Shown here: positions 1 to 64,000 of the stretch, piece by piece
How the letters are laid out: every line of letters begins with the position of its first letter
Numbering within the stretch: position 1 is the stretch's first letter
Source: Luteitalea pratensis
GTDB taxonomy: Bacteria > Acidobacteriota > Vicinamibacteria > Vicinamibacterales > Vicinamibacteraceae
Assembly: GCF_001618865.1 (NCBI RefSeq)
Contig: NZ_CP015136.1
Span: 2,329,001-2,393,000 of the forward strand
DNA length: 64,000 bases
Reading direction: 5' to 3'
Notes under the pieces: model-generated
What the model saw: the letters and a program-made list of their open reading frames with translations, nothing else
What the model was told of the DNA's origin: nothing
Database searches by the model: none
Program-made: the position numbers and the translations under genes

Positions 1-1
1 C

Positions 2-763
2 CACCAGTCCGAGTACGATCTCATCGTCAACGGCATCCGCAACGAAACCGACATCACGCAGCAGGTCGCGCTGGTCGAGCAGATGGTCGCCCAAGGCGTG
101 CAGGCGATCGTGATCGCCCCCGCCGACTCGCGCGCGCTCGTGCCCGCGCTGCGCCGCGCGCAGCAACATGGCGTGGTCGTCGTCAACATCGACAACAAGC
201 TGGACGAGGCGACGCTGGCGGACGCAGGCCTGCGGGTGCCGTTCGTGGGACCTGACAATCGCGCCGGGGCGCGTGCGGTGGGCGAGGTGATCGCGAAGCG
301 CCTCGGCAGGGGCGACGCCGTGGCGATCCTCGAAGGGGTGCCGACGGCATTCAACGCGCAGCAGCGCCGTCTCGGATTCGAGGACGCGATGCGTGCGGCC
401 GGGATCCGCGTGGCGGCGGTGCAGGGCGCGCAGTGGGAACAGGACAAGGCCAACACCGTCTCGGCGGCCCTCCTGCGCGAACACCCGGATCTGAAGGCGA
501 TCCTCGCCAGCAACGACAGCATGGCGCTCGGCGCCGCGGCAGCGGTGCGCCAGTCCGCTCGGGCCGGCCAGGTGTTGGTGGTCGGTTTCGACAACATCGC
601 CGCGGTGCGGCAACTGCTCGACGAGGGCCGCATCCTGGCAACGGCGGATCAGCACGGAGATCAACTCGCCGTCTACGGCATCGAGTTCGCGCTCAGGCTC
701 CTCCGCAAGGAAGCGGCGCCCGAGGATCGGCAGACGCCAGTGGATGTGGTCACTGCCCGATAA
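2..763 (+). CDS. Sugar ABC transporter substrate-binding protein, 5'-partial
   Basis: Periplasmic binding protein of a ribose/galactose-type ABC importer; it would capture a sugar and deliver it to the permease encoded downstream. The frame is open from base 2, so the signal peptide and first strand lie outside the window and 253 residues remain. Visible hallmarks of the periplasmic-binding-protein fold are VIAPADSRALVPAL, the second-lobe ASNDSMALGA and VVGFDN, and the ADQHGDQLAVYGIE segment near the C-terminus. It overlaps the ATPase gene by 20 bp, so the genes are translationally coupled. The sugar cannot be deduced. An unrelated full-length member of the same family is encoded alone at 36405. 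Confidence 0.9.
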   Translation, partial: HQSEYDLIVNGIRNETDITQQVALVEQMVAQGVQAIVIAPADSRALVPALRRAQQHGVVVVNIDNKLDEATLADAGLRVPFVGPDNRAGARAVGEVIAKRLGRGDAVAILEGVPTAFNAQQRRLGFEDAMRAAGIRVAAVQGAQWEQDKANTVSAALLREHPDLKAILASNDSMALGAAAAVRQSARAGQVLVVGFDNIAAVRQLLDEGRILATADQHGDQLAVYGIEFALRLLRKEAAPEDRQTPVDVVTAR

Positions 764-2351
764 CGTCGTGCCCGCGTTGCTCTCCCTGCGAGGCGTGGGC
801 AAGTCGTACGCGGTGCCGGTGCTCACCGGCGTCGATCTCGACTTCCGCGCCGGCGAGGTGCACGCGCTGATGGGCGCCAACGGCGCCGGCAAGTCGACGC
901 TGGTGCGCATCGTGTGCGGACTGACGACAGCCGACAGCGGCGCGATGACGTTGGCGGGGCATCCGCACGCGCCAGGATCACGTCGCGCCGCCGAGGACGC
1001 GGGCGTGCAGGTGGTGCTGCAGGAACTCGACCTGATCGAGACGCTCAGCGTCGCGGAGAACCTGTTCCTGACGCGGCTGCCGCATCGATTCGGGCTGCTC
1101 GATCGCGCGTCGCTGCAGGCACGGGCCTCGCGGGCGCTGGCGCTGGTGGGTCTCGAGGCACTGGATCCGCGCATCCCGGTCGCGGCGCTCGGCGTCGGGC
1201 AACGGCAACTCGTCGAGATCGCGGCGGCACTGGCGCGCGACTGCCGCGTGCTCGTGCTCGACGAGCCCACCGCCGCGCTGACGGCACCGGAAGTGGAACG
1301 GCTGTTCGCGCACGTGCGGCAGTTGCGCGACCGCGGTATCGCGGTGCTGTACATCAGCCATCGCATGGAGGAGATCGCCGGCCTCGCCGATCGCGTGACC
1401 GTGCTGCGTGACGGTCGCGTCGTGGGTCACGGCGCAGTCGCTGACATGCCTCGCGACGCGATCATGGCGCTGATGACCGGCATTGCGCCGGCCCAGGCGC
1501 TGCCTGTCGAGCATGCCATCGGCGACACCGCCGGGACGCGCGCAGCGGCGACGGGTGAGGGCCGCCTCCGCCCAGGCTCCGGCGCCCAGGGACGCAGTGC
1601 AACAGCGCCGGTGGCACTGCGAGTCGAGCACCTGCGGTGCGGCACGGCGGTCCGCGATGTGACTTTCGAGGTCCGGCGCGGCGAGATCCTCGGTCTCTCG
1701 GGACTGGTGGGCGCGGGCCGCACCGAGACGTTGCGCGCCATCTTTGGCGCCGATCGTCCCGATGCCGGACACATCAGCGTGGCCGACGGGCGCCCGTTGC
1801 GGCTGCGTGGGCCACGTGACGCGGTGCGTGCCGGCCTCGGGATGGTGCCTGAGGATCGACAAGCACACGCGCTCCTGCTCCCGCAATCGATCCGCAGCAA
1901 CATCACGCTGGCCACGCTCCGGCAGGTGTCGCGCGCGAGGACATGGGTCGATAGCGCACTCGAGCGTCGCACGGCTGGCGACATGGCGACGCGACTCGAC
2001 GTTCGCGGTCCTGGGCTCGAGCATCGCGCAGAGGTGCTGAGTGGCGGCAACCAGCAGAAGGTTGTGCTCGCACGCTGGCTGCTACGCGAGTGCGAGGTAC
2101 TGCTGGTGGACGAACCCACACGCGGCATCGACGCCGGCGCCACGCTGGCCATCCACGTCGTGCTGCGCGCACTCGCTGCACGCGGCACGGCCCTCGTCAT
2201 CGTCTCGAGCGAGCTCGAGGAACTGATGGCGTTGTGCGACCGCATCGTGGTCCTGGCGAGCGGACGAGTGACGGGCTCGTTCTCACGCGGCGAATGGACC
2301 CAGGCGTCGCTGATGGCTGCCGCCTTCGCTGGCCCGGGAGTGACGTCGTGA
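744..2351 (+). CDS. Sugar ABC transporter ATP-binding protein (RbsA/MglA type)
   Basis: Tandem ATPase that powers a sugar importer, 535 residues, the usual size for RbsA/MglA. The first nucleotide-binding domain has Walker A GANGAGKST (about 44-52) and Walker B VLVLDEPTAA. The second has the degenerate Walker A GLVGAGRTE typical of this family, an intact signature LSGGNQQK and Walker B VLLVDEPTRGID. A lower-complexity linker near residues 255-290 joins the halves. The ATG at 744 lies inside the preceding gene; a GTG at 768, just after that gene's stop, is an alternative start and would leave MWSLPDNV untranslated. It overlaps the permease gene in a GTGA junction, so this is one operon. Confidence 0.92.
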   Translation: MWSLPDNVVPALLSLRGVGKSYAVPVLTGVDLDFRAGEVHALMGANGAGKSTLVRIVCGLTTADSGAMTLAGHPHAPGSRRAAEDAGVQVVLQELDLIETLSVAENLFLTRLPHRFGLLDRASLQARASRALALVGLEALDPRIPVAALGVGQRQLVEIAAALARDCRVLVLDEPTAALTAPEVERLFAHVRQLRDRGIAVLYISHRMEEIAGLADRVTVLRDGRVVGHGAVADMPRDAIMALMTGIAPAQALPVEHAIGDTAGTRAAATGEGRLRPGSGAQGRSATAPVALRVEHLRCGTAVRDVTFEVRRGEILGLSGLVGAGRTETLRAIFGADRPDAGHISVADGRPLRLRGPRDAVRAGLGMVPEDRQAHALLLPQSIRSNITLATLRQVSRARTWVDSALERRTAGDMATRLDVRGPGLEHRAEVLSGGNQQKVVLARWLLRECEVLLVDEPTRGIDAGATLAIHVVLRALAARGTALVIVSSELEELMALCDRIVVLASGRVTGSFSRGEWTQASLMAAAFAGPGVTS

Positions 2352-3376
2352 CGGGGTTGCCGAAGCGTTGGCGCGGATCACAGCCGTCGACGAGCGTCGA
2401 CGATCGGGCACAGCAGGCATACCCGGGCATGCGCGGCCGCGGCGCGATCCGCGAGTCGACGGGACTCGTCCTCGTGCTGGTACTGCTGGTCGCGCTGTTC
2501 AGCGTCACCAGCGAGCACTTCCTGTCGCGGGTCACGTTCACGACGCTCGCCAATCAGTTGCCGGCACTCGCCGTGATTGTGGTCGGCATGACGCTCGTGC
2601 TGATCGCGGGCGGCATCGATCTCTCGGTCGGGTCGGTGATGGCTCTTGGTGCCGCCGTCCTCGGCGTGACGTTGACGCGCTGGCAATGGCCGGTGCCGCT
2701 GGCGCTCTCGGCGTGTGTCGGCGTCGGCGTACTGGCCGGCCTCGTCAACGGCCTGATCACCGTGCGTTGGTCGATCCCATCGTTCATCGTGACGCTCGGC
2801 ATGCTGGAGATCGCGCGCGGCGGCGCCTACGTGGCCACCGATTCCCGATCCGTCTTCGTGGGGAGCGCGCTCGACGGCGTCGGTGCACCGCTGCCTGTTC
2901 TCGGCGTCTCGCCCGCGTTCCTCGTCGCGGCACTGCTGGTCGTCGCCGGGGAGGTGTTGCTCACACGCACCGTGTTCGGCCGGTATCTCGTGGCGATCGG
3001 CACCAACCGTGAAGCTGTGCGGCTCTCGGGCATCGCGCCAGCACCGGTCGAGGTCGCGGTGTTCACGTTGTCGGGCGCCCTTGCGGGCCTGGCCGGCATC
3101 TTCCACGTGGCGTACCTCGAGTCGGTCGACCCCAACGCCGGTATCGGACTCGAGCTGTCGGCGATTGCCGCAGTCGTGATCGGCGGCACGAGCCTCATGG
3201 GCGGCCGCGGATCGGTCGTCGCGAGCTTCGTCGGCGTGCTGATCATCGTGGTCCTGCAGGCGGGACTGGCCCAGATCGGCGCCACCGAACCCACCAAGCG
3301 CATCGTGACGGGGCTGGTCATCATCACGGCCGTGATCGTCGATGCATGGCGCCGACGGTGGCAAAAGAACCGATGA
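2348..3376 (+). CDS. Sugar ABC transporter permease (RbsC type)
   Basis: Membrane permease of the ribose-type importer, 342 residues with about eight to ten hydrophobic segments. The family stretch VVGMTLVLIAGGIDLSVGSV is clear, as is GTNREAVRLSGI in the cytoplasmic loop that contacts the ATPase. The start is taken as the GTG at 2348, which overlaps the TGA of the ATPase gene; the frame stays open further upstream but only as a shadow of that gene. A 7-bp repeat array begins inside the stop codon of this gene. Confidence 0.9.
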   Translation: MTGLPKRWRGSQPSTSVDDRAQQAYPGMRGRGAIRESTGLVLVLVLLVALFSVTSEHFLSRVTFTTLANQLPALAVIVVGMTLVLIAGGIDLSVGSVMALGAAVLGVTLTRWQWPVPLALSACVGVGVLAGLVNGLITVRWSIPSFIVTLGMLEIARGGAYVATDSRSVFVGSALDGVGAPLPVLGVSPAFLVAALLVVAGEVLLTRTVFGRYLVAIGTNREAVRLSGIAPAPVEVAVFTLSGALAGLAGIFHVAYLESVDPNAGIGLELSAIAAVVIGGTSLMGGRGSVVASFVGVLIIVVLQAGLAQIGATEPTKRIVTGLVIITAVIVDAWRRRWQKNR

Positions 3377-3444
3377 ACGCTGAACGCCGAACGCTGAACG
3401 CCGAAGGGAGTCGGGAGTCGGGAGTGGGGATCGGGAATCGCCGA
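3375..3444. repeat. 7-bp tandem repeat array
   Basis: Ten consecutive heptamers in one register: GAACGCT/GAACGCC alternate four times, then GAAGGGA, GTCGGGA twice, GTGGGGA, TCGGGAA and TCGCCGA. The array begins within the TGA of the permease gene (3374-3376). Nearly the same series recurs at 3698. The whole stretch 3377-4046 holds no convincing gene apart from repeats and the leader of the next gene. Confidence 0.85.
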
Positions 3445-3490
3445 CGGCAGCATCGGGCCGTCCCGGCCTGGCGTCGTTGCCAAGTCAAGC

Positions 3491-3514
3491 GTCGACCTTA
3501 AGGTCGATGCCTAC
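3491..3514 (-). repeat. REP-like hairpin with GTAG head
   Basis: GTCGACCTTAAGGTCGAT is a near-perfect palindrome followed by GCCTAC. Read on the minus strand it is GTAG plus a hairpin, the layout of REP elements. A sibling with the same core lies at 11647. Confidence 0.6.
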
Positions 3515-3615
3515 GTACCGCAGGGCCGAGCGTCGCCGTCGCCCTTCCAGCTTCGCTGAGGCTACGGCGGACAAGTCAGGTCGACGGGGGCCAGCGCGGT
3601 GCAAAAAGACCCGGC

Positions 3616-3657
3616 CAACGCTGAACGCCGAACGCTGACCGCCGAACGCCAGTCGCC
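3616..3657. repeat. 7-bp tandem repeat array
   Basis: Six heptamers of the GAACGCT/GAACGCC family (CAACGCT, GAACGCC, GAACGCT, GACCGCC, GAACGCC, AGTCGCC), running directly into the REP-like element at 3660. Confidence 0.75.
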
Positions 3658-3659
3658 GC

Positions 3660-3683
3660 GTCGACCTGAAGGTCGACGCCTAC
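3660..3683 (-). repeat. REP-like hairpin with GTAG head
   Basis: GTCGACCTGAAGGTCGAC is a palindrome with one mismatch at its centre, followed by GCCTAC. On the minus strand this reads GTAG then hairpin. Confidence 0.6.
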
Positions 3684-3697
3684 CGGGCAGATTCGAC

Positions 3698-3753
3698 GAA
3701 CGCTGAACGCCGAACGCTGAACGCCGAAGGGAGTCGGGAGTCGGGAGCCGGGA
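3698..3753. repeat. 7-bp tandem repeat array, near copy of the array at 3375
   Basis: Eight heptamers: GAACGCT, GAACGCC, GAACGCT, GAACGCC, GAAGGGA, GTCGGGA, GTCGGGA, GCCGGGA. This is almost the same order of units as the array at 3375, which points to duplication of the array or repeated conversion. Confidence 0.8.
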
Positions 3754-3872
3754 ATCGTCGGCGGTAGCATCGGGCTGTCCCAGCCCGATGTCGTGACGAC
3801 CTGCGAATCCGCCCCAGCACCAGGCCGTGCGCATTTTCATGGCCCAGTCGCAGGACTGACACGAACTTTGGT

Positions 3873-3878
3873 TAGTCT
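3873..3878 (+). promoter_or_regulatory. Putative -10 box and leader upstream of the PEP-CTERM gene
   Basis: TAGTCT lies 6 nt before a GTG at 3885. If used, transcription starts near 3885 and leaves a leader of about 160 nt before the ATG at 4047. The leader contains two hairpins: CCGTCGGAC-AC-GTCCGACGG at 3912-3931, followed by CTAC and so REP-like, and GTGCACC...GGTGCAC near 3938-3958. No -35 box is obvious. Confidence 0.3.
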
Positions 3879-4046
3879 TCTCGCGTGACTTGCCTCACAA
3901 TAGGCACCGCCCCGTCGGACACGTCCGACGGCTACGCGTGCACCGAGTCCAGGTGCACTCATCCGGCCAGCACCGCACAGGGGTCGCCATTTGCGCGGCC
4001 CAGCGGTCACGGCCGCAGATCGTCATTTCCGGAGTTGGTCGCCGCA

Positions 4047-4568
4047 ATGCGTGTAGCGCAGATGTGGGGTCGGGGAGCGGCTGTCGCGTTCCTCCTGTCC
4101 GTGGTGTCGTCGGCCACCGTTGCAGCGCCACTGCAGATACGGGAGCAAACCCCGGCGAGCCGCGGCTGGCTCGCACAGCCGGCCATCGACGTGCCGGATT
4201 CCTGCGCCCAACGTGTGATCGCCTGCCGTCCAGGCCGGTTCGGCGAGCTCGAGCAGGTGCGCACGCTTTCGCTGCCCGAGACGTTCGCGGCCCAACTCGT
4301 CGAGGCGCTGGGTCCGGCTGACGTCGTCGAGCTCCAGGTTGCTAATCCGGTGGCCTGGGCGTTGTACACCAACGCGATCGATGACGTCGTCGGCACGCAT
4401 GGCAGGCTGGCCTTGTCCGTGGCAGCGGCAGCAGGTCCGACGCCTGATGCCACGCTGCTCGAGGACGTGGCCGTGCTCGTGCAGCAGGTGCCGGAGCCGT
4501 CGCTGCTGGCCAACGTGTTGATCGGGCTCGCGTGCTGGAGACGGGTGTCGCGAAGACCGTCGACCTGA
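4047..4568 (+). CDS. PEP-CTERM-sorted secreted protein
   Basis: Exported protein of unknown function, 173 residues. The N-terminus MRVAQMWGRGAAVAFLLS followed by an alanine-rich cleavage region is a signal peptide. The C-terminus carries VPEPS, a short hydrophobic stretch (LLANVLIGLAC) and a basic tail (WRRVSRR), the tripartite PEP-CTERM sorting signal recognised by exosortase. The mature part (about 26-145) resembles nothing I recognise. The frame is open back to a GTG at 3885, preceded by a -10-like TAGTCT, but the signal peptide argues for the ATG at 4047. Its stop is separated from the convergent kinase gene only by a heptamer array. Confidence 0.6.
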   Translation: MRVAQMWGRGAAVAFLLSVVSSATVAAPLQIREQTPASRGWLAQPAIDVPDSCAQRVIACRPGRFGELEQVRTLSLPETFAAQLVEALGPADVVELQVANPVAWALYTNAIDDVVGTHGRLALSVAAAAGPTPDATLLEDVAVLVQQVPEPSLLANVLIGLACWRRVSRRPST

Positions 4569-4575
4569 CTTGGGC

Positions 4576-4610
4576 CGAACGCCGAACGCCGAACGCCGAA
4601 CGTTGAGCGC
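4576..4610. repeat. 7-bp array filling a convergent intergenic gap
   Basis: Five heptamers: CGAACGC three times, then CGAACGT and TGAGCGC. They end exactly at base 4610, next to the stop codon of the kinase gene at 4611. Confidence 0.8.
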
Positions 4611-7600
4611 TCAGGCCTCGGGCTCGCTGGGTGACGATAGCGTCGGCAGCGACATCACGACCGTGAGACCGCCGCCTGGTGACGCCTCGGCGGTGAGGCG
4701 TCCACGGTGGGCGTCGGTGATCGAGCGCGAAATGGCCAGACCCATGCCCATGCCCTTGGGCTTGGTGCTCACGAAGGGCTCGAAGAGCCGGTCGGCGACG
4801 TCTGCCTGCAGCCCGGGACCGTTGTCGCTGACGACCACTTCGACGCGCCCCGCGACGACACGTGTGCTGACGGTGACGCGTCGCGGCCCATCGACGTGCG
4901 CAAGCGCCTCGCACGCGTTCATCAGCAGGTTGACGATCACCTGCTCCAGCTGGACGCGTCGACCTTCGACGGCGGGCACCGGTTCGACGAGATCCACGCG
5001 GACCTGCACGCGGTGGTCCTCGAACTCGCGTCGCATCAGCGGCAGCATGTCGTGCACGAGCTGCGAGAGATCCAGCGGCCCCATCTCCGGGTGATCGGCC
5101 CGGAGGAACTCGCGCAGTTCCCCGATGACCTCCGATGCGCGGATGCCCTGCGCGACGATGTCGTGCAGGACCTCACTGAACTCCACGCCCGACGCGTGGC
5201 CCGTGGCGACCATGTGCTGCGCGACTTCGGCATTGGCCACGATTGCCTGCAGCGGCTGCTTCACCTCGTGTGCCAGGCTCGCCGTGAGCTCGCCGGCCAG
5301 CGCCAGTCGCGAGACATGTTCGAGTTGCGTGCGCAGCGCAGACGCCTGCGCCTCGGTACGGCGCCGTTGCTCCACCGCCTGCACACGCTCGTGATGACGA
5401 ACCTCGAGGGCCTGCACGCGGATGCGATAGAGGCCGAAGATCACCACGACCAGCGCCGCAACGGCGGCCAGTCGCGCTGCACCTGTCTGCCACCACGCTG
5501 GCAGCACGGCAAGTTCGACGGCGACTGGCGCAGCACCCCAGACGCCATCCTCGTTGCGCGCCTGCAGGAGGAATCGATGATTGCCAGGGGCGGCCGGCGT
5601 GAAGGTGGCAAAACGCTGTCCGCCGACGTCCACCCAGTCACGGTCGATACCGTCGATGCGGTAGCGGAACCGCAAGCGCTCGGGATAGCGCAAGGCCATG
5701 GCGCCGAAGTTCAGCCGCACGCGTGATGTGCCGGCGGGAATCTTCACCACGCCGTCGAGCGGCAGGCGACGTTCGTCGGCGAAGATGCCATCGACGCGTA
5801 CCCGTGGCGGCGTCTTGTTCAGCGGGAAGCGGTTGGCGTCGACGCGGACGATGCCGTCGATCGTCCCGAACCACATCCGGCCGGACTGGTCGGCGAAGCC
5901 CGCCGGCATCCCGAAGTTCGCCTCCTGCACGCCGCGCTCCGCGCCAAGGACGACTGGCGTGAGCACGCGCCGCGTCCCCGCCAGCACCTCTGCGATCTCG
6001 GTGCGATGCAGCACGGCGGCGCCACGATTGGTCGACAGCCACAGCCGCCCGTGACGGTCGTCGATGATTCGTGACAACGCGTTGTCGGGCAGGCCTTCCG
6101 TCATCGTGAGGCGCGCCATCCGCCCGTTCCTCAGGTGCCCGAGGCCGCCGCCGTACGTGGCAATCCACACGGTGCCGTCAGGGTCGACCAGGATGTCGCG
6201 GACCCAGCCACGTGGCATCCCCTGCGATGCGCCGATCCGCTCGACAGGTCGCCTGCCGCCAGGGATGTGAAAGATCTCGCCATTGCCACCCGCCCAGAGC
6301 GTGCCGTCCGGCGCCATGACGAGCGACACGACGGGACCTGGCAGGGCCACCTGCTCGATCACGCGCTCGGCGTCGACGTGCCGCACGTCGCCACTGCGCG
6401 ACGCCACCCAGAACGTGCCGTCAGGCACCGCGACGATGGGACCCGCCTCGTCGGGCAGCGTGACCTGTAACCGGCTGATGTGCGGTGCGGTGCCGCGGAC
6501 GCGAAAGATATGCGTGAGCGACCGGATCCAGACATCGCCCCCTGGTGCGGCGGCGAACCCGTTTTCACACCCACTGGGTTCGCCGGCGCTGCCGGCCCCG
6601 AGGACGACTTCGACGTTGCCGGCCTCGTCGACATGGAAGACCCCGGCACACGAAGCGGCTGCCCAGGCTCCGCCCCTGCCGTCGGAGACGAGGGCTTCGA
6701 CGGCCCCCAACCCGACGTCGTGACCGAAGCGGCGGGTCGCCTCCCGATGGGCCCTGTAGAGGCCACGCCCGTTGGTGCCCACCCACACGTTGCCCTCGCC
6801 GTCGAGCGAGAGCGATCGGATTTGCAGGCTGTCGGGCAGGTCGAGCGGCAACTGCGCCCGGCGCCAGGTGCCATCTGGCTGCGTCGTCAGGTGCGACACG
6901 GTGCCGTCGCCGGCAACCCAGAGTTCGTTATCGCTTACGTAAAGGAGGGCGGTGATCACCGCCTCGAGGCGCGGCCGCACGTCGAGCGTTTCGACCCGGC
7001 CATTGATGTAGTGGGCGACGCCATTCCGCAGGCCAATCCACAGTTCACCGTCGATGCCGCCGGCCACCGACAGGCCTGACACGGGTAACGGTGTGGGTGC
7101 CCCCCCGCCAGCCGGCGTCAGCGCGAGCACCGATTGCCCGAACGATGCCCATGGCCTGCCGGTGCGGGAGCGAGTCAGGAAGTTGAAGCCGCCCGTGCCA
7201 TCACCCGGGGCGCGCGTGAAGACGCGCCACGGGCCCGTGCCATCACTGGCCCAGATGTCGCCGTCCACCGTCTGGACGTAGAACTGCCCACGGGCAGCGA
7301 GTAGACCGATCACGTCGGGCATGGATCTGTTGGCGGCGATCACGGCGCGTGCCCTGCCGCCTTCGATCCGCCCGAGATGTCCCTCCTGGGTCACGTACCA
7401 GAACGCATCGGTACCCGCGAGTGCGAGAGCCGTGATGCGATTGGAGGCGAGGCCTGCATCGCCGGCGATATCCACCACACGGAAGTCGTTGCCGTCGAAG
7501 CGCACCACGCCGCCGAAGGTGGCGAGCCACAACTCGCCGTTGGGCAGGGCGACGATGTCGTTGATCGTGTTCTGCGGCAGGCCTTCCGCGGTCGTCCACC

Positions 7601-7703
7601 GCGCGACGCGGTAGTCCTGTGGGCGGTCTTCCTGGGCGAGTGCGACCCCACCACGGCTGCCCCACATGGCGAGCAGCAGAACGAGCATGCGGCGAATCGT
7701 CAC
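4611..7703 (-). CDS. Sensor histidine kinase with two-component regulator propeller
   Basis: Membrane sensor kinase, about 1030 residues. After a signal peptide ending in GVALAQ comes a periplasmic beta-propeller built from Reg_prop-type repeats (for example GLPQNTINDIVALPNGELWL and GLPDNALSRIIDDRHGRLWL). A Y_Y_Y domain with RFRYRIDGIDRDWVDVG follows, then one transmembrane segment (AAVAALVVVIFGLYRI), a phosphoacceptor helix with AHEVKQPL, and an ATPase domain with NACEAL, DNGPGL and GMGMGLAIS. Unlike many family members it has no receiver or DNA-binding domain, and no response regulator is adjacent. The start is set at GTG 7703 because VTIRRMLVLLLAM gives a good signal peptide. The frame is open to 7781, and an ATG at 7688 is also possible. 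Confidence 0.88.
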   Translation of the reverse strand: MTIRRMLVLLLAMWGSRGGVALAQEDRPQDYRVARWTTAEGLPQNTINDIVALPNGELWLATFGGVVRFDGNDFRVVDIAGDAGLASNRITALALAGTDAFWYVTQEGHLGRIEGGRARAVIAANRSMPDVIGLLAARGQFYVQTVDGDIWASDGTGPWRVFTRAPGDGTGGFNFLTRSRTGRPWASFGQSVLALTPAGGGAPTPLPVSGLSVAGGIDGELWIGLRNGVAHYINGRVETLDVRPRLEAVITALLYVSDNELWVAGDGTVSHLTTQPDGTWRRAQLPLDLPDSLQIRSLSLDGEGNVWVGTNGRGLYRAHREATRRFGHDVGLGAVEALVSDGRGGAWAAASCAGVFHVDEAGNVEVVLGAGSAGEPSGCENGFAAAPGGDVWIRSLTHIFRVRGTAPHISRLQVTLPDEAGPIVAVPDGTFWVASRSGDVRHVDAERVIEQVALPGPVVSLVMAPDGTLWAGGNGEIFHIPGGRRPVERIGASQGMPRGWVRDILVDPDGTVWIATYGGGLGHLRNGRMARLTMTEGLPDNALSRIIDDRHGRLWLSTNRGAAVLHRTEIAEVLAGTRRVLTPVVLGAERGVQEANFGMPAGFADQSGRMWFGTIDGIVRVDANRFPLNKTPPRVRVDGIFADERRLPLDGVVKIPAGTSRVRLNFGAMALRYPERLRFRYRIDGIDRDWVDVGGQRFATFTPAAPGNHRFLLQARNEDGVWGAAPVAVELAVLPAWWQTGAARLAAVAALVVVIFGLYRIRVQALEVRHHERVQAVEQRRRTEAQASALRTQLEHVSRLALAGELTASLAHEVKQPLQAIVANAEVAQHMVATGHASGVEFSEVLHDIVAQGIRASEVIGELREFLRADHPEMGPLDLSQLVHDMLPLMRREFEDHRVQVRVDLVEPVPAVEGRRVQLEQVIVNLLMNACEALAHVDGPRRVTVSTRVVAGRVEVVVSDNGPGLQADVADRLFEPFVSTKPKGMGMGLAISRSITDAHRGRLTAEASPGGGLTVVMSLPTLSSPSEPEA

Positions 7704-7834
7704 GCAACGCTTCGCGCGTGCTATCGAAGGATGGACCAATCGAATCGGGGTGGTCGTCACCGGCGGGCGCGCGACCCCCATGCCGAGATACTAGGGGCAC
7801 TTGCCGCGAAACGCGAACGCCATCCTCATTTAGG

Positions 7835-7840
7835 TAGACT
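7835..7840 (+). promoter_or_regulatory. Putative -10 box of a leaderless gene
   Basis: TAGACT ends 6 nt before the ATG at 7847 and there is no Shine-Dalgarno sequence, so the transcript probably begins at or next to the start codon. No good -35 box is visible. Confidence 0.4.
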
Positions 7841-7846
7841 GCGCAC

Positions 7847-8725
7847 ATGCGGGCGGGATGGATGGCGGTGCTGTGGCTGACCGTGGCGGCAGCGTCGGCC
7901 GGTGCCCAGGCGACGGGGCCGCTGAACACGATCACGCTCCCGCGCGCGCCGACGTCGTCGGTGGAGGTACGACCGCTGCTGCCGGCCTGGGTCGCGATGC
8001 CGCCGACCGCGCGCATCCTCACGAGCGATGGTCTCGAGATGCGCCCGCTGCGCAATTCCGCAGTGACCTGGGAGAACGCGAGGGTGGGGATGCTCGTGGG
8101 GGCGCTCACCAACGCAGGCGGTTGTGCTCGTGACGTGCGCGCGTTCCTGCAGTACACGGATCACCGATGGCAACCCATGGGAGATCCGATTGAGAGCGAA
8201 GCCAGGATCAGCCAGGTCCAGACCGGAGGTGTGCTCCCGTACCGGTTCCGCCTGAAGCGCGCGGACGACTTCCCGGTTGCGCCCTCGGGCTACATCCTGC
8301 AAGTGGTCCAGGACGGCAAGCCGGTGGCTGACACGCTCCAGTGGGTGTCCACGGCCCGGGCGACGCCGACGTCGGCGTGTGTGGCGGGCGCGCTGGCGCT
8401 CGACGCGGTGGTCACACAATCGCGCGCGACGCTCGGTGGCTATCGGGTAACGGGCACGCTGACCGTGACCGCGGGCGGCCCGATTCGTCCCGAGTCGATC
8501 GCCGTGACGGCCTTGTTGCGTGACGAGGCAGGCGACGTGCTCGAGGTGCTCACCGGTGTGCCGGTGGTGAGCGCGCGGGACGTGTCGTCAGGGCCGATCG
8601 AAACCGGGCAGGTGCTGCAGTTCGCGATCTCGACGGGCATTCCTCTGGGCAAGAACGTCGCCACGACCACGATATTCACCGACGTGCTCGCAGACGCGCA
8701 GGCCGCCCCCGGCCTGCCGCGCTGA
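7847..8725 (+). CDS. Secreted protein of unknown function
   Basis: Exported protein of 292 residues that I do not recognise. The N-terminus (MRAGWMAVLWLTVAAASAGAQ) is a clear signal peptide. The remainder is beta-rich and seems to hold two similar halves with alternating hydrophobic strands, roughly residues 40-150 and 180-285 (GYRVTGTLTVTAGGPIRP; AVTALLRDEAGDVLEVLTG). The second half looks like an immunoglobulin-like or FxLYD-type sandwich; this is a weak guess. It is divergent from the sensor kinase, with 143 bp between the starts. Confidence 0.75.
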   Translation: MRAGWMAVLWLTVAAASAGAQATGPLNTITLPRAPTSSVEVRPLLPAWVAMPPTARILTSDGLEMRPLRNSAVTWENARVGMLVGALTNAGGCARDVRAFLQYTDHRWQPMGDPIESEARISQVQTGGVLPYRFRLKRADDFPVAPSGYILQVVQDGKPVADTLQWVSTARATPTSACVAGALALDAVVTQSRATLGGYRVTGTLTVTAGGPIRPESIAVTALLRDEAGDVLEVLTGVPVVSARDVSSGPIETGQVLQFAISTGIPLGKNVATTTIFTDVLADAQAAPGLPR

Positions 8726-8952
8726 GCAGCCATCGGACGCCTCGGCTGTCGGCGAAGAATGCACGCTGTATTGATGGGGCGGTGGTCCGTCCGTGTCCGC
8801 CCTGTTGCGAAGCACTACAACACACAATAAATCGACTCATCCTGCGTCTCACCGGCTCAAGATTCACCCCGCAGGAGCGCCTTCCTGACGAGAAAGGGTC
8901 CCCTGACGCGAGGGCACGCGTTTCGCAACAGGACCATGAAGGAGGGAACATC

Positions 8953-9624
8953 ATGAGTCCTGTCATCCGTGAAACCCGTACGGGCCGCGCACTTGCCGGC
9001 GCGGCCGTTGTCATGACGGCGCTCGCGCTCGCGCCCGTGTCCGCCAGCGCGCAGGCCACGGCCACGCAGAAGGCGCAAGCCGCAGCGCATGAGACCAAGC
9101 AGGAGACCAAGGAAGCGGCTCACAAGACCGGCAACGTGATCACCGATTCCTGGATCACGATGAAGGTGCATTCGCAGTTCGTTCCAGAGAACGTGCTCGA
9201 GAAGAGCGACATCGACGTCGACACCAAGGCGGGCGTGGTCACGTTGATGGGGACGGTGCCGACTGGCGCTGGCAAGACCCGGGCGGTCGCGATCGCCAAG
9301 GCCACCGACGGCGTGAAGAGCGTCAACGATCGCTTGCGCGTCGTGCCCGAGGCCGAGCACGGCGCCTCGGCGACCGCCAACAAGGCCGGCAATACCATCA
9401 GCGACGGCTGGGTGACCTCGAAGATTTACGCTGATTACATCGACGAGGACGTGCTCGAAGGCAGCGACATCGACGTCGACGTGGACGCCGGCGTGGCGAC
9501 GCTCAAGGGCACCGTGCCGACGCAGGCCGGGTCGGCGCGCGCGGCAGCCATTGCCAAGGCGACCGACGGCGTGAAGTCGGTGCGCAACAACCTCAAGGTC
9601 GTCGCGAAGACGCCGAAGACGTAG
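8953..9624 (+). CDS. BON-domain periplasmic protein (OsmY-like)
   Basis: Periplasmic protein of 223 residues with a signal peptide (ALAGAAVVMTALALAPVSASAQ) and two BON domains, about residues 60-130 and 145-215. Each has the sequence ITDSWITMKV / ISDGWVTSKI, a central DIDVD and the ATDGVKSV helix. BON domains are thought to bind phospholipid membranes; OsmY is the stress-induced relative. The two domains are near duplicates. The ATG at 8953 has a strong ribosome site, GGAGGGA, 5-6 bases upstream; longer versions of the frame lack one. Confidence 0.85.
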   Translation: MSPVIRETRTGRALAGAAVVMTALALAPVSASAQATATQKAQAAAHETKQETKEAAHKTGNVITDSWITMKVHSQFVPENVLEKSDIDVDTKAGVVTLMGTVPTGAGKTRAVAIAKATDGVKSVNDRLRVVPEAEHGASATANKAGNTISDGWVTSKIYADYIDEDVLEGSDIDVDVDAGVATLKGTVPTQAGSARAAAIAKATDGVKSVRNNLKVVAKTPKT

Positions 9625-9635
9625 ATCTTCCTGCA

Positions 9636-9662
9636 GGAGGGGAGCCTTCGGGGTTCCCCTCC
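9636..9662 (+). terminator. Stable hairpin after the BON gene
   Basis: GGAGGGGAGCC-TTCG-GGGTTCCCCTCC is a GC-rich stem closed by a TTCG tetraloop 12 bases after the stop codon. No U-tract follows, so it may terminate weakly or stabilise the 3' end. Confidence 0.55.
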
Positions 9663-9673
9663 GCCTGGGACGT

Positions 9674-9715
9674 CAGGTCTCAAGTCTCAAGTCTCAGGTC
9701 TCAGGTCTCAGGTGA
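9674..9715. repeat. 7-bp array, CAGGTCT/CAAGTCT family
   Basis: Six heptamers (CAGGTCT, CAAGTCT, CAAGTCT, CAGGTCT, CAGGTCT, CAGGTGA). The interval 9625-9934 between two genes contains only repeats and hairpins. Confidence 0.8.
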
Positions 9716-9724
9716 GATTTGACG

Positions 9725-9751
9725 GTAGGGCCGGGTCTCCGAGCCCGGCCC
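9725..9751 (+). repeat. REP-like hairpin with GTAG head
   Basis: GTAG followed by GGCCGGGTCTCCGAGCCCGGCCC, a 7-8 bp stem. A sibling with one or two differences lies at 38406. Confidence 0.65.
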
Positions 9752-9786
9752 TTTGAGACTGCGTAATCGGACGGCGACGTTTTTCC

Positions 9787-9838
9787 GTCGACCTGACTTG
9801 TCCGCCGTAGCCTTGGCGAAGGTGGAAGGTCGACGGCT
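9787..9838. repeat. Composite palindromic repeat
   Basis: Outer arms GTCGACCT and AAGGTCGACGGC enclose about 30 bases (ACTTGTCCGCCGTAGCCTTG...). The same composite occurs at 30479, and partial copies occur near 3563, 11325 and 35245. It looks like the short GTCGACCTNAAGGTCGAC hairpin with an insert at its centre. Confidence 0.6.
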
Positions 9839-9883
9839 TCGTAAAAACGCCCGGCGTTCGACGTTCAGCGTTCGTCGACGCGA

Positions 9884-9932
9884 CCTCCCTCCTCCCTCCT
9901 CCGTCCTCTCTCCTCCGTCCTCTATCCTCCGT
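9884..9932. repeat. 7-bp array, CCTCCGT family
   Basis: Seven heptamers (CCTCCCT twice, then CCTCCGT, CCTCTCT, CCTCCGT, CCTCTAT, CCTCCGT) ending two bases before the stop codon of the minus-strand gene at 9935. Confidence 0.8.
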
Positions 9933-9934
9933 CC

Positions 9935-11218
9935 TTATCCCGCCACCACCGGCGTCGGCGTCGTCAGGGCGGCGAGCACTTCTTTGTAGAGATACTTCGC
10001 GCCTTCGACGCCGTCGTGCGGGCCCTGCTCGTACTCCAGCGCGAACGTGCCGCGGAAACCGGCCGCGAGCATGATTCGCACCGAGCGCTGCACGTTGTTG
10101 CGATCGCCCCAGCGATCCCAGTACTTGGCGTGGACGTTGGAGCTGGCATAGGGCGCGAGCGCCTTGAGGCCGTTCACGAGGTTGTACTCGTGCTCCCAGT
10201 TGCCGAAGTCCGGCGACGCCTCGCAGAACGGGTGGTTGACCTCGTCGATGATGGTGCGGATGTTCATCGGGTCGGCAGCCAGGCCCCAGTGGTTCTCGAT
10301 GGTCACCTTGATGCCCAGCTTGCCGCCGAAGTCCGCCATTTCCCTGTGCGATTCGATGGCTGCCTCGAGGAGGGGAATCAGGTCGATGTTGCGCGGGTAG
10401 CCGTCGCCGGGGCCGCGCGGGACGGCGTTGGGCCGGATGCTCGGGCCGAGCGCCTGCGGCGAGTTCATGCGCATCGACTTCACGCCGAGCACCTTGCAGC
10501 CCTCGAGCCACCGCTTGGCCAGTTCGACGCCGGCCTTGCGGCGCGCGTCGGCTTCCGGCGAGCCGTAGTCGGCCAGGCCGCTCGGCGCGTTGTTCGAGAT
10601 GTGCTGGACGTAGGTGCCGGTCTTCACGCAGGTGTTGGCCAGCGCGTCGAGCCACTTGCGGCCAGCCGGGCTCATCGGGTCGAAGCCGCCCGGACGGCCG
10701 TTGGCGCCAGCAGGGAAGAACATCGCGTCGTCGGCGATGTCGCCGATTAGTCCCGAGAACAGGTCCATCCGGGTCACGCCCGGGAACGTGTCCCTGGTGA
10801 ACTGCGGGAAGTCCAGCATCGTGATCTCGCCGTACTTCTTCTTCATCTCGGCGGCATTGGGCACATTGGCCCGGGCCGCGCGGGCCGCGTCGGCGACCTT
10901 GAGCGCGTTTGCCGCATTGGGGTTGGACTCGATCTCGGCCTGGGCAGCGTTGGCGGCCTGCTCGCGGCTTTGCATTGCGGGCGGGGCGGCCGCGCCCGCC
11001 GGTCGGGGCCCCATCGCACGCTGCTTGAACAACGGCCGGATCGGCCAGGAGTTGCTGGCGATGCGCTCGAGCGCGGCCTTCTGTGCCGCCTCCTGCGCCA
11101 GGGCCGCGTCACGCGGCGCCAACAGCACCGCCGCCGTCGTCACGCCTGCCGTCGCGGCCTTGAAGAAGTCCCGTCGTCCCACCCCGTTGCCGCTGCCGTT
11201 GTCCTGTGTGTGATCCAC
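9935..11218 (-). CDS. Sugar phosphate isomerase/epimerase-like TIM-barrel protein, Tat-exported
   Basis: Protein of 427 residues with a twin-arginine leader (GRRDFFKAATAGVTTAAVLL) and, from about residue 130, an AP-endonuclease-2/xylose-isomerase-like TIM barrel. Likely metal-ligand positions lie in KVTIENHWGL (Glu), the REMADFGGKLG region and FRGTFALEYEQGP (Glu). Residues 50-120 are Ala/Asn-rich and probably a linker. The family acts on sugars or inositols; the substrate here is unknown. The start is the GTG at 11218 with GAGGA seven bases upstream. A proline-rich, repeat-filled 3' flank follows. Confidence 0.8.
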   Translation of the reverse strand: MDHTQDNGSGNGVGRRDFFKAATAGVTTAAVLLAPRDAALAQEAAQKAALERIASNSWPIRPLFKQRAMGPRPAGAAAPPAMQSREQAANAAQAEIESNPNAANALKVADAARAARANVPNAAEMKKKYGEITMLDFPQFTRDTFPGVTRMDLFSGLIGDIADDAMFFPAGANGRPGGFDPMSPAGRKWLDALANTCVKTGTYVQHISNNAPSGLADYGSPEADARRKAGVELAKRWLEGCKVLGVKSMRMNSPQALGPSIRPNAVPRGPGDGYPRNIDLIPLLEAAIESHREMADFGGKLGIKVTIENHWGLAADPMNIRTIIDEVNHPFCEASPDFGNWEHEYNLVNGLKALAPYASSNVHAKYWDRWGDRNNVQRSVRIMLAAGFRGTFALEYEQGPHDGVEGAKYLYKEVLAALTTPTPVVAG

Positions 11219-11247
11219 GTATGGTCCTCGTTGACGATTGACGGTCC

Positions 11248-11303
11248 CAGGTGTGAAGTCCCAGGTCTCAGGTCTCAGGTCTCAGGTTCCAAGTCTCAGG
11301 CAC
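11248..11303. repeat. 7-bp array, CAGGTCT family
   Basis: Eight heptamers (CAGGTGT, GAAGTCC, CAGGTCT three times, CAGGTTC, CAAGTCT, CAGGCAC) upstream of the sugar isomerase-like gene. The whole of 11219-11882 is non-coding repeat mosaic apart from the nuclease promoter. Confidence 0.8.
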
Positions 11304-11490
11304 GATCTCCGCCGACGCCGACTTGTCCGCCGGAGCCTTGGCGAAGGCGGAACGCCGAACGCTCAGGCAGGGCCAGGCAATCCAGAGTCCCGATCCAGTA
11401 CCCGGTTGCCCGGTGCCCGGTGCCGATACCTCTAGACCCGGCTACTACTACGCCCGACCGCGACAAACTGTATCGTGGGCCTCATGGGTC

Positions 11491-11574
11491 ATGCCTGAGA
11501 CCTGAGACCTGATGCCTCACCCTCAGGTCTCACGCCTCAGGTCTCAAGTCTCAAGTCTCAGGTCTCAGGCTGAC
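11491..11574. repeat. 7-bp array with inverted halves
   Basis: Twelve heptamers in one register: ATGCCTG, AGACCTG twice, ATGCCTC, ACCCTCA, then GGTCTCA/CGCCTCA/AGTCTCA units and GGCTGAC. The early AGACCTG units are the reverse complement of the later CAGGTCT series, so the array could fold back on itself. Confidence 0.8.
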
Positions 11575-11646
11575 GTCAGTCCCGGGGCCGCCAACCGCCA
11601 GCCCCCGAGTCCCGAGTTCGCATGCACTGGCGCCTTCGAGCCGCCC

Positions 11647-11670
11647 GTCGACCTTAAGGTCGACGGCTAC
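11647..11670 (-). repeat. REP-like hairpin with GTAG head
   Basis: GTCGACCTTAAGGTCGAC is a perfect 18-bp palindrome followed by GGCTAC. Confidence 0.65.
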
Positions 11671-11758
11671 GTGCCCTTACCCGTACCCCGTACCCCGTGC
11701 CCGGAACAACCCCGGAACCCCGGTGTCCGGTACCCGGCACCCGTCACTCCGTGTTGCC

Positions 11759-11788
11759 TTGACCTTCCTCAAGCCCAGCCGGTACTGT
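11759..11788 (+). promoter_or_regulatory. Sigma-70-like promoter of the nuclease gene
   Basis: TTGACC, an 18-bp spacer, then TACTGT. This is the best -35/-10 pair in the window. It would start transcription near 11795, about 90 nt before the ATG at 11883. Confidence 0.5.
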
Positions 11789-11882
11789 CGCGGGACGTCC
11801 GCTCACGACGCCGCCACGGGCGGCGCGCGTCCCTGGCATCAGGCCCGGGGTGTGCACGTGGCGCCCTCGTTCCGGAGTCCGC

Positions 11883-14800
11883 ATGCCTGTCTTCCGTTCC
11901 CGGTGCCGCTCGTTGGCATCGTCTGGCACTGTCCGCGTCGCGCTCCTCGCGTTCGTGGCCCTGCCCGCCGCCCTCTGGTTCGCCAATCGCGACACCCGGG
12001 CCGCCGGCACGATCAGCCTGACCACGCTGGGCACCGCCTACCTGCAAGACTTCAACACGCTCGCGAGCAGCGGCACTGCCAACACGGCCGTACCCGCAGG
12101 CTGGGACTTCAGCGAAAGCGGCACCAACGCCAACACCACGTATCGTGCTGGCACGGGCTCGGACAACACCGGGGACACTTTCAGCTTCGGGGCCGCGAGC
12201 AGCACCGAGCGCGCATTCGGCGGCCTGCGGAGCGGCACCCTCGTGCCCCCTGATCGGGGCACAGTTCACCAACAACACGGGCGGCACGATCACTTCGCTG
12301 CGCGTGGCGTACACCGGCGAGCAGTGGCGCCTGGGCCAGAACACCACCGGCCGGGCCGCCGATCGCCTCGATTTCCAGCTGAGTACCAACGCCACCAGTC
12401 TCACCACGGGGACGTGGGCCGATCACGACGCGCTCGACTTCGGCAGCCCCGTCGTTGCCGGAACGGTCGGGGCTCTCAATGGAAACGTCGCCCCGAACCG
12501 CACTGCGCTCAACGTCACGATTACCGGCCTGAGCATTCCGGACGGCGCGTCCTTCTGGGTGCGCTGGGCCGATTCGGACCTGATTCCAGGAGCCGACGAC
12601 GGGCTGTCGGTCGACGACTTCTCGCTGACGCCGTCGGGGCCGCCTCCGGCACTGCCCACCCTGACAGTCAACGGTGTCACGCTCGGTGAAGGCAACACCG
12701 GCACCACGACCTTCGGCTTCACCGTGGCCCTGAACAAGCCGGCGGGTGCCGGCGGCGTCACCTTCGATATCACCACGGCCGACGGCACGGCCATCGCCAA
12801 CGACGACTACATCGCGACGAGCCTGACGGGACAGATCATTCCGGCCGGGAGTTCGCTCTACACCTTGCACGTACCGGTCAACGGCGACACCACGTTCGAA
12901 GACGACGAGACGTTTGTCGTCAACGTGACCAACGTCGCCGGCGCCTCGCTCGTCAACGCGCAGGCACAGGGTGTGATCGCCAACGACGACTCGGGCTGCG
13001 GCCTGGCACTGACGGCGATCCATGCCGTGCAGGGCAGCGGCGCAATCAGTCCGCTCGCGAACACCACCGTGAGCATCCAGGGCGTGGTCACGGCCGACTA
13101 CCAGGGAAGCGGGCAGTTCGGTGGCTACTTCGTGCAGGAGGAGGGCGACGACGCCGATGCCGACCCGCAGACCTCCGAGGGCATCTTCGTCTTCAGCCCG
13201 ACGAGCGTGAACGCCGGCGACACGGTACGGGTGACCGGCACGGTCACCGAGTTCGGGACGGCGGGACTGAGCCTGTCGGAACTGACCGCAGTCAGCCACG
13301 TCGAACTGTGCGCGACCGGATCGTCGGTGACACCGGTCACCGTGAATCTGCCTGTGGCCACGCCTGCGTCCTTCGAGTCCTTCGAGGGCATGCTCGTGAC
13401 CTTCGCGCAGCCACTCGTGGCCACCGACACCTTCACGCTGGGTCGCTTCGGCGAAGTGGCGCTTGCCGTCGACGCACGGCTGCCGATCCCGACGCATGCG
13501 GCTGCCCCGGGGGCCGCCGCGCAGGCCGTGCGTGACGTGAATTTGCGTAGTCGCATCCTGCTCGACGATGGCAACAACCAGCAGAACATCGACCCGACGA
13601 TTCATCCCGTCGGTGGATTGAGCGCCTCGAACACGCTCCGCACCGGGGACAGCGTCGCGGCGTTGACGGGCGTGCTCGAACAGCGGTTCGGCGCGTATCG
13701 CGTCCAGCCGATCGGACCGGTGCCGTTCACGGCGAGTAATCCGCGCCCCGCCGCGCCGGCCACCGTGGGCGGAACGTTGACGGTCGCGAGTTTCAACGTC
13801 CTCAATTACTTCAACGGCAACGGGACCGGCGGCGGCTTCCCGACGGCGCGCGGTGCGAACACGCCGCTGGAGTTCGCACGGCAGCGCGCCAAGACCGTCA
13901 ATGCCATCCTCGGCACCGGCGGCGACATCGTCGGGCTGATGGAGTTGGAGAACGACGCGCCTGGCAACAGCGCGATCGAGGATCTCGTGGCGGGGCTCAA
14001 TGCCACGGCGGGTGCCGGCACGTACGCCTACATCGACACGGGCGTGATCGGCACCGACGAGATTCGTGTCGCGCTGATCTTCAAGCCAGGCGTGGTGACG
14101 CCGCTGGGCACGCACGCGATCATGGACTCGAGCGTCGATCCGGCCTTCATCGACACCTTGAACCGGCCATCGGTCGCGCAGACGTTCGTCGAGAACGGCA
14201 CGGGCGCACGCCTGACGGTGGTGGTGAACCACCTGAAGTCGAAGGGCAGCGACTGCAATGTCGTCGGCGACCCCGACGCGGGTGACCTGCAGGGCGAGTG
14301 CAACGGCACGCGCACCAAGGCCGCGCAGGCCCTGGTGCGTTGGCTGGCGACCGATCCCACGGGCGCACTCGACGCGGACGTGATCCTCATCGGCGACATG
14401 AACAGCTATCGCCTCGAGGATCCGATCACGGCCTTCCGTGCCGGCGGCTACGTCGACATGCAAACCGCACAGTCCTACTCGTATGTGTTCGACGGCGAGT
14501 CCGGCTATCTCGACCACGCCCTGGCGAGTCCGACGCTGGCACCGCAGGTGACGGGCGTCGCTGAGTGGCACATCAACGCCGACGAGCCGACCGTTCTGGA
14601 TTACAACGTCGAGTTCAAGACGGCCGGGCAGGTCACCTCGTTCTACTCGACGGAACCGTACCGATCGTCCGATCACGACCCGGTGGTCATCGGGCTGGCG
14701 CTGGTCCCGCCCTTCGAATTCAGCGGCCTGCAGCGCCCGGTGAACGGCGCGGTGAGCGAAGTGAAGGCCGGCAGCAGCGTGCCGCTGAAGTTCAGTCTCG

Positions 14801-15057
14801 GCGGCGACAAGGGGCTCAACATCTTTGCGGCGGGGTCTCCCTCGTCTGCGCCGATCGCGTGCGGCACGAACCCGCCGGTCGTGGCCGGCGACACAATCGC
14901 CACGGCGGGCGGGAGCGATCTGACTTACGACCCGGACAGTGGTCACTACACCTTGGTCTGGAAGACCTTGAAGGAATGGGCCGGTACTTGCCGGCGGCTG
15001 ACGCTGCGGTTCACCGACGGTTCCTGGCAGCGCGCAGACTTCATTTTCCGGCACTAG
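11883..15057 (+). pseudogene. ExeM/NucH-family extracellular endonuclease, frameshifted
   Basis: Secreted nuclease of about 1057 residues if the frame is restored. ATG 11883 opens a signal peptide ending in DTRAAG. The first frame runs to GTLVP; the protein then continues in the next frame as LIGAQFTNNTGG. The junction is a C5 run at 12246-12250, where removing one C joins V-P-L-I-G exactly. Next come a Calx-beta domain (GVTLGEGNTGTTTFGFTVAL ... FEDDETFVVNV), an OB-like ExeM region, the endonuclease/exonuclease/phosphatase domain (ASFNVLNYF, GLMELEND, LIGDMNSY, SDHDPVV) and a C-terminal PxKF domain (VKAGSSVPLKFSLGGDKGL). All catalytic motifs are intact. Sequencing error in the C tract or a real lesion are both possible. 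Confidence 0.85.
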
Positions 15058-15150
15058 CTGGCTTTTCGGCGTTGATTCGCCCAGAAAGCGCGGTATCCGG
15101 CGGCCGTCGTCGCCATTCCCGTGGTGCGGCGGCCGCCGTTCCTTGTGGCC

Positions 15151-15169
15151 CCGATCTGTCACAGATCGG
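15151..15169. repeat. Inverted repeat between nuclease and TolB-like genes
   Basis: CCGATCTG-TCA-CAGATCGG, an 8-bp perfect stem about 95 bases after the nuclease stop codon. It could be a terminator stem or an operator; no T-run follows. Confidence 0.4.
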
Positions 15170-15293
15170 TGACGAGCTGACCTGAACGTGACGCCAACAT
15201 GCCACGGAAATGCCACGACCGCGTCGTCTAAGGCTGACAGAGCGTAACGAGGCGCGTCGGATCGACTGACGCCGCTCGTTTATCACACCAGCC

Positions 15294-16088
15294 ATGACGG
15301 ACCACAACTCGCCTTCATCTCCCCTCATTCCCTCCCACGCCCCGGTGTCGGAACTGGTCCCTGCCGCCGAGGCGTCACCTCACCCCCCGAAGAAGCGCAG
15401 CAAGCTGCGGTCGGCGTGGATCGGCTTTGCCGGTCGCGTCACGGCTCAGTTGATCGGCGCCATGGCTACTGTCGGGCTGGGCTACGCGCTCGTCACGAAT
15501 CATGCGGGCAGGAAAGCTGAGGTTGCCGCCGCCGCAGCCGCCACGGCGCCCGCAGCCGTTCAGGGCCGCGCCGAGCCAGGTGCCGCCACCGTGGTTCGCG
15601 TCCGTCGCACGAGCGGCCCGGCGCTGGCCGTGTTGCCGTTCGAAGATTTCTCACCCAATGCCACGGGCACGTCGCTCGCCGATGGTGTCACCGAGGCGCT
15701 GACCGCCGCACTCGCGCGGGGAGGCCGCGTGCACGTCACCTCGCGCACTTCTGCGATGCACGTGCGGAAGGCGTCGGCGCCACTGCGTGACATCGCTGCC
15801 ACACTCGGCGTGGACGTCGTCGTGGAAGGGTCGATCGTGCGACAGGGCGATCGGGCGCGCGTGACGGTGCAGCTCATCGACGCCGCGACCGACGCGCACC
15901 TGTGGGCCCAGACGTACGACCGGCCCGTACGCGACGTTCTTGCATTCGAAGGCGAGATCGGCGCCACCATCACCCGTGACCTGGCCAGCGTGCTGCCGCG
16001 CGAACTGCAGGCGCCGCCTTCGGTTGACGCCGCCACGGCAACCGCCGATGCGCGGACGCCGCAGTCGTCCGCGCGCGCCGCCTTCTGA
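15294..16088 (+). CDS. Membrane-anchored TolB-like/FlgO-type domain protein
   Basis: Protein of 264 residues with an N-terminal cytoplasmic Pro-rich tail, one transmembrane segment (about 52-72, VTAQLIGAMATVGLGYALV) and a TolB-N-like domain: LAVLPFEDFSPNATGTSLAD, GVDVVVEGSIVRQGDRARV, and AHLWAQTYDRP. This module usually sits C-terminal to adenylate cyclase, Ser/Thr kinase or winged-helix domains. Here it stands alone behind a membrane anchor, which is unusual. It is 11 bp upstream of the CotH gene and likely in the same operon. A -10-like TATCAC lies 7 nt before the ATG. Confidence 0.8.
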   Translation: MTDHNSPSSPLIPSHAPVSELVPAAEASPHPPKKRSKLRSAWIGFAGRVTAQLIGAMATVGLGYALVTNHAGRKAEVAAAAAATAPAAVQGRAEPGAATVVRVRRTSGPALAVLPFEDFSPNATGTSLADGVTEALTAALARGGRVHVTSRTSAMHVRKASAPLRDIAATLGVDVVVEGSIVRQGDRARVTVQLIDAATDAHLWAQTYDRPVRDVLAFEGEIGATITRDLASVLPRELQAPPSVDAATATADARTPQSSARAAF

Positions 16089-16099
16089 GGACCATCGCC

Positions 16100-17293
16100 A
16101 TGCGACGCATCGCCATTCTCGCGATCGCGCTGTTCCTGCTCACAGGACTCGCCGCTCCGGGCCGCGCCCAGGACGTCGACATCTTCGAGCAGGACGGCGT
16201 GCGCGACGTACAGCTGTCCATCAACGGCAGGGACCTCGCGCAGTTGCGCGCCACCGCCTCCGAGAACACCTACTACCCGGCCGATTTCGAGTACCGCGGC
16301 ATCAAGGTGCGCAACGTCGGCATCCGCTCGCGCGGCCTCGGAAGTCGCAACGCGACCAAGCTCGGCCTGCGCGTGGACTTCAACCGGTACACCACCGGCA
16401 AGTTGTTCGCGGGCCACAAGGCGCTGGTGCTCGACAACCTCTGGCAGGACGGCTCGCTGGTGCGCGAGCGCATTGCGATGGCGCTGTACGAGCGCCTCGG
16501 CGTGCCGACGCCGCGCGAGGTGTTCGTGCGGGTCTTCATCAACGGCGACTACGAAGGCCTGTACACGATCACCGAGGAACTCGACTCGCAGTTCCTCACT
16601 CGCATCGGCAACGACGATGGCGTGCTCTTCGAGTACAAGTACGTCGGCGTGTGGCACGGCGAGGATCTCGGTAGCGATTCAGGCGCCTACGTGCCGCTGT
16701 TCGAGGCGCGAACGCACGAGAAGCAGGCGCAGCAGACCCTGTACGCACCGCTGCGTGATCTGTTCACGGCCTCCTCGGATGCGTCCGGCGAGGCGTGGCG
16801 CGCGCGGGTCGAGTCGCTGGTAGACCTGCACCAGTTGCTGGCCTACCTGGCCGTCGAGACGTTCACCGCCGACAACGACGGGCTGCTCGGCGCGTGGGGC
16901 ATGAACAACTTCTACGTGCATCGGGGCGCCGACGGCACGCAGCACCAGATCGTCCCGTGGGACAAGGACCAGTCGTTCGGGGACGTCGATGCCGGCATCT
17001 TCCTGCGGGTCGAGGAGAACGTGCTGATCCGCCAGGCGCTGTCGTTCCCGGACCTGCGCGCGTACTACCTCGAAAAGCTGCAGAAGTGCGCCGAGATCGC
17101 CGCCGGCGATGGATGGCTCGCCGCGCAGGTCGAGGCATCCGCGGCACTCGTGGATGCGGCCGCGGCGCAGGATGCGCGCAAGCAGTTCGGCGAGGCGACA
17201 CGAGCCGAAACGCTCTCCGCGCTGCACGCGTTCGCCGTCGATCGCCCGTCACGCGTGCTCGCCCAGATCGAAGCCGCGCGCGCGACGCAGTAA
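16100..17293 (+). CDS. CotH kinase family protein, exported
   Basis: Exported CotH-like atypical kinase, 397 residues, with signal peptide MRRIAILAIALFLLTGLAAPGRAQ. CotH from spore formers phosphorylates coat proteins; bacterial secreted relatives are mostly uncharacterised. Family features visible are YRGIKVRNVGIRSRGLGSRN near the start, VFVRVFINGDYEGLYTITEE in the middle and the metal-binding segment IVPWDKDQSFGDVDA. GAGGA lies 8 bases before the ATG. It follows the TolB-like gene by 11 bp, so the two are probably co-expressed. Confidence 0.85.
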   Translation: MRRIAILAIALFLLTGLAAPGRAQDVDIFEQDGVRDVQLSINGRDLAQLRATASENTYYPADFEYRGIKVRNVGIRSRGLGSRNATKLGLRVDFNRYTTGKLFAGHKALVLDNLWQDGSLVRERIAMALYERLGVPTPREVFVRVFINGDYEGLYTITEELDSQFLTRIGNDDGVLFEYKYVGVWHGEDLGSDSGAYVPLFEARTHEKQAQQTLYAPLRDLFTASSDASGEAWRARVESLVDLHQLLAYLAVETFTADNDGLLGAWGMNNFYVHRGADGTQHQIVPWDKDQSFGDVDAGIFLRVEENVLIRQALSFPDLRAYYLEKLQKCAEIAAGDGWLAAQVEASAALVDAAAAQDARKQFGEATRAETLSALHAFAVDRPSRVLAQIEAARATQ

Positions 17294-17321
17294 CCACCGC
17301 GGCCTCGGGGCCCTGGCGATC

Positions 17322-17327
17322 TACCAT
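17322..17327 (+). promoter_or_regulatory. Putative -10 box of a leaderless gene
   Basis: TACCAT ends 5 nt before the ATG at 17333; no Shine-Dalgarno sequence is present. Confidence 0.4.
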
Positions 17328-17332
17328 CGCCC

Positions 17333-18160
17333 ATGCTGCACCTCTTGCTCTGGAGTGCGTCCGGACTCGTCGCCGGGAGCTTCGTCCGCGTCCTCACGCG
17401 ATCCTCACGCGACTTCGGGCTGGCCGGTGATCTCGTGACCGGCTGGCTCGGCGCCCTGATCGGCGGCTGGGTCTTCCGCCGACTCGGCTTCGTTGCTCCC
17501 GACAATGCGCTCGCGCATGTCGTGATGGCCTTGACGGGGGCGGCCCTGCTGATCGGTATCATTCGCGCTGGCGCGGGATGGCAGCGTGCGGTGTCCGACG
17601 ATCCGGAGCAGAACGGTCCGTCCAACGGCACCGACCTCGACCGGTTGCTGACGCGCCTCGGGGCCTTCGAGCGTCGCGTGCTGCATGCGTTCGTCGCCCG
17701 TGAACACACGGCCCGCGACCCCAACGCGGCCTTCGATGCCCAGGCCACATTTGGCGACCGCCTCGCAGATGGCGTCGCGCGGTTCGGCGGCAGCTGGACG
17801 TTCATCGGCCTGTTCGGCGTGATCCTCGTCAGCTGGATGGCCTACAACGAGGGGACCGCCCGGCCCTTCGATCCCTTCCCGTTCATCCTGCTGAACCTGC
17901 TGCTCTCGTGCGTGGCGGCGCTGCAGGCGCCGGTGATCATGATGAGCCAGAACCGCCAGTCGGCGAAGGATCGCTCCGACGCCCGCGCCGACTACGAGAT
18001 CAACGTCCGCGCGGAGGTGGAGGTGATGGCCCTGCACGCCAAGCTCGATCTGCTCCGGGAACAGGATTGGGCCAGGCTCATCGCCCTTGTCGAGCGGCAG
18101 CAACGCGCGATCGAGGAGCTCGAGCAGCGGCTGGACGACCGCGGGGCGCCAGGCACCTAG
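17333..18160 (+). CDS. DUF1003 membrane protein with N-terminal GlsB/YeaQ-like domain
   Basis: Inner-membrane protein of 275 residues. Residues 1-85 form a three-helix GlsB/YeaQ (transglycosylase-associated) type domain (SGLVAGSFVRVLT, GWLGALIGGWVF). Residues 120-260 are DUF1003, with FGDRLADGVARFGGSWTFI, the conserved ILLNLLLSCVAALQAPVIMM and a charged C-terminal helix (coiled-coil-like, ERQQRAIEELEQRLDD). The function of either domain is unknown. The fusion suggests a small envelope-stress or transport component, which is inference. Confidence 0.8.
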   Translation: MLHLLLWSASGLVAGSFVRVLTRSSRDFGLAGDLVTGWLGALIGGWVFRRLGFVAPDNALAHVVMALTGAALLIGIIRAGAGWQRAVSDDPEQNGPSNGTDLDRLLTRLGAFERRVLHAFVAREHTARDPNAAFDAQATFGDRLADGVARFGGSWTFIGLFGVILVSWMAYNEGTARPFDPFPFILLNLLLSCVAALQAPVIMMSQNRQSAKDRSDARADYEINVRAEVEVMALHAKLDLLREQDWARLIALVERQQRAIEELEQRLDDRGAPGT

Positions 18161-18165
18161 AGCGC

Positions 18166-18171
18166 TACGAT
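18166..18171 (+). promoter_or_regulatory. Putative -10 box of a leaderless gene
   Basis: TACGAT ends 7 nt before the ATG at 18179; no Shine-Dalgarno sequence is present. Confidence 0.35.
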
Positions 18172-18178
18172 CCGCCCC

Positions 18179-19063
18179 ATGCTTTCGCGACGCGACGTGC
18201 TCCACGCGCTGACAGCCGGCGCGGCATGGCCGGCCTTCGGTAGCGCTGACTCGAATGCCCAGACCGGCGATCCTCCGCTAGTTGCGGGCACCGCGCGCAC
18301 GTTTGCCGGCGTGGCATGTCGATGGTGCCCGCCTGGGACGTTCCTCATGGTCAGCCCTGGCGACGAACCGCGTCGGCGCGACGACGAGGCGCAGGTGAGC
18401 GTGCGCTTTACCCGCGGCTTCTGGATGGCGGCCCATGAAACGACGTAGGGGCAATGGCGCGCCGTGTCGGGCGCCTGGCCTGCAGAACCCCCGACGACGC
18501 GGTTCGGGCTCGGCGACGACGTACCGGTCTTTTGGGTCACCTATGCAGACGCCGAAGCGCATTGCGCAGCGTTGACCGCGCGTGCGCGCGGGGACGGCAC
18601 GTTGCCGGACGGCTGGGTGTTCAGAGTGCCCACCGAGGCCCAGTGGGAGTACGCCTGCCGCGCCGGTTCCACCGCGGCAACGGCCTTCGGTCCTGTGCTC
18701 ACCAACGCCGACGCCAACATGGTTGGCGCCGCCGGCGAAGGGACAGGGCCACCGGCGGTCGGGCGCTCGGCGCCAGTCGGGCGCTACCGCGCCAATGCGT
18801 GGGGACTGTACGACATGCACGGCAACGTGTTCGAGTGGTGCCGCGACTGGTACCACGCGCGACTGCCGGGCGGCGACGATCCCGATCTCTCCGCGACACG
18901 TGGCGTACCCAATCGGGATGGCACTTACTCCCGTGTCCGGCGCGGCGGTGCCTGGAACGACGAGTACTGGTACTGCCGATCGGCCGCGCGATTGCGCTAC
19001 GAGCCCGAGCGATCCTCGGATCACATCGGATTTCGCGTCGCGCTCGTCACGGCTGACGCCTGA
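18179..19063 (+). pseudogene. Formylglycine-generating-enzyme-like (SUMF1) protein interrupted by TAG
   Basis: A single frame from ATG 18179 to TGA 19063, broken only by TAG at 18446-18448. The upstream part has a leader (MLSRRDVLHALTAGAAWPAF) and the start of an FGE-sulfatase domain (WCPPGTFLMVSP, FWMAAHETT). After the stop the same frame continues GQWRAVSGAW, then FRVPTEAQWEYACRAGS, YDMHGNVFEWCRDWYH, RVRRGGAWND and SSDHIGFRVAL. The family motif at the break is ETTQGQW, so CAG has become TAG. Downstream translation could restart at GTG 18464, but that would lack the N-terminal strands. It may be a pseudogene, a read-through case or a base error. Confidence 0.85.
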
Positions 19064-19110
19064 GGCCTGCAGCCTACAGCCTACATACAGCAGCCCAAGG
19101 CTTACATGTT
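19062..19110. repeat. 7-bp array starting in a stop codon
   Basis: Seven heptamers (GAGGCCT, GCAGCCT, ACAGCCT, ACATACA, GCAGCCC, AAGGCTT, ACATGTT) that begin inside the TGA of the FGE-like gene. Confidence 0.65.
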
Positions 19111-19180
19111 TCGCGCCTGAGCTCTGACGTTCAGCATGCTTCGTCGAGCGTCAGGCGCGAGAGTCGGTCTGGACTTGTCC

Positions 19181-19285
19181 TAAGCCGTAAGCCGCAGGCC
19201 ATAAGCCGTAAGCCCTAGGCCGTAGGCGGTACGCCGCAGGCTGCAGCCGCGAAGCGTTAGGCGTTAAGCGTTAGGCATTAATTAA
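19181..19285. repeat. 7-bp array that changes sequence in register
   Basis: Fifteen heptamers: TAAGCCG twice, CAGGCCA, TAAGCCG, TAAGCCC, TAGGCCG, TAGGCGG, TACGCCG, CAGGCTG, CAGCCGC, GAAGCGT, TAGGCGT, TAAGCGT, TAGGCAT, TAATTAA. It ends just before the stop codon at 19289. Confidence 0.85.
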
Positions 19286-19288
19286 GCG

Positions 19289-19666
19289 TTACTCAGGCGT
19301 TGCTGCTGGCTGCGTCGCCTTGACCGCTGCCGCGGAGGCCGCTGCGGCGCTGCCGGCCTTCGGGACGCCGAGCAACTTCACGATGCTGGTCGTGCGGGTG
19401 GTACCGGTGGTGACGTACTTCAGGCGGACCTGCTGGCCGACGGCCGCGCCGAGGTCGGTGACGGTCTTGCTGCCATCCTTGACGTCGGCGTCGGCGGCGA
19501 GGACGTAGGTCTGCTCGCTGGCGCCCTGGCGCACGTCGACGGTGCGCGCGGCGCTGTCGACCTTGACGATGACGCCGCCGGCCCAGAGTTCGGTGGGCAG
19601 CGGCTGGGCAGCGGCGCTGCCGACGAGGGCGACGAGACCGAGAGCAGAGAGAAGGAAGCTACGCAT
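19289..19666 (-). CDS. Small exported protein of unknown function
   Basis: Protein of 125 residues with signal peptide MRSFLLSALGLVALVGSAAAQ. The mature part contains IVKVDSAARTVDVRQG and QQVRLKYVTTGTTRTTSIVKL, a small beta-barrel pattern resembling DUF5666/OB-like secreted proteins, and an Ala-rich tail. I do not recognise a specific function. The ATG at 19666 is preceded by AGGAG at good spacing; the frame is open further upstream without a ribosome site. Confidence 0.7.
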   Translation of the reverse strand: MRSFLLSALGLVALVGSAAAQPLPTELWAGGVIVKVDSAARTVDVRQGASEQTYVLAADADVKDGSKTVTDLGAAVGQQVRLKYVTTGTTRTTSIVKLLGVPKAGSAAAASAAAVKATQPAATPE

Positions 19667-19893
19667 CGTATGTGACTCCTGCTGTGCCTTGGGGATGAGG
19701 ACGCCGGCGCAGCGTTGGCGTTCTGCAGGGGAATACGCCCGCCCTATCGGCCTCGTTCCTCGTTCATGACACGCGGCGCAAGTCTTCACGGCGATGGCAA
19801 GAAGCTGCGACAACTCGGCTCAGATCGAGGGTTGGCGCCACAAAATCGCAACATCTACGGGTACGCCTCGCTCAGTGGGATGCACCACTGGGA

Positions 19894-19998
19894 TCGGGAG
19901 TCGGGAACCGGGAGTGGGAACCGGGAACCGGGAATCGGGAATCGGGAACCGGGAACCGGGAAATCGGGAATTGGGGATCGCGGATCGGGATCGGGGAT
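19894..19998. repeat. 7-bp array, TCGGGAA/CCGGGAA family
   Basis: About fifteen units of TCGGGAA, CCGGGAA and variants, with one 6-bp and one 8-bp unit that shift the phase. The interval 19667-20049 holds no gene that I can support. Confidence 0.8.
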
Positions 19999-20049
19999 TG
20001 TCGCGCTGGGCACGTGCGACCGGCCAGCCGGTCTACGGACCCCAGGGCC

Positions 20050-20859
20050 TCAGAGCTTGGCGCGCTGCTCCGGGGTGAGCCATGCGTCCTGCACGGCGCC
20101 TGCGGCAATGGCGGCCTTGAGCCGGACACGTCCCGCGTCGCTCTTCAGGAGCGCGGTGATCGCAAGCCCGCGGTTGCGCTCGGTGTACTGGGGCATGTGC
20201 TGGACGAGCGCCTCGATGGCGCGAGGATCGGGCAGGTCCGAAAGGCCGCCGATTGCGCCCATCTGCAGCTCCGCGTTCACGTCGCGCGAGAGATAGCGCG
20301 TCAGCTGGGCGCCGACGCGATCGAACGGCAACACCGCGAGCATCCTCAGCGCGTCGTACCGCGTCCCATTACGGACACCGGCATCGTCGGCCATGCGCTC
20401 GGCGAGGTCGAGCGTGCGCGACCAGCGGGCGTGACGAGTCGCATCCCCGGCGAGCCACGGCGCAATCACGTCACGCGGTGACGTGCCGGCCTGCGACAGC
20501 CCCATGACGACGCCACCGCCGAGCACGACCGCCTGCCAGTCGCGCAGGCGCTCGTCGTCTCGCGGCATCGAGAAATCCATCAGCGCCTCGAGTGCCGCCT
20601 CGTCGCGCGCACGGCCCGCGGCGACGGCAACGCGCCAGATCCACGGAATGCGGCGATACTCCTCGGCCTCGTCGCGATCGGGCATGCCGGCAAGCAACGC
20701 GTGCACGACTGGCGTGGCTCGCGGCGAGGCCTCGCGCGCGAGTGCTTCACGTGCCTTCTGGTCCCGTGTCTCGTCGAGCAGCGCCGCGGCGATGACCGCC
20801 GGCGTCGCCAACTTCGCGTCGGGTAACTGAGCAAACACGGGCACGGGCATCACCAACAT
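20050..20859 (-). CDS. HEAT-repeat-like exported protein of unknown function
   Basis: Alpha-helical protein, about 269 residues. The likely start is the ATG at 20859, giving a short leader MLVMPVPVFAQ. Helical repeats follow (AVIAAALLDETRDQKAREAL, MGAIGGLSDLPDPRAIEALV, RNRGLAITALLKSDAGRVRL) that look like HEAT/armadillo units, and the end is AWLTPEQRAKL. There is no Shine-Dalgarno sequence: a REP-like hairpin lies 8 bases upstream of the start and 21-bp repeats lie beyond it. The gene is on the same strand as the PVC-type cytochrome gene, 326 bp upstream, which also has a helical-repeat region, so the two may act together. Confidence 0.6.
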   Translation of the reverse strand: MLVMPVPVFAQLPDAKLATPAVIAAALLDETRDQKAREALAREASPRATPVVHALLAGMPDRDEAEEYRRIPWIWRVAVAAGRARDEAALEALMDFSMPRDDERLRDWQAVVLGGGVVMGLSQAGTSPRDVIAPWLAGDATRHARWSRTLDLAERMADDAGVRNGTRYDALRMLAVLPFDRVGAQLTRYLSRDVNAELQMGAIGGLSDLPDPRAIEALVQHMPQYTERNRGLAITALLKSDAGRVRLKAAIAAGAVQDAWLTPEQRAKL

Positions 20860-20866
20860 CAATAAG

Positions 20867-20891
20867 GTAGGGACGGCTCTCCGAGCCGTCC
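20867..20891 (+). repeat. REP-like hairpin at a start codon
   Basis: GTAG then GGACGGCT-CTCCG-AGCCGTCC, an 8-bp stem. It lies 8 bases upstream of the start of the minus-strand HEAT-like gene, where a ribosome site would be expected. Confidence 0.65.
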
Positions 20892-20964
20892 ATGGCCTCA
20901 TCCGAGCCGTCCATGGCCTTCTCCGAGTCATCCATGGCCTCATCCGAGTCGTCCATCTCCACCC
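20881..20964. repeat. 21-bp tandem repeat, four copies
   Basis: Units such as CCGAGCCGTCCATGGCCTCAT at 20881, 20902, 20923 and 20944, with growing divergence. The period is three heptamers. The first unit grows out of the end of the REP-like hairpin. The interval 20860-21185 has no gene. Confidence 0.85.
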
Positions 20965-21011
20965 GAGAGCCGCGGGCGGGTTCGGCGTGATTCGACAGCG
21001 GTGGAGGAGAT

Positions 21012-21035
21012 GGACCGCTCGGAGAGCGGTCCCTA
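21012..21035 (-). repeat. REP-like hairpin, opposite orientation
   Basis: GGACCGCT-CGGAG-AGCGGTCC followed by CTAC; on the minus strand GTAG plus hairpin. It faces the similar element at 20867 across the 21-bp repeats, like a REP pair. Confidence 0.6.
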
Positions 21036-21133
21036 CCAAGGATGCGGTCCCTACCAAGGATGCGGTCCCTACCAAGGATGCGGTCCCTACCAGCGATGCG
21101 GTCCCTACCAACGATGCGGTCCCTACCTGCGAT
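21026..21133. repeat. 18-bp tandem repeat, six copies
   Basis: GCGGTCCCTACCAAGGAT and variants begin at 21026, 21044, 21062, 21080, 21098 and 21116. The unit equals the right arm plus CTAC tail of the REP-like hairpin at 21012, so the array probably arose by amplification of the hairpin end. Confidence 0.9.
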
Positions 21134-21185
21134 CCGGCTTCTGCGTTCAGCGTTCGGCGTTGCGCGTTCGTCATGTGCGTTTCCC

Positions 21186-24100
21186 TCAGCGCGCTGCCGT
21201 CCGCGGCGTCGAGGTGAGGAACGCGAGCAGGTGGGCCATGTCGTCGGGTGTGATCTGCTCGGCGAACGACTCCGGCATGATCGACTGCGGCACGACGGTC
21301 ATCACCTTGATGTCGCTGCGTCTGACGGTCGTGGTGACGCCCGGTCCCTGCCGGAACGTGACGCTCGTCGGTGACTGGTCGCCGATGAGCCCGACCAGCG
21401 GGTCGCCCGGCGTGCGCTCCACCGAGTAGGTCTCGTAGTGCTGCGCGATGGATCGGTTCGGCTCGAGGATGTTCGCCAGCAGCACCGGCATCGGCTGGTG
21501 ACGCACGGTGGAGAGGTCCGGTCCCATCTCGACGCCGACCTTGCCGTCGATCTGGTGACACATTGCGCAGTACTTCGTGTACACGCCCGCGCCCTGCGCG
21601 GCGTCGCCGCGGCCCCCGAGTGCCGCCGAATAACGCGCCAGGCGCGCGGCGCGGGCTTCCGGCGCCTCCTCGAGCACCGTGCGGGCGCGTGCGCGGATGC
21701 CCTCGTCGCGATGCATGATCAGGCTTCGCGTGTGCCCGAAGTTGAGCATCCACCGCTTGACAGTGCCCTGCTGCAGCGCGTCCAGCATGGCGATGGAGCC
21801 CTCGCGCCGCGCGAGGATCACGGTGGCTGCCGTCGTTCGCACGTTGGACGACAACGCCGGCCACTTCGCCAGGAGGAACGCCGGCGTGCCTGCCCCCGGA
21901 ATGCGGCCAAGTGCCGTGACGCCGGCGATCTGCACGGCCTCGGGCTCGTTCGGGGCGATGACGGCCTCGAACTGCGGCTGGTGCGCAGGCGCGTCGATCA
22001 GCGCCAGCAGCGTGATCGCGTCGACCCGTGTGTCTGCCGGCATGCTGCGGTCGGCGGCGGCGCGCGCGGCCTGGGTGGCTGCGGCGGTGGCCGCAGCGCC
22101 TGGTTCGACATTGCTCACGCCGAGCAGCATCACCGCGGCGCGACGCACGCGCGCCTGGTCGCCGGTCGCGAGCGTCAGCAGGACGCCGTGGCTACCGGCG
22201 AGTTTGCGGCGATCGCCGGTGCCGCTCAGGCCGCGAGCCATCCCTTCGAGCAGCGACGCCCGCCACCAGTCGCCCGCGGGCGCCTGCGGATCGGTCACGG
22301 CGCCGATCGCCTTCGCGAGTTCGTCCGATTTCCCCCGCGCCGCGAGCACGCCGCCGAGGCGGTCGAAGAACTTCGCGCGCCCCGGCGACTCCAGGGCCGC
22401 CAACGCGGATCCCGGCTGCAGTGCGCGGTCGAAATACGCGATGGCGCGATCGGACGAGGCGCTCAGCGCCGCCACCTGGACCCATTCGTCCTCGATTCCT
22501 GCCAGCAGCAACTGCTCCTGCGCGCCCTGGGACGCCGGCGTGTCGATCGACCCGAGCGTGGCGAGCAACTGGAAGCGCACCCGCGCGTTGTCATCGCGTG
22601 TCATGGCCAGCAGCGCGTCCGACACCACGGCCTGCGGCAGCCAGCGCTCCGACAGCATGATCGCGTTCTCACGCACGCCGGGGTCGGGGTCCTTCATGGC
22701 TTGCACCACCTGCGGCACCTCGAGACGCTCGAGGCCCTCGAGCGTCCAGAGGGCGTGCAGCCGGGCAATCGCCGATGGGCGCCTGGCGGCGAGTGCCACC
22801 AGCGCTGGCACGGCGTCACGCCGCTTGCCGTGCACGAGCAGGCGCTGCGCCGTCCTGCGCCACCACACGTTGGGGCTGCCGAGCGCCTCGACGAGTTGCG
22901 CATCGGTCGCCGATCCCAGCTTCGGTCGCGTGGTCGTGCGCGTGGCGCCCGGCCCCGTCGTCGCGACGACGCGGTAGATCCGGCCGCGGTCCTTGCCGGT
23001 GGACAGCACCTCGGGCGACTTCTGCAGATCGCTCGATGCCCATTCCGGATGTTCGATGTAGGGGCGGTAGTAATCGATGACGTACAGCGCCCCGTCCGGG
23101 CCGATGTAGAAGTTCACCGGCCGGAACCAACTGTCCTGCGCCGCCAGGAATTCCATGTCGTCACGGGCCCGGCTGGCCACGAACGTCGAGCCCTTCGGCG
23201 TCAGGACGTCGCGGTGGACGAGGTTGTGTACCGGCTCCGCGATGAACGTCGTGCCTTCGAACCCATCGGGGAAAGCACCGCCGGAGTAAACGGTGAGCGC
23301 GCACGCCGACGTGAACTGGCCCGCCTCGGTCAGCAGGTCGAACCGCGCGCCGTGCGTGATCGGCATGATGTTGTTGTTGCCGTGGTCGGAGATCTCCGCC
23401 ATCGCGCTCGGCAGCAGCAATTGCGGGTTGCGCTCGAGGTACCGCGCGGCGATCACCTCGTGGCGCTGGTGAATCGAGTTGTTGTGCGCGAAGAAGTGGC
23501 CGTACACGTCGAAGGCGTTGCCGTACTGGGTGCGGCTCGAGAGGCCCTCGACCTTGTGCTCGTCCGGCTTGAGGCGTACGCCGCGGCCCTTGGCGTCGAG
23601 CGCCTTGCCGTCGGGCATCGCGGCAAACCGCAGATCGGTCCCCTTGTCGCCGAACAACTCGCGATAGATCACCGGCTCGGAGCCGCCCGAGTGGGCGAGG
23701 TAGATCCAGTTGTCGAGCCCGTACACCGGGTGGTTCACCGCGTGCTGCGGGTTGGTCTTCGCAAAGCCGGTGAGCACGACCTCGCGGGTGTCTGCCTTGC
23801 CGTCGCCGTTGACGTCCTCGAAGTAGATCAGGTCCGGCGGGCTCGTCACCAGGATGCCCTTCTTGTAGCGCATCACGCCGCTTGGCAGCCGCAGGTTGTC
23901 GGCAAAGAGCGTGCTCTTGTCGATGCGGCCGTCGCCGTCGGTGTCCTCGAGCACCTTTACGCGACCTGTCGGGCTCACGTCGAGCGGGTAGCCCGGCATC
24001 TCGACGACCCAGAACCGGCCATCCTCGTCGATGTCCATGGCCACGGGGCTCTGCACGTCGGGCTCGCTGGCGACCAACTCCAGCCGGAAGCCTGGCTCGG

Positions 24101-24239
24101 TCCGAATCATCGCCATCGACTGCGCGGGGGTGTACGGAGGACCGCCCGGACCGGACTGGCCAACGAGCGCGCGACCGCCCAGGAAGACGGCAAGCGCGAG
24201 GACTCCGCCAGTGATGCTCGAACGTGTCAACAAAACCAC
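21186..24239 (-). CDS. PVC-type dehydrogenase/cytochrome c protein
   Basis: Exported protein of 1017 residues. After a signal peptide comes a beta-propeller of the membrane-bound dehydrogenase type (FRLELVASEPDVQSPVAMDI, VLEDTDGDGRIDK, DLIYFEDVNGDGKADT). Residues about 480-850 are helical HEAT-like repeats, and the C-terminus is a cytochrome c domain with the haem motif CAMCH and a distal methionine candidate in QSIMPESF. Relatives are abundant in Planctomycetes, Verrucomicrobia and Acidobacteria and are presumed to oxidise sugars or alcohols; the substrate is unknown. The start is the GTG at 24239 with GAGG a few bases upstream. Confidence 0.85.
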   Translation of the reverse strand: MVLLTRSSITGGVLALAVFLGGRALVGQSGPGGPPYTPAQSMAMIRTEPGFRLELVASEPDVQSPVAMDIDEDGRFWVVEMPGYPLDVSPTGRVKVLEDTDGDGRIDKSTLFADNLRLPSGVMRYKKGILVTSPPDLIYFEDVNGDGKADTREVVLTGFAKTNPQHAVNHPVYGLDNWIYLAHSGGSEPVIYRELFGDKGTDLRFAAMPDGKALDAKGRGVRLKPDEHKVEGLSSRTQYGNAFDVYGHFFAHNNSIHQRHEVIAARYLERNPQLLLPSAMAEISDHGNNNIMPITHGARFDLLTEAGQFTSACALTVYSGGAFPDGFEGTTFIAEPVHNLVHRDVLTPKGSTFVASRARDDMEFLAAQDSWFRPVNFYIGPDGALYVIDYYRPYIEHPEWASSDLQKSPEVLSTGKDRGRIYRVVATTGPGATRTTTRPKLGSATDAQLVEALGSPNVWWRRTAQRLLVHGKRRDAVPALVALAARRPSAIARLHALWTLEGLERLEVPQVVQAMKDPDPGVRENAIMLSERWLPQAVVSDALLAMTRDDNARVRFQLLATLGSIDTPASQGAQEQLLLAGIEDEWVQVAALSASSDRAIAYFDRALQPGSALAALESPGRAKFFDRLGGVLAARGKSDELAKAIGAVTDPQAPAGDWWRASLLEGMARGLSGTGDRRKLAGSHGVLLTLATGDQARVRRAAVMLLGVSNVEPGAAATAAATQAARAAADRSMPADTRVDAITLLALIDAPAHQPQFEAVIAPNEPEAVQIAGVTALGRIPGAGTPAFLLAKWPALSSNVRTTAATVILARREGSIAMLDALQQGTVKRWMLNFGHTRSLIMHRDEGIRARARTVLEEAPEARAARLARYSAALGGRGDAAQGAGVYTKYCAMCHQIDGKVGVEMGPDLSTVRHQPMPVLLANILEPNRSIAQHYETYSVERTPGDPLVGLIGDQSPTSVTFRQGPGVTTTVRRSDIKVMTVVPQSIMPESFAEQITPDDMAHLLAFLTSTPRTAAR

Positions 24240-24352
24240 CCTACCTCGTGATGAAAGAGAGACCTGCAGGGTCAGAGTCTATGTGAATCGTCTCACCTTG
24301 ACACATGCCCGCTGGCCACGACGAAGGCGCCGCCGGACGCGGCCGGAGGCGG

Positions 24353-24955
24353 TCAGCGGCGGGTGCAGGCGAGCGTCGCGCCGAACCAGTTGATGGTCAC
24401 CGCGCCCTGGTGCTCGCGGTAGTCCACGTTGCTGCCGGCGTAACTGGTGCCGCTCGCGGCAGGCTGCCGGAACGCGATGACCTGGTCGGTCCCCACGGTG
24501 AGCACGGTGCTGGCGGGATCCGTCTCGTTGTAAAAGGTCGCCGTGACCGGCGCGGCCGGCGCACCGCTGCACCTGAAGCTCACCGGTGAGAGCCCCTCCA
24601 CCTGGCCGGAGACGATCTGGAGCTCCGCGATCCGCGACCGGTACTCGCGTTGCACGCACGTCTTCGTCTCGGCCGATTTCCAGCAGTCGTCGCGGCCCTT
24701 GATCCACCCCCGCTGCAGCGCCTTCTGGGTTGCGGCGACGTTGGCCGGAGACCCGGCGATGGCCTTGGCGTACACGTCAGCCAGGCGACGGTCGAGGGTC
24801 GCCAGAGCTTCGTCCGTGCAAATCAGCGTCTCGACCTTGCCCGCCGCCCTGGTGCAGTCGAAGGTCGGTCCGGTCGGCGCCTGCGCGCGGACCGCGACCC
24901 CGCCCCGTGCCAGGGTGGCGACCAGGGCGAGCGACAGGCAGGCAAGGCGCGTCAT
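24353..24955 (-). CDS. LprI/DUF1311-MliC fusion, putative lysozyme inhibitor
   Basis: Exported protein of 200 residues. A signal peptide (MTRLACLSLALVATLARGG) is followed by an LprI-N/DUF1311 domain (FDCTRAAGKVETLICTDEAL, ALQRGWIKGRDDCWK, CVQREYRSRIAEL), about residues 30-110. An MliC domain follows to the end (VSFRCSG, VTATFYNETDPASTVLTVGT, C-terminal Cys). MliC inhibits C-type lysozyme in the periplasm, and LprI has been linked to the same role. The start at 24955 is chosen for the signal peptide; the frame is open to 24997. Confidence 0.82.
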   Translation of the reverse strand: MTRLACLSLALVATLARGGVAVRAQAPTGPTFDCTRAAGKVETLICTDEALATLDRRLADVYAKAIAGSPANVAATQKALQRGWIKGRDDCWKSAETKTCVQREYRSRIAELQIVSGQVEGLSPVSFRCSGAPAAPVTATFYNETDPASTVLTVGTDQVIAFRQPAASGTSYAGSNVDYREHQGAVTINWFGATLACTRR

Positions 24956-25057
24956 GGCGAGCAGCGTACGCCCCCCGTCAGCGGCCGGCAACTGCACTGT
25001 CGCGGCTGTCCCTTCCTGCCAGTGCCATCCGGTACCATGGCCCGCGGAGCTACCCCC

Positions 25058-25912
25058 ATGCGTGTCCTATCCCGTAGGTCACCCGTCAATCGTTGCCTCG
25101 CGGCGGCTCTCGCGGGCGCCTTCGTCCTCCTGCTGATGCCCGGACGTGCGCTGCGCGCGCAGGCGCCCGCAGCCGCCGATGCCGTGGCCTGGCCCGGCGG
25201 TGCCCGCATGGCGCTGAGCCTGTCGTTCGACGACGGGCGGGAGAGCCAGGTCACGCAGGGACTGCCGGTGTTCGCACGACATGGCGCCAAGGTCACGTTG
25301 TATGTCGTGCCCTCGGCGGTGGAGCGTCACCTCGAGGGCTGGAAACAGGCCGCCGCGGCCGGTCACGAGATCGGCAATCACTCGCTGACGCATTCGTGCA
25401 GCGGCAATTTCCCGTTCTCACGGCAGAAGGCGCTCGAGGAGCACTCGATCCCGCGCATGCGCGACGAATTGGCCGAAGCCAACCGCCGCATCGCAGCACT
25501 GCTCGGCGTGACGCCGCGGACGTTTGCCTACCCGTGCGGCCAGACGTTCGTCGGACGGGGGAAGGATACGCAGAGCTACGTCCCGGTTGTCGCCGAGCTG
25601 TTCCTGGCCGGCCGTGGCTGGCTCGACGAGGCGGCCAACGATCCGTCGTACGTGGACCTGGCACAGACGCTGGGCGTGGAAATGGACGGCAAGGACTTCG
25701 GGCAGATCCGGCCGCTGCTCGATGAGGCCCGCAAGAGCGGGGCCTGGCTGGTGCTGGCGGGCCACGACATCGGCGCCGGTGGTCGTCAGACCACCCGCGT
25801 CGCGATGCTCGACGAGTTGTTCGCGTACGTCAAGGATCCGGCCAACGGCATCTGGCTGGCGACGGTGGCGGAGGCCGCCGATGTCGTCGCCAGACGCCGC
25901 GGTCGCCCCTAG
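25058..25912 (+). CDS. Polysaccharide deacetylase (NodB-type), exported
   Basis: Exported carbohydrate esterase-4 enzyme of 284 residues. Signal peptide up to ALRAQ. Motif 1 is LSLSFDDG (metal-binding Asp), motif 2 is EIGNHSLTHS (the two His ligands), motif 3 is FAYPCGQ, and motif 5 is LVLAGHDIG. It probably deacetylates a cell-wall or exopolysaccharide sugar. The ATG at 25058 has GGAG nine bases upstream; ATG 25037 is an alternative. Its stop codon shares the tetranucleotide CTAG with the convergent radical SAM gene. Confidence 0.88.
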   Translation: MRVLSRRSPVNRCLAAALAGAFVLLLMPGRALRAQAPAAADAVAWPGGARMALSLSFDDGRESQVTQGLPVFARHGAKVTLYVVPSAVERHLEGWKQAAAAGHEIGNHSLTHSCSGNFPFSRQKALEEHSIPRMRDELAEANRRIAALLGVTPRTFAYPCGQTFVGRGKDTQSYVPVVAELFLAGRGWLDEAANDPSYVDLAQTLGVEMDGKDFGQIRPLLDEARKSGAWLVLAGHDIGAGGRQTTRVAMLDELFAYVKDPANGIWLATVAEAADVVARRRGRP

Positions 25913-27441
25913 GCGGCTGCGGCCTTGTCCTGATCCACCGGACGCAACTGCAGGTTCGGCATCGGCGTGCCCGCGAACAGCTTCTGGCACGGGATCGCCA
26001 TCAGCCGCGCCCAGCGTACCGAACGGCTGACACGGGCGCTGTCGGTGGCGATGCCGGTGTTGGCGTACATCTGGCGATAGATCTTCGAGATCAGCAGGAA
26101 CATCAGTCGCGCCTTCAGCGACTTCACGACCTTGGCCCGCTTCCAGATGCTCTTGGTGGAGTAGAACCGGTCCCACACGCCTTGCGTGCGTTCGCGGATC
26201 TCGTTCGGGCTCATCACCGGGTGTTCGATGTAGACCTTGGGGCGCACCGCCTGCGGGATCAGCCAGTGGCGTGTGACCGGGATGCCGTTGACGGCCTCCG
26301 GCGACTCGCCCTGCGTCTTCTCCCACGCGGCGAAGTCCAGCGTCCCCGGGAACGGCGTCAGCATCACGAACTGCGCGAACGTGACGTCGGCGCGTTCGGC
26401 CACCGAGAGGCACGTGTCGAAGGTCTCGGGCCTGTCGCTCGGCAGGCCGAAGATGAACGACCCGAGCACGTGGACGCCGTGCTTGCGGAATTGTTGCAGG
26501 CGCGTGACCAGTTCCTCACCGGCGACGTTGAAGCCCTTGTAGACGTCCTTCAGGCCTTCGGGCGTCACCGACTCCACGCCGACCAGCGCGCCCTTGATGT
26601 GGGCGCGATTCATGGCGTCGAGGAACTCGGGGTCGTTGGCCGCCTCCATTGTTATCTGCGTGAAGAACACGGAGTCCTTCGGCAGGCGGGCCAGCGCGTC
26701 CATCAGCTCGAATCGCTCGGCCCGGATCGCTTTCAGTTCTTCGAGGCGCGCCGGGTTGTCGCGGCGCGCGGCCATGCGCAGGTCCTCGAGCGTCACGGGG
26801 TAGAAGTTGTCGTCGGCCAGCGCGATGAAGCGGAAGCCCTGGCGGCGTAGGCCGAGAATCTCGTTCACCACCATGTCGACGGTGCGGTTGCGCGGCTTCT
26901 GGCCATCGGTCCGCCACACCGAGCAGAACGAGCAGTGCTTCGGGCAGCCGCGCACGGTCTGCACCGAGGCCCACATGTACTTGCCGGGCGGCAGCAGATC
27001 CCAACGACCCGCGCGGAATTCGGCGCCCTCGATGCGGCCTCCGTCGTACAGCGGCTTCAAGGCGCCAGACGTCACGTCTGACAACACCACCGACCACACG
27101 GCGTCGCCGTCGCCGACCACCACCGCATGTGCCTGCCCGAGATCACGCGCCTCGTCCGGGTACAGCGTCGCGTGAATGCCGCCGAACACCACCGTGGCGC
27201 CGGCGGCTCGCGCCGCCACACCGACTTCGTAGCCGCGCAGCGCGTTGCCGGTGTGGATGCTGATGCCGACGATGTCGCCGGCGCTGATGCTGTCGAAGTC
27301 CAGGGGCTCCAGTGTCTCGTCACACAGGATCGGCGTGCCATAGGTGTCGGGAGTCGCTGACGCCAGCACGTACATCCATCGCGGGGTGATGACGCCGATG
27401 CCGAACGACACGTGACTGGGATTGACGAGATGCACCTTCAT
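25909..27441 (-). CDS. B12-binding-domain radical SAM protein
   Basis: Protein of 510 residues. Residues 1-150 form a cobalamin-binding Rossmann-like domain (GDIVGISIHTGNALRGYEV, VVFGGIHATLYPDEA). A radical SAM barrel follows with the cluster motif RGCPKHCSFC and LADDNFYP. The C-terminal 100 residues are helical and end in LRPVDQDKAAAA. The pattern fits class B enzymes that act on lipids or secondary metabolites (methyl transfer or rearrangement); the reaction is unknown. It overlaps the omega-subunit gene by 4 bp in an ATGA junction, and shares its stop with the convergent deacetylase. Confidence 0.88.
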   Translation of the reverse strand: MKVHLVNPSHVSFGIGVITPRWMYVLASATPDTYGTPILCDETLEPLDFDSISAGDIVGISIHTGNALRGYEVGVAARAAGATVVFGGIHATLYPDEARDLGQAHAVVVGDGDAVWSVVLSDVTSGALKPLYDGGRIEGAEFRAGRWDLLPPGKYMWASVQTVRGCPKHCSFCSVWRTDGQKPRNRTVDMVVNEILGLRRQGFRFIALADDNFYPVTLEDLRMAARRDNPARLEELKAIRAERFELMDALARLPKDSVFFTQITMEAANDPEFLDAMNRAHIKGALVGVESVTPEGLKDVYKGFNVAGEELVTRLQQFRKHGVHVLGSFIFGLPSDRPETFDTCLSVAERADVTFAQFVMLTPFPGTLDFAAWEKTQGESPEAVNGIPVTRHWLIPQAVRPKVYIEHPVMSPNEIRERTQGVWDRFYSTKSIWKRAKVVKSLKARLMFLLISKIYRQMYANTGIATDSARVSRSVRWARLMAIPCQKLFAGTPMPNLQLRPVDQDKAAAA

Positions 27442-27632
27442 CGGATGAGGTCGTCCCCTTCTTCGGAATAGAGGCGCTTGACTTGGCCGTCAGCCACTTC
27501 CATCTGCGCCATGACCGCGGCCGTGTGGACGCCGGCAAGGCGTGGTGTGCAGCCGGCCATGAGTTGCGTCGCGCGGAGGCGCGACAGGACGACGAACTGA
27601 AAAGCCCCGATCTCTACGGGTCGTTTGACCAT
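27438..27632 (-). CDS. rpoZ: RNA polymerase omega subunit
   Basis: A 64-residue protein beginning MVKRPVEIGAFQFVV. The segment SRLRATQLMAGCTPR, followed by MAQMEVADGQVKRL, is the conserved core of bacterial omega (RpoZ), which helps assemble RNA polymerase on beta-prime. The length fits short omega proteins. The ATG at 27632 has a GGAAGG-like ribosome site. The usual upstream gmk is not here; instead the gene is translationally coupled to a radical SAM gene. Confidence 0.75.
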   Translation of the reverse strand: MVKRPVEIGAFQFVVLSRLRATQLMAGCTPRLAGVHTAAVMAQMEVADGQVKRLYSEEGDDLIR

Positions 27633-27841
27633 GTTTCCGGCCTTCCACGGGTGGATCGGGCGTGATCCACCGCCTGCCTGCTGACGCATCGGGAGTCCCA
27701 GGCGATTCGGCGTGACCGCAGGCTGCGGTGACGAAGGCTGGCTCGAGAACGGTTCTGCTGAGCGTAGCACGTCTGGAGGGTTACTCCGGTAGTCCTACCT
27801 ACCACACTTCGATCGCTGACTCCGCACGCATTCTTAGCCGC

Positions 27842-28261
27842 TCAGGTCGTCCTCCGGCGGGCGTACCACAGCAATACGACGCCAATGGTCAGCAACAGCG
27901 TGGGCATCGCGGCGCCAGCGGCGCCGGAGGCCTGCCACACCGGCGTGACCAGGTAGCCGCCCGCGATCTGCACCACGAGGGCGAGCAGGGACACGGCGAA
28001 GGCCGCGACTGCCCATCGCTGGCGGAGCAGCAGGCCAATCGACCCGAGCACGCCACCGCCCACCGCGAGGGCGAACGCCGCCGTCAGCCAGGCCGGCGTC
28101 GCCTCGTGCACCGCCCGGTCCGCGGCGGGCAGGGCGGCTACCTGCTCCGGACTCAGGGAGACCTGCATGACGAACGCCATGAGGCCCAACAAGTTCCAGA
28201 GCAGGGCGGCGCCAGCAATCCAGAAATGCGTCCTGGGGTTCGTGTGCAGTGAAGCAGGCAT
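27842..28261 (-). CDS. Four-helix membrane protein of unknown function
   Basis: Small membrane protein of 139 residues with four hydrophobic segments: HFWIAGAALLWNLLGLMAFV, LTAAFALAVGGGVLGSIGLL, VAAFAVSLLALVVQIAGGY and MPTLLLTIGVVLLWYARRR. A short polar loop with PEQVAALPAADR follows the first helix. Similar four-helix proteins are annotated as sugar-transporter-like without evidence. A -10-like TATCAT lies about 80 bases upstream on the minus strand. Confidence 0.75.
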   Translation of the reverse strand: MPASLHTNPRTHFWIAGAALLWNLLGLMAFVMQVSLSPEQVAALPAADRAVHEATPAWLTAAFALAVGGGVLGSIGLLLRQRWAVAAFAVSLLALVVQIAGGYLVTPVWQASGAAGAAMPTLLLTIGVVLLWYARRRTT

Positions 28262-28354
28262 ACGTGCACTCCATCCGCGCGACCGGCGCGGGGCTCTCGA
28301 TGTCGGGAGGCCGCACGTCGCGGACTCATCCGTGGATGGGCGATGATACCGGGA

Positions 28355-28389
28355 GAACGCTGAACGCTGAACGCTTAACGCTTAACGCC
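28355..28389. repeat. 7-bp array, GAACGCT family
   Basis: Five heptamers: GAACGCT three times, TAACGCT, TAACGCC. Confidence 0.75.
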
Positions 28390-28447
28390 TTCACACGGTG
28401 CCCGACGTGTACCCGGAACCCGGCACCCGGGGGCATTAAGGCCCGAC

Positions 28448-28475
28448 GAACGCCGAACGCCGAACGCCGAACGCC
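28448..28475. repeat. 7-bp array, GAACGCC family
   Basis: Four identical GAACGCC heptamers. Confidence 0.75.
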
Positions 28476-28523
28476 GTATCGAGCTTTACACGGTGCCCGG
28501 TATCCGAAAACTTGTGCCCGGCT

Positions 28524-28579
28524 GTACCCGGAACCCGGAACCCGGAACCCGGTACCCGGTACCCGGTACCCGGTACCCG
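28524..28579. repeat. 7-bp array, GTACCCG/GAACCCG
   Basis: Eight heptamers: GTACCCG, GAACCCG three times, GTACCCG four times. It ends 24 bases before the kinase start codon, overlapping where a promoter -35 region would be. Confidence 0.85.
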
Positions 28580-28603
28580 GTGTTCCTCCATACTGGGGCG
28601 GAA

Positions 28604-30220
28604 ATGACGACACTCCCGGGACCGGTGCAGGCCAGCTCGCTGACGTCGCTGCCCCCGGCGCTGATGGCGCAGGCGGGGCGGCGCCTGAGGGTGATGGCGC
28701 TGGTCTATGCGGGCGCCTTCTTCGCCGCCGGCCTGGTCCCGGTGCTCCTCCTGCCGGCCGAGCGCGTCGAGTTCCTTGCCAGCCCGCTGCGGTGGCTCCC
28801 GACCGTCCTGTCGATTGCCTCCGGCCTGGTGGTGGCCTATCTGGCCAGTCGTCCGGGGCGATCGAGCGAGGCGATCGTCCGGCTCGGCCTGTTCTACCAG
28901 GTGCTGGGCAGCCTCGGTATCGCCTGCGCCGAGTACCTCCAGCCTCAGGTCGGCGCGACCGCGATGTCGCCGTTGCGCGGGCTCTCATGGGTCGCGGTGT
29001 GGATGCTGGCGTTCACCATCACCGTGCCGAGCAGCCCACCGTTGGCGTTGGCGGCGGCGCTCGGATCGGCGACCGTCGTACCCATCGTCTGCGGCGTGGC
29101 CATCGCCGTCGGCTACCTGCCGCCCATTGCCCCACTCCAGTACTTCCTGCAGGTCGTGCTGCCGTACCTGATCGTCGTCGTGATTGCCGGCGTCGGCTCG
29201 CGCCTCGTCTACAGCCTCGGCATTGACCTGAAGCGCGCCCTCGATCTCGGGAGCTACCAGCTGGAGGAACGCCTCGGTGCAGGCGGGATGGGAGAAGTCT
29301 GGCGGGCCAGGCACAGGCTGCTGGCGCGGCCGGCGGCGGTCAAGCTGATTCGCCCCGAGGTGTTCGAGGCGGCCGGTGCCGCCAAGCAGTCCTCGCTGCG
29401 GCAGCGATTCGAGCGCGAGGCGCAGACGACGGCGCTGCTGCAATCGCCGCACACGATCGGCCTGTTCGACTACGGCATGACCGACGAGGGCGCGTTCTAT
29501 TACGTGATGGAACTGCTCGACGGGTTCGACCTGAAGACCCTCGTCGAGCGCTTCGGACCGTTGCCTGTCGAACGTGTCGTCCGCGTGCTGACGCAGGCGT
29601 GTCATTCCCTCGCCGAGGCGCATGCGATCGGCCTCGTCCATCGCGACATCACGCCGGCCAACATCTTCCTCTGCCGGTACGGCCGCGACATCGATTTCGT
29701 CAAGGTCCTCGACTTCGGCCTCGTGAAGCCGGACGCTGCCCTCACGGGCAGCGACGCCGCCCCGACCAACGTCGATCGGGTCGGTGGCACACCGGCCTAC
29801 ATGGCGCCAGAACAGGCGCTCGGCAAGCGACAGATCGACGGTCGTGCCGACATCTACGCCCTCGGCTGCGTCGGCTACTGGCTGCTCACGGGCTCGCTCG
29901 TGTTCCCGAGGGCCACCGCGATGGCGATGGCGGTCGCGCATTCGCAGACCGAGCCGGAGCCGCCTTCGCACCGTACCGAGCTGCCGATCCCGGCGGCACT
30001 CGATGCGCTGATCCTCGAATGCCTCGCCAAGTCGCCCGCGGATCGGCCGCCCACGGCGGAGATCCTGGCCCAGCGACTGGGATGTCTCCCCGACGTACCG
30101 GCGTGGGACCGCGGGCGAGCGCGTGACTGGTGGAACCTGCACCACCCGATCGACCCGTCGAAGCGACGCCTGGCTGCCGACACCACGGCGGTCAAGGTCG
30201 TGTTGCCGAAACGGGAGTGA
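28604..30220 (+). CDS. Serine/threonine protein kinase with N-terminal membrane domain
   Basis: Hanks-type kinase of 538 residues with an unusual order. Six transmembrane helices (about 28-210) come first, and the kinase domain (about 225-500) is C-terminal. Kinase motifs: glycine loop GAGGMGEVW, catalytic lysine in AAVKLIRPE, HRDITPAN, DFGLVKP, and GTPAYMAPEQ. The catalytic loop has Thr where HRDLKPEN has Lys, a change also seen in some myxobacterial kinases. The ATG at 28604 has GGGGCGG before it. The C-terminus ends soon after the kinase domain, so no sensory output domain follows. Targets are unknown. Confidence 0.87.
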   Translation: MTTLPGPVQASSLTSLPPALMAQAGRRLRVMALVYAGAFFAAGLVPVLLLPAERVEFLASPLRWLPTVLSIASGLVVAYLASRPGRSSEAIVRLGLFYQVLGSLGIACAEYLQPQVGATAMSPLRGLSWVAVWMLAFTITVPSSPPLALAAALGSATVVPIVCGVAIAVGYLPPIAPLQYFLQVVLPYLIVVVIAGVGSRLVYSLGIDLKRALDLGSYQLEERLGAGGMGEVWRARHRLLARPAAVKLIRPEVFEAAGAAKQSSLRQRFEREAQTTALLQSPHTIGLFDYGMTDEGAFYYVMELLDGFDLKTLVERFGPLPVERVVRVLTQACHSLAEAHAIGLVHRDITPANIFLCRYGRDIDFVKVLDFGLVKPDAALTGSDAAPTNVDRVGGTPAYMAPEQALGKRQIDGRADIYALGCVGYWLLTGSLVFPRATAMAMAVAHSQTEPEPPSHRTELPIPAALDALILECLAKSPADRPPTAEILAQRLGCLPDVPAWDRGRARDWWNLHHPIDPSKRRLAADTTAVKVVLPKRE

Positions 30221-30238
30221 CGGGGAGAGCCAACGCCT

Positions 30239-30287
30239 CTAACGCCTAACGCTTAACGCCTAACGCTGAACGCTGAACGCCGACCGT
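30239..30287. repeat. 7-bp array, CTAACGC/TGAACGC
   Basis: Seven heptamers: CTAACGC twice, TTAACGC, CTAACGC, TGAACGC twice, CGACCGT. The interval 30221-30742 has no gene; it holds arrays, REP-like hairpins and a terminator stem. Confidence 0.75.
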
Positions 30288-30303
30288 TCCCGCCGAGGGC
30301 ACA

Positions 30304-30345
30304 CGTCTCAGGTCTCAAGTCTCAGGTCTCAAATCTCAAGTCTCA
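30304..30345. repeat. 7-bp array, GGTCTCA/AGTCTCA
   Basis: Six heptamers: CGTCTCA, GGTCTCA, AGTCTCA, GGTCTCA, AATCTCA, AGTCTCA. Confidence 0.75.
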
Positions 30346-30478
30346 GGCAGGGCCCGAACCTCGTACGCGAGGAACGAACGTCGAACAAGGCCCGGCGAGG
30401 ACAGGCGCGACAAACGCTGAACGCCACCGCCGGCATCGTTCGGCGACTCCAGACTCCCGACTCCCCGCGCTGGCGTCC

Positions 30479-30531
30479 GTCGACCTGATTTGTCCGCCGT
30501 AGCCTTGGCGGGGGTGGAAGGTCGACGGCTT
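30479..30531. repeat. Composite palindromic repeat, copy of the one at 9787
   Basis: GTCGACCTGATTTGTCCGCC, then GTAGCCTTGG..., ending in AAGGTCGACGGC, as at 9787 with a few changes. Confidence 0.6.
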
Positions 30532-30548
30532 ACGTCTACCTCCCAAGC

Positions 30549-30573
30549 GTAGGCGCCGACCTTTGGTCGGCGC
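30549..30573 (+). repeat. REP-like hairpin with GTAG head
   Basis: GTAG then GCGCCGACC-TTT-GGTCGGCGC, a 9-bp stem. Confidence 0.6.
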
Positions 30574-30610
30574 TGCCACCCGGGTCTCCATCTTCTCGGA
30601 ACGCCGCTGA

Positions 30611-30634
30611 CCGTCGACCAAGGTCGACGGCTAC
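30611..30634 (-). repeat. REP-like hairpin with GTAG head
   Basis: CCGTCGACC-AA-GGTCGACGG followed by CTAC. Confidence 0.6.
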
Positions 30635-30706
30635 ACATCGCGGGGAATCCCGAATCCCGACGTCGGAGGTCCGCGGCGATTCCCGATTCCCGACTCCCGA
30701 CGAAAC

Positions 30707-30731
30707 GAGCCCGGCAGCTGGAGCCGGGCTC
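30707..30731 (-). terminator. Probable terminator of the dienelactone hydrolase gene
   Basis: GAGCCCGGC-7 nt-GCCGGGCTC lies 11 bases beyond the stop codon at 30743 and is followed on the minus strand by GTTTCG. It is a 9-bp GC stem with a short T-run. Confidence 0.5.
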
Positions 30732-30742
30732 CGTCGAGGCGG

Positions 30743-31633
30743 CTAGCCGCGCAAATTGGCGGCGAAGAACTCCAGCGTCCGCGACCACGCCAGCTTGGCC
30801 GAGGCCTCGTCATAGCGTGGGGTCGTGTCGTTGTTGAAGCCGTGCTGCGCGCCGGGATAGATGTGCGCCGTGTACTTGACGTTGGCCGCCTTGAGGGCCG
30901 CCTCGTAGACGGGCCATCCGCCGGTGATGCGTTCGTCCTTTTCCGCAAGGTGCACGAGCAGCGGCGCCTTGATGGCTGCCGCCGCCTCGACCGGCGGTGT
31001 GTTGCCATAGAAGGGAACGGCTGCCGCAAGATCGGGCACCTTGGTCGCCAGCATGTGGGCGATGCCGCCGCCATAGCAGAACCCGACGGCGCCGACTTTG
31101 CCGGTGCAGCCCGGTTGCGTCTTCAGGAACCGGACGGCGGCGATCATGTCCTCGCGCGTCTTCGGCTGCTCCAGTGTCGCGAACGTGGTGCGGGCCTTGT
31201 CCTCGTCGCCCGGGTAGCCGCCGAGCGGCGCGAGTGCGTCGGGCGCGAACACCAGGTAGTTCTCGAGCGCCAGCCGGCGTGCGATGTCCTCGATGTGCGG
31301 GTTCAGCCCACGGTTCTCGTGCACCACGAGGATCCCTGGCAGCTTGCCCGTGGCCGCCTTCGGCTTCACCAGGTAGCCTCGCGTCATCGAGTAACCTTGT
31401 GGTGACGGATAGAACACGAACTCCGTCGTCAGGCGCGCATCGTCTTTCGGGATCACCTGCGCCTCGGCGAACTTCGGATTGAGCGCTTCGAGCAGCATCA
31501 CGGCCGTCATGCCGCCGACGGCAAACTTGCTCGCGCGATCCAGAAAGCCGCGGCGGTCGATGTCGCCGTGCACGTATGCGTCGAACAGGATCAGGAGTTC
31601 CTGGTCGAAATCAGCTGCCGTCTTTCGCTCCAC
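30743..31633 (-). CDS. Dienelactone hydrolase family protein
   Basis: Alpha/beta hydrolase of 296 residues. The Cys nucleophile sits in VGAVGFCYGGG, with a conserved Glu in LVVHENRG, Asp in LAEKDERI and His in PGAQHGF, as in dienelactone hydrolase. The N-terminus has RRGFLDRASKFAVGGMTAVM, a twin-arginine-like leader preceded by about 27 residues, so it may be exported. The family hydrolyses lactones or esters; the substrate is unknown. Its 5' side abuts a 19-unit heptamer array. Confidence 0.85.
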   Translation of the reverse strand: MERKTAADFDQELLILFDAYVHGDIDRRGFLDRASKFAVGGMTAVMLLEALNPKFAEAQVIPKDDARLTTEFVFYPSPQGYSMTRGYLVKPKAATGKLPGILVVHENRGLNPHIEDIARRLALENYLVFAPDALAPLGGYPGDEDKARTTFATLEQPKTREDMIAAVRFLKTQPGCTGKVGAVGFCYGGGIAHMLATKVPDLAAAVPFYGNTPPVEAAAAIKAPLLVHLAEKDERITGGWPVYEAALKAANVKYTAHIYPGAQHGFNNDTTPRYDEASAKLAWSRTLEFFAANLRG

Positions 31634-31642
31634 GTCTCGCTC

Positions 31643-31775
31643 CTCTCAAGTCTCAAGTCTCAAGTCTCAAGTCTCAGGTCTCAGGTCTCAGGTCTGGCCT
31701 GAGACCTGCAGCCTGCCGCCTCCAGCTTCCAGCTTCCAGCTTCCGGCTTCCGGCTTCCGGCTTCCGGCTTACATA
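31643..31775. repeat. Nineteen-unit 7-bp array changing sequence in register
   Basis: Nineteen consecutive heptamers without a phase break: CTCTCAA, GTCTCAA three times, GTCTCAG three times, GTCTGGC, CTGAGAC, CTGCAGC, CTGCCGC, CTCCAGC, TTCCAGC twice, TTCCGGC four times, TTACATA. It lies directly upstream of the dienelactone hydrolase gene. The interval 31634-32016 has no gene. Confidence 0.9.
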
Positions 31776-31824
31776 TACGGCGTTCGATACGCCGGCGTTT
31801 ATCGCGTGGCCCTGCACGCGGCGA

Positions 31825-31847
31825 GTGTCGAGCAAGCTCGACACCTA
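31825..31847 (-). repeat. REP-like hairpin with GTAG head
   Basis: GTGTCGAGC-A-AGCTCGACAC-type stem followed by CTAC; same core as the elements at 49576 and 49717. Confidence 0.6.
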
Positions 31848-31861
31848 CGTGTTTGCCGGGC

Positions 31862-31889
31862 GACTCCCGACTCCCGACTCCCGACCCGT
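31862..31889. repeat. 7-bp array, GACTCCC
   Basis: Three GACTCCC heptamers and GACCCGT. A second short run, GACGTTC/GGCGTTC/AACGTTC/GGCGATT, follows near 31900-31927. Confidence 0.65.
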
Positions 31890-31952
31890 GTCGGCGTGCG
31901 ACGTTCGGCGTTCAACGTTCGGCGATTGCCGGTGCACGGTGCCCGACCGTCT

Positions 31953-32015
31953 GGCGTCAGGCGTCAGACGTGAGGCATCAGGCATCAGGCATGAGGCATG
32001 AGGCATGAGGCATTC
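31953..32015. repeat. 7-bp array abutting a stop codon
   Basis: Nine heptamers: GGCGTCA twice, GACGTGA, GGCATCA twice, GGCATGA three times, GGCATTC. It ends one base before the stop codon at 32017. Confidence 0.85.
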
Positions 32016-32016
32016 G

Positions 32017-33303
32017 TCAGGGCTTGCCCTGTTTGTCCATCCACATGCCGAGCAGGCCGTACAGGTTGACCAGGTGGCGTTCGAGCAGCCGTTCGCCGGT
32101 ACCCACTTCCACGCGCGTACTGGCGTCCGCGCCGTACCCGCCGTGTGCCGCCGTCCGCAGATCGGGCACGTACCCGGCCCAGGTGCCGCCGTTGCTGAAC
32201 GTGTAGCCGTAGAACAGCGGCACGGGCACTTCTGCGCGCGCCTTCCACTCGGTCTGCAACCGGTGCATCACCTCGCCGGGCCACGCGGCGATGGCGATCG
32301 TCCGATTGATCAGCACTGTCGTGATGCCGAGGTCGATCGACTGCGCGGCATCCCAGCGATCCTTCACGGTGACGATCTCGCTGGTCGCCGTGATGCCCTC
32401 GGCGCCCATGGGCACCGGCGTCGCCGTGCGATTGGTGCGCACGACCTCTTCGGCGAGCAACTCGCCCATCTTCTGGACGACGCCGAAGTCCTTCTCCTCG
32501 TCGCCTGACCGCGCCATGAAGATCGGGTTGATGTCGCCGGCGCCACCCTGCACGAACATCACCTGCGCACCGGGCAGGGCCGCCTCCGTCTTCGCCTGGA
32601 GCACCCCTGGGTAGTCGGCCGAGTACTTGCAGTTGGTAGGCCCGAGGACGACGGCGTGGGTTGCGTAGTGGATGAGGAGCGCACGCGGGTTACCGCTGGT
32701 GTCGTCCACCCGCAGCAGCACGAACTCCGGATCCACCGGGCCGTACGGCACGCGTTCGAGGTTGTCGAACAGCGCCCTTGTCCGCCCATCGTCTCGCGGC
32801 AGCAAGCGGTTGTAACCGAGACGCAGCGACCCGTGCGCAACGCTCAGCGTCGCCGGCGCCATCGTCCTGGCCGCCGCTGCGATCGCACCGAAGATCTTCG
32901 CGTCGAGCTCGGCGCGGTAGGCGAGCGCCGCGTCGTTGGTCGAGGGCGCGCTCCCGAACGGCAGGAACGAAGGCGCCGAGTGCGTGTGCGATGCCGACTG
33001 CAGCAGGATCGGAATCCCGAGCTTGCTCGCGACGTCCTGGCGCAAGGTGTCTGACACCATGCTGCCGAGATCCATGGTCACGATCGCCATGCGCGAGCCG
33101 GCCGCCTCGAGCACGAGCACCTTGGCCATCAGCGGATCGTGCGTGCCGTTGGCGGGACCGCACTTCCGGTTGGCGTAGCCGTACATCGACATCAACGTCG
33201 CGGGCGTGATTTCAACGCGGGCCACACCCGCCCGCAATTCGCCGTGTGCCGCGCTGGCGGTGAGCAACAACAGTGTCAGGACAATCGCGGAGGCGGTGCG
33301 CAT
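32017..33303 (-). CDS. Neutral/alkaline ceramidase N-terminal-domain protein
   Basis: Exported hydrolase-like protein of 428 residues with signal peptide up to ASAAHG. The N-terminal ceramidase fold shows in LRAGVARVEITPA, the metal-binding ILLQSASHTHSAP, LIHYATHAVVLG and MFVQGGAGDINP. It is much shorter than true neutral ceramidases (about 650 residues) and lacks their C-terminal domain. The family in Acidobacteria and Planctomycetes has no proven substrate. Confidence 0.82.
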   Translation of the reverse strand: MRTASAIVLTLLLLTASAAHGELRAGVARVEITPATLMSMYGYANRKCGPANGTHDPLMAKVLVLEAAGSRMAIVTMDLGSMVSDTLRQDVASKLGIPILLQSASHTHSAPSFLPFGSAPSTNDAALAYRAELDAKIFGAIAAAARTMAPATLSVAHGSLRLGYNRLLPRDDGRTRALFDNLERVPYGPVDPEFVLLRVDDTSGNPRALLIHYATHAVVLGPTNCKYSADYPGVLQAKTEAALPGAQVMFVQGGAGDINPIFMARSGDEEKDFGVVQKMGELLAEEVVRTNRTATPVPMGAEGITATSEIVTVKDRWDAAQSIDLGITTVLINRTIAIAAWPGEVMHRLQTEWKARAEVPVPLFYGYTFSNGGTWAGYVPDLRTAAHGGYGADASTRVEVGTGERLLERHLVNLYGLLGMWMDKQGKP

Positions 33304-33433
33304 GTAGGTAGCCGTATTCTCGCCCGAACGGGAGGCGTTTTGCGGCGTCGACCGTCAGACGTGACGCCCGGGCGTAGGACGACGGCGTGACGTCGCCGCA
33401 AACGCGATCCCGGCGATGGTCCTGACCAATGAA

Positions 33434-33503
33434 GCGTCAAGCGTCAAGCGTCAAGCATCAAGCATCAAGCATCAAGCATCAGGCATGAGGCATGAGGCAT
33501 GAC
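33434..33503. repeat. Ten-unit 7-bp array
   Basis: GCGTCAA three times, GCATCAA three times, GCATCAG, GCATGAG twice, GCATGAC, all in one register. It is related to the array at 31953. Confidence 0.88.
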
Positions 33504-33531
33504 GGGTATTTCCCTGCCGGGCACGTCACCG

Positions 33532-33537
33532 TACAGT
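33532..33537 (+). promoter_or_regulatory. Putative -10 box of a leaderless gene
   Basis: TACAGT ends 6 nt before GTG 33544, and no Shine-Dalgarno sequence is seen. A weak TTTCCC lies 17 bp upstream. Confidence 0.4.
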
Positions 33538-33543
33538 AGAGAT

Positions 33544-35228
33544 GTGCCGTACCCGACCGTGCTCACGTTGCTCCTGTTCGTCACGCCGCCTGCGGCGTTC
33601 CAGCTTCCGCCCAATTCCACCGCCAATCCCGACGTGGCCGCCACGGTGGCGCAGATTCTCGGTGGCGCCCAGCACCCGGGGCTGACCCATGGGGCCCTCG
33701 AGGACGTGACGCGGGACCTGTGGCCGCTCTACGACGCTGAACCCGATCGCCTGTTCTGGTTCGATCGCGGGGCGCCGTTGCCTTCGGTCGAGGGCGCGGT
33801 GCTGGCCGTCAACAACGTGCAGGAGTTCGGCCTCGCCCCCGCCGATTACGACGCCGCTGCGCTACAGGTCCAGTGGGCCGCACTCAAGGCCGGGCGCGCG
33901 ACGATGGTGGAGCGTGCGCAGTTCGACCTGGCGCTCAGCATCGCCAGTGTGCGGCTGGTGCGCGCGGTGTACGTCGGCCGTGTCGATCCCGCGCGGGTGC
34001 GCTGGAAGTACGACGGGCCACGCAAGACGCTCGACGCCAGCGCGCTGCTGCAGGACTCCCGCGCGGGCCGCGGGCTGGGCGACGTGCTCCGGAGCCTCGA
34101 ACCGACCGTGCCCCATTACGTGCGCGCACGTAATGGGGCACGCTTGCGACCTACCGCACGCTCGCCGCGGCAGGCGAACCCGAGCCGGTGCCGGCACTGC
34201 CGGCCGGCCAGAAGAAGGTCGTTCCCGGGCAGGCGTGGACGGGCGTCCCGCAACTGGTCGCACGTCTCCGTGCCGTGGGCGACCTCGTGGTCGATGTGCA
34301 CGAGACCCACACCCACTACACCGGCGGCATCGTCGAGGCGGTCAAGCGGTTCCAGGTGAGGCACGGACTCGAGGCCGACGGCGTGATCGGCGCTGGCACG
34401 ATCCGGGCGATCAACGTTCCGCTCGCGGGTCGCGTGCGCCAGATCGAGTTGGCGATGGAGCGCATGCGCTGGCTGCCGAAGCTGGGCGAGGGCCAGAACA
34501 TCTTCGTCAACGTTGCCAACTTCAGGCTGTGGGCCAACGACCCGCGCACGCGCGACGAGCCGCTGCGGATGAACGTGGTGGTGGGGCAATCGCTCGATCA
34601 CCAGACGCCGCTGTTCGTCGAACAACTCGAGTACATCGTCTTCCGGCCGTTCTGGAACCCGCCGCGCCGGATCCTGGTGGACGAGATCCTGCCGAAGGCG
34701 CGTCGCGATCCGGGCTACCTCGCGCGCAACCAGTACGAGATCGTGGCCAGCGGGGCCGATACGGCACCGGCCCTCGCGCCGTCGCCCGACAATATCGACA
34801 AGGTGCAGCAGGGGCGTCTCACACTGCGGCAACGGCCGGGGCCCAGCAACTCGCTGGGGCTTGCGAAGTTCATCTTCCCGAACGACGAGGACGTCTACAT
34901 GCACGGCACGCCGTCGCGCGGCGGCTTTGCGAAGGCGAGACGGGATCTGAGCCACGGCTGCGTGCGCCTCGAGGACCCGGCGGCGCTGGCGACCTGGGCC
35001 CTGCGCGACCAGCCGGAGTGGACCCGTGCGCGCATCGACGAGGCGATGAACGGCGACACGCCCGTGCGGGTGACGCTCCGCCGGCCGATGACGGTCGTGC
35101 TCTTCTACGACACGGTCCACGTGAGCCGGCAGGGTGTCGTCTACTTCATGGACGACATCTACGGCCACGACCAACTGCTCGATGCGGCGCTGAAGCAGGG
35201 CTATCCGTATCCGGTCCAGTCCCGGTAG
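33544..35228 (+). pseudogene. L,D-transpeptidase (YcbB type), frameshifted at a perfect palindrome
   Basis: Murein L,D-transpeptidase of about 560 residues if the frame is restored. GTG 33544 opens a signal peptide (PYPTVLTLLLFVTPPAAF), then the YcbB-type N-terminal domain (LYDAEPDRLFWFDRG, NNVQEFGLAPADYDAAAL) up to LEPTVPHYVR. The next frame carries LATYRTLAAAG, a peptidoglycan-binding domain (AVKRFQVRHGLEADGVIG) and the YkuD domain with HGTPSRG and SHGCVRLEDP, whose His and Cys are intact. The change of frame falls in a perfect 34-bp palindrome at 34108-34141, and the downstream frame has a TAA inside it. The enzyme would form 3-3 crosslinks in peptidoglycan. Confidence 0.85.
34108..34141. 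repeat. Perfect 34-bp palindrome inside the L,D-transpeptidase gene
   Basis: The arms GTGCCCCATTACGTGCG and CGCACGTAATGGGGCAC are exact reverse complements with no spacer. It sits precisely where the reading frame changes. Confidence 0.95.
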
Positions 35229-35333
35229 TCTTTGGCCGGGCTCCACCTCCGCCAAGGCTGCGGTGGGACAAGTCGGAGAGCCGGCCCTACCTGAGCCCTC
35301 ATCGCATGGATGGCCGTTCGGCGGGACGGATGG

Positions 35334-35339
35334 TATGGT
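35334..35339 (+). promoter_or_regulatory. Putative -10 box of a leaderless gene
   Basis: TATGGT ends 5 nt before GTG 35345. Confidence 0.35.
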
Positions 35340-35344
35340 GAGGA

Positions 35345-35878
35345 GTGGACCGCCGCCATTTCCTCCGCGCCGTCGCGACAGCTGTGCCCGTCCTGGCGTT
35401 CCCGGGCCTGGCCTCCGGCACGCCCGTGACGGTGGGCCCGCGGGTGTTGACGTTCGCGCACCTGCACACCGCCGAGAAACTCGAGGTGGAGTACATGGAC
35501 GGCGTGCGGTACCTGCCGCAGGCCCTCTCGGCGGTCAACCACCTGTTGCGCGATTTCCGCACCGGTGACGTGCACGACATCGACCCCGCCCTCCTCGACC
35601 TGCTGCACGCGCTGCATGCGTCAACGGGGAGCCGGCGGCCCTTCGAGATTATCTCCGGCTACCGATCGCCACTCACCAACGCGATGCTGCGCAGTCACGG
35701 CGGCGGCGTCGCGTCGGGCAGCCTCCACATGGAGGGAAAAGCGATCGACATCCGCCTCGCCGACGTGCCGCTGGAGTCGCTGCGCGATGCAGCGCTCGAC
35801 CTCCGTCGCGGCGGCGTCGGCTACTACGCGGCATCGAACTTCGTCCACGTCGACACCGGCCGCGTCCGTCGCTGGTAG
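35345..35878 (+). CDS. DUF882/M15-family peptidase (MepK/YcbK-like), exported
   Basis: Exported protein of 177 residues with a twin-arginine-like leader (MDRRHFLRAVATAVPVLAFP). The catalytic domain has the family zinc motifs: ISGYRSPLTNAMLRS, SGSLHMEGKAIDIRLA (His and Asp ligands) and NFVHVDTGRVR (final His). YcbK/MepK of E. coli is a murein endopeptidase that cleaves the L,D-crosslinks made by transpeptidases. It lies 116 bp after the L,D-transpeptidase gene on the same strand, so the pair would make and cut 3-3 crosslinks. Confidence 0.88.
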   Translation: MDRRHFLRAVATAVPVLAFPGLASGTPVTVGPRVLTFAHLHTAEKLEVEYMDGVRYLPQALSAVNHLLRDFRTGDVHDIDPALLDLLHALHASTGSRRPFEIISGYRSPLTNAMLRSHGGGVASGSLHMEGKAIDIRLADVPLESLRDAALDLRRGGVGYYAASNFVHVDTGRVRRW

Positions 35879-35987
35879 CGCGACGGCTCACAAAGAGCCT
35901 CGTAATGCCGGAATGCCGCGAATGCCGGAATGTCGAAGGCCAGCGTCGCGATTCCCGACTCCCGTCTCCCGTGTTCGTCTCCCGGCG

Positions 35988-35993
35988 TACAAT
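35988..35993 (+). promoter_or_regulatory. Putative -10 box
   Basis: TACAAT 41 bases before ATG 36035, which has GGAGGT as ribosome site. No good -35 is seen. Confidence 0.35.
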
Positions 35994-36034
35994 CCCGGCA
36001 CACCGCACGTGAGTTCTGGAAACCGGAGGTCGAC

Positions 36035-36319
36035 ATGTTCGTTGTCCGCGAAACGTTCACCGCAAAACCAGGCCAAGCCAGCGCCCTCGCCAGGCAGTTG
36101 AAGGCGGCCGTCTCCCTCAACCCGGTCGCGAAGACGCGCGTGCTGACCGACTACATCGCCCGGTTCAACACGGTCGTCATCGAAACCGAAGTCGAGGACC
36201 TCGCCGTATTCGACCAGCAGATGGCCGAGTACATGTCGCGTGCCGACATCCGTGCGGCGATGGAAGGCTACGCGGAGCGATACCTCACCGGCACACGCGA
36301 GGTCTACCGCGTCGTCTGA
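36035..36319 (+). CDS. Small dimeric alpha/beta-barrel-like protein
   Basis: Protein of 94 residues, probably cytoplasmic. The layout FVVRETFTAKPGQASALARQ, then VLTDYIARFNTVVIETEVED, then FDQQMAEYM matches the ferredoxin-like dimeric alpha/beta-barrel (NIPSNAP/antibiotic-biosynthesis-monooxygenase-like) pattern. No catalytic residue can be assigned. GGAGGT lies 4 bases before the ATG, one of the strongest ribosome sites in the window. Confidence 0.65.
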   Translation: MFVVRETFTAKPGQASALARQLKAAVSLNPVAKTRVLTDYIARFNTVVIETEVEDLAVFDQQMAEYMSRADIRAAMEGYAERYLTGTREVYRVV

Positions 36320-36404
36320 CTGGCGGCACGCGGAGATGGAACGCGACGTGATGGCGAGTGTGTGGCACATGCCGTCGATCAGGGGCGACGGCTACACGAG
36401 AGGA

Positions 36405-37433
36405 ATGCCGCCATCGACCGGCGTCGGTCGCGGCGCGTGTCTCGCCGCCCGTCGCTGGGGCGTGACGCTGATGCTGGCGTTGCTGGCCATGGCTGGGTGC
36501 GGCGGCCGCGATGCGAGGAACGCGTCCGCGATCACCATCGGATTCGTGCCCAAGGGATCCACACACGAGCATTGGAAACGCGTGCGGATTGGAGCGGAGA
36601 AAGCGGCTGCCGAATTCTCCGCTGCGGGAACGCCCGTCAGCGTGATCTGGAAAGCCCCGATGCGTGAGGACGACCGCGAGCAGCAACTCCAGGTCGTCGA
36701 AGGCTTCACGAGCCAGGGCGTCTCCGGCATCGTGCTCGCGCCGCTCGACAGCAGCGCGCTGCGGCGTCCCGTCGAGGAGGCCGCACGGGTGGGCATTCCC
36801 ACGGTGATCTTCGACTCTGCCCTCGCCCCTCCCAATCGGATCGTCAGCTACGTCAGCACCGACAACGGCAAGGGCGGACACCTCGCCGGCCGCCGCATGG
36901 GCGAACTGCTGAAGGGCACAGGCACGGTGCTGATGCTTCGCTACCAGGAGGGATCGGCCGCGACCGAGGAACGCGAACAGGGTTTTCTCGACCAACTGCA
37001 CAGTGCCTACCCGGGCATCACCGTCATCTCGTCGGACCAGTACGCCGGTCCGACGCGCGACACCGCCAAGCGTGCGTCGGAGAACCTGCTCAATCGCTTT
37101 GCCTCGAAGATCGACGGCATTTTCACGTCCAACGAATCGGCGACGGGGGGCATGTTGCTCGCCCTGCAGGACATCGGCAGGGCCGGGCACGTGGCGTTTG
37201 TCGGCTTCGACTTCAGTTCGAGTTTCCTCGAGCCATTGGCCAGGGGCGAGATCAACGGCTTCATCGCGCAGCATCCCGTCAACATGGGATACCTCAGCGT
37301 CAAGACGATGGTGGAGCACCTGCAGGGGAAGGCGGTGCCGGCCGTCGTCGACACCGGCGTCATCCTGGTCACCGCCGACAACGTCGCCGAGGCGTCGGTG
37401 CAGGCCGTGATCAACCCGCCGGACGCGCGCTAG
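36405..37433 (+). CDS. Sugar-binding lipoprotein, orphan (RbsB/LacI-like fold)
   Basis: Substrate-binding protein of about 342 residues anchored as a lipoprotein: lipobox LAMAGC after LMLAL. The periplasmic-binding fold shows in ITIGFVPKGSTHEHWKRV, GVSGIVLAPLDSSALRRPV, GIPTVIFDSAL, IFTSNESATGGML and HVAFVGFDFSSS. No permease or ATPase gene is nearby, so it must share a transporter or act in sensing. The start is uncertain: ATG 36405 fits the lipoprotein signal, and ATG 36336 and 36351 are in frame. The stop shares CTAG with the convergent methyltransferase gene. Confidence 0.82.
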   Translation: MPPSTGVGRGACLAARRWGVTLMLALLAMAGCGGRDARNASAITIGFVPKGSTHEHWKRVRIGAEKAAAEFSAAGTPVSVIWKAPMREDDREQQLQVVEGFTSQGVSGIVLAPLDSSALRRPVEEAARVGIPTVIFDSALAPPNRIVSYVSTDNGKGGHLAGRRMGELLKGTGTVLMLRYQEGSAATEEREQGFLDQLHSAYPGITVISSDQYAGPTRDTAKRASENLLNRFASKIDGIFTSNESATGGMLLALQDIGRAGHVAFVGFDFSSSFLEPLARGEINGFIAQHPVNMGYLSVKTMVEHLQGKAVPAVVDTGVILVTADNVAEASVQAVINPPDAR

Positions 37434-38215
37434 ATCCGCCGCACGCGGACATGCAGGAAGAACGCGACGACCTGGGCGTCCTGGAGCCTTGGATACGCGC
37501 GCACAGCCTCATCGTCGGGGCGGGGTTCCTCGATGCGTTCAATCGCGAACCCGGCGTCGATGAACATGTTGATCCACTCGCCGAGCGGCCGCGTGAAGCG
37601 GGGGATGCGGAAGCGACGTACCGTCGTCTTCACTTCCGGAGGCGCGGCCGAGAACGTCCACTCGGTGACCGTGCCGTCGAGGCGATTGAAGTAGTCGCCG
37701 ACCTCCAGGGCATAGGTCCTGCCGTCGGGGCCGCGCAGGTTGCGGCGATGCGGGGTGGCAAAGCAGGGATGCTCGATGGATGCCTGCAGGAAGCCGCCCG
37801 GCCGGAGGACACGGCGCATCTCCGACAGGACCCGCTCGAGTCCCGGCATGTCCATCAGGCTCATGAACGCCGTGACGAAATCGAATGAGCCGTCGGCGTA
37901 CGGCACGTGCGCCGCGCTCGCGCCGACATAGCCGATACCACGCGGGTCGAGCCGCTCGGCGTCGACGGCATGTCGCAGGAAGCCGCGCGAGAGGTCGATG
38001 CCGGTCATCCGCGCACCGCGCGCCGCAAGCTGCCGCGTGTTGTAGCCCTCGCCGCACCCCACGTCGAGACCCTCGCGCCCCCTGACGTCCGGGAGCATCG
38101 CGAGGAACGCCGGCGTATTCAACCCATCGCGATACTCGTCATACCCCGCGCGCGACAGCGTCGTCCACGCCTCGGCGTTGTCGTCCCAGTAGCGCGCGGC
38201 TTCGGCGTCGTCCAT
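37430..38215 (-). CDS. Class I SAM-dependent methyltransferase
   Basis: Methyltransferase of 261 residues. The SAM-binding motif I is GLDVGCGEGYNTRQLA, motif II region GARMTGIDLS, then VPYADGSFDFVTAFMSLMDM and the post-motif MRRVLRPGGFLQASIEHPC. The substrate is unknown. It is convergent with the sugar-binding lipoprotein gene with no gap. Confidence 0.87.
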   Translation of the reverse strand: MDDAEAARYWDDNAEAWTTLSRAGYDEYRDGLNTPAFLAMLPDVRGREGLDVGCGEGYNTRQLAARGARMTGIDLSRGFLRHAVDAERLDPRGIGYVGASAAHVPYADGSFDFVTAFMSLMDMPGLERVLSEMRRVLRPGGFLQASIEHPCFATPHRRNLRGPDGRTYALEVGDYFNRLDGTVTEWTFSAAPPEVKTTVRRFRIPRFTRPLGEWINMFIDAGFAIERIEEPRPDDEAVRAYPRLQDAQVVAFFLHVRVRRI

Positions 38216-38300
38216 CGGCTCGGTCTCTTGCCGGTACGATCCCGGCGGGACGAGGATACTCGGAGGAGGCCCGGCCGCGGCGGGATGGCGAGATGAGGTC

Positions 38301-38323
38301 GTAGGCGTGGACCTTTGTCGACC
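38301..38323 (+). repeat. REP-like element, degenerate
   Basis: GTAG followed by GCGTGGACCTTTGTCGACC, an imperfect stem. The interval 38216-38528 contains this, the element at 38406 and no gene. Confidence 0.4.
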
Positions 38324-38405
38324 GATAGCAGCGTCGGGCCGCGTTCGGAGAACGGGCCCTACCGCAACCGGCTACCGCCAACGGATCGGACCGCCTGCAG
38401 CAGTG

Positions 38406-38432
38406 GTAGGGCCGGCTCTCTGAGCCCGGCCC
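38406..38432 (+). repeat. REP-like hairpin with GTAG head
   Basis: GTAG then GGCCGGCTCTCTGAGCCCGGCCC; near copy of the element at 9725. Confidence 0.65.
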
Positions 38433-38528
38433 ATTCGTCCGCTGATCGCCGGACGTTCATGACCCCGATTCGACGAGGACGCCAGCCGTCTGAGCCGAAC
38501 GGTGTAGTACGATCCGGAATTCGGTCGG

Positions 38529-38605
38529 CGGGGCGTAGCTCAGCCTGGTAGAGCGCTCGCTTTGGGAGCGAGAAGTCGCAGGTTCGAATCCTGTCGCCCC
38601 GACCA
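38529..38605 (+). tRNA. tRNA-Pro (anticodon TGG)
   Basis: Complete 77-nt tRNA with encoded CCA. Acceptor stem CGGGGCG pairs with CGCCCCG; D-arm GTAGCTCAGCCTGGTAGAGC; anticodon arm CTCGC-TTTGGGA-GCGAG with anticodon TGG; T-arm GCAGGTTCGAATCCTGT. Two partial copies of its 3' end follow in tandem. Confidence 0.95.
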
Positions 38606-38796
38606 TCCTCGCCCTGCTCGTCCGGTCGGAGTGTCAGCCTTCAGGCCCACGGCCCCGCCTTCGGCTCGCCGTCGGGCTCGAATCCTCCTCTCGCCCCGAC
38701 CATCCTCGCCCTGCTCGTCCGGTCGGAGTGTCAGCCTTCAGGCCCACGGCTCCGCCTTCGGCTCGCCGTCCGGCTCGAATCCTGTCGCCCCGACCA
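38582..38796 (+). repeat. Tandem repeats carrying the tRNA-Pro 3' end
   Basis: The tRNA 3' end (TCGAATCCT...TCGCCCCGACCA) plus about 70 bases of flank recurs. TCGCCCCGACCA ends at 38605, 38702 and 38796, so spacing is 97 and 94 bp. In both extra copies the T-arm reads GGCTCGAATCCT in place of GGTTCGAATCCT. The flank (TCCTCGCCCTGCTCGTCCGG...) is identical for over 40 bases between the first two copies. Confidence 0.92.
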
Positions 38797-38859
38797 CTCC
38801 TCGCGTGGCTCGTGTGGTCGTCACACGGGCCGCAGGGTTTCCGCGTACATCGCCGCTGG

Positions 38860-38865
38860 TAAGCT
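38860..38865 (+). promoter_or_regulatory. Putative -10 box of a leaderless gene
   Basis: TAAGCT ends 6 nt before GTG 38872; weak TTTCCG lies 16 bp upstream. Confidence 0.4.
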
Positions 38866-38871
38866 CTGCGC

Positions 38872-41589
38872 GTGACCGGTCGCCTGCGCCGCCTCCTCCC
38901 ACCGGCCCTCGTCATCGTCCTCGCCGGCCTCGGGCTGTGGCTGGTCGTGTCGCCCGCCGGCGTGACACGACCGACGATCCTCGAGCCGCCTGGACGCAAC
39001 CAGCAGGCCTCGATCACCGGCACCGAAGCCACGCTCGTGAACGGGCGCCGCGTCACTCCCGCCGGCACCGTGCTGCGGACCCAGTCCTACAACTGGGGCC
39101 TCGCCATCAGCCCGGATCAGTCGCGCGCCGCGCTGCTGCGTGCCGACTCGATCGAGGTCGTCGACCTGTTGCCGCCGCATGACATCCGGCGCTACCCGCC
39201 GCGTGGCACGAAGGTCCCCGCGTTGGGCACCGGTACCTACATGGGGATCGCCTTCGCGCCCGACGGCAAGTCGATCTTCTACGGCAATGCCAACGAAGGG
39301 CAGATCCTGCGGCTCGATCTCGCGAGCGGCGAGATCGTCGCCACCATCGACATCGACGACGGCGGCATCGAGGACAGCTTCGTCGGCGACTTCGTCCTCA
39401 CGCGCGACGGCCGCACGCTCGTTGCCGTTGACCAGTTCAACTTCCGGTTGGTCACCGTGGACGTGGCGAGCGGCCAGGTGCGCCAGTCGGTCCGGGTCGG
39501 CAGGCATCCCTTCGCGGTGGCCCTCTCGCCTGACGAACGCACGGCGTGGGTCTCCAACGTCGGCATGTTCGAGTACCCGCTGATCCCTGGCGTCACGCCG
39601 GACAACCGTGCCACCGCCGGCATCACGTTTCCGGCGTACGGCGTTCCATCGGCGGAGGCAGAGCAGGGCACCGTCGCCGAGGGGCAGTCGATCCCCGGGC
39701 TGGGTCCGTTGAATCACCCCGACGCGATGTCGGTGTTCAAGGTGGACCTCGCCAGCGGCCAGGTGACGCAGAAGATCCACACCGGGTACCTCGTCGGCGC
39801 CGACCGCGACGACATCAGGACCGTCGGCGGCGCGAGTCCTGGCGCACTGGCGGTCGCGCGCGACCGCGTCTACGTGTCCAACGCCACCAACGACACGATC
39901 ACCGTCCTCGACGCGGGTACCGGAAAGCGCCTGGCCGACATCGCGCTGAACGTGCCGGGCCTCGAGACGCTGCGTGGCGTGCTCCCGTTCTCGGTCGTCC
40001 TGTCGCCAGACCAGTCACGCCTCTACGTCGCATGTGCCGGGTTGAACGCCGTGGCGGTGATCGACGTCCATACGCGCGCGATCGAGGGGTATGTCCCGGC
40101 CGGCTGGTTCGCGGCCCTCGTCGCGGTGTCGGTCGACGGCCAGCGACTCTACGTGTCGAGCGCCAAGGGCCTTGGCTCCGGGCGCAACGCGGGCCCGGGG
40201 TTCGACGACCCGGGCCGCGGCCTGCATCCCGGCGACATCATGCAGGGCACCCTGCAGATCGTCGAGACTCCGCGCGGCACGACGCTGTCCGACGGCACCC
40301 GTCAGGTGATCGACAACACCTACGCGGCGCGCGAGGTGCCGCCGTTGCTGGCGCGGACGTTGCCGTACGCGAACTCGCGGTTCGAGGGCCCGATCAAGCA
40401 CATCGTGTTCGTGGTCAAGGAGAACCGCACCTACGACCAGGTCTTCGGCCAGCGACGCGACGCGCGCGGCAATCCATCGGGGGCCACGCTCGGGCTCGGC
40501 GTGCGCGTGGCGAGCAAGGACGGCCGCCGTGTCCTGCCCCGCGTCGACGTGACGCCGAATCATCACGCCCTCGCCGATCGCTTCGCCATCAGCGACAACT
40601 TCTACTGCGATGCAGACCAGTCCAACACCGGGCACCGCTGGGTGGTCGGTGTGTATCCCAACGAGTGGGTCGAGGTGAATGCACGGTCACGCATCGAGGC
40701 GCGCCCGTTCGGACCGGCTCCCGGGCGTCGCAACGTCAACGGCTCCAGTGCCGTCGTCAATCCCGAGGACTACAACGAGGCCGGCGCGCTCTGGGAGCAC
40801 CTCGCCCGGCATGGCGTCCCGTTCTTCAACTTCGGGTTCGGAGCCGAGATGCCGCAGTCGATCGAAGCGCAGATGCACAAGGAGACCGGCATCCGGATGA
40901 CGGTGAGCTTCCCGCTGCCCAAGCCCCTCTTCGATCGCTCCTCGCGGAAATACCCGACGTTCAACATGGCAATCCCGGACCAGTACCGGATGGACATGTT
41001 CGAAGAAGAGCTTCGCACCCGCTGGGAGAGCGGGGTCGAGTCCTTCCCCTCACTTGTCACCATCGTCTTACCAAACGATCACATGACGTCGGAGCACCCC
41101 GAGGATGGGTATCCCTTCCGCGAGTCGTACGTCGCCGACAACGACCTGGCGCTGGGCCGGCTGGTGGAGCGCCTGTCGCATTCGCGGTGGTGGGACGACA
41201 TGCTGATCATCGTCACCGAGGACGATCCGCAGGGAGGCACCGACAGCGTCGACGCGCATCGGTCGCTGCTGATGCTCATCAGCCCGTGGGTCAAGCGCGG
41301 CTACGTGTCGCCGGTGCTCGCCAGTTTTGGATCGCTGATGCGGCTGCAGTTCACGCTGCTCGGCCTGCCGCCGCTGAACCAGTTCGACGGCGCCGCCACG
41401 CTGATCGACGACGTCTTCAGCGATTCGCCGGACATCACGCCGTACGACGCGCGTCCGTCCGACCTGCGCCTGTTCGACCCGCAGCTCGCGTTCAAGCCGT
41501 TCGCCCGTCGCTTCAACTGGCGCGGGCTCGCGACCTCACGGGCGATGGACGATCCCGACGACATGCGGCGCGACCTGGACGACGACTAG
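38872..41589 (+). CDS. YncE-like propeller fused to a phosphoesterase (PF04185 type)
   Basis: Protein of 905 residues with one N-terminal membrane segment (LVIVLAGLGLWLVVSP). Residues about 55-490 form a seven-bladed YncE-like propeller (YMGIAFAPDGKSIFYGNANE, HPFAVALSPDERTAWVSNVG, PFSVVLSPDQSRLYVACAGL). From about 505 it is an alkaline-phosphatase-superfamily phosphoesterase with IKHIVFVVKENRTYDQVFG, NHHALADRFAISDNFYCDAD and TEDDPQGGTDSVDAHRS as metal/active-site segments. PF04185 members include phospholipase C and acid phosphatase. It probably acts in the periplasm. The start is GTG 38872; its stop shares CTAG with the next gene. Confidence 0.87.
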   Translation: MTGRLRRLLPPALVIVLAGLGLWLVVSPAGVTRPTILEPPGRNQQASITGTEATLVNGRRVTPAGTVLRTQSYNWGLAISPDQSRAALLRADSIEVVDLLPPHDIRRYPPRGTKVPALGTGTYMGIAFAPDGKSIFYGNANEGQILRLDLASGEIVATIDIDDGGIEDSFVGDFVLTRDGRTLVAVDQFNFRLVTVDVASGQVRQSVRVGRHPFAVALSPDERTAWVSNVGMFEYPLIPGVTPDNRATAGITFPAYGVPSAEAEQGTVAEGQSIPGLGPLNHPDAMSVFKVDLASGQVTQKIHTGYLVGADRDDIRTVGGASPGALAVARDRVYVSNATNDTITVLDAGTGKRLADIALNVPGLETLRGVLPFSVVLSPDQSRLYVACAGLNAVAVIDVHTRAIEGYVPAGWFAALVAVSVDGQRLYVSSAKGLGSGRNAGPGFDDPGRGLHPGDIMQGTLQIVETPRGTTLSDGTRQVIDNTYAAREVPPLLARTLPYANSRFEGPIKHIVFVVKENRTYDQVFGQRRDARGNPSGATLGLGVRVASKDGRRVLPRVDVTPNHHALADRFAISDNFYCDADQSNTGHRWVVGVYPNEWVEVNARSRIEARPFGPAPGRRNVNGSSAVVNPEDYNEAGALWEHLARHGVPFFNFGFGAEMPQSIEAQMHKETGIRMTVSFPLPKPLFDRSSRKYPTFNMAIPDQYRMDMFEEELRTRWESGVESFPSLVTIVLPNDHMTSEHPEDGYPFRESYVADNDLALGRLVERLSHSRWWDDMLIIVTEDDPQGGTDSVDAHRSLLMLISPWVKRGYVSPVLASFGSLMRLQFTLLGLPPLNQFDGAATLIDDVFSDSPDITPYDARPSDLRLFDPQLAFKPFARRFNWRGLATSRAMDDPDDMRRDLDDD

Positions 41590-43724
41590 CCGTTGGGGGC
41601 GTCGACACTCGCGATGAGCCAGGTACCTCCTGTCCGCTGCAACGCGAACCGCCACCGGCCCTGCTGGATGCGCGTCGAGGAGTCGCCGACGCGCGGCCGG
41701 TAACGTCGCGTGCCAAGGCACGAGGCAATGGCACTGTCGCCGGTCACGGCGGTCGTGCACGACAACAGCGTCAGTCGCTGCTCACGCAATCCGGTGAACG
41801 TCTTGACCAGCGCCTGGCGGTCAGCCGACGGCCACACCGCCTTGGTGGCGCGGGCGTCCTGCCGGTTGTACGCGACGGCATAGCGCTGGATGGCGCCGAG
41901 TACGGCGGGCGCGGCCTGCGGTCGCGGCCGCGGTGCACTCGGCGTCACCGGCAGTCCGATGCCGGGAAACGTCTCGGCAGGAATCGTGACGGGGAACGGG
42001 GACACCGGCGCCTTCACGAGGCGGCTGGCCGGCACCATGCGCTGCAGCACCGTTGACGACCCGACGGCTCCGGTTTCCGCAGGCGCCGGGCGCGTCAGAT
42101 GCGGCGGAGATTCGGTGGCGGCGACATTTGCCGTGGCCGGCACTGGCGGTCCGCCGACGATGGCGAAGAGGACGCCCATCAGCATCCCGCCACCGACGAG
42201 GGCGAACCGCTCGACGGGTTCGACGCGGGATCGGGCCAGGGCAGCGCGCGCCGCAATGACCCAGGCACGCATGTGTGCCGCCGCCAGGTGCGGGCGTCCG
42301 GGGAAGGGCACCGCGTGTGTCTCGTCGAGCACCGGGATCTCCGGCGCGTCCATGGCCGGCTCCTCCGGGATCGCCCACGGCTCCGCGGCCGGCGGCCACT
42401 CGGATTCCGGCGTCGCCTCGATGAACTCCACGACCTGCGGCCACTCCCTGGTGAGCACCACTTCCCTGGCTTCCGGCTGCCCGGTGGCCCGCGGCAGTTC
42501 CACGATCGGTGGCAACGCGGCGACTTGCGGCACCTCGTGGGGCTCCGGCAACGCGTGCGCGGCAAGCAGCGCGTGGACGTCCGGCGGAGCCTGGAACACG
42601 TGCAGCACCGGTACGTCCAGGAACTCCAGGTTCTCCCGCAACTGCAGGGCCATCGCCATGTCGAGGACGTCCGGTGCCTGCAGCACCGGAGGCGGGTCCG
42701 GCACTTCGGCGTGTGCCGCCGCCTGTTGCGGGAGTTCCGGCAGTTCCGGCCACTGCGCCGCCTGCGGCGTGTCCTCCGCAGCCTCGAACTGCGGCACCGT
42801 CGGTACGTCCGCATGCTTGTGCTGCGGCAGGGCCGTGGCCACGTCGAGCAACTCCGCCGCCTGCAGCACCAGGGGCACGTCCGGCATGTCGGTCAGCGCC
42901 AGGACCGCCGCCAGCTCCGGAAGCGCCGCCAACTCCGGAATCTCCGAGAACTCCGGCAGCTCCGCCACATCCGGCGTGTCCTCCGCGGCCTCGACCTGTG
43001 GCACCACGGGTACGTCCACGGGCTCCGCGTTCTCACGCAGCGGTGGGGCCGTTGCCCCGTCGAGGCGTTCAGTCGCCTGCAGCACCAGCGGCACGTCCGG
43101 CATGTCGGTCAGCGCCAGGACCGCCGCCAGCTCCGGAAGCGCCGCCAACTCCGGAATCTCCGAGAACTCCGGCAGCTCCGCCACATCCGGCGTGTCCTCC
43201 GCGGCCTCGACCTGTGGCACCACCCCTAAGTCCGGGAGGTCGGGGGTTTCCCGCAACGGCAGGGCCGTGGCCGCATCCGGGAGCTCGGGCGTCTGAAGCA
43301 CCAGAGGCATGTCCGGCAGGTCGGTGTGGGTCACCGCCAGAAGCGTCGTCAGTTCCGGGAACTCCGGCGGCGCCGGCAACTCCGACAGCACTGGAAGCTC
43401 CGACAGCTCCGGAATCTCCGAGGACTCGATGGCTGGGAATGGTGATTCCGCGGCGTCGGGCCATTCGCCACTCGGCGGAGGCGTCAGCGCTTGGTCGGCG
43501 AACTGGATGCCAGGCGTGACCGCGGCGTCGGCAGGCTCGTCGAGATGCCGCCGCTTCATCAGCGCCTCGCGACAGTCCTGCGGTGCGGCGGCGGGTCGGT
43601 CGTCGACTCGCCAGAGCACCTGTCCGTCCTCCCCGTGCACGATCTCGATCACATCGAGATCCTGCAGGTCCGCGGCCGGGACAGGCCAACTGAGGTCCCG
43701 CCGCAACCGGGCCCGTGTCGTCAT
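41586..43724 (-). CDS. Repeat-rich single-pass membrane protein with C-terminal NTF2-like domain
   Basis: Protein of 712 residues that I cannot place in a known family. Residues 1-60 form a small charged head (LQDLDVIEIVHGEDGQVLWR). Residues about 100-400 are acidic, Pro/Leu/Glu-rich repeats of about 72 residues, such as TPDVAELPEFSEIPELAALP and LTDMPDVPLVLQ; two units are nearly identical. A Pro/Glu-rich spacer leads to one transmembrane helix (FALVGGGMLMGVLFAIVGG, about 512-530), a second linker, and a C-terminal NTF2/SnoaL-like domain (GAIQRYAVAYNRQDARATKA; WRFALQRTGGTWLIASVDA). The acidic repeats would be cytoplasmic and the NTF2-like domain periplasmic by the positive-inside rule (AARAALARSRVEP precedes the helix). 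Confidence 0.8.
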   Translation of the reverse strand: MTTRARLRRDLSWPVPAADLQDLDVIEIVHGEDGQVLWRVDDRPAAAPQDCREALMKRRHLDEPADAAVTPGIQFADQALTPPPSGEWPDAAESPFPAIESSEIPELSELPVLSELPAPPEFPELTTLLAVTHTDLPDMPLVLQTPELPDAATALPLRETPDLPDLGVVPQVEAAEDTPDVAELPEFSEIPELAALPELAAVLALTDMPDVPLVLQATERLDGATAPPLRENAEPVDVPVVPQVEAAEDTPDVAELPEFSEIPELAALPELAAVLALTDMPDVPLVLQAAELLDVATALPQHKHADVPTVPQFEAAEDTPQAAQWPELPELPQQAAAHAEVPDPPPVLQAPDVLDMAMALQLRENLEFLDVPVLHVFQAPPDVHALLAAHALPEPHEVPQVAALPPIVELPRATGQPEAREVVLTREWPQVVEFIEATPESEWPPAAEPWAIPEEPAMDAPEIPVLDETHAVPFPGRPHLAAAHMRAWVIAARAALARSRVEPVERFALVGGGMLMGVLFAIVGGPPVPATANVAATESPPHLTRPAPAETGAVGSSTVLQRMVPASRLVKAPVSPFPVTIPAETFPGIGLPVTPSAPRPRPQAAPAVLGAIQRYAVAYNRQDARATKAVWPSADRQALVKTFTGLREQRLTLLSCTTAVTGDSAIASCLGTRRYRPRVGDSSTRIQQGRWRFALQRTGGTWLIASVDAPNG
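42861..43225. repeat. 216-bp in-frame tandem duplication in the repeat-rich gene
   Basis: The segment beginning CTGCAGCACCAG recurs at 42861 and 43077, an exact offset of 216 bp (72 codons), and is almost identical for about 145 bases. Flanking copies at lower identity extend the array on both sides. Confidence 0.85.
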
Positions 43725-43857
43725 CGTCGCCTCGCGCTGACGCGAGTATGTGACGTTCGCGTGCGGAAGAACAGGTCAGCCATTCACCCGTAGCATTGGC
43801 AGTCCGCCAATTGCTGTGGCTCTGGCTCCCCGATACCTGTATCGCGCGCGGTGACGG

Positions 43858-43863
43858 TAGTCT
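43858..43863 (+). promoter_or_regulatory. Putative -10 box
   Basis: TAGTCT lies 14 nt before ATG 43878 and just upstream of the ribosome site AAGGA, supporting that ATG over the in-frame GTG at 43851. Confidence 0.35.
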
Positions 43864-43877
43864 GGCAAGGACGATCC

Positions 43878-46304
43878 ATGCAGATTGCCGCGTACCCCGT
43901 GTCCGGGCCCGATGCCGAAGAAGCGCGGCGCAAGGACTACAGTCTCGTCGGGACTGACACGCCGCTGGCTATCGAGCGTGGCCTGGCGGAAGCCGACTGG
44001 TACACGTCGCCCGTGCCCAGGACCGTCATGCGCGAGCTGCTCGAACGCAGCGACGGTCCGGCGCTGCGTGACACGCTCCTGTACTTCGCGTTGATCGCTG
44101 CGAGCGGGTACGCGACCTGGCGCCTGTGGGGTTCCTGGTGGGCGCTCGTGCCGATGATGGCCTACGGCGTTCTGTATGCGTCGGCGTCCGACGCGCGATG
44201 GCACGAGGCGGGACACGGTACCGCTTTCCGCACCGACTGGATGAACAACGCCCTGTACGAGCTGGCCTCGTTCATGGTGCTGCGTGAGTCGGTGCCGTGG
44301 CGGTGGAGTCACACGCGTCACCACAGCGACACGATCATCGTCGGCCGCGACCCCGAGATTGCGGTGCCGAGGCCTCCCGATCTGCGGGAGATGTTCCTCA
44401 AGTGCTTCAACTACCGCGCCTGGCGTCGTTACCTCGGCAACATCGCGATCCACTGCGCCGGCCGCGTGACGGCGATCGAGGCAACGTTCATCCCGCCGTC
44501 CGAATACGCCGCGGTGTACGTGCGGGCCCGCGTCTACGCCATCGTCCTGCTGGCGATGATCGCGTCGTGCGTGTACTACCGGACGTGGCTGCCGTTCGTC
44601 TTCGTGTTCGGCCCGAACGTGTACGGCGCGTGGCTGATGGCGGTCTACGGCTGGACGCAGCACACGGCGCTGGCGGAGAACGTCCTCGATCACCGGCTCA
44701 ACTGCCGGACGATCCTGATGAACCCGGTGCACCGGTTCCTCTACTGGAACATGAACTACCACACCGAGCACCACATGTTCCCGCTCGTGCCGTACCACCA
44801 GCTGCCGCGGTTGCACGCGATCGTGAAGGACGATTGCCCGGCGCCGTATCGCAGCCTGACGGCAGCCTACCGCGAGATGATCCCGGCGATCCTGCGCCAG
44901 CGTCGCGACCCGGGCTGGTACATCCGGCGGACACTGCCGCCCACCGCACGTCCGGTCGGCACCAGGCCCACCGCGGCCGCGATCATGACCGATGGGCGCC
45001 TGATCGTTGACGGATGGGTCGACGTGTGCGCGGCAGACGAGCTCGCAACCGAGGACGTGATGCGTGTCGACCACGCGCATCACACGTACGCGATCCATCG
45101 CACCGCGCAGGGCGCCGTGCACGCCACTGACGGGATGTGCACGCACGGCAACACGCACCTGGCCGACGGACTGGTGCTCGGGACGGTCGTCGAGTGCCCG
45201 AAGCACAACGGCCGGTTCGATGTGATCACCGGCGAACCACGACGCCTGCCCGCCTGCGTCGCGCTCAGAACCCACCGCGTGCGCGAGGAAAGCGGCCGCA
45301 TCCTGCTGGACGTGGCGCGCGTCTCCGCGCCTGGTGCGACCACGCCCGTGTACGACCTGCAGGTCGTCAGCAACCACAACGTCGCGACGTTCATCAAGGA
45401 ACTCGTACTGGCTCCGCGCGAGACCGCAGGGTCGTCGGGCGACCGGGAATCGGGAGTCGGGAGTCGAGAGTCGGCGACCGGGCTCGGCACCCAGGATGAT
45501 GCAGTCCCGACGGCCGACGGCCGAATGACGAAGGCCGGCAACGGCAATCGGTTGCCCTCGTACCTGCCCGGTCAGTACATGCAGTTGCACGTTCCGGCCT
45601 ACGGCGCCCTGCGGTTCGAGGACATCGTCGTGGACGAGCCCTATGCGTCGGTGTGGCGAGCGCATCATCTCTTCGATCTCGGGGCGGGCAACGACCTCGA
45701 GATGAAGCGCAACTACTCGATTGCCACCAACCCGGCGTCGGCGGCGCGAGAACTGCGCTTCAATGTCCGGATCGCGACACCACCGGCCGGCCAGGACTGC
45801 GATGCCGGTGCAGGGTCGTCATGGGTCTGGCGGCTGAAGGCGGGCGACACCGTGCAGGCAAGCGGACCCTTCGGCAGCTTCCTGGTGCCCGACGGCGAGC
45901 ACGAACTCGTCTACGTGGGCGGCGGCGCCGGCATGGCGCCGATCCGCTCGCACCTCTCGTATCTTTTCGACACCCTGCGCACCACGCGGCGCGTGACCTA
46001 CTGGTACGGCGCGCGTTCGCGTCAGGAGGCGTTCTATCTGGATTATTTCCGCGAGCTCGAAGCGCAGTTCCCCAACTTCCACTTTCACCTCGCGCTCTCA
46101 GCGCCGCTGCAGGGCGACGCCTGGGATGGGCCAACCGGTTTGATCCACGACGTGCTTCGCCGCGAACATCTCGCACGCCACGCGGCGCCAGACGCGGCCG
46201 CCTACTTCGTCTGCGGTCCCCCGGTCATGGTGCAGGCCACGCGCGAGATGCTTCGGCACGAGTTCGGCGTCGCTGCCGACGCGATCATCGCGGACGAGTT
46301 CTGA
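43878..46304 (+). CDS. Fatty-acid-desaturase / Rieske ferredoxin / NAD(P)H reductase fusion
   Basis: Single polypeptide of 808 residues that unites the three parts of a MocDEF-like oxygenase. Residues about 1-355 are a membrane desaturase with His boxes HEAGH, HTRHH and HTEHH. Residues about 370-485 are a Rieske [2Fe-2S] domain with ligands in CTHGNTH and CPKH. Residues about 505-808 are an NqrF-like FAD/NAD reductase (RNYSIATNP for flavin, GGGAGMAPIRS and VCGPPVM for NAD). Electrons would flow NAD(P)H to FAD to Rieske to the di-iron site within one chain. The substrate is unknown; rhizopine MocD and lipid hydroxylases are relatives. AAGGA precedes the ATG at 43878. The Rieske-reductase linker contains a 7-bp repeat array. 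Confidence 0.88.
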   Translation: MQIAAYPVSGPDAEEARRKDYSLVGTDTPLAIERGLAEADWYTSPVPRTVMRELLERSDGPALRDTLLYFALIAASGYATWRLWGSWWALVPMMAYGVLYASASDARWHEAGHGTAFRTDWMNNALYELASFMVLRESVPWRWSHTRHHSDTIIVGRDPEIAVPRPPDLREMFLKCFNYRAWRRYLGNIAIHCAGRVTAIEATFIPPSEYAAVYVRARVYAIVLLAMIASCVYYRTWLPFVFVFGPNVYGAWLMAVYGWTQHTALAENVLDHRLNCRTILMNPVHRFLYWNMNYHTEHHMFPLVPYHQLPRLHAIVKDDCPAPYRSLTAAYREMIPAILRQRRDPGWYIRRTLPPTARPVGTRPTAAAIMTDGRLIVDGWVDVCAADELATEDVMRVDHAHHTYAIHRTAQGAVHATDGMCTHGNTHLADGLVLGTVVECPKHNGRFDVITGEPRRLPACVALRTHRVREESGRILLDVARVSAPGATTPVYDLQVVSNHNVATFIKELVLAPRETAGSSGDRESGVGSRESATGLGTQDDAVPTADGRMTKAGNGNRLPSYLPGQYMQLHVPAYGALRFEDIVVDEPYASVWRAHHLFDLGAGNDLEMKRNYSIATNPASAARELRFNVRIATPPAGQDCDAGAGSSWVWRLKAGDTVQASGPFGSFLVPDGEHELVYVGGGAGMAPIRSHLSYLFDTLRTTRRVTYWYGARSRQEAFYLDYFRELEAQFPNFHFHLALSAPLQGDAWDGPTGLIHDVLRREHLARHAAPDAAAYFVCGPPVMVQATREMLRHEFGVAADAIIADEF
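45443..45484 (+). repeat. 7-bp array inside a coding region (linker)
   Basis: Six heptamers in register (CCGGGAA, TCGGGAG twice, TCGAGAG, TCGGCGA, CCGGGCT), the same type as the intergenic arrays at 3375 and 19894. It encodes the linker piece DRESGVGSRESATG, which has a 7-residue period. Confidence 0.85.
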
Positions 46305-46439
46305 GCACCAGCGCCGTTCGCGGATGCCCCCCAGCTTCAGGGCGTCATGGAGGGCTCTGGATCGGGCGCAGTCAGTCAGTCCTCTGCGTGCCGGCGGCTT
46401 GCCTCCGCCACGACGCGGCATCGCTGCCGTGCTCCAGGG

Positions 46440-46478
46440 GTCAACGTTTCTGTTGACCAAGTCAACGGTTTTGTTCAC
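46440..46478. promoter_or_regulatory. Operator-like direct and inverted repeats before the HicA-like fragment
   Basis: GTCAAC-GTTTCT-GTTGAC (46440-46457) is followed 21 bp later by GTCAACGGTTTTGTTCAC. Each half-site pair is a dyad, and the two copies are in tandem 10-48 bases before GTG 46488. This is the layout of a TA-module operator. Confidence 0.4.
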
Positions 46479-46487
46479 CGTCGCAGA

Positions 46488-46622
46488 GTGACGGCGGCCG
46501 AACTTCTTCGATGGCTGCGGAAGCAGGGCTGCGTCATTGACAAGACTCGCGGCAAGGGAGGGCACGTGATGGTGATGCGCGCGCCTCATAGTGGAGCCGA
46601 CGAATGGAGTGGACGGACCTGA
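46488..46622 (+). pseudogene. HicA-like toxin fragment
   Basis: GTG 46488 opens a 44-residue frame, VTAAELLRWLRKQGCVIDKT then RGKGGHVMVMR, which matches the core of the HicA mRNA-interferase fold including the GKGxH catalytic histidine. It ends soon after, lacking the usual C-terminal 20-30 residues. It is followed by a HicB-like start, so this looks like a decayed hicAB module. Confidence 0.55.
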
Positions 46623-46800
46623 CATATCCGATCGAACTGCGCCCGGATGACAACGGTACAAGGCGCTGCAGCACCCACCGTCTCTCGAAGCTCTGGCCGA
46701 CATGGCCGTGGGCGGAGACTCCTCTAGATTTGTCCTTCGCGCATCGACTCTTCGGGCGTCTGCGGACGCGCGAATGGCCGGTGACATCGCGACCAACTGA
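46607..46800 (+). pseudogene. HicB-like antitoxin remnant
   Basis: The words LTYPIELRPDDNGT, typical of the HicB N-terminus, are followed by loss of frame. A different frame then reads ALADMAVGGDSSRFVLRAST to a stop near 46800, which I do not recognise. No intact antitoxin can be built. The stretch 46305-46802 otherwise holds no gene. Confidence 0.45.
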
Positions 46801-46802
46801 CG

Positions 46803-48053
46803 TCAGATCGTCATCGGTTCAAGCCTGGGTAGCAGCAGGTGGATCGCGAGCAGCGCGAGCGAGTACGTGCACGCCGCGATCGCGAACGGGACGACGAAGT
46901 TGTCGTGCGTCGCATACAGCACGCGTGCGACGAGTTGGGCGAAGAACATGCCGGCAATCGAGCCCGCCATGCCGCCGATCCCGACCACGGAACTGACTGC
47001 CTGCCGGGGTACGGTGTCGCTCACGAGCGTGAACAGGTTGGCCGCGTAGCCGCAATGCGCGGCCGCGGCGAGCGTGACGATGGCCACGGCCCACCACACG
47101 TGTGTCACGGGCACGAGCGGCGTGATGAACACCGGCAGGATGCACGCCGAGCAGGCGAGCAGGGCCGTCTTGCGCGCCGCATTGACCGTCCATCCCGCGC
47201 GCAGCAGTTTCGACGACAGCCACCCGCCCCCGACACCGCCGGCGCTCGCCACCGTGAAGATCACCACCAGGGGCAGGCTGCTCTGCGTCAGCCCGAGCCC
47301 GAACTGCTTGTTGAGGAAGTCGGGCACCCAGAAGATGTAGAACCACCACACCGGCGACGACGCCATCATGCCGATCATGAAGGCCCACGTCTGCGGCTTG
47401 CCCAGGAGCGCGGCCCACGGCAGGTGCGGATGCGGCGGTTCCGGCGGATCCTTGCGGATGTAGGCGAGTTCCTCGGCGTTCACGAGTGGATGCTGGTCCG
47501 GCGCCCGGTAGAGCCAGAGCCAGACCGCCAGCCACACGAAGCCGATGGCTCCGGTCGCGACGAAGGCGCCCTGCCACCCCCAGCGGCCCGCCAGCCACGG
47601 CACCACGACGGGGCAGGTGATCGCGCCGACGTTGCTGCCGGCATTGAACATGCCGGTGGCGAAGGCGCGCTGCTCCCTGGGAAACCACTCGCTGACGCCC
47701 TTGACCGCGGCAGGCAACGTCCCGCCCTCGGCCAGGCCGAGGGCGGCTCGCGCGACGCTGAAGCCGAGCACCGTGCTCATCGCGCCGTGCGCCATTGCCG
47801 CGAGGCTCCACAGCGCCACGGCCACCGAGAAACCGAGGCGGATGCCGAACCGATCCAGCAGGCGGCCCGAGACGGCATAACCGATGGCGTAGGCGGCCTG
47901 GAATGCGGTGACCATCCAGCCGTAGTCCCGCTGGTCCCAGCCGAGCGCCTGATCGAGGACCGGCTTCAGGACGCCGATGACGGCACGGTCGACGTAGTTG
48001 ATCGTGACGGCGAAGAAGAGGAGCGCGACGACCGTCCAGCGGACGTGGCTCAC
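46803..48053 (-). CDS. MFS transporter, hexuronate/sugar-acid type (ACS family)
   Basis: Major-facilitator permease of 416 residues with twelve hydrophobic segments. The N-terminal motif INYVDRAVIGVLKPVL and the cytoplasmic loop GRLLDRFGIRLGF fit the anion:cation symporter family (ExuT/GarP-like), which imports hexuronates, glucarate or related acids. The start is set at GTG 48053, where it overlaps the TGA of the upstream DUF1080 gene by 4 bp; the frame is open to 48092. Coupling to that gene suggests that the transported compound is its substrate or product. Confidence 0.85.
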   Translation of the reverse strand: MSHVRWTVVALLFFAVTINYVDRAVIGVLKPVLDQALGWDQRDYGWMVTAFQAAYAIGYAVSGRLLDRFGIRLGFSVAVALWSLAAMAHGAMSTVLGFSVARAALGLAEGGTLPAAVKGVSEWFPREQRAFATGMFNAGSNVGAITCPVVVPWLAGRWGWQGAFVATGAIGFVWLAVWLWLYRAPDQHPLVNAEELAYIRKDPPEPPHPHLPWAALLGKPQTWAFMIGMMASSPVWWFYIFWVPDFLNKQFGLGLTQSSLPLVVIFTVASAGGVGGGWLSSKLLRAGWTVNAARKTALLACSACILPVFITPLVPVTHVWWAVAIVTLAAAAHCGYAANLFTLVSDTVPRQAVSSVVGIGGMAGSIAGMFFAQLVARVLYATHDNFVVPFAIAACTYSLALLAIHLLLPRLEPMTI

Positions 48054-49570
48054 CGAGAGCCGAGCTCGCGGACCTTCAGGTTGCGGAACCACACCACCGT
48101 GTCGTGGTCCTGCAGCAGGATCGGCGTGCGGATCTTGTCGGCGAACCCCTTGACGTCCTTGAACTTGCTCGTGGCGATGCCGCGCGCGGCCTCAACGCTC
48201 GTCATGTCGTAGGCGAGCACGAGCGTGCCGTTCAGCCAGTGCTCCACGGTGGTGCCGCGGACGACGAGCCGGGACGAGTTCCACTCGCCGACAGGGCGGG
48301 CGGCCGTCTTCGCGGGCGGAATCACGTCGTACCACGCGCCGGTCTTCTGCCGCTCGGTCAGCGACATCACCGTGTAGTTGTCGTCGTCGATCGTCTGGTA
48401 CTCGTGACCGATCGCGCCGCCGGCGTTGCCGCGCGTTTCGTCGACGAAGTACTTGACGCCGCTGTTGCCCTGGAAGGAGAGCCGCCAGTCCCAGGCGAAC
48501 TCGAAGTCGCCGTAGGCGGTGGTCGTGATGATGTCGCCGCCCTTCCTGCCGAGGCCCTTGATCGTGCCCGCCTCGACCACCCAGCCCTCGGTGGGGAAGG
48601 ACTGCTTGGCGAAGCCCTTCCACCCCGTGGTGGTCTTGCCGTCGAACAGCAGCTTCCAGCCGTCGGCCTTCTCTTTGGCCGTCAGGACGTTCTGCGCCGT
48701 CGCACCGGCGGCGCCTTCGTCGAGTTGCGCGGCGATGCGGCGCCACGTCGCGATGTTGGCCGCGAGGTTCTGGCGCGGATCGCCCGGCACGTTGTACGCC
48801 TGCAGGCCGATCGGTCCCGTGTAGCCGGCCGCCCGCAGCTTGCGCAGGTACGCGACGAGATCGAAGTCGCCCTGGTCGAGCCGCGTGATGTAGTTCTTCG
48901 CAGCGACGTCGACGCCATTGATGCTGACGCGGGTCGCCTTGGCGGCCACGGCCTCGACCGCGGCGTCGACCTTGTCGCCGACGCCGCTCATGTACTCGTG
49001 ACACAGGTTGATGGTGGCGCCGAGATTCGAGCGATGCGCCTTGGCGACCACGCGTGCCGAGTCCAGCGCGTGCTCCACGTAGAAGCCGGCATGGCCGTAG
49101 AGCGCAACCTGCACGCCGTGCGGCTTTGCGAGGTCAGCCACCCGCTGCACCACCGCCACCGCCCTGGCCTCGTCGTCCGCACTGGCGCTCTTCGGCTTCT
49201 GCACGGTGATCCAGATCGTGGTGGGCGTGCCCTTCAGCATCGCCACGGCCTCCGGCAAGCGAGGGTCGAAGGCCTCCGCACGATCAATGTACGTGTACAG
49301 GTACAGGCCGTAGATCTTCAGGTCGACGGCGGCGAACGCCTTCTGCCAGCGCGCGAGGTCCTCGGGCGTCGTGTAGTTGTAGCTGATGCCGTCGTAGCCG
49401 AGTTCCTTGAGCGTCTGCGCCTGCTGCTCGGGTGTCCAGGAGCCGCGCCCGACGCCGTTGTCGAACACGAAGAATTCGGGCCTGGGCGCCGAAGCGTCGG
49501 CGAAGGCGGCCCGCCCCGCAAACGCTGGGGCGCTCGAGAGGAGCAGCACGAGGGCGAGCAGGGCGGTCAT
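48050..49570 (-). CDS. TIM-barrel sugar isomerase-like domain fused to DUF1080
   Basis: Exported protein of 506 residues with signal peptide TALLALVLLLSSAPAFAG. Residues about 30-285 form a xylose-isomerase-like TIM barrel (ELGYDGISYNY, GATINLCHEYMSGVG, GYTGPIGLQAYNVPGDP). Residues about 305-506 form a DUF1080/3-keto-disaccharide-hydrolase jelly roll (WKLLFDGKTTTGWKGF, GEWNSSRLVVRGTTVEHWLNG). This combines two activities on sugars in one chain; DUF1080 relatives hydrolyse 3-keto-glycosides. There is no ribosome site before ATG 49570: a REP-like hairpin sits 5 bases upstream. It is coupled to the MFS transporter gene. Confidence 0.83.
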   Translation of the reverse strand: MTALLALVLLLSSAPAFAGRAAFADASAPRPEFFVFDNGVGRGSWTPEQQAQTLKELGYDGISYNYTTPEDLARWQKAFAAVDLKIYGLYLYTYIDRAEAFDPRLPEAVAMLKGTPTTIWITVQKPKSASADDEARAVAVVQRVADLAKPHGVQVALYGHAGFYVEHALDSARVVAKAHRSNLGATINLCHEYMSGVGDKVDAAVEAVAAKATRVSINGVDVAAKNYITRLDQGDFDLVAYLRKLRAAGYTGPIGLQAYNVPGDPRQNLAANIATWRRIAAQLDEGAAGATAQNVLTAKEKADGWKLLFDGKTTTGWKGFAKQSFPTEGWVVEAGTIKGLGRKGGDIITTTAYGDFEFAWDWRLSFQGNSGVKYFVDETRGNAGGAIGHEYQTIDDDNYTVMSLTERQKTGAWYDVIPPAKTAARPVGEWNSSRLVVRGTTVEHWLNGTLVLAYDMTSVEAARGIATSKFKDVKGFADKIRTPILLQDHDTVVWFRNLKVRELGSR

Positions 49571-49575
49571 CGTGC

Positions 49576-49596
49576 GTCGAGCAAGCTCGACACCTA
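49576..49596 (-). repeat. REP-like hairpin at a start codon
   Basis: GTCGAGC-AA-GCTCGAC followed by ACCTAC, only 5 bases upstream of ATG 49570. A degenerate copy near 49615 and another at 49717 lie further upstream. The interval 49571-49887 is repeats only. Confidence 0.65.
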
Positions 49597-49716
49597 CACC
49601 CCAGAGGATCGAGCGTCGAGCAAGATCGACGGCGACACGCCGGAATACGACCGCGCCGATGAGGCTTTGCGTTGCAAACCGTGACTCCTCCGAGCATCCC
49701 GTCGAACGCCCGCCGA

Positions 49717-49740
49717 GCGTCGAGCAAGCTCGACGCCTAC
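49717..49740 (-). repeat. REP-like hairpin with GTAG head
   Basis: GCGTCGAGC-AA-GCTCGACGC followed by CTAC. Confidence 0.65.
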
Positions 49741-49887
49741 ACCTCTCAGCGCCGATATCCGCGCCGACGTTCGGCGTTCGACGTTCGACGTTCGTCGCGC
49801 TGCCCTCAGGTCCCCGGTGCCCGAAACCCGGTGCCCGGCCGAAGGCGGCGTTCGGCGTTCGACGTTCAACGTTCGTCAAGTCCGTCC

Positions 49888-51225
49888 TCACTCCGTGCCC
49901 CACTTACCGCGACCCGCCGGCCCCTCGAGGTGGGTGTTGGCCTCGGCATCGGTGGGGAAGCGTTCGGTGGCGGGATCCCACGCGAGCTTCGCGCCCTGGC
50001 GCTTCACGCCGATGTGGGCGAGATGGCAGAGAGAGATGGTGCGCTGTCCGACTTCGGCGTCCTCCATGGTCGGCCGTCGTGTCCGCACCGCTTCGATGAA
50101 GTCGACGCGCTCGCTGCGGAGCGGGAAGCGGACACCATCAGCGGGGATGGTCGCGGCCAGGATCCCGGCGGCACTCGCCTCGAGGAACTCGGGGTGGGCG
50201 GCTGACTTCGAGTAGTGCACCTGCAGCCAGCCCTTGTCGCCCTCGAACCGGATCTGCGGCTGGTCCATCGTGTAGAACATCTCGACGCCGTTGGCGAAAC
50301 GGTAGCGTGCCTCGAAGGTCTCCAGCACGTCCCACACCGGGTCGGCGTGATATCGGCCGGTTGCCTGGACCTCGATCGGGCCCGTCCGCTCGGTGCCGTT
50401 GGCCCATTGGCAGATGTCGACCAGGTGGGCGCCCCAGTTGGTGAGCATGCCATCGGCGTACATCGTGCTGCGGAACCAGCCCGGGCGGCCTTTCAGGTCG
50501 CGCGGGTTGTGCACCCGTTTCTGCATGTAGGGCACCTTCGGCGCCGGACCAAGCCACATTTCATAGTCCAGTTCCGCCGGCACGGGCGCCTCGACGGCGG
50601 CTTCCTCGGGGAACTCCTCCTTCGGCGACGAGACGCGGATGGTCTTCAGCGTGCCAAGGTAACCGTTTCGTACCAACTCCACGGCCCGATGGAACCGTTC
50701 GAGCGAGCGGAACTCGCTGTCCACCCTGAACACGCGGCCGTGCTGCTTGACGGCGTTCGCGAGCCGCCGGCCATCGGCGATATGGCGGGTGATCGGCTTC
50801 TCCAGTGAGACGTCCTTGCCCGCGCGCAGCGCCATCATCGCCATCGGCACGTGCCAGTGGTCAGGCGTGGAGATCATCACGGCGTCGACGTCCTTGCGCG
50901 CGAGCACCTCGCGAAAGTCACGATGCGTGTCGCATCCCGTGTATCGGCCCGACGACGCCTGTTTCGCGTAGGTGGACTCCACGAGCGCCTTGGCCTGGCC
51001 CACGCGCCAGCTGTCCACGTCGCAGACGGCGACCACCTGTACCCCCGGCACCGCCATGAACTCGGGCAGGTTCATGCCCTGCGCCTGCCGTCCGGTGCCG
51101 ATGAAGGCGAGGTTGACGCGACCAGACGGTGCCTGGGCGCCGAAGACACGCGCCGGGAGAATCGTCGGGGCGGCCGCGCCGGCGGCGATCAGCCCGGCGG
51201 ACTGGAGAAACGTGCGGCGATGCAT
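49888..51225 (-). CDS. Gfo/Idh/MocA family oxidoreductase, Tat-exported
   Basis: NAD(P)-dependent sugar oxidoreductase-like protein of 445 residues. Twin-arginine-type leader MHRRTFLQSAGLIAAGAAAP, then the Rossmann domain (VNLAFIGTGRQAQGMNL, VVAVCDVDSW), STPDHWHVPMAMMALRAGKD with the conserved EKPITRH lysine, and a C-terminal alpha/beta domain (GPGW-like GRPGWFRSTMYADGMLTNWG). The start is ATG 51225; the frame is open far upstream but only as a shadow of the divergent regulator. Sugar specificity is unknown. Confidence 0.86.
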   Translation of the reverse strand: MHRRTFLQSAGLIAAGAAAPTILPARVFGAQAPSGRVNLAFIGTGRQAQGMNLPEFMAVPGVQVVAVCDVDSWRVGQAKALVESTYAKQASSGRYTGCDTHRDFREVLARKDVDAVMISTPDHWHVPMAMMALRAGKDVSLEKPITRHIADGRRLANAVKQHGRVFRVDSEFRSLERFHRAVELVRNGYLGTLKTIRVSSPKEEFPEEAAVEAPVPAELDYEMWLGPAPKVPYMQKRVHNPRDLKGRPGWFRSTMYADGMLTNWGAHLVDICQWANGTERTGPIEVQATGRYHADPVWDVLETFEARYRFANGVEMFYTMDQPQIRFEGDKGWLQVHYSKSAAHPEFLEASAAGILAATIPADGVRFPLRSERVDFIEAVRTRRPTMEDAEVGQRTISLCHLAHIGVKRQGAKLAWDPATERFPTDAEANTHLEGPAGRGKWGTE

Positions 51226-51273
51226 TGTGCGGTTAGCGTAGCCGGAACGGCCGGTCGCGCAATCCCCTTGAAC

Positions 51274-52158
51274 ATGCCGCAGAAATTGGTGAATGTTGCG
51301 GCTATGCCTGGCGCCGAGCGGCGACACCTCTACCTCCCGGCCCGCGACCGCTCGTTCTGGACGGCCGAGGGCGAGCAACTGCCGCTGCTGTACCTGGCGT
51401 GGGGTGCCCGCGATTTTCACCGGCAGCCCATTCCCGTGAGCCGTCACGAAGGCTGGGTGTGCGTCCTGATCGAGGAGGGGGCGCCAACGATGGTGGTGCG
51501 GCGACAGGCGGTGCGCATGCCGGCCGGTACGCTGGCGTTGGTCGGGCCCGATTGCCCCTTCGGCTGGAAGGGCGCCACCTCCGGTGCGTCGAAGTTCCGC
51601 ATGTGGATGTGGCGCGACTTCACCGGCACGATGGGTCCGGCCGACCTGCGGGCGTCGATCGTCTCGCGTCCGCTCGCGCGGCACGAGCGCCAGCCCTTCC
51701 TGCACCTCCACGATCTCTGTCGACGCGAGGTGCTCCGTGCAGCCGGGCCGGCCGGCACGTACCTCGAAGGCTGCCGCATCCTCTTCGACACCACCATCCA
51801 GCGGGAACTCCTCGATCGCCCGGCAGGCGGCGAAGACGGCTCCGACACCGTCGCCCTCGCCCGCTCGTGGATGCGTGCCCACCTGGACAGCCACGAGCCG
51901 ATCGCACGGCTCTGTGACTACCTGAACGTCTCGCAGTCCACACTGTACCGGGTGTTTGCCGCCGCCGAGGGCATGAGTCCCCTGTCGTGGTTCCACGAGG
52001 CGCGCATGGCCAGGGCCCACGAACTGCTCGTGTCGAGTGCCTTGTCGGTCAAGGAGGTGGCACACGTGCTCGGGTACGAACACGGCAACGACCTCAGTCG
52101 GGCATTCAGGAGACGCTTCGGCGAGACGCCGACGACGAGGCGCGCGCGTCAATCGTGA
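51274..52158 (+). CDS. AraC-family transcriptional regulator
   Basis: Regulator of 294 residues. The N-terminal half (about 20-130) is a cupin-like ligand domain (LYLAWGARDFHRQPIPVSRH, MPAGTLALVGPDCPF). The C-terminal 100 residues hold two helix-turn-helix units (IARLCDYLNVSQSTLYRVF; SVKEVAHVLGYEHGNDLSRA) ending FRRRFGETPTTRRARQS. It is divergent from the oxidoreductase gene with 48 bp between starts, so it probably controls that gene. ATG 51304 is an alternative start; neither has a ribosome site. Confidence 0.85.
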   Translation: MPQKLVNVAAMPGAERRHLYLPARDRSFWTAEGEQLPLLYLAWGARDFHRQPIPVSRHEGWVCVLIEEGAPTMVVRRQAVRMPAGTLALVGPDCPFGWKGATSGASKFRMWMWRDFTGTMGPADLRASIVSRPLARHERQPFLHLHDLCRREVLRAAGPAGTYLEGCRILFDTTIQRELLDRPAGGEDGSDTVALARSWMRAHLDSHEPIARLCDYLNVSQSTLYRVFAAAEGMSPLSWFHEARMARAHELLVSSALSVKEVAHVLGYEHGNDLSRAFRRRFGETPTTRRARQS

Positions 52159-52175
52159 TCGCGGCGGCAGGGGGA

Positions 52176-53699
52176 TCAGGCGCAGGCCGCGTCAGTGCCT
52201 TCGATGAGCCGCGCGAGCGCGGCCGGATCGGCCGGCTTGGTGAGGTGGTGCGAAAAGCCCGCGGCGCGCGTGCGGGCGCGGCCCACGACGTCGCCGTAGC
52301 CGGTCACGGCGATCAACAGGCACTGTGACGGCAGGCCCTGCGCGAGCAACCGCCGCGCGACTTCGTAGCCGTCGAGCTCGGGCAGGCCGATGTCGCAGAT
52401 GATCGCGTGCGGGCGATGCCGCTGCACGGCGTCGAGCCCCGAACGGCCGTCGCGGGCCACCGTCACGTCGTGGCCGATGCGCTGCAGGTACACGGCAAGG
52501 GCTTCGGCGGCATCGGCGTTGTCCTCGATGATCACCACCCGGCGACCTTCGACCTCGTGCGGCACCTCCGCCGGCGTCACGGCCGCCTCGATCGTCTCGG
52601 CATGCAACGGCAGGTCGATCCGCGCTTCGGTGCCCCGGCCTTCTCCCTCGCTCGCAATCGACGCGGCGCCACCATGGAGTTCGGCAAGCGAGCGCACCAC
52701 CGTCAGCCCGATGCCGAGCCCGCCCTGGCCGCGATCGATCGGGCGATCCGATTGCGCGAAGAGGTCGAACACTCGCGGCAACTGGCTGGCGGCGATCCCC
52801 TGGCCGGTGTCGCGGACGCCGACGCGCACGTGGCCGCCGGTGCGCTCGGCCCGCACATCGATCCGCCCGCCCGCCTGCGTGAAGCGGATGGCGTTGGTCA
52901 GGAGGTTGCCCACCATCTGATCGAGGCGCACGGGGTCGGCCATCACCACGAGCGGCGTCTGTGGCACATCGCGCGCCAGCGTCAGCCCCGTCTCTCGCGC
53001 GGCGGCAGACGCCGCTTCGCATGCCTGGTGGACGACGTCGCGCACGTCGACCGGCCGCAGCTTGAGCGTCACCACGCCGCGCGTGAGGCGCGACACGTCG
53101 AGCAGGTCGTCCACCAGCCGCGTGACGTTGGTGAGTTGACGCTCCATCAGGTGGTGCATGCGCTCGGCCATCGCGGCACTGGGCGACAGCCGTAGCACCT
53201 GCAGGCCGGTCCGCAGCGGCGCCAGCGGGTTGCGCAACTCGTGCGCCAGCATCGCGAGGAATTCGTCCTTGCGTCGCGCCGCCTCGTCGCGCTGCCAGAG
53301 GAGGTCGCGCACCTGATACTGCCGTGCCCTCGCCCGCAGCGCCGCCTGGACGGTCGACGTGAGGGTCGGAAGCACCAGCGGTCTCGGCAGCAGCGAGACG
53401 TTGCCGAGCGCCTGTAGCGGGTGCGGGGCGCTCAGGTCCTCGCCGTCGGCCCCGACCACGATGATCGGCAGGTCCGACCATGCCGGCTGCGCCGTGAGGA
53501 AGCCCTCGAGGCTGCTGTAGATGTCGCCCGTCAGCAGTTCCCCGGCCACGAGCAGCGTACCGGTGCCGCCGTGCAGCGCAAACAGCACGTCGCTCCACGC
53601 ACGTGTCAGCAGGCACGAGAAGCCGCGGTCCCGCAGGACGTCGCAGGTCAGGCGGCCATCGCGGCCCGGCGCCCACACGACCACCCGGGCGTCGTTCAT
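52176..53699 (-). CDS. Hybrid histidine kinase with C-terminal receiver domain
   Basis: Cytoplasmic kinase of 507 residues without membrane segments. Residues 1-125 form a divergent receiver-like domain (RVVVWAPGRDGRLTCDVLRD), lacking a clear acceptor Asp. Then come HisKA (FLAMLAHELRNPLAPLRTGL), HATPase (NLLTNAIRFTQAGG, DTGQGI, GGLGIGLTVV) and a complete C-terminal receiver with acceptor in ICDIGLPELDGYEV and a conserved Lys in HHLTKPAD. It overlaps the kaiC-like gene by 4 bp (ATGA), so the two are translated together. Confidence 0.88.
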   Translation of the reverse strand: MNDARVVVWAPGRDGRLTCDVLRDRGFSCLLTRAWSDVLFALHGGTGTLLVAGELLTGDIYSSLEGFLTAQPAWSDLPIIVVGADGEDLSAPHPLQALGNVSLLPRPLVLPTLTSTVQAALRARARQYQVRDLLWQRDEAARRKDEFLAMLAHELRNPLAPLRTGLQVLRLSPSAAMAERMHHLMERQLTNVTRLVDDLLDVSRLTRGVVTLKLRPVDVRDVVHQACEAASAAARETGLTLARDVPQTPLVVMADPVRLDQMVGNLLTNAIRFTQAGGRIDVRAERTGGHVRVGVRDTGQGIAASQLPRVFDLFAQSDRPIDRGQGGLGIGLTVVRSLAELHGGAASIASEGEGRGTEARIDLPLHAETIEAAVTPAEVPHEVEGRRVVIIEDNADAAEALAVYLQRIGHDVTVARDGRSGLDAVQRHRPHAIICDIGLPELDGYEVARRLLAQGLPSQCLLIAVTGYGDVVGRARTRAAGFSHHLTKPADPAALARLIEGTDAACA

Positions 53700-55291
53700 C
53701 GCGCATCCCTCGAGAGGTCGGCCTGTATACCGGTAAATCGTGGGTTACCGGTCAGCACGCCCTCGAAGTCGGCCAGCGGCGGACCGATGTGCAGGCCCGA
53801 ATCGTTGACGCCGAGTTCCCGCACCAGCACCTCATGATTGCCGGTTCGCTTCTTGACGACCGAGATGGCCCGGCGCACCGCACCGAACGCCTCGAAGTAG
53901 CGCAGCAGCAACACCGTGTCGGCCAGGTAGCTGATGTCGAGCGGGGAGCTGAGCTGGGATCCGAGAATCCCGTGCTGCGCCAGCGTCAGGATCGTCACCA
54001 CGTTGCGGTGACCCAGGTACGTGAGCAGTTCGTGCAGGTGCGACGACAGGAACCGCTCCTCCGGCATCGCGCTCAGGAAGCCGCTCAGGCTGTCGATGAC
54101 GACCACCGACGCGCCGTCGTCCGAGACGGCCCGCACCACCATGTGCGTGAACTGGCCGGCCGAGAACTCCGCCGCGTCCACCTGCCGGAGTTGCACGTGG
54201 CCGGACTCGGCCAGGTCGCGCAAGTCCAGTCCGAGCCGTGCGCTGCGGTCGAGGAACGAGCGAGCGGTCTCGTCGAAGATGAAGAGCGCAACGGTCTCGC
54301 CCTGTCGCGCCGCGGCGACCGCGTACTGGGTCGCGATGATGCTCTTGCCGACGCCGGCCGGTCCCATGAGCAAGGTGCTCGACCCGCGCCGCAGGCCGCC
54401 GCCGATGAGCGCGTCGAGTTCCGGTACGTCGCTCGACAACGTCGTCTCCGGCATCGGCTCGACGTGGTCGGCCGCCACCAGTCGCGGATAGACCTCGAGT
54501 CCGCCGGTGCGGATCGCGAAGTCGTGGTAGCCGTCGCGGAACGGGATGCCGCGCATCTTGTGCACGCGCAGGCGGCGGCGCTGGCTGCCGTAGTCGGCCG
54601 TGTCCTGTTGCAGCGTGATGTAGCCGTGCGCGAGGGCCTCGGCCTGCAGATCGCCCTCGCCCGTGCGCGTGCCTTCCTGCATCAGGATCGCCGTGCAGTC
54701 GTAACTGGCGAAGAGTTCGCGCAACGAGAGCACCTGCCGGCGATAGCGCAGCACGTCGCGCGACAGGTGACGGATGTCCGAGAACGGATCGAAGACGACC
54801 CGTGTCGGTTGCACGTGTTCCACGGCGGCCACGACGGCATTGCGGATGTCGTCGAGCTCGACGTCGCCCGGGGAGAAGAAGGAGTACTGCTGTTGCGGAT
54901 CGAGCTCGCGCGCAGGCGAGGCCGGATTGGCGACCGCGATGCCGCTCAGCGACCAGCCATGCGACCCGGCGATCAGTTCGAGTTCGCGCTCGGCTTCCGA
55001 CAGGCTGATCCACAGCGTGCGTTCGCCGCGGCGATGTCCCTCGAGCAGGAACTGCATGCCGAGCGTCGTCTTTCCGGCGCCCGATTCGCCCTCCACCAGG
55101 TACATGTGGCCCTGCGGCAGGCCACCACCCAGGACCTCGTCGAGGCCGGGAACGCCCGTCGACACCCGCTCGCCGAAGCGGGCTTCACCCGCGCCATTCG
55201 TCACTGACACTCGATGCCCCCACGCGAGCTCGGCCATGTGCGTGATCGCACGCCAGTCTCGATCCTTATCGGTCGAGAGAACCAGAATCAT
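53696..55291 (-). CDS. KaiC-family double ATPase
   Basis: KaiC-like protein of 531 residues with two RecA-type domains, each with a Walker A: GESGAGKTT (about 70) and GPAGVGKS (about 300). In the second domain the region equivalent to the KaiC phosphosites reads DISYLADTVLLLRYFE: the Ser is kept and the following Thr is Tyr. Cyanobacterial KaiC is the circadian ATPase; KaiC-like proteins elsewhere often pair with histidine kinases. Here it is coupled to a hybrid kinase gene, with no kaiA or kaiB in the window. A bi-hairpin lies upstream. Confidence 0.88.
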   Translation of the reverse strand: MILVLSTDKDRDWRAITHMAELAWGHRVSVTNGAGEARFGERVSTGVPGLDEVLGGGLPQGHMYLVEGESGAGKTTLGMQFLLEGHRRGERTLWISLSEAERELELIAGSHGWSLSGIAVANPASPARELDPQQQYSFFSPGDVELDDIRNAVVAAVEHVQPTRVVFDPFSDIRHLSRDVLRYRRQVLSLRELFASYDCTAILMQEGTRTGEGDLQAEALAHGYITLQQDTADYGSQRRRLRVHKMRGIPFRDGYHDFAIRTGGLEVYPRLVAADHVEPMPETTLSSDVPELDALIGGGLRRGSSTLLMGPAGVGKSIIATQYAVAAARQGETVALFIFDETARSFLDRSARLGLDLRDLAESGHVQLRQVDAAEFSAGQFTHMVVRAVSDDGASVVVIDSLSGFLSAMPEERFLSSHLHELLTYLGHRNVVTILTLAQHGILGSQLSSPLDISYLADTVLLLRYFEAFGAVRRAISVVKKRTGNHEVLVRELGVNDSGLHIGPPLADFEGVLTGNPRFTGIQADLSRDAR

Positions 55292-55347
55292 GCGAAGGGC
55301 GGATCGAAGTAAACCAATAGTTGGCTGGTACGGACGGTGACACGCGA

Positions 55348-55373
55348 ACGGCCGAGCGATGTCGCTCGGCCGT
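55348..55373. terminator. Hairpin between the oxidoreductase and kaiC-like genes
   Basis: ACGGCCGAGCGA-TG-TCGCTCGGCCGT is a perfect 12-bp stem. A second stem, GGGCCGCC...GCGGCCC, lies near 55392-55410. It follows the minus-strand oxidoreductase stop at 55437 and precedes the kaiC-like gene, so it could terminate one and regulate the other. Confidence 0.5.
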
Positions 55374-55436
55374 GTGTCAAATCGATTCAGGGCCGCCGTG
55401 CGGCCCCGATGAAATCACTGCAATCGAAGCAGATGA

Positions 55437-56783
55437 TCAGGACGTGCGCGGTGCCCACCCGGGTTCGTATTCACGCGCCCACAGCTTCATCGCGTCGGCA
55501 TCGCCGACGATCCGTCCCGTCGCCGGGTCGCAGGTCAGGGCGTGTCCGGTCTTCCACGCGATGTTACCGAGGTGGGCCATCATCGTGCTGACGTGACCGC
55601 CGGCGATCGGCGTGAAGAGTGTGGCCTTGCCGCGGATCCCGTCGAGAAAGTTGGCCGTGTGCAGTGAGTCCAGCCGCACCGAGGGGCCGACCTGACTGGT
55701 GACTGCGCCAGGGTCGGTCTTCACGTCCTCGACGACCGTGCCCTTGAGGTCATAGACCGTGTAGCCATCGCCATCGATCATCAGCGAGCCCTGTTCGCCG
55801 TGGAACGTGACACCGACGCCGTTGCCCTGTGGCTTGTAGCCGTTGGCGCTCATCGACTCCCAGCTCACCATCTTGCGGTCCGGGTATTCGAGCGTGACGA
55901 CCTGCGTGTCGGGAAACTCCCAGTCGTCGCTGAAGTGATACCGGCCACCCGCCGACGTGACGCGTGTGGGATGTTCCACCTGCAGGCCCCATCGTGCGAG
56001 GTCGAACATGTGGGTGCCGTTGTTGGCCGATTCGCCGGTGCCCCAGTGCCAGCGCCAATGCCACTCGTAGTGCACCAGGTTGTCGACGAACGGCCGTCGC
56101 GGAGCGGGACCCTGCCACATATCGAAGTCGAGCCACTCGGGTACCGGTGCCGGCTTGCCGGCGCCGATCGTCGGCCGTGAGTTGGCGTACCACGTGCGCG
56201 CGTTGTAGACCCGCCCGATACGCCCGCCGTGCACGAGGCCGATGGCCTTCTGCACGTTCGGCCACGACCGTCGCTGGTTACCCATCTGGACGACCTTGCC
56301 GGTGCGCTTCTGAGTCTCGACCAGCAATTCACCTTCGGCGGCATTGTGGCTGCACGGTTTCTCGACGTACACGTGCTTGCCCGCCTGCATCGCCATGATC
56401 GCTGCCGGCGCGTGCCAGTGATCCGGCGCGGCGACGACGAGGGCGTCCACGTCGGGGGATTCGAGCACCTTGCGGATATCCGGAATGGCGCGCGGCGTGC
56501 CTCCACCCAGGGCCGACACGGCGGCGATGGCCCTGGCGGCAGCGCGGCTGTCCACGTCGCAGATCACCGTGATGGCGGCACCGGGCGTATTCAGGAACGC
56601 ACGCGCCAACTGCCCGCCCCGGCTGTTGACGCCCATCAGCGCGACGCGCACCCGGTCGGCGGCCGCTCCGGGTTGCACGCGGATGGCAGGGGCTGCCGAG
56701 GCGACCGCTGGTATGACGAAACCCGCGCCGAGTCCAGCGGAGGCCGACTTCAGGAACGAACGACGATCGAGGAAATGGGGCAT
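55437..56783 (-). CDS. Gfo/Idh/MocA family oxidoreductase, Tat-exported
   Basis: Second sugar oxidoreductase-like protein, 448 residues. Twin-arginine leader DRRSFLKSASAGLGAGFVIP, Rossmann motif VRVALMGVNSRGGQLAR, TVICDVDSRAA, APDHWHAPAAIMAMQAGKHV with EKPCSHN, and a C-terminal domain with His-rich VHYEWHWRWHWGTGE. It is only distantly similar to the protein at 49888, so these are not recent duplicates. A -10-like TATCGT lies 10 bases before ATG 56783. Confidence 0.86.
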   Translation of the reverse strand: MPHFLDRRSFLKSASAGLGAGFVIPAVASAAPAIRVQPGAAADRVRVALMGVNSRGGQLARAFLNTPGAAITVICDVDSRAAARAIAAVSALGGGTPRAIPDIRKVLESPDVDALVVAAPDHWHAPAAIMAMQAGKHVYVEKPCSHNAAEGELLVETQKRTGKVVQMGNQRRSWPNVQKAIGLVHGGRIGRVYNARTWYANSRPTIGAGKPAPVPEWLDFDMWQGPAPRRPFVDNLVHYEWHWRWHWGTGESANNGTHMFDLARWGLQVEHPTRVTSAGGRYHFSDDWEFPDTQVVTLEYPDRKMVSWESMSANGYKPQGNGVGVTFHGEQGSLMIDGDGYTVYDLKGTVVEDVKTDPGAVTSQVGPSVRLDSLHTANFLDGIRGKATLFTPIAGGHVSTMMAHLGNIAWKTGHALTCDPATGRIVGDADAMKLWAREYEPGWAPRTS

Positions 56784-56797
56784 GGCGGGTACAACGA

Positions 56798-56902
56798 TAA
56801 CGCTTAACGCTTGACGCCTAACGCCGAACTTTGACGTCAGGAACGAAGGCCGAAGGCCGATGACCGCGAGCTGGCCGTACTGGCCGAAGGCCGAACACCG
56901 AA
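56798..56902. repeat. Fifteen-unit 7-bp array changing sequence in register
   Basis: TAACGCT twice, TGACGCC, TAACGCC, GAACTTT, GACGTCA, GGAACGA, AGGCCGA twice, TGACCGC, GAGCTGG, CCGTACT, GGCCGAA twice, CACCGAA. The array fills most of the divergent region between the oxidoreductase and the channel gene. Confidence 0.8.
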
Positions 56903-56918
56903 CGGTATACGGTGCCCG

Positions 56919-56947
56919 GTGAACGCCGATGGCGCCCACCCCTACAA
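56919..56947 (+). promoter_or_regulatory. Promoter of the channel gene
   Basis: GTGAAC, 17 bp, TACAAT. The start codon with a GGAGGT ribosome site follows 23 bases after the -10 box. Confidence 0.45.
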
Positions 56948-56970
56948 TACGGCCGTTCCCCGGAGGTCCC

Positions 56971-57741
56971 GTGCCACTCACTATGTACCGCCCCCAGTCG
57001 CCGGCGTATCAGCTCTTCATGCTCTTTCTCTGCGTGGCCACACTGCTCGGGGTGGCCATTCAGGTCGTCTTCCATCCCGTCGCGCAAGTCCGAGGCGTCC
57101 TGCAGGTGGCCGACACCATCGCCTGCGGCTTGTTCTTCATCGACTTCCTCGTGACGCTGCGCCGGGCGCCAGACAAGTGGCGCTACATGTACACCTGGGG
57201 CTGGCTCGATCTCGTCTCGAGTATTCCGGTCTTCGACCTGGCGCGCTGGGGCCGCGCCGCTCGGCTCGCGCGGCTGCTCCGTCTGCTGCGTGGCATCAAG
57301 GCGTCCATGGTGCTGACCGAGGTCGTCCTGCTGCGCCGCCGCCAGAGCGCCTTCCTCGCCGCAGGCCTGGCGCTCCTGCTCGTCGTCGTTTCGGCGTCGG
57401 TCCTCATCCTCACCGTCGAGGACTCGACGCAGTCCAATATCCGCAGCACCGAGGACGCGCTCTGGTGGGCGACGACGACGCTCACCACGGTGGGCTATGG
57501 CGACCGTTACCCGGTGACGACCGAAGGCCGCATCATCGCCGCCGGCGTGATGGCCGCGGGCGTGGGACTGGTCGGTGTGCTCTCGGGGCTGCTCGCCGCC
57601 TGGTTCATGGAACCCGTGCGCACGGCCGAGCAGCGCGAAGAGGACCTCTTCGAACTGCGCACCCTGCGGCAGGAGATGAGCGAACTACGGCGCCTGCTCG
57701 ACCAGCGAGCGGGCGTACGCGACACGCCCGAAGCCACCTGA
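56971..57741 (+). CDS. Voltage-gated-like potassium channel
   Basis: Ion channel subunit of 256 residues with about six transmembrane helices. The fourth, RWGRAARLARLLRLLRGIK, has arginines at regular spacing like a voltage-sensor S4. The pore has WATTTLTTVGYGDRYP with the potassium filter TVGYG. The C-terminal helix (EDLFELRTLRQEMSELRRLL) could form a coiled-coil tetramer. The start is GTG 56971 with GGAGGT 4 bases upstream; ATG 56983 is an alternative. Confidence 0.85.
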   Translation: MPLTMYRPQSPAYQLFMLFLCVATLLGVAIQVVFHPVAQVRGVLQVADTIACGLFFIDFLVTLRRAPDKWRYMYTWGWLDLVSSIPVFDLARWGRAARLARLLRLLRGIKASMVLTEVVLLRRRQSAFLAAGLALLLVVVSASVLILTVEDSTQSNIRSTEDALWWATTTLTTVGYGDRYPVTTEGRIIAAGVMAAGVGLVGVLSGLLAAWFMEPVRTAEQREEDLFELRTLRQEMSELRRLLDQRAGVRDTPEAT

Positions 57742-57809
57742 GCTATTCTCTGGCACACCCATCTGCTCGCTCCTCCATCGTGCGGCCGCGCCGCCGGGAT
57801 CACTGACCG

Positions 57810-58607
57810 ATGCCCCACACGCCTGCTTCGCTCGTGGAAGAGTCCAACCGGTTGTTCCAGCACGCCTGGACCTACTTCGTGCGCCGGATGCCTGCCGGCG
57901 CGACGACGCGCGTGCCGGGCTTGTTGATCGCCAACGGCCGTTCGGGCCTCTCGTTCATGAACATAGCCATCCCGACGTCGCCCGTGGCCGACGAGGCCGA
58001 TCTCCGCGCACGCATCGGCCTGGCGGCCAGCCACTTCCGCAAGGACGGCGTGCATTGGCTGATGGTGATTTCCGACGACGTGCTGCCCGGCGCGCTGCGC
58101 GAGCGGCTCACGAACGTGTGCGTCGACGCCGGGTTGCAGTACGCGTTGCCGATGTTCGGCATGGTCGCCGATGTGCTCCTGGATCCGGTGCGACCATTGC
58201 CAGCGCTCGACATGCAGGTGGTGACGACAGCGGCCTTGCGCGAGGCCGTCGGCGACATCAACGCCGCGGGCTACGCGATGCCCGGCGAACTCTTCCGGCC
58301 CGTGACGACGCTGCCGGAATTCTGGACGGACATGATCGGCGTCGTCGGCATCGCCAAGGGCATACCGGTGGCCACCGCCTCGGTGGCGCTGATCGATGAG
58401 GTCGCATACGTGGCCCTGGTCGCCACCGATCCGGACCATCAGCGCAAGGGATACGCGGAGGCGGTGATGCGGCGTGCGCTCGAGGAGTCCGCCGAGGCGT
58501 GGGGTGAGCGGCGCACGGTGCTGCATGCGACGGCCGCAGGCCAGCCCGTCTATCGCCGGATGGGGTATGCGGACGTGGTGCGCTTCGACGCCTTCGCCGG
58601 CGTCTAG
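57810..58607 (+). CDS. GNAT-family N-acetyltransferase
   Basis: Acetyltransferase of 265 residues. The acetyl-CoA-binding motif is in the C-terminal half: VAYVALVATDPDHQRKGYAEAVM (P-loop Q/RxxGxA), then TVLHATAAGQPVYRRMGYADV. The N-terminal 130 residues form a second, degenerate domain of the same kind. The substrate is unknown. Confidence 0.82.
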   Translation: MPHTPASLVEESNRLFQHAWTYFVRRMPAGATTRVPGLLIANGRSGLSFMNIAIPTSPVADEADLRARIGLAASHFRKDGVHWLMVISDDVLPGALRERLTNVCVDAGLQYALPMFGMVADVLLDPVRPLPALDMQVVTTAALREAVGDINAAGYAMPGELFRPVTTLPEFWTDMIGVVGIAKGIPVATASVALIDEVAYVALVATDPDHQRKGYAEAVMRRALEESAEAWGERRTVLHATAAGQPVYRRMGYADVVRFDAFAGV

Positions 58608-58720
58608 ACCACGGGACGTAGCCGGCGGCCTCCAACGAATCGCGACACGCCACGGATTCGCACCGGCCGGTGGCGCACCCGTCCATGGACCACTTGTGTC
58701 CCGCGGGCAGTGGGCCGATT

Positions 58721-58748
58721 CTGACTTTCATGCCGTTCTGTGTAGGCT
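58721..58748 (+). promoter_or_regulatory. Promoter of coaA
   Basis: CTGACT, 16 bp, TAGGCT; the ATG at 58760 follows 11 bases later, so the leader would be very short. Confidence 0.4.
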
Positions 58749-58759
58749 ATCGGTCACGC

Positions 58760-59707
58760 ATGTCCACCGCCGCCACCGCGCTCTCGCGGTTCCTGACGTT
58801 CGACCGCGCCGCGTGGGCCCATTTGCGGGACAGCACGCCGCTCACCCTGTCGGAGTCGGATGTCACGGCGCTGCGCGGCCTCAACGACGCGCTGTCGATG
58901 GACGAGGTGGTGCAGATCTACCTGCCGCTCTCGCGCCTGCTCAACCTGTACGTGGGCGCGTCGCAGGGCCTCTACCGGACCACGCAGACGTTCCTCGGCA
59001 ACGACGGCGCGCAGGTGCCGTTCATCATCGGCCTGGCCGGCAGCGTCGCCGTGGGCAAGAGCACTACCGCACGCATCCTGCAGGCGCTGCTCTCGCGCTG
59101 GCCGAACCATCCGTCGGTGGACCTGGTCACCACCGACGGCTTCCTGTTCCCCAACGCGGTGCTCGAGAGCCGCGGGCTGATGAAACGCAAGGGGTTCCCG
59201 GAGAGCTACGACCGCGCCCGGCTCGTGCGCTTCCTAGCCGACGTCAAGGCCGGCGTCGCCGAGGTGCATGCCCCCGTGTACTCGCACCAGCGCTACGACA
59301 TCGTGCCCGGCCTGGTGCAGACGGTGCGGCAACCCGACATCGTCATTGTCGAAGGCCTGAACGTGCTGCAGGCGCCGCCGCACCAGCGCGACACCGACCA
59401 TCTGTTCGCCTCGGACTTCTTCGACTTCTCGATCTACGTGGATGCCGACGAGCGCGACATCGAGCAGTGGTACGTGGCCCGCTTCGTGCGGCTGGTCGAG
59501 ACGGTGTTCCAGGACCCCGACTCGTACTTCCACCGGTACGCCTCGCTCGACGTCCCCCAGGCCCGCGCGACGGCCGCGCACATCTGGGCCGAAATCAATG
59601 CCCCCAACCTGCGCGAGAACATCCAGCCGACGCGCATGCGCGCGCACCTGATCCTCACCAAGGACGCGCGCCACGTCGTCGAGCAAGTGCAGTTGCGCCG
59701 CGTCTGA
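58760..59707 (+). CDS. coaA: Type I pantothenate kinase
   Basis: First enzyme of coenzyme A synthesis: ATP-dependent phosphorylation of pantothenate. It has 315 residues, the normal length for bacterial CoaA. The P-loop is [15 protein letters not shown], followed by [11 protein letters not shown], the [11 protein letters not shown] segment that binds substrate, [15 protein letters not shown] and IVEGLNVLQ. The C-terminus ends [18 protein letters not shown] as in E. coli CoaA. Confidence 0.95.
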
Positions 59708-59717
59708 TCCGTCGCCC

Positions 59718-59891
59718 CTATTTCCGCGGATCCTCAGGAGGCGGGAGCGTGGGCGCGCGGAAGGCCATGGCGATGGCGAGCACCGCCAGCGCAATCAGCG
59801 GGTACTGCAGCCATTTCAGTCCGAACAGGCCGGCGTAGATCGAGCCGAACGCGCTGAACATGGCGATGCCAAACCACAAGGGACGCGTCAT
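59718..59891 (-). CDS. Small two-helix membrane protein
   Basis: A 57-residue frame, MTRPLWFGIAMFSAFGSIYA then GLFGLKWLQYPLIALAVLA and tail PTLPPPEDPRK. It holds two hydrophobic helices and a Pro-rich end. It is convergent with coaA with 10 bp between stops. No Shine-Dalgarno sequence is present; a heptamer array begins about 9 bases upstream of the start, so the original 5' region may have been replaced. Function unknown. Confidence 0.5.
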   Translation of the reverse strand: MTRPLWFGIAMFSAFGSIYAGLFGLKWLQYPLIALAVLAIAMAFRAPTLPPPEDPRK

Positions 59892-59899
59892 GGGAGAAA

Positions 59900-59997
59900 G
59901 GACGGAGGACGGAGGAGGGAGGACGGAGGAGGGAGGACGGAGGAGGGAAGATGGAGGTCTGAGGTCTCAGGTCTCAGGTCTTAGGCCTTAGGCCTCT
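59900..59997. repeat. Fourteen-unit 7-bp array that switches family in register
   Basis: GGACGGA twice, then GGAGGGA/GGACGGA alternating, AGATGGA, GGTCTGA, GGTCTCA twice, GGTCTTA, GGCCTTA, GGCCTCT. The GGACGGA family turns step by step into the GGTCTCA and GGCCTTA families with no phase break. Confidence 0.92.
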
Positions 59998-60021
59998 GTT
60001 ACCCATGTGTCCGGCGGTGCG

Positions 60022-60070
60022 GGTCTCAGGCTTGAGACCTGAGACCTGAGACGCAAGGCTGCAGGCCGTT
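60022..60070. repeat. 7-bp array before the rdgB stop codon
   Basis: Seven heptamers: GGTCTCA, GGCTTGA, GACCTGA twice, GACGCAA, GGCTGCA, GGCCGTT. It ends 3 bases before the stop codon at 60074. Confidence 0.78.
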
Positions 60071-60073
60071 AGG

Positions 60074-60688
60074 CTACCTGATCTCGCCGATGTGTTCGCG
60101 AATCCAGTCGTGCATCAGGCGGGCGGCGCGGCCGCGGTGGCTGACATCGGCCTTTTCCTCCTGCGTCAATTCCGCGAAGGTGCGTCCGAGCGGCGGATGG
60201 AACAACATCGGGTCGTACCCGAAGCCGTTCGAGCCGCGTGGCTCCGGTGCAATCTCGCCCGAGACGTCGCCCTCGGCGACGTGCGCGATGTCGCCGGTGC
60301 TGTGCGCGAGTGCGAGTACCGATACGAAACGGGCGCTCGACTCGCGGCTGCCACGCGCGTCGAGTTGCGCGTACACCCAGGCGTTGCGTTCCGCGTCATC
60401 AGCGCCGGGCACGCGGGCCGAGCGTACCCCCGGCAGTCCATCGAGCGCCGCGACCTCGAAGCCCGAATCCTCGGCAAGACACGGCAGGCCGGCGGCCCTG
60501 GCGTACGCGGTCGCCTTGAGGCGGGCGTTGTCGGTGCAGGTCTCGCCGGTCTCGTCGGGCGGTGCGATGGGCGAGGGCAGATCCTGCAACGACAGCAGCG
60601 TGCACGGCACGTCGGCAAACAGCGCCACCAGTTCGCGCACCTTGCCGGGGTTGCTCGTGGCGACGAGCAGGCGTACCGACACGCTCAT
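60074..60688 (-). CDS. rdgB: Non-canonical purine NTP pyrophosphatase (RdgB/HAM1)
   Basis: House-cleaning enzyme that hydrolyses dITP, ITP and XTP to monophosphates; 204 residues, normal for RdgB. Motifs: [25 protein letters not shown]-type [39 protein letters not shown] and [16 protein letters not shown]. It overlaps rph by 4 bp (ATGA). Confidence 0.95.
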
Positions 60689-61434
60689 GCCCTGGTGGGG
60701 ACCTTGACCTTGAGGACGTCGCCGACGATCGCCGCCTGCTTCGCGATCAACTCGTCGATGCCCTTGCTGCCGAGATCGAGCAACTGATCGAGCACCGCTC
60801 GCGGGAACGGTTCCTTCTCCGCGGTGCCCTGCACCTCGATGAAGCGGCCGTCGCCGGTACGGATCACGTTCATGTCGACGTCGGCGTTGGAGTCCTCGTC
60901 GTAGGCGAGGTCGAGCATCGGCACACCGGCGACGACGCCGACGCTGGTCGCGGCCAGGTAGTCCTTGACCGGGATTTCCTTGATCTGCTTGTTCTCGATC
61001 ATGTGCCGCATCGCCAGCACCATCGCGACGAAGCCGCCGGTGATGGCCGCCGTCCGCGTGCCGCCGTCGGCCTGGATGACGTCACAGTCGATCCAGATCG
61101 TGCGCTCGCCGAGACGCGGCATCTCCACGACCGAACGCAGCGAACGGCCGATGAGCCGCTGGATCTCCTGCGTCCGTCCCCCGACCTTGCCGGCCGTGGA
61201 CTCGCGCTGGACGCGCGTGGTCGTAGCCCGGGGCAGCATGCCGTACTCGGCCGTGACCCACCCCTTGCCGCTGTTGCGCATGAACGGGGGCACGCGGTCC
61301 TCGACGCTCGCCGTGCAGATCACGCGCGTCCGGCCGGTCTCCACGAGGCACGATCCTTCCGCGTGCAGCGAAATGTGCGGGGTGATCGTACAGGCGCGGA
61401 GAGCGTCGTTGGCGCGTCCATCGGAGCGAGGCAT
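60685..61434 (-). CDS. rph: Ribonuclease PH
   Basis: Phosphorolytic 3'-5' exoribonuclease that trims tRNA 3' ends; 249 residues. Motifs: [78 protein letters not shown] and [18 protein letters not shown]. On the minus strand an extended -10 TGTAAACTAT lies 9 bases before the start, so it may have its own promoter within the cluster. Confidence 0.96.
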
Positions 61435-61443
61435 GCGGGGGAT

Positions 61444-61449
61444 AGTTTA
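61444..61449 (-). promoter_or_regulatory. Putative extended -10 box of rph
   Basis: TGTAAACT ends 9 bases before the rph start codon; the -35 region would lie in a repeat array and is not recognisable. Confidence 0.4.
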
Positions 61450-61462
61450 CAGCCCCGCGAAA

Positions 61463-61511
61463 GGACGGAGGACGGAGGAAAGAGGATCGAGGTAGGAAAG
61501 AGGAGGGAGGA
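61463..61511. repeat. 7-bp array, GGACGGA family
   Basis: Seven heptamers (GGACGGA twice, GGAAAGA, GGATCGA, GGTAGGA, AAGAGGA, GGGAGGA) between rph and the stop of the GerMN gene. Confidence 0.78.
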
Positions 61512-61518
61512 CTGACGT

Positions 61519-62229
61519 TCAAGACACTGGACGTGCCTGGGGTGTTCCGGCTGGCTTCTTCGCTGCGTCCTGTTTCTGCCCTTGTTCCTCCGTCCTCGCT
61601 CCTCCGTCCTCCGTCCTCACTCCTCCGTCCTCCTTCCTCTCTCCTCCGTCCTTCCCTGGGGCCTCCACCCACCGCAGGTTGCGGGTGAGGGGGTGGCGGA
61701 GATCGACGTGGCCGGCGAGGGTGTCCACTTCCTGGCCGTCGATGAGGATCTGCACGCTCTTGATCGCCGGCAGGTTGACGGTGATGGCGTTGACGATCGT
61801 GTACACGGCGAAGAGTTCGTCGAGGCTGCCGCCGCGGTGGTTGGTGACGGCTTCCTTGGACAGGTCCACGAAGGCGGTGCCGTCCTCGGCGATGAAGATC
61901 TGCCGCACACGGGTGCCTTCGGCGATGGACTGCGCCAGGGGCGCGGGAGCGGGCTGCAACTGCGCCTCCACGAGCGCGCGAGCCTGCTCGGCGGGCGTTG
62001 CCCCGAACGGCACGTCGGCATCGACGGCGGTGAGGTGGAGGCCGTCTTCGGCGACGTAGAACAGGCTGGCGCGGATCTTCCCGGTCGCCTCGCCGCTGGC
62101 GGCAGCGTCGGCGCGCGGCACTTCGACGGTGGCGGGCGCGAACCAGCGCGGCACCAGCACCACACCCACGATCCCGATCAACACGGCGGTCATCACGCCG
62201 AGCAGCGCGACGACGACCGGTCGGCGCAT
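61519..62229 (-). CDS. GerMN-domain membrane protein
   Basis: Protein of 236 residues with one N-terminal membrane helix (VVVALLGVMTAVLIGIVGVV) and a GerMN domain (about 70-185; HLTAVDADVPFGATPAEQAR, IFIAEDGTAFVDLSKEAV, IVNAITVNLPAIKSVQILID). GerMN is found in germination and sporulation proteins and as a partner of cell-wall amidases. The last 45 residues (EDGGVRTEDGGARTEEQGQK) are encoded by a 7-bp repeat array and have a 7-residue period. It follows the amidase gene in a TGATG junction. The order amidase-gerM-rph-rdgB is similar to the gerM-rph-rdgB order of Bacillus. Confidence 0.87.
   Translation of the reverse strand: MRRPVVVALLGVMTAVLIGIVGVVLVPRWFAPATVEVPRADAAASGEATGKIRASLFYVAEDGLHLTAVDADVPFGATPAEQARALVEAQLQPAPAPLAQSIAEGTRVRQIFIAEDGTAFVDLSKEAVTNHRGGSLDELFAVYTIVNAITVNLPAIKSVQILIDGQEVDTLAGHVDLRHPLTRNLRWVEAPGKDGGERKEDGGVRTEDGGARTEEQGQKQDAAKKPAGTPQARPVS
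61588..61657 (-). repeat. 7-bp array inside a coding region (C-terminal tail)
   Basis: Ten heptamers in register: CTCCGTC, CTCGCTC, CTCCGTC twice, CTCACTC, CTCCGTC, CTCCTTC, CTCTCTC, CTCCGTC, CTTCCCT. They are the reverse complement of the GGACGGA family next door. Confidence 0.9.
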
Positions 62230-63836
62230 CAGCGCGGGTCCTGCTGCAGTGTGGGCGCGCCGCCCACGCCCTCGGTCGAGGCCTTGAAGCGCACCACCGC
62301 CGCGAGCAGGGCGTTGACGAGTTGCGACTGGTAGTCGGGGGCGTTCAGGCGCTTCTCCTCGGCGGGGTTGGTGATGAAGCCCGTCTCCACCAGGACTGCC
62401 GGCATGTTGGCGCCGACGAGCACGCGGAATGGCGCCTGCTGGATGGCTCGCGGCGACATCGGCACGCGCGCGCGCATTTCCCCTTCGATGGTCTGGGCGA
62501 GGCGGGCCGACTCGTTCAGATGCTGGGCCTGGGCCATTTCCCACAGGATCAGGTCGACCGCGCGTTCCCCGCCGCCGAGCGTCGGCAGCAGGGCCCCTGG
62601 TTCGGCGGCGTTGCTGCGCACCGCCGTCCCGTACTCGCCGAGCGTCACGTAGAACACCTCGGCGCCGGTCACCGACGAACGCACCGACGCGTTGGCGTGA
62701 ATGCTGATGAACAGGTCCGCCTTGTTGTTGTTGGCAAAAGCGGCGCGCGCATCGAGTGCGACGGTCTCATCGCCGCCGCGCGTCAGCAGGACGCGGATGC
62801 CGAGGCGGGTCTCGATCGCGGCCCTGAGCTGGCGCGCGATCGACAACACGACGTTCTTCTCGAGGGTGCCCGAGGGACCTCGCGCGCCGGTTTCGGTGCC
62901 GCCGTGTCCTGGGTCGATCACGATTGTGCGGACACCCGTCGACTCGGGCAGGAGCGGCGGCATCTCGGGGGCTGGCGCGACCGCACCGGGCGCGGTCGTC
63001 GTCGGCGGCGCGGTCGTCGACGGCGCGGTCGGCCCCGGGGCGGCCGGTGGCGGCGCATTGAGGATGTCGACCGTCAGGCGCAACTCGGTGCCTTCGCGCT
63101 GCTCGGCGGCGCGGTAGCTCGCAAACGGCCCCCCGAGCGTGAGTTCGACGGTCGATGGAGGCACCACCCGGCTGGACGCCACCAGCGGCGACGCACCGAT
63201 GTCCCCGAGATCGGCGTCCAGGGCGTCTGCGGCGAGGCGGATCAGCAGGCGGCCGTTCTCGTTGACGACCGTCTGTGGCACGGCGGGCGCAATCACGAAC
63301 GTGACGCGGGTGCCGTTGGGGAGCGGTTCGGCCCGGGCGGTGACGGCCGGAACGCTCAGCGACCCCATCACGATCAGCGACGACCGACGACGCACATCGA
63401 TGCGCGGGTTCGAGCCCGGGGCCAGCGCCCGCTCGATCAGCTCGATGGGCAGGAGCCACGCGGCACCCTGCCGGATCGGCGGTGCCGGCAGGCTGACGAC
63501 TCGTCCCTCGACCGAGGCGAGCCCCTGGGTCAGCGAGACCACCACGGTACGGGTGCCCATCGTGATCACGAGCCCCCCGGCCCGGTCCTCGCGGAGCACC
63601 AGCCCGAACAGGCCACTGAGGTCGGCGGCACTGATGTATTCGCGTCCGTTCGCGACCGAAATCGGCAGTGGCTGCGAGCCGGCCGAGGTGAGGACGGTCC
63701 ACACGCGGCGGGCCGGAGCCGGCTGGGCCGTAGCGGTCGAAGGGGGCTGGGCGCCCGCCACGGTCACGAGCAGCGTCGCAGAGGCAATCAGCAGGCCGGG
63801 CAGCCAGCGGCGGAGGCGAGTCACAGCCTCAATCAT
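62229..63836 (-). CDS. N-acetylmuramoyl-L-alanine amidase (AmiC type)
   Basis: Exported cell-wall amidase of 535 residues that splits the amide between muramic acid and peptide. Signal peptide up to TVAGA; residues about 40-290 hold a copper-amine-oxidase-like/AMIN-type N-terminal region (REYISAADLSGLFGLVLRED). A Pro/Thr-rich linker follows, then the Amidase_3 domain with zinc and catalytic motifs IVIDPGHGGTETGARG, LFISIHANAS and VLVETGFITNPAEE. It is the first gene of the amidase-gerM-rph-rdgB cluster. Confidence 0.92.
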   Translation of the reverse strand: MIEAVTRLRRWLPGLLIASATLLVTVAGAQPPSTATAQPAPARRVWTVLTSAGSQPLPISVANGREYISAADLSGLFGLVLREDRAGGLVITMGTRTVVVSLTQGLASVEGRVVSLPAPPIRQGAAWLLPIELIERALAPGSNPRIDVRRRSSLIVMGSLSVPAVTARAEPLPNGTRVTFVIAPAVPQTVVNENGRLLIRLAADALDADLGDIGASPLVASSRVVPPSTVELTLGGPFASYRAAEQREGTELRLTVDILNAPPPAAPGPTAPSTTAPPTTTAPGAVAPAPEMPPLLPESTGVRTIVIDPGHGGTETGARGPSGTLEKNVVLSIARQLRAAIETRLGIRVLLTRGGDETVALDARAAFANNNKADLFISIHANASVRSSVTGAEVFYVTLGEYGTAVRSNAAEPGALLPTLGGGERAVDLILWEMAQAQHLNESARLAQTIEGEMRARVPMSPRAIQQAPFRVLVGANMPAVLVETGFITNPAEEKRLNAPDYQSQLVNALLAAVVRFKASTEGVGGAPTLQQDPR

Positions 63837-63941
63837 AGAAGGGGAATCGGCATTGGTGTACTACGCCGGGATTCAGGCTTCAGAGAAATGCGGAATGCCG
63901 GAATGCCGGTATGTCGAGTGCAAGGCCGGGACACAGGTCCG

Positions 63942-63997
63942 CAGGCCGAAGGCCCATAGCCGATGGCCGATGACCGACGCCCAGGACCATGGCCGAC
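63942..63997. repeat. 7-bp array at the window end
   Basis: Eight heptamers: CAGGCCG, AAGGCCC, ATAGCCG, ATGGCCG, ATGACCG, ACGCCCA, GGACCAT, GGCCGAC. Before it, GGAATGCC units with 8-9 bp spacing lie near 63888-63915, as also near 35903-35930. Confidence 0.72.
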
Positions 63998-64000
63998 GGC

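Follow-up and report, generated by a model that had tools for sequence, protein, structure and literature searches.

Heptanucleotide tandem arrays dispersed in the intergenic DNA of Luteitalea pratensis are consistent with an origin in replication slippage

The window analysed here, 64,000 nucleotides of the Luteitalea pratensis genome (positions 2,329,001–2,393,000 of a single contig of 7,480,314 bases, 100% complete), carries tandem arrays of 7-nt units at many sites. At the focal tract, 31643–31775, an earlier note had described nineteen units in unbroken phase; the tract consists instead of two arrays, 31644–31695 and 31705–31770, joined by a 9-nt stretch. One 7-nt frame can be traced across this joint, but the identity of successive units there falls to 3–4 of 7 positions. 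Arrays resembling the first of the two occur at several tens of further sites in the genome. The focal intergenic gap measures ~394 bp in L. pratensis and ~100 bp, with no arrays, in the related genome G004. The arrays of the window include the following, listed together with the focal joint:

3374–3757, + strand: clustered GAACGCT/GAACGCC and GGGAGTC arrays, in part a diverged direct duplication
9673–9713, + strand: TCAGGTC/TCAAGTC array
11243–11569, + strand: GGTCTCA array, then an inverted same-class pair, CCTGAGA / CTCAGGT
19181–19236, + strand: TAAGCCG array
19893–19997, + strand: TCGGGAA / GGGAACC array
28355–28388, + strand: AACGC-class array, upstream of the kinase gene
28447–28476, + strand: AACGC-class array, four units of CGAACGC
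28526–28581, + strand: ACCCGGA/ACCCGGT array adjoining the kinase start, of a replication-polar class
30239–30280, + strand: TAACGC/GAACGC array, directly after the kinase stop
30305–30345, + strand: GTCTCAA/GTCTCAG array
31644–31695, + strand: focal heptad array, four units of TCTCAAG then three of TCTCAGG (class ACCTGAG/AAGTCTC)
31696–31708, + strand: joint, in which 31698–31708 forms an 11-bp perfect inverted repeat with 31675–31685 (hairpin apex)
31705–31770, + strand: second focal heptad array, drifting from CCTGCAG through CCTCCAG and CTTCCAG to CTTCCGG
31861–31885, + strand: CGACTCC heptad array, in the focal intergenic gap
31948–32013, + strand: heptad array drifting from CGTCAGG through CATCAGG to CATGAGG
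33432–33502, + strand: array drifting stepwise from AAGCGTC through AAGCATC to AGGCATG
59899–59995, + strand: array drifting stepwise from AGGACGG/AGGAGGG through AGGTCTC to AGGCCTT
61586–61657, + strand: TCCTCCG array, the inverted partner of AGGACGG at 61462

Repeats of other kinds also lie in the window. A REP-like dispersed repeat (gtcgacctgacttgtccgccgtagccttggcgaagg...gtcgac) is found at 30477–30530 and near 3540, 9780 and 11310; it has many genome copies at 94–96%, often in gaps that hold heptad arrays, and the strand list of its copies gave no evident replication orientation. The short palindromic repeat gtcgagcaagctcgacacctac, a dispersed intergenic element, occurs at 31820–31850 and 49570–49600, and a near-perfect 18-nt tandem repeat, GCGGTCCCTACCAAGGAT, runs for 5.7 copies between called genes at 21026–21127. 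At 38529–38804 lies a 97-nt tandem repeat (91% matches) whose start is overlapped by a tRNA gene, and a 712-aa ORF for which Pfam gave no match contains a 216-bp tandem duplication and 9/18-nt repeats (42830–43325). Comparison of the window with Rfam returned only one tRNA, and no match pointing to a phage origin was found.

Arrays of every period were scored identically (lag match +1, mismatch −2, score at least 12), with Markov sequences as the control. Lag 7 yielded 34 arrays in the window and each other lag from 3 to 13 yielded 0 or 1; Tandem Repeats Finder agreed with this scoring, and Markov shuffles of the window contained no lag-7 array. The earlier note's count of more than twenty arrays, nearly all of 7 bp, is thus borne out, and the units that it listed were found. 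A genome sample of 1.66 Mb (the window plus 80 further stretches of the 7.48-Mb genome) held 18, 273, 43 and 24 arrays at periods 6, 7, 8 and 9, respectively. Among the 273 at period 7, 256 lay outside called genes and 17 within them, the calls being approximate (home-made codon-bias gene caller). Intergenic arrays at periods 4 to 10 numbered 1, 1, 5, 256, 41, 9 and 2, with 1, 1, 5, 70, 18, 8 and 2 distinct words, so that the sharp genome-wide excess at 7 with many units, as had been predicted, holds. Across 291 kb of L. pratensis intergenic sequence, exact-match runs of at least 10 numbered 271 against 1.0 expected at lag 7, 31 against 0.8 at lag 8 and 8 against 1.0 at lag 6. The arrays share two marks of the heptanucleotide long simple-sequence repeats (LSSRs): their tandem units, of 5–11 nt and mostly of 7, form runs longer than chance would give, and they prefer non-coding DNA. 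Neither a spread of periods nor confinement to one contig or assembly, both named beforehand as grounds against the pattern, was seen.

The earlier note had gone further and described the intergenic DNA as built from such arrays. The arrays are genuine and greatly exceed chance expectation, but they occupy only ~2–5% of intergenic bases in the sampled genome (roughly 21–51 bases in each intergenic kb), and no 7-periodicity is left in intergenic DNA outside them; intergenic DNA therefore contains arrays and is not built from them. Array content per kb is highest in convergent gaps and lowest in divergent gaps, and arrays are present in 34% of the former versus 18% of the latter in the sampled genome. 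We also observed array deserts at ~2.74–3.4 Mb and 1.87–2.14 Mb, where consecutive 20-kb samples held no heptad arrays; other samples held 6–9.

The sequence of the arrays is not free, and a limited set of words is favoured. The first 161 arrays have 56 dominant words, whereas sampling of the intergenic heptamers around them would give 141; four words recur 12–17 times, and the top word occurs 17 times versus ~3 expected. Array words are linked to one another by single substitutions, and along arrays unit identity goes from 0.89 at one unit to 0.71 at seven units. Words are also oriented to genes: those of the AACGC type point away from the nearest gene, those of the ACCCGG type towards it. 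The idea that length and not sequence is selected is not supported, in view of this concentration and linkage of words and of the ties of some words to the gene edge and to replication direction. A GGG tract is present in every unit of the ACCCGGT, ACTCCCG and AATCGGG classes, and not in AACGCCG, ACCTGAG or most others. Same-class arrays compared by eye showed no shared flanks; a carrier element with common flanks was rejected, no constant end sequence being seen around same-word arrays.

Replication direction was read from the two single-contig genomes, L. pratensis and its sister species G001, both of which start with dnaA and dnaN, dnaA being at base 1. Termini were estimated from cumulative GC skew at ~4.2–4.4 Mb in L. 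pratensis (taken near 4.35 Mb) and ~3 Mb in G001 (taken near 3.25 Mb). In whole-genome scans with words picked after seeing the sample, 30 of 32 ACCCGGT ×4 loci in L. pratensis read in the leading-strand direction (p = 2e-7), as did 43 of 53 CTGAGCC arrays in G001 (p = 6e-6). No polarity was found for ACTGCCG in G001 (16/27) or for ACGGAGG in L. pratensis (10/18), and the ACCCGG pattern is nearly missing from G001 (3 matches at 2 places). Summed over words in the sample, polarity exceeded that of 5,000 relabellings (p = 0.0002); the bias of genes to the leading strand is mild (57%). Single heptamers outside arrays showed no comparable bias (intergenic AACGCCG rotations 534:534, ACCCGGT 156:125), so polarity is a property of the arrays. 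At the word level, polarity was related weakly to strand foldability (rho −0.34, p = 0.08) and to G–C content (rho −0.43, p = 0.02), a weak trend for the leading-strand sequence to be the less foldable or less G-rich of the two.

Two rival accounts of this polarity were considered. The strong orientation of some words could be that of chromosome-handling guides, KOPS- or Chi-like, that happen to sit in arrays. This reading was rejected because single copies lack a comparable bias and hence the leading-strand skew of such a motif; moreover, the polar words differ between the sister species and arrays do not cluster near the terminus, which makes it hardly credible. Alternatively, a transposase acting on single-stranded lagging-strand DNA (HUH/Y1 or REP-associated) could spread the repeats and thereby give them polarity, which would suit the polar words, the recurrence of words with unrelated flanks and the dispersed REP-like sequences in heptad-array gaps. 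However, Y1_Tnp matches are few and weak in L. pratensis (4, best E 5e-7) and their count does not track heptad content (13 in G030 and none in G002, both with arrays), for which reason it was rejected as the cause. A REP/HUH element would be marked by conserved ends or a palindrome, together with a Y1 transposase to match; these were not found, as no constant end sequence was seen at the arrays and Y1_Tnp matches are few. The REP-like sequences are without evident orientation bias. We consider a transposase of this kind quite improbable.

Among related Vicinamibacteria, period 7 recurs with different words. The single-contig genome of G001 has 39 period-7 arrays in 400 kb, mostly of other words, so that words differ between species of one genus; the period also peaks at 7 in G002, G004, G005, G023 and G030. 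Octamers are as many as or more than heptamers in two relatives, G022 and G029. Octamer arrays of G029 and G022 (such as TTTGGAAA / ATTTCCAA) were seen as close inverted pairs (L072:14040–14112, L074:18243–18336 and L082:11523–11628). Several relatives gave zero arrays in the short samples read. Draft assemblies may collapse arrays. A survey around one conserved gene found 13 heptad arrays in 248 kb at 16 acidobacterial loci, and 3 in 1.0 Mb, one of them a G run, at 55 betaproteobacterial and other loci. Repeats are error-prone in assembly, but an assembly or sequencing artefact is a negligible prospect here: the L. pratensis genome is one contig and 100% complete, a second single-contig genome shows the pattern, and independent draft assemblies show it too, yet it is rare in Betaproteobacteria.

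These periods bear on the earlier suggestion that a machine or structural constraint selects length 7. An enzyme dedicated to adding or copying 7-nt steps, such as a template-carrying polymerase, could produce a sharp period with many words that is common to several species. Period 8 is also in excess, however, and in two relatives its arrays are as many as those of period 7 or more, so that 7 is a threshold-like peak and not a strict rule; the period-8 tail and the octamer-rich relatives speak against a strict 7-nt step. Nor would local drift of the unit along an array be expected from templated addition off one template. These data gave no evidence for such a machine, and we judge a dedicated enzyme highly improbable.

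Comparison of sister species reveals turnover of arrays. Upstream of the kinase gene, L. pratensis has AACGC and ACCCGG (ACCCGGT) arrays; the orthologous gene in G004 is preceded by GTGCCCG and ACTCCCG/TTCCCGG arrays ending beside CCATACT, as in L. pratensis, and the orthologous gap in G001 has no array. Downstream of the kinase stop, AACGC-type units are present in both L. pratensis and G001 (GAACGCC-type).

The arrays might instead be selected as oriented functional elements at gene borders (hairpin-forming 3′ ends, terminators or mRNA stabilizers), with 7-nt units as the scaffold. As RNA, the focal tract folds better than 200 shuffles (z −3.9), in part through potential pairing between AAGTC in the left unit and GGCTT in the right one. 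A selected role is also suggested by the threefold enrichment of inverted pairs of same-class arrays (15 versus 5.0 expected), the enrichment in convergent gaps, the orientation of several words relative to the gene edge and the close inverted pairs formed by the octamer arrays of G022 and G029. Yet general complementarity of neighbouring different-word arrays was rejected, such arrays being less complementary than re-paired controls, and the long fold of the focal tract is therefore probably partly chance. Arrays are missing or replaced at orthologous gaps, only 18–34% of gaps carry one, and some words follow replication direction, all of which weigh against a common function; we regard this explanation as unlikely.

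A limited, changing word set, together with some arrays that follow the direction of DNA copying, suggests that copying slips make the arrays. We consider it probable, at roughly 0.6, that they arose by replication slippage, with a minimum register near 7 nt, and spread within individual genomes. Strand slippage at chromosome replication would make and reshape the arrays, which would be tolerated chiefly in intergenic DNA. A chance tandem pair of ~7 nt could expand if the slipped primer end kept ~7 paired bases, enough for the polymerase; shorter chance pairs would not be extended and longer ones would be rarer, which would produce the cliff below 7 and the declining tail above it. The distinct words at periods 7–10 (70, 18, 8 and 2) do fall approximately as chance tandem pairs get rarer, as such a threshold model predicts. 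Repeated slippage with occasional substitutions may cause the stepwise unit change seen along arrays. The word concentration and unrelated flanks suggest that a few words have spread to many intergenic sites without their flanks. The fork orientation kept in several classes would fit expansion or loss of foldable repeats that depends on their orientation or, alternatively, spread through single-stranded DNA at the fork. Slippage of this kind would require neither a dedicated 7-nt enzyme nor a common regulatory role.

The slippage account has its limits. Word concentration needs a spreading step beyond slippage alone, and it does not explain why words favour one side of a gap; the octamers that rival heptamers in G022 and G029, the weak relation of polarity to strand foldability and the lack of polarity of ACTGCCG in G001 count against it. 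No slippage event was seen in the comparison of one internal duplication and of sister species. A one-unit indel between the duplication copies at 3374–3757 was rejected as support for slippage, as their lengths differ by 6 nt and not 7. Loss of mismatch repair was likewise rejected, as MutS-family matches were present in 12 of 12 genomes tested. As a tentative extension, which we rather doubt, slippage-born words could be carried from gap to gap as single-stranded fork fragments, so that an array keeps its fork orientation. If true, the genome would contain a repeat vocabulary that spreads by itself and whose words turn over within a genus, with no mobile-element protein.

The reason for the preference for seven in bacterial tandem repeats has been a question since 2007. 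The prokaryote heptanucleotide excess and the 7-nt polymerase-contact idea are already published: in the excerpts of PMC4692102 and PMC4679880, Mrazek et al. (2007) are cited for unit 7 as the most abundant long-repeat class in most prokaryote genomes and for the proposal that 7 reflects the DNA length contacting the polymerase and favouring slippage. Those excerpts on heptanucleotide LSSRs mention neither polarity, stepwise drift, within-genus word change nor Vicinamibacteria, and our partial coverage of the literature found no paper on heptad repeats in this lineage or their replication polarity, which looks new. Hundreds of arrays with a sharp period, drift, polarity and fast turnover between sister species, both with single-contig genomes, make the slippage and polymerase-contact idea testable on natural arrays; were spreading through fork DNA shown, repeats could multiply without a transposase.

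Individual repeat families show how far the likeness goes. The GGGAATC / GGGGA(C/T)T repeats of Xanthomonas and Nostoc, as excerpted from PMC4692102, are intergenic, depleted in divergent gaps and near ORF ends. Depletion in divergent gaps and nearness to ORF ends are common to these GGGNATC repeats and the L. pratensis arrays, and GGGAATC-type arrays occur in L. pratensis (class AATCGGG) and G004. The Xanthomonas/Nostoc class is, however, defined in that excerpt by G-quadruplex capacity and a four-unit preference, whereas most L. pratensis words (AACGCCG, ACCTGAG, ACGGAGG) lack GGG. In Beggiatoaceae, according to the excerpt of PMC4679880, TAACTGA repeats are intergenic tandem heptamers at many loci, as in L. 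pratensis, but are of one word and mostly just upstream of start codons; TAACTGA is absent from the common array classes of L. pratensis. The likeness to cyanobacterial STRRs (Calothrix, Nostoc/Anabaena) drawn in the earlier note holds in kind only: dispersed intergenic tandem heptamers are found in both, but the STRRs have few fixed consensus sequences (three heptanucleotides reported for Calothrix in the excerpt of PMC4692102), whereas the L. pratensis sample has ~70 dominant words with lineage-specific use.

Follow-up and report, generated by a model that had tools for sequence, protein, structure and literature searches.

The locus examined here raises the question of why the reading frame of an L,D-transpeptidase gene changes within a perfect palindrome, and whether a single event might account for both. 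It lies in a window of 64,000 nucleotides, by which we mean the whole stretch of DNA analysed (positions 2,329,001-2,393,000 of the single contig of 7,480,314 bases that makes up the host genome), from Luteitalea pratensis, which we take to be the present name of strain HEG_-6_39.

An exceptional palindrome in a broken transpeptidase gene

The 36 bp at 34107-34142, which as a palindrome are assigned to neither strand, equal their own reverse complement and consist of two 18-bp arms, CGTGCCCCATTACGTGCG and CGCACGTAATGGGGCACG, that meet with no spacer. A sequence-only reading had described a 34-bp palindrome at 34108-34141 with 17-bp arms; it was right that the repeat is perfect and spacerless, while the size is corrected here. 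In the part of the host genome used as background (1.864 Mb, or 25% of its length), spacerless palindromes with arms of 8, 9, 10, 11, 12 and 13 bp numbered 80, 29, 5, 2, 2 and 1, the counts for arms of 9-13 bp declining roughly as expected by chance. The palindrome at 34107-34142 is the single case with an arm of 18 bp, the runner-up having an arm of 13, and base composition alone predicts 8e-4 cases with arms of at least 18 bp in 7.48 Mb. It is thus exceptional in its genome. Folded as a hairpin, the site scores z = -4.4 for DNA and z = -5.3 for RNA, the latter with a very stable 16-bp stem in the mRNA. We rejected an intrinsic terminator, as there is no T run and no match, and also a structured RNA family, as there is no match in Rfam.

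The gene interrupted at this point encodes an enzyme of the LdtD/YcbB family, whose members combine a Scaffold, a peptidoglycan-binding and a YkuD domain, the last with the catalytic motif SHGCxR. All three domains are present above the Pfam cut-offs, spread over two frames of the + strand, and YcbB enzymes are the best matches among solved relatives (PDB 6ntw, 7aj9; NCBIfam NF007891). The upstream part (33499-34107; its true start is uncertain and probably lies at about 33546) holds the N-terminus and the Scaffold domain (PF20142, 2.5e-20), and its frame crosses the palindrome out of register to reach a stop at 34359. The downstream part (34134-35228) holds the PG_binding_1 (7.7e-8) and YkuD (4e-21) domains with an intact SHGCVR motif, in a frame shifted by one position that is open from a TAA at 34131-34133, within the right arm, to 35228. 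The earlier claim that the frame changes at the palindrome was therefore well placed, the change lying inside 34107-34142. A working member of the family would be one open frame for a whole exported enzyme; the frameshift leaves the gene a broken copy instead, and the downstream half alone scores 199 bits against an equivalog cut-off of 425 (NF007891). No further stop or frameshift was found in the gene.

Loss of function is the most likely consequence, because the catalytic half is separated from the export signal and the scaffold domain. That the two parts still work as a split gene is far less probable: the catalytic part has no N-terminal export region, and no convincing ribosome-binding site, judged by eye, precedes any in-frame start open to it. 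The strain is thus predicted to be without its sole Scaffold-type L,D-transpeptidase, the only such enzyme encoded in the genome, and to be left with one other YkuD protein. The gene seems to be dispensable in this lineage, as neither a Scaffold-type nor any other YkuD protein was found in four other genomes, two from the genus and two from the family, some of which are assemblies in many pieces. Next to the broken gene, and adjoining an LdtD-type gene here, stands an intact mepK-like peptidoglycan L,D-endopeptidase gene (35345-35878, + strand; PF05951, with NCBIfam MepK above cut-off). One genus member, G003, keeps a mepK-like gene (locus L104, G003:C90:3010-3456), and no YkuD transpeptidase was found in its assembly of about 830 contigs; its MepK may have another substrate, or the assembly may be incomplete.

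Comparison with relatives and the layout of the palindrome

Homologues at E up to 1e-40 were present in 29 of 100 related genomes, the window's own being counted. A search of genome contigs for sister loci returned only distant homologues in Bosea and Mesorhizobium. The two same-genus relatives G004 and G001, with 78% and 60% amino-acid identity, have uninterrupted genes of 561 and 587 aa, and the number of residues from a Pro position via a Tyr to a Leu position is constant in all 29 related loci that can be aligned across the site. In the DNA alignment with the three closest relatives, G004, G001 and G040, the host carries 5 nt that all of them lack, and the aligned region of these three contains no spacerless palindrome with arms of more than 5 bp. 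The situation that the sequence-only reading had named as contrary to it, in which relatives share the palindrome and yet keep an intact gene, is the reverse of what we observed: the relatives are intact, without the palindrome and shorter by 5 nt.

The Tyr of the left-arm segment is kept in register in the aligned relatives, and the additional 5 nt sit in the right arm. The left arm can be regarded as native, because it codes for V-P-H-Y-V-R where G004 has F-S-H-Y-V-R. Within it lies the block CCCCATTA (34111-34118, + strand), the putative source, which overlaps the codons of this conserved Tyr segment. The right arm contains the block TAATGGGG (34131-34138, + strand), which repeats CCCCATTA, 12 bases upstream of it, exactly in inverted form; the probability that a random 8-mer of the same composition would be the reverse complement of the source is 8.5e-6. 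This presumably templated block would replace about 3 ancestral nt, for a net gain of 5, with a boundary uncertain by about 1 nt. Between the two blocks lies a 12-bp inner palindrome, CGTGCGCGCACG (34119-34130, no strand), which encodes V-R-A-R as in G004 and may be both ancestral and the primer of the switch proposed below; its right half, coding for R-A-R as in G004, is probably old as well. In the closest relative compared, G004, the inner core differs and the imperfect repeat is absent, and it is from codon conservation that we infer an ancestral quasi-palindromic core. The outermost CACG (34139-34142, + strand) pairs with CGTG at 34107-34110, agrees with the relatives (GCC ACG CTG in G004) and marks the putative point at which synthesis resumed on the normal template.

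Compared with the divergence from G004 the break is recent, because both halves are conserved, without acceleration and without a second stop or frameshift. Unique amino-acid changes in the host and in G004 number 35 against 35 with G001 as the outgroup and 38 against 32 with G040. In the codon comparison, for which the upstream and downstream pieces were trimmed before alignment, dN/dS to G004 is 0.27 for the upstream and 0.24 for the downstream part, next to 0.21 for the neighbouring intact mepK; changes in the trimmed upstream part number 20 against 9 with G040 as the outgroup and 18 against 16 with G001. The view that the event is recent and the remainder of both frames preserved is thereby supported, with conserved halves and no excess of amino-acid changes.

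Proposed mechanism and alternative explanations

The added bases reproduce the opposite arm exactly in inverted form, and it is the target arm that has changed, the source arm being ancestral. We therefore consider it highly likely that a template switch at a quasi-palindrome, a Ripley-type mutation, left this palindrome as its scar and recently cost the strain the enzyme. The ancestral gene would have carried a short imperfect inverted repeat, with CGTGCG/CGCACG as its inner and CGTG/CACG as its outer parts, and with two unmatched stretches, CCCCATTA in the left half and about 3 nt in the right. During synthesis of the + strand, the nascent 3' end may have paired with its own strand through the inner repeat and been extended along CCCCATTA, giving TAATGGGG, after which the polymerase would have rejoined the normal template at CACG. 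In this way about 3 nt would have become 8, a net gain of 5, the repeat would have become a perfect 36-bp palindrome, and the same event would have shifted the frame and placed a stop in the downstream frame, all of which we infer to have happened in a single step. The earlier proposal that template switching had perfected a quasi-palindrome is supported, for an ancestor deduced from conserved codons, by the 5 nt gained over the relatives, the native left arm and the exact inverted 8-nt copy. An intramolecular switch requires that the + strand be the nascent one, and this is probably the leading strand, since dnaA lies at base 1 (PMC4882960) and the GC skew changes between 4.1 and 4.3 Mb, a weak signal that is slightly negative around the window. 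A mutator background was rejected: the exonuclease I C-terminal model had no match in three Luteitalea genomes, and it is also absent from most controls, of which only E. coli matches. The genes for ExoVII and SbcD are present, and there is thus no sign of abnormal DNA repair in this strain.

An error of the consensus or the library, with a gene that is truly intact, would explain why the remainder of the gene is as well preserved as if nothing were wrong in the cell, and libraries are generally known to yield short inverted copies as artefacts. PacBio errors, however, are mostly single-base indels and not templated replacements of 8 nt, and an artefact would have produced the sole palindrome of its size in 1.86 Mb. 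In addition, the assembly of HEG_-6_39 is based on about 98,000 PacBio P6 reads with a mean of 13.7 kb, resequenced to QV60, with Illumina pairs mapped for correction (PMC4882960). This published sequencing quality makes the assembly artefact, which the sequence-only reading had put forward as its own alternative, unlikely. A small but real chance is left to break-induced fold-back, in which a resected 3' end snaps back, copies itself and rejoins downstream via the microhomology CACG. It predicts the same inverted copy with short homologies at both junctions, and a single scar cannot tell fold-back repair from a polymerase switch. Yet it depends on both a break and end joining, while stalling is enough for a template switch during replication, and a transient switch better accounts for a return that falls at the aligned position and costs only about 3 nt.

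Other readings assign a function or a foreign origin to the palindrome. It is very improbable that the palindrome serves as a contingency-type switch that comes and goes reversibly by template switching and thereby turns the transpeptidase off and on within the population. Even less credit can be given to a recoding element whose hairpin makes ribosomes change frame or hop to yield the full-length enzyme: the stability of the mRNA hairpin (16-bp stem, z = -5.25) and the apparent constraint on both halves are in its favour, but there is no slippery heptamer for the required -1 shift (the upstream frame reads ...CGT AAT GGG GCA CGC), the target frame contains a TAA within the right arm, the aligned relatives are continuous in frame without extra residues, Rfam offers no match, and recency accounts for the constraint. 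Programmed frameshifting was rejected on the absence of a slippery site and the stop in the target frame. The chance that a mobile or dispersed palindromic element of the REP or MITE type was inserted, or that a transposon left an excision footprint, is close to nil. Perfect dyads can be the ends of such elements, but this is a general resemblance, and the left arm consists of conserved coding sequence native to the gene, the extra nucleotides number just 5 with no target duplication, and the length of the site is invariant in the relatives. Since no second copy was found in the host genome and none in viral contigs, a dispersed repeat, a mobile element and a phage origin were all rejected.

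Relation to known systems

The template switch proposed here adds a well-supported example to a mutation class that is already known and does not constitute a new system. Quasi-palindrome mutations in E. coli are the subject of work by Ripley (1982), Viswanathan (2000) and the Lovett laboratory (PMC7202029, PMC6357072). In E. coli reporters such mutations perfect the repeat with one arm as the template, and under replication stress the leading strand is the more mutable one (PMC6357072, PMC7202029), which is probably also the strand concerned here. The lacZ QP5/QP6 reporters and natural hotspots likewise turn an imperfect repeat into a perfect one, changing several nucleotides at once and shifting the frame (PMC7202029, PMC6357072). 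In contrast to these systems, the present case is a natural event in an acidobacterium that breaks a gene by a net +5, from an ancestor that is deduced; its unmatched block is larger (8 against about 3 nt) and its final palindrome longer (36 bp). Template switches recognized by ancestral reconstruction likewise involve a single event that yields a perfect hairpin by copying neighbouring sequence as its reverse complement (Monttinen and Loytynoja 2022, PMC8794818), although those lie in RNA genes, where the stem is selectable, whereas the hairpin described here breaks a protein gene.

The locus preserves, in a bacterium living wild in soil, a clear natural trace of a mutation process that has mostly been studied in E. 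coli and yeast reporters. It illustrates how a gene can be broken and a perfect hairpin formed by one and the same copying error, and that clusters of multi-base differences are not to be taken as independent mutations.

Other repeats in the window

The window also holds more than 12 tandem arrays that share a 7-bp period, in many cases together with one of 14 or 21, and have differing units, among them AAGCATC, TCAGGTC, GAACGCT, TCCGGCT and GTACCCG, which is an odd combination. Arrays of this period lie at 3374-3728, 9673-9713, 11243-11569, 19181-19281, 19893-19997, 28355-28581, 30239-30347, 31644-32013, 33432-33502, 59899-59996 and 61586-61657; several are intergenic, and one lies directly upstream of the transpeptidase gene. 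In addition, a 97-bp unit is repeated 2.3 times at 38584-38804, with an imperfect 28-bp inverted repeat nearby (38336-38432), and a 216-bp unit is repeated 2.3 times at 42830-43325 (86% matches); it contains 18-bp repeats and may be a coding repeat.

Follow-up and report, generated by a model that had tools for sequence, protein, structure and literature searches.

VirB8-type proteins consist of a cytoplasmic tail, one helix and a periplasmic NTF2-like domain. The general plan of an extracytoplasmic NTF2-like domain, a membrane helix and an intracellular signalling part was described in 2013, when NTF2-like domains outside the cell, connected with kinases and zinc ribbons inside it, were proposed to sense ligands non-catalytically and VirB8 was named among the NTF2-like structures (PMC3924330). 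A protein with an acidic repeat array, encoded in a 64-kb stretch of DNA (the window) from the one-contig genome (7,480,314 bases) of a soil-dwelling member of the Acidobacteria, was compared with these systems. From sequence comparison, it appears to belong to a family of membrane NTF2-like proteins as an orphan enlarged by repeats.

Coding frame, layout and surroundings of the gene

The ORF (minus strand, start ATG, stop TAG, 712 aa; table 1) was taken as coding because the GC content by codon position was 0.82/0.44/0.87 across the repeat array and homologues matched both ends of the ORF in one frame. Antisense and other-frame ORFs over the array were dropped, since the same two observations fix the frame. 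The ORF and layout given by the first-pass annotation, a 712-residue protein with acidic repeats, one membrane helix and an NTF2-like C-terminus, were thus upheld. The whole 712-aa protein matched no curated Pfam family, in line with the first-pass annotation. Hanks-type kinase membership was checked with PF00069, which gave no match in the 712-aa protein but did match the kinases L054 and L055 of the same genome. RsgI-type anti-sigma membership was checked with the N-terminal part, for which Pfam gave nothing and NCBIfam nothing of weight. An Rfam search of window positions 41000-44500 at the gathering cut-off gave no match.

Table 1. Features of the repeat-bearing gene, in window positions.
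Feature	Position	Strand	Basis
Whole coding sequence, 712 aa, bitopic membrane protein	41586..43724	-	ORF list and homology
N-terminal motif, predicted cytoplasmic, conserved, residues 10-47 (DLSWPVPAADL...)	43584..43697	-	Shared with both paralogues and same-family relatives
Repeat unit 1, residues 100-171 (72 aa)	43212..43427	-	Self-comparison
Repeat unit 2, residues 172-243 (72 aa)	42996..43211	-	Self-comparison
Repeat unit 3, residues 244-312 (69 aa)	42789..42995	-	Self-comparison
Repeat unit 4, degenerate, residues 313-376 (~64 aa)	42597..42788	-	Self-comparison
Array tail, degenerate, acidic, Pro/Ala/Glu-rich, residues 377-480; weak repeat similarity	42285..42596	-	
150-bp tract, copy A; 149/150 same as copy B, lag 216	43074..43223	-	
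150-bp tract, copy B	42858..43007	-	
Single transmembrane helix, residues 507-525; Arg-rich stretch N-terminal to helix	42150..42206	-	Hydropathy
Predicted extracytoplasmic linker, Pro/Ala-rich, residues 526-600	41925..42149	-	
NTF2-like domain, C-terminal, residues 601-712	41589..41924	-	Structure prediction and structure matches

The gene is flanked by a divergent desaturase-Rieske-reductase fusion (ORF 43851-46304) and a convergent beta-propeller/phosphoesterase-like gene (names by inspection). No operon partner was apparent and no conjugation or secretion genes were recognised beside it, and no outer-membrane protein gene was found in the whole 64-kb window. In congener G004 the flanking genes lay 162 bp apart with nothing recognisable between them, and in congener G001 (L030, 1822900-1824100) the slot held an unrelated, ankyrin-repeat-like minus-strand ORF of 287 aa. 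Many heptanucleotide tandem arrays with differing units were seen across the window (e.g. 3374-3757, 11243-11569, 19893-19997, 31644-32013 and 59899-60052). A heptanucleotide repeat like these intergenic ones was located inside the fusion ORF (45444-45474), where it encodes RESGVGSRES, with counterparts at the same linker of the fusion in two congeners and none in two others. At 38529-38804, tRNA-Pro(TGG) was followed by a 97-bp tandem array repeating the tRNA 3' end, which might be a trace of repeated integration or duplication.

The NTF2-like domain, its relatives and their neighbours

The C-terminal 122 residues were modelled with AlphaFold together with two relatives (mean pLDDT 81.7). Among the 50 structure matches listed for the model, 3cnx was the best (Z 14.4; 109 residues, 2.0 A), and Foldseek gave E values down to 5.6e-6; membership of the domain in the NTF2-like fold superfamily was confirmed at the level of the predicted structure. 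Against Pfam, the domain alone reached SnoaL_4 at E 0.038 (14.4 bits, below the cut-off of 24), and none of the NTF2-clan families SnoaL_3, SnoaL_4 and DUF4440 scored above its gathering cut-off. DUF4878, DUF3828 and DUF3887 matched neither the 712-aa protein at E up to 10 nor ten domain relatives at E up to 1. Cys656 and Cys669 correspond to model residues 66 and 79 on the hairpin strands 56-71 and 74-87, and would therefore face each other if the modelled strand pairing is in register. Both were present in 30 of the 43 aligned domain rows, and they may form a disulphide.

The hydrophobic segment 507-525 had a mean Kyte-Doolittle value of 2.06, the next strongest segment elsewhere (1.38) lying within the repeats. 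Three observations make it most likely that the N-terminus and the repeats lie in the cytoplasm and the NTF2-like domain in the periplasm: arginines precede the helix, the domain has the cysteine pair that faces in the modelled hairpin, and Hanks kinases, with a catalytic part that has to be inside the cell, carry the same domain past their membrane helix.

Two paralogues in the same genome (435 and 394 aa) carried the C-terminal domain (48% and 39%) and no repeats, and the N-terminus of the window protein matched one of them at E 2e-6. The window protein and its two paralogues shared the motif W-P-[PV]-x3-[DE]-[LF] with relatives from two other genomes of the same family; the motif was present in 5/5 full-length members seen in the family of the source organism and in none of the other relatives listed. 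Domain matches at E 1e-15 or better were obtained in 36 of 162 genomes of Vicinamibacterales, and 8 of 297 genomes sampled across the phylum had such a match, seven of these being from Vicinamibacterales. Profile A3 (Vicinamibacterales membrane-helix/NTF2), built from a ten-row alignment, included the window protein at E 1.0e-42, with the helix ahead of the domain at 507-525. When genome contigs were scanned with a five-row alignment, two loci came up, one of them truncated by the end of its contig.

Across the order the domain recurred on single-span proteins and Hanks kinases. The parts lying across the membrane from it were protein kinase and nSTAND1 (above the Pfam cut-off) and AAA-like and TPR-like (below it), and the linkers of the relatives were unrelated to the window array and of other lengths. 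The initial statement that no family has this layout did not hold, as the membrane-helix/NTF2 plan recurs, with unrelated linkers, in the two paralogues and in relatives across the order, and the plan as such was already in the literature (PMC3924330). In the domain tree the window protein grouped with the 435-aa paralogue (support 100/100), and this pair fell inside a non-kinase, outer-membrane-protein-linked group (90/89, an open fork).

Twenty-one of the 28 non-kinase relatives, a count that includes the genome of the L057 example itself, adjoined an outer-membrane protein gene with at least 38% identity to that example, and 3 others adjoined a more distant one. When the search started from the outer-membrane protein instead, 26 of the 30 loci retrieved carried the NTF2-like domain within about 1.5 kb and a 27th (L147) had the ORF adjacent with the domain just outside the stretch, both sets of pairing counts being drawn from related genomes and not from independent events. 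The pair (L036, L039, L037, L099-L114 and others) was mostly arranged tail to tail, and was also found beside some kinases and one nSTAND1 protein. The outer-membrane protein scored near the PF13557 (Phenol_MetA_deg) cut-off, with one example above it, and is a putative beta-barrel because of this score and a signal-like N-terminus. Among profile A3 proteins an adjacent outer-membrane protein gene was frequent, not universal, and it was absent for the window gene, which appears to be an orphan paralogue or duplicate of the outer-membrane-protein-linked type; as the window gene has no such neighbour, the pairing seen in the relatives may have no bearing on its product. The openly licensed literature, in a search not aimed at the pairing by name, yielded no paper on NTF2-like/outer-membrane protein gene pairing.

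The conserved pairing is a more interesting by-product than the repeats. On a speculative reading, to which we give a minor share of belief, the window protein would be a repeat-bearing offshoot of an undescribed Vicinamibacterales two-gene envelope signalling module, in which a beta-barrel-like outer-membrane protein would signal to an inner-membrane protein by way of the latter's NTF2-like domain in the periplasm. The cytoplasmic end of the inner-membrane protein would be exchangeable (kinase, nSTAND1, AAA-like, TPR-like or docking motif), the acidic array setting the reach of the docking motif. The domain family has no curated Pfam model at threshold and, in an order common in soil, is carried on the outside of kinases and further signalling proteins. 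Should the pairing prove functional, it would offer a testable route for an outer-membrane signal to Hanks kinases and NTPases in Acidobacteriota.

Growth and possible role of the acidic array

The array comprises Pro/Glu/Leu/Ala-rich units, three clear (72, 72 and 69 residues) and a degenerate fourth of ~64, over residues 100-376, so that an earlier count of about four repeats of 72 was right for two units, near for the third and loose for the fourth. Residue identity at lag 72 was 0.305, against 0.189 as the largest shuffled value. At the DNA level, 134 consecutive bases were exact at lag 216 and 149 of 150 were identical (43074-43223 versus 42858-43007), which bears out the near-identical DNA of two repeats at a 216-bp offset seen at first pass; codon-shuffled controls had exact repeats of 16 bases at most. 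The rest of the unit (about one third) was far less alike, with only 6/26 codons identical, and the identity is therefore that of a 150-bp tract and not of a clean whole-unit copy. It looks like a conversion or unequal-exchange tract within an older array, so the description of the array as recently expanded would fit a recent exchange within it better than the fresh copying of an entire unit. The DNA of the array showed periods of 9 and 18 bases. Residues 91-480 contained 75 D+E against 9 K+R, a net charge of about -66 in 390 residues. A search of the source genome with the repeat DNA returned only the array itself, and no orthologue with repeats was found among the relatives searched across the order; the repeats are lineage-specific. 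No second genome with the array turned up to set against the first-pass view that its copy number is likely variable.

Residues 100-376 had a period of 2.99 residues (power 3.66 versus 0.22 shuffled; 0/5000 shuffles as strong), with hydrophobic, Pro and acidic residues at separate phases. The period was strongest in units 2 and 3 and missing in unit 4, and its phase shifted from unit to unit. Of the 29 residues that differ between units 1 and 2, 8 kept their class (0.28; neutral simulation mean 0.28) and the periodicity remaining in unit 1 was typical of simulated neutral descendants of unit 2, in a test with little power that covers one unit pair and 29 changed residues. In the full-length model the array was a low-confidence coil, which, being predicted from one sequence only, says little about the repeats either way.

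We consider it fairly probable that the protein is a single-span inner-membrane protein with a short N-terminal cytoplasmic motif, a disordered acidic cytoplasmic linker of ~390 residues, the membrane helix and, in the periplasm, a Pro-rich linker followed by the NTF2-like domain, its gene being an orphan duplicate of the outer-membrane-protein-linked type. The WP motif would dock a cytoplasmic partner and the periplasmic NTF2-like pocket would bind a small ligand or an envelope partner. Disorder of the array is predicted from the single-sequence model and from composition. Starting from DNA with a 9-nt period, the array may have grown through gene conversion or unequal exchange and would act as a length-tolerant flexible tether with little constraint beyond composition, a view taken because of the coil in the model, the neutral-like substitutions and the unrelated linkers of other lengths in relatives. 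Taken alone, the array is ordinary linker evolution.

An extended proline-rich rod had been suggested at first pass, and the 3-residue period is real and suits the polyproline-II pitch. It is nevertheless unlikely that selection maintains such a polyproline-II-like rod, one face hydrophobic, one of Pro and one acidic, to serve as a spacer whose length matters: the three residue classes do keep separate phases to a degree equalled by no shuffle, units 2 and 3 do show the strongest period, and 72 and 69 are multiples of 3, but the phase moves between units, unit 4 has no period, class conservation and residual periodicity equal those of the neutral simulation, the structure prediction gave a low-confidence coil, and a rod has no obvious task in the cytoplasm. 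With the phase lost between units and the changes matching neutral expectation, a selected polyproline rod is unsupported; together with these, the 9- and 18-nt periods mean that growth of the DNA sufficiently explains the 3-residue pattern, without structure.

The acidic Pro-rich disordered linker of PopZ has a proposed role in condensate formation. The recurrence of short words (E-L/I/F-P-E-L/F) across units and the strong negative charge could be read as multivalent docking sites that would gather a partner from the cytoplasm at the membrane, perhaps by condensate formation, PopZ forming polar condensates (PMC9512792); the words decay as neutrality predicts, however, no such array exists in the paralogues or relatives, and we know of no partner, so that docking sites are as doubtful as the rod. 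Least probable, and hardly to be expected, is a meaningless expansion of a GC-rich tandem array in a dispensable gene at an unstable chromosomal slot. The slot being empty in one congener and occupied by an unrelated ORF in another, the failure to find a repeat-bearing orthologue among the relatives searched and the neutral-like substitutions would agree with it; against it, no stop interrupts the frame anywhere in the array, where the codon-position GC is coding-like, and the NTF2-like domain compared with the paralogue has pN 0.25 < pS 0.59.

Comparison with known systems

The single-span protein with a flexible tether favoured here was set against five described systems. The titin PEVK segment, a Pro/Glu/Val-rich disordered entropic spring (PMC7274174), resembles the array in composition only, belongs to an unrelated eukaryotic protein and differs in that the array is nearly without lysine. 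VirB8-type single-span proteins share the order of tail, helix and periplasmic NTF2-like domain, whereas the window gene has no recognised conjugation or secretion neighbours. VirB8 did not figure among the 50 structure matches listed for the domain, which says little either way. RsgI9 of Clostridium thermocellum (PDB 7sjy, S1C-NTF2 part of a membrane anti-sigma factor) likewise bears an NTF2-like fold outside a membrane signalling protein (Z 12.6), but no anti-sigma or S1C domain was found in the window protein. In Vicinamibacterales Hanks-type kinases (e.g. L054 and L055, same genome) a low-complexity linker and a membrane helix likewise come before a homologous NTF2-like domain, while the window protein has no kinase and its cytoplasmic part would be a short motif plus repeats. 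The L055 kinase (1207 aa, same genome) has a 123/147-bp tandem array of its own (L055, 2438-3292) in the linker before its membrane helix. DUF4878, DUF3828 and DUF3887 (PMC3924330) also have an NTF2-like fold outside the membrane that is connected by membrane helices to intracellular parts; the window protein, in contrast, matches none of these Pfam models, carries its domain at the C-terminus with a conserved cysteine pair, and belongs with relatives most of which adjoin an outer-membrane protein gene.
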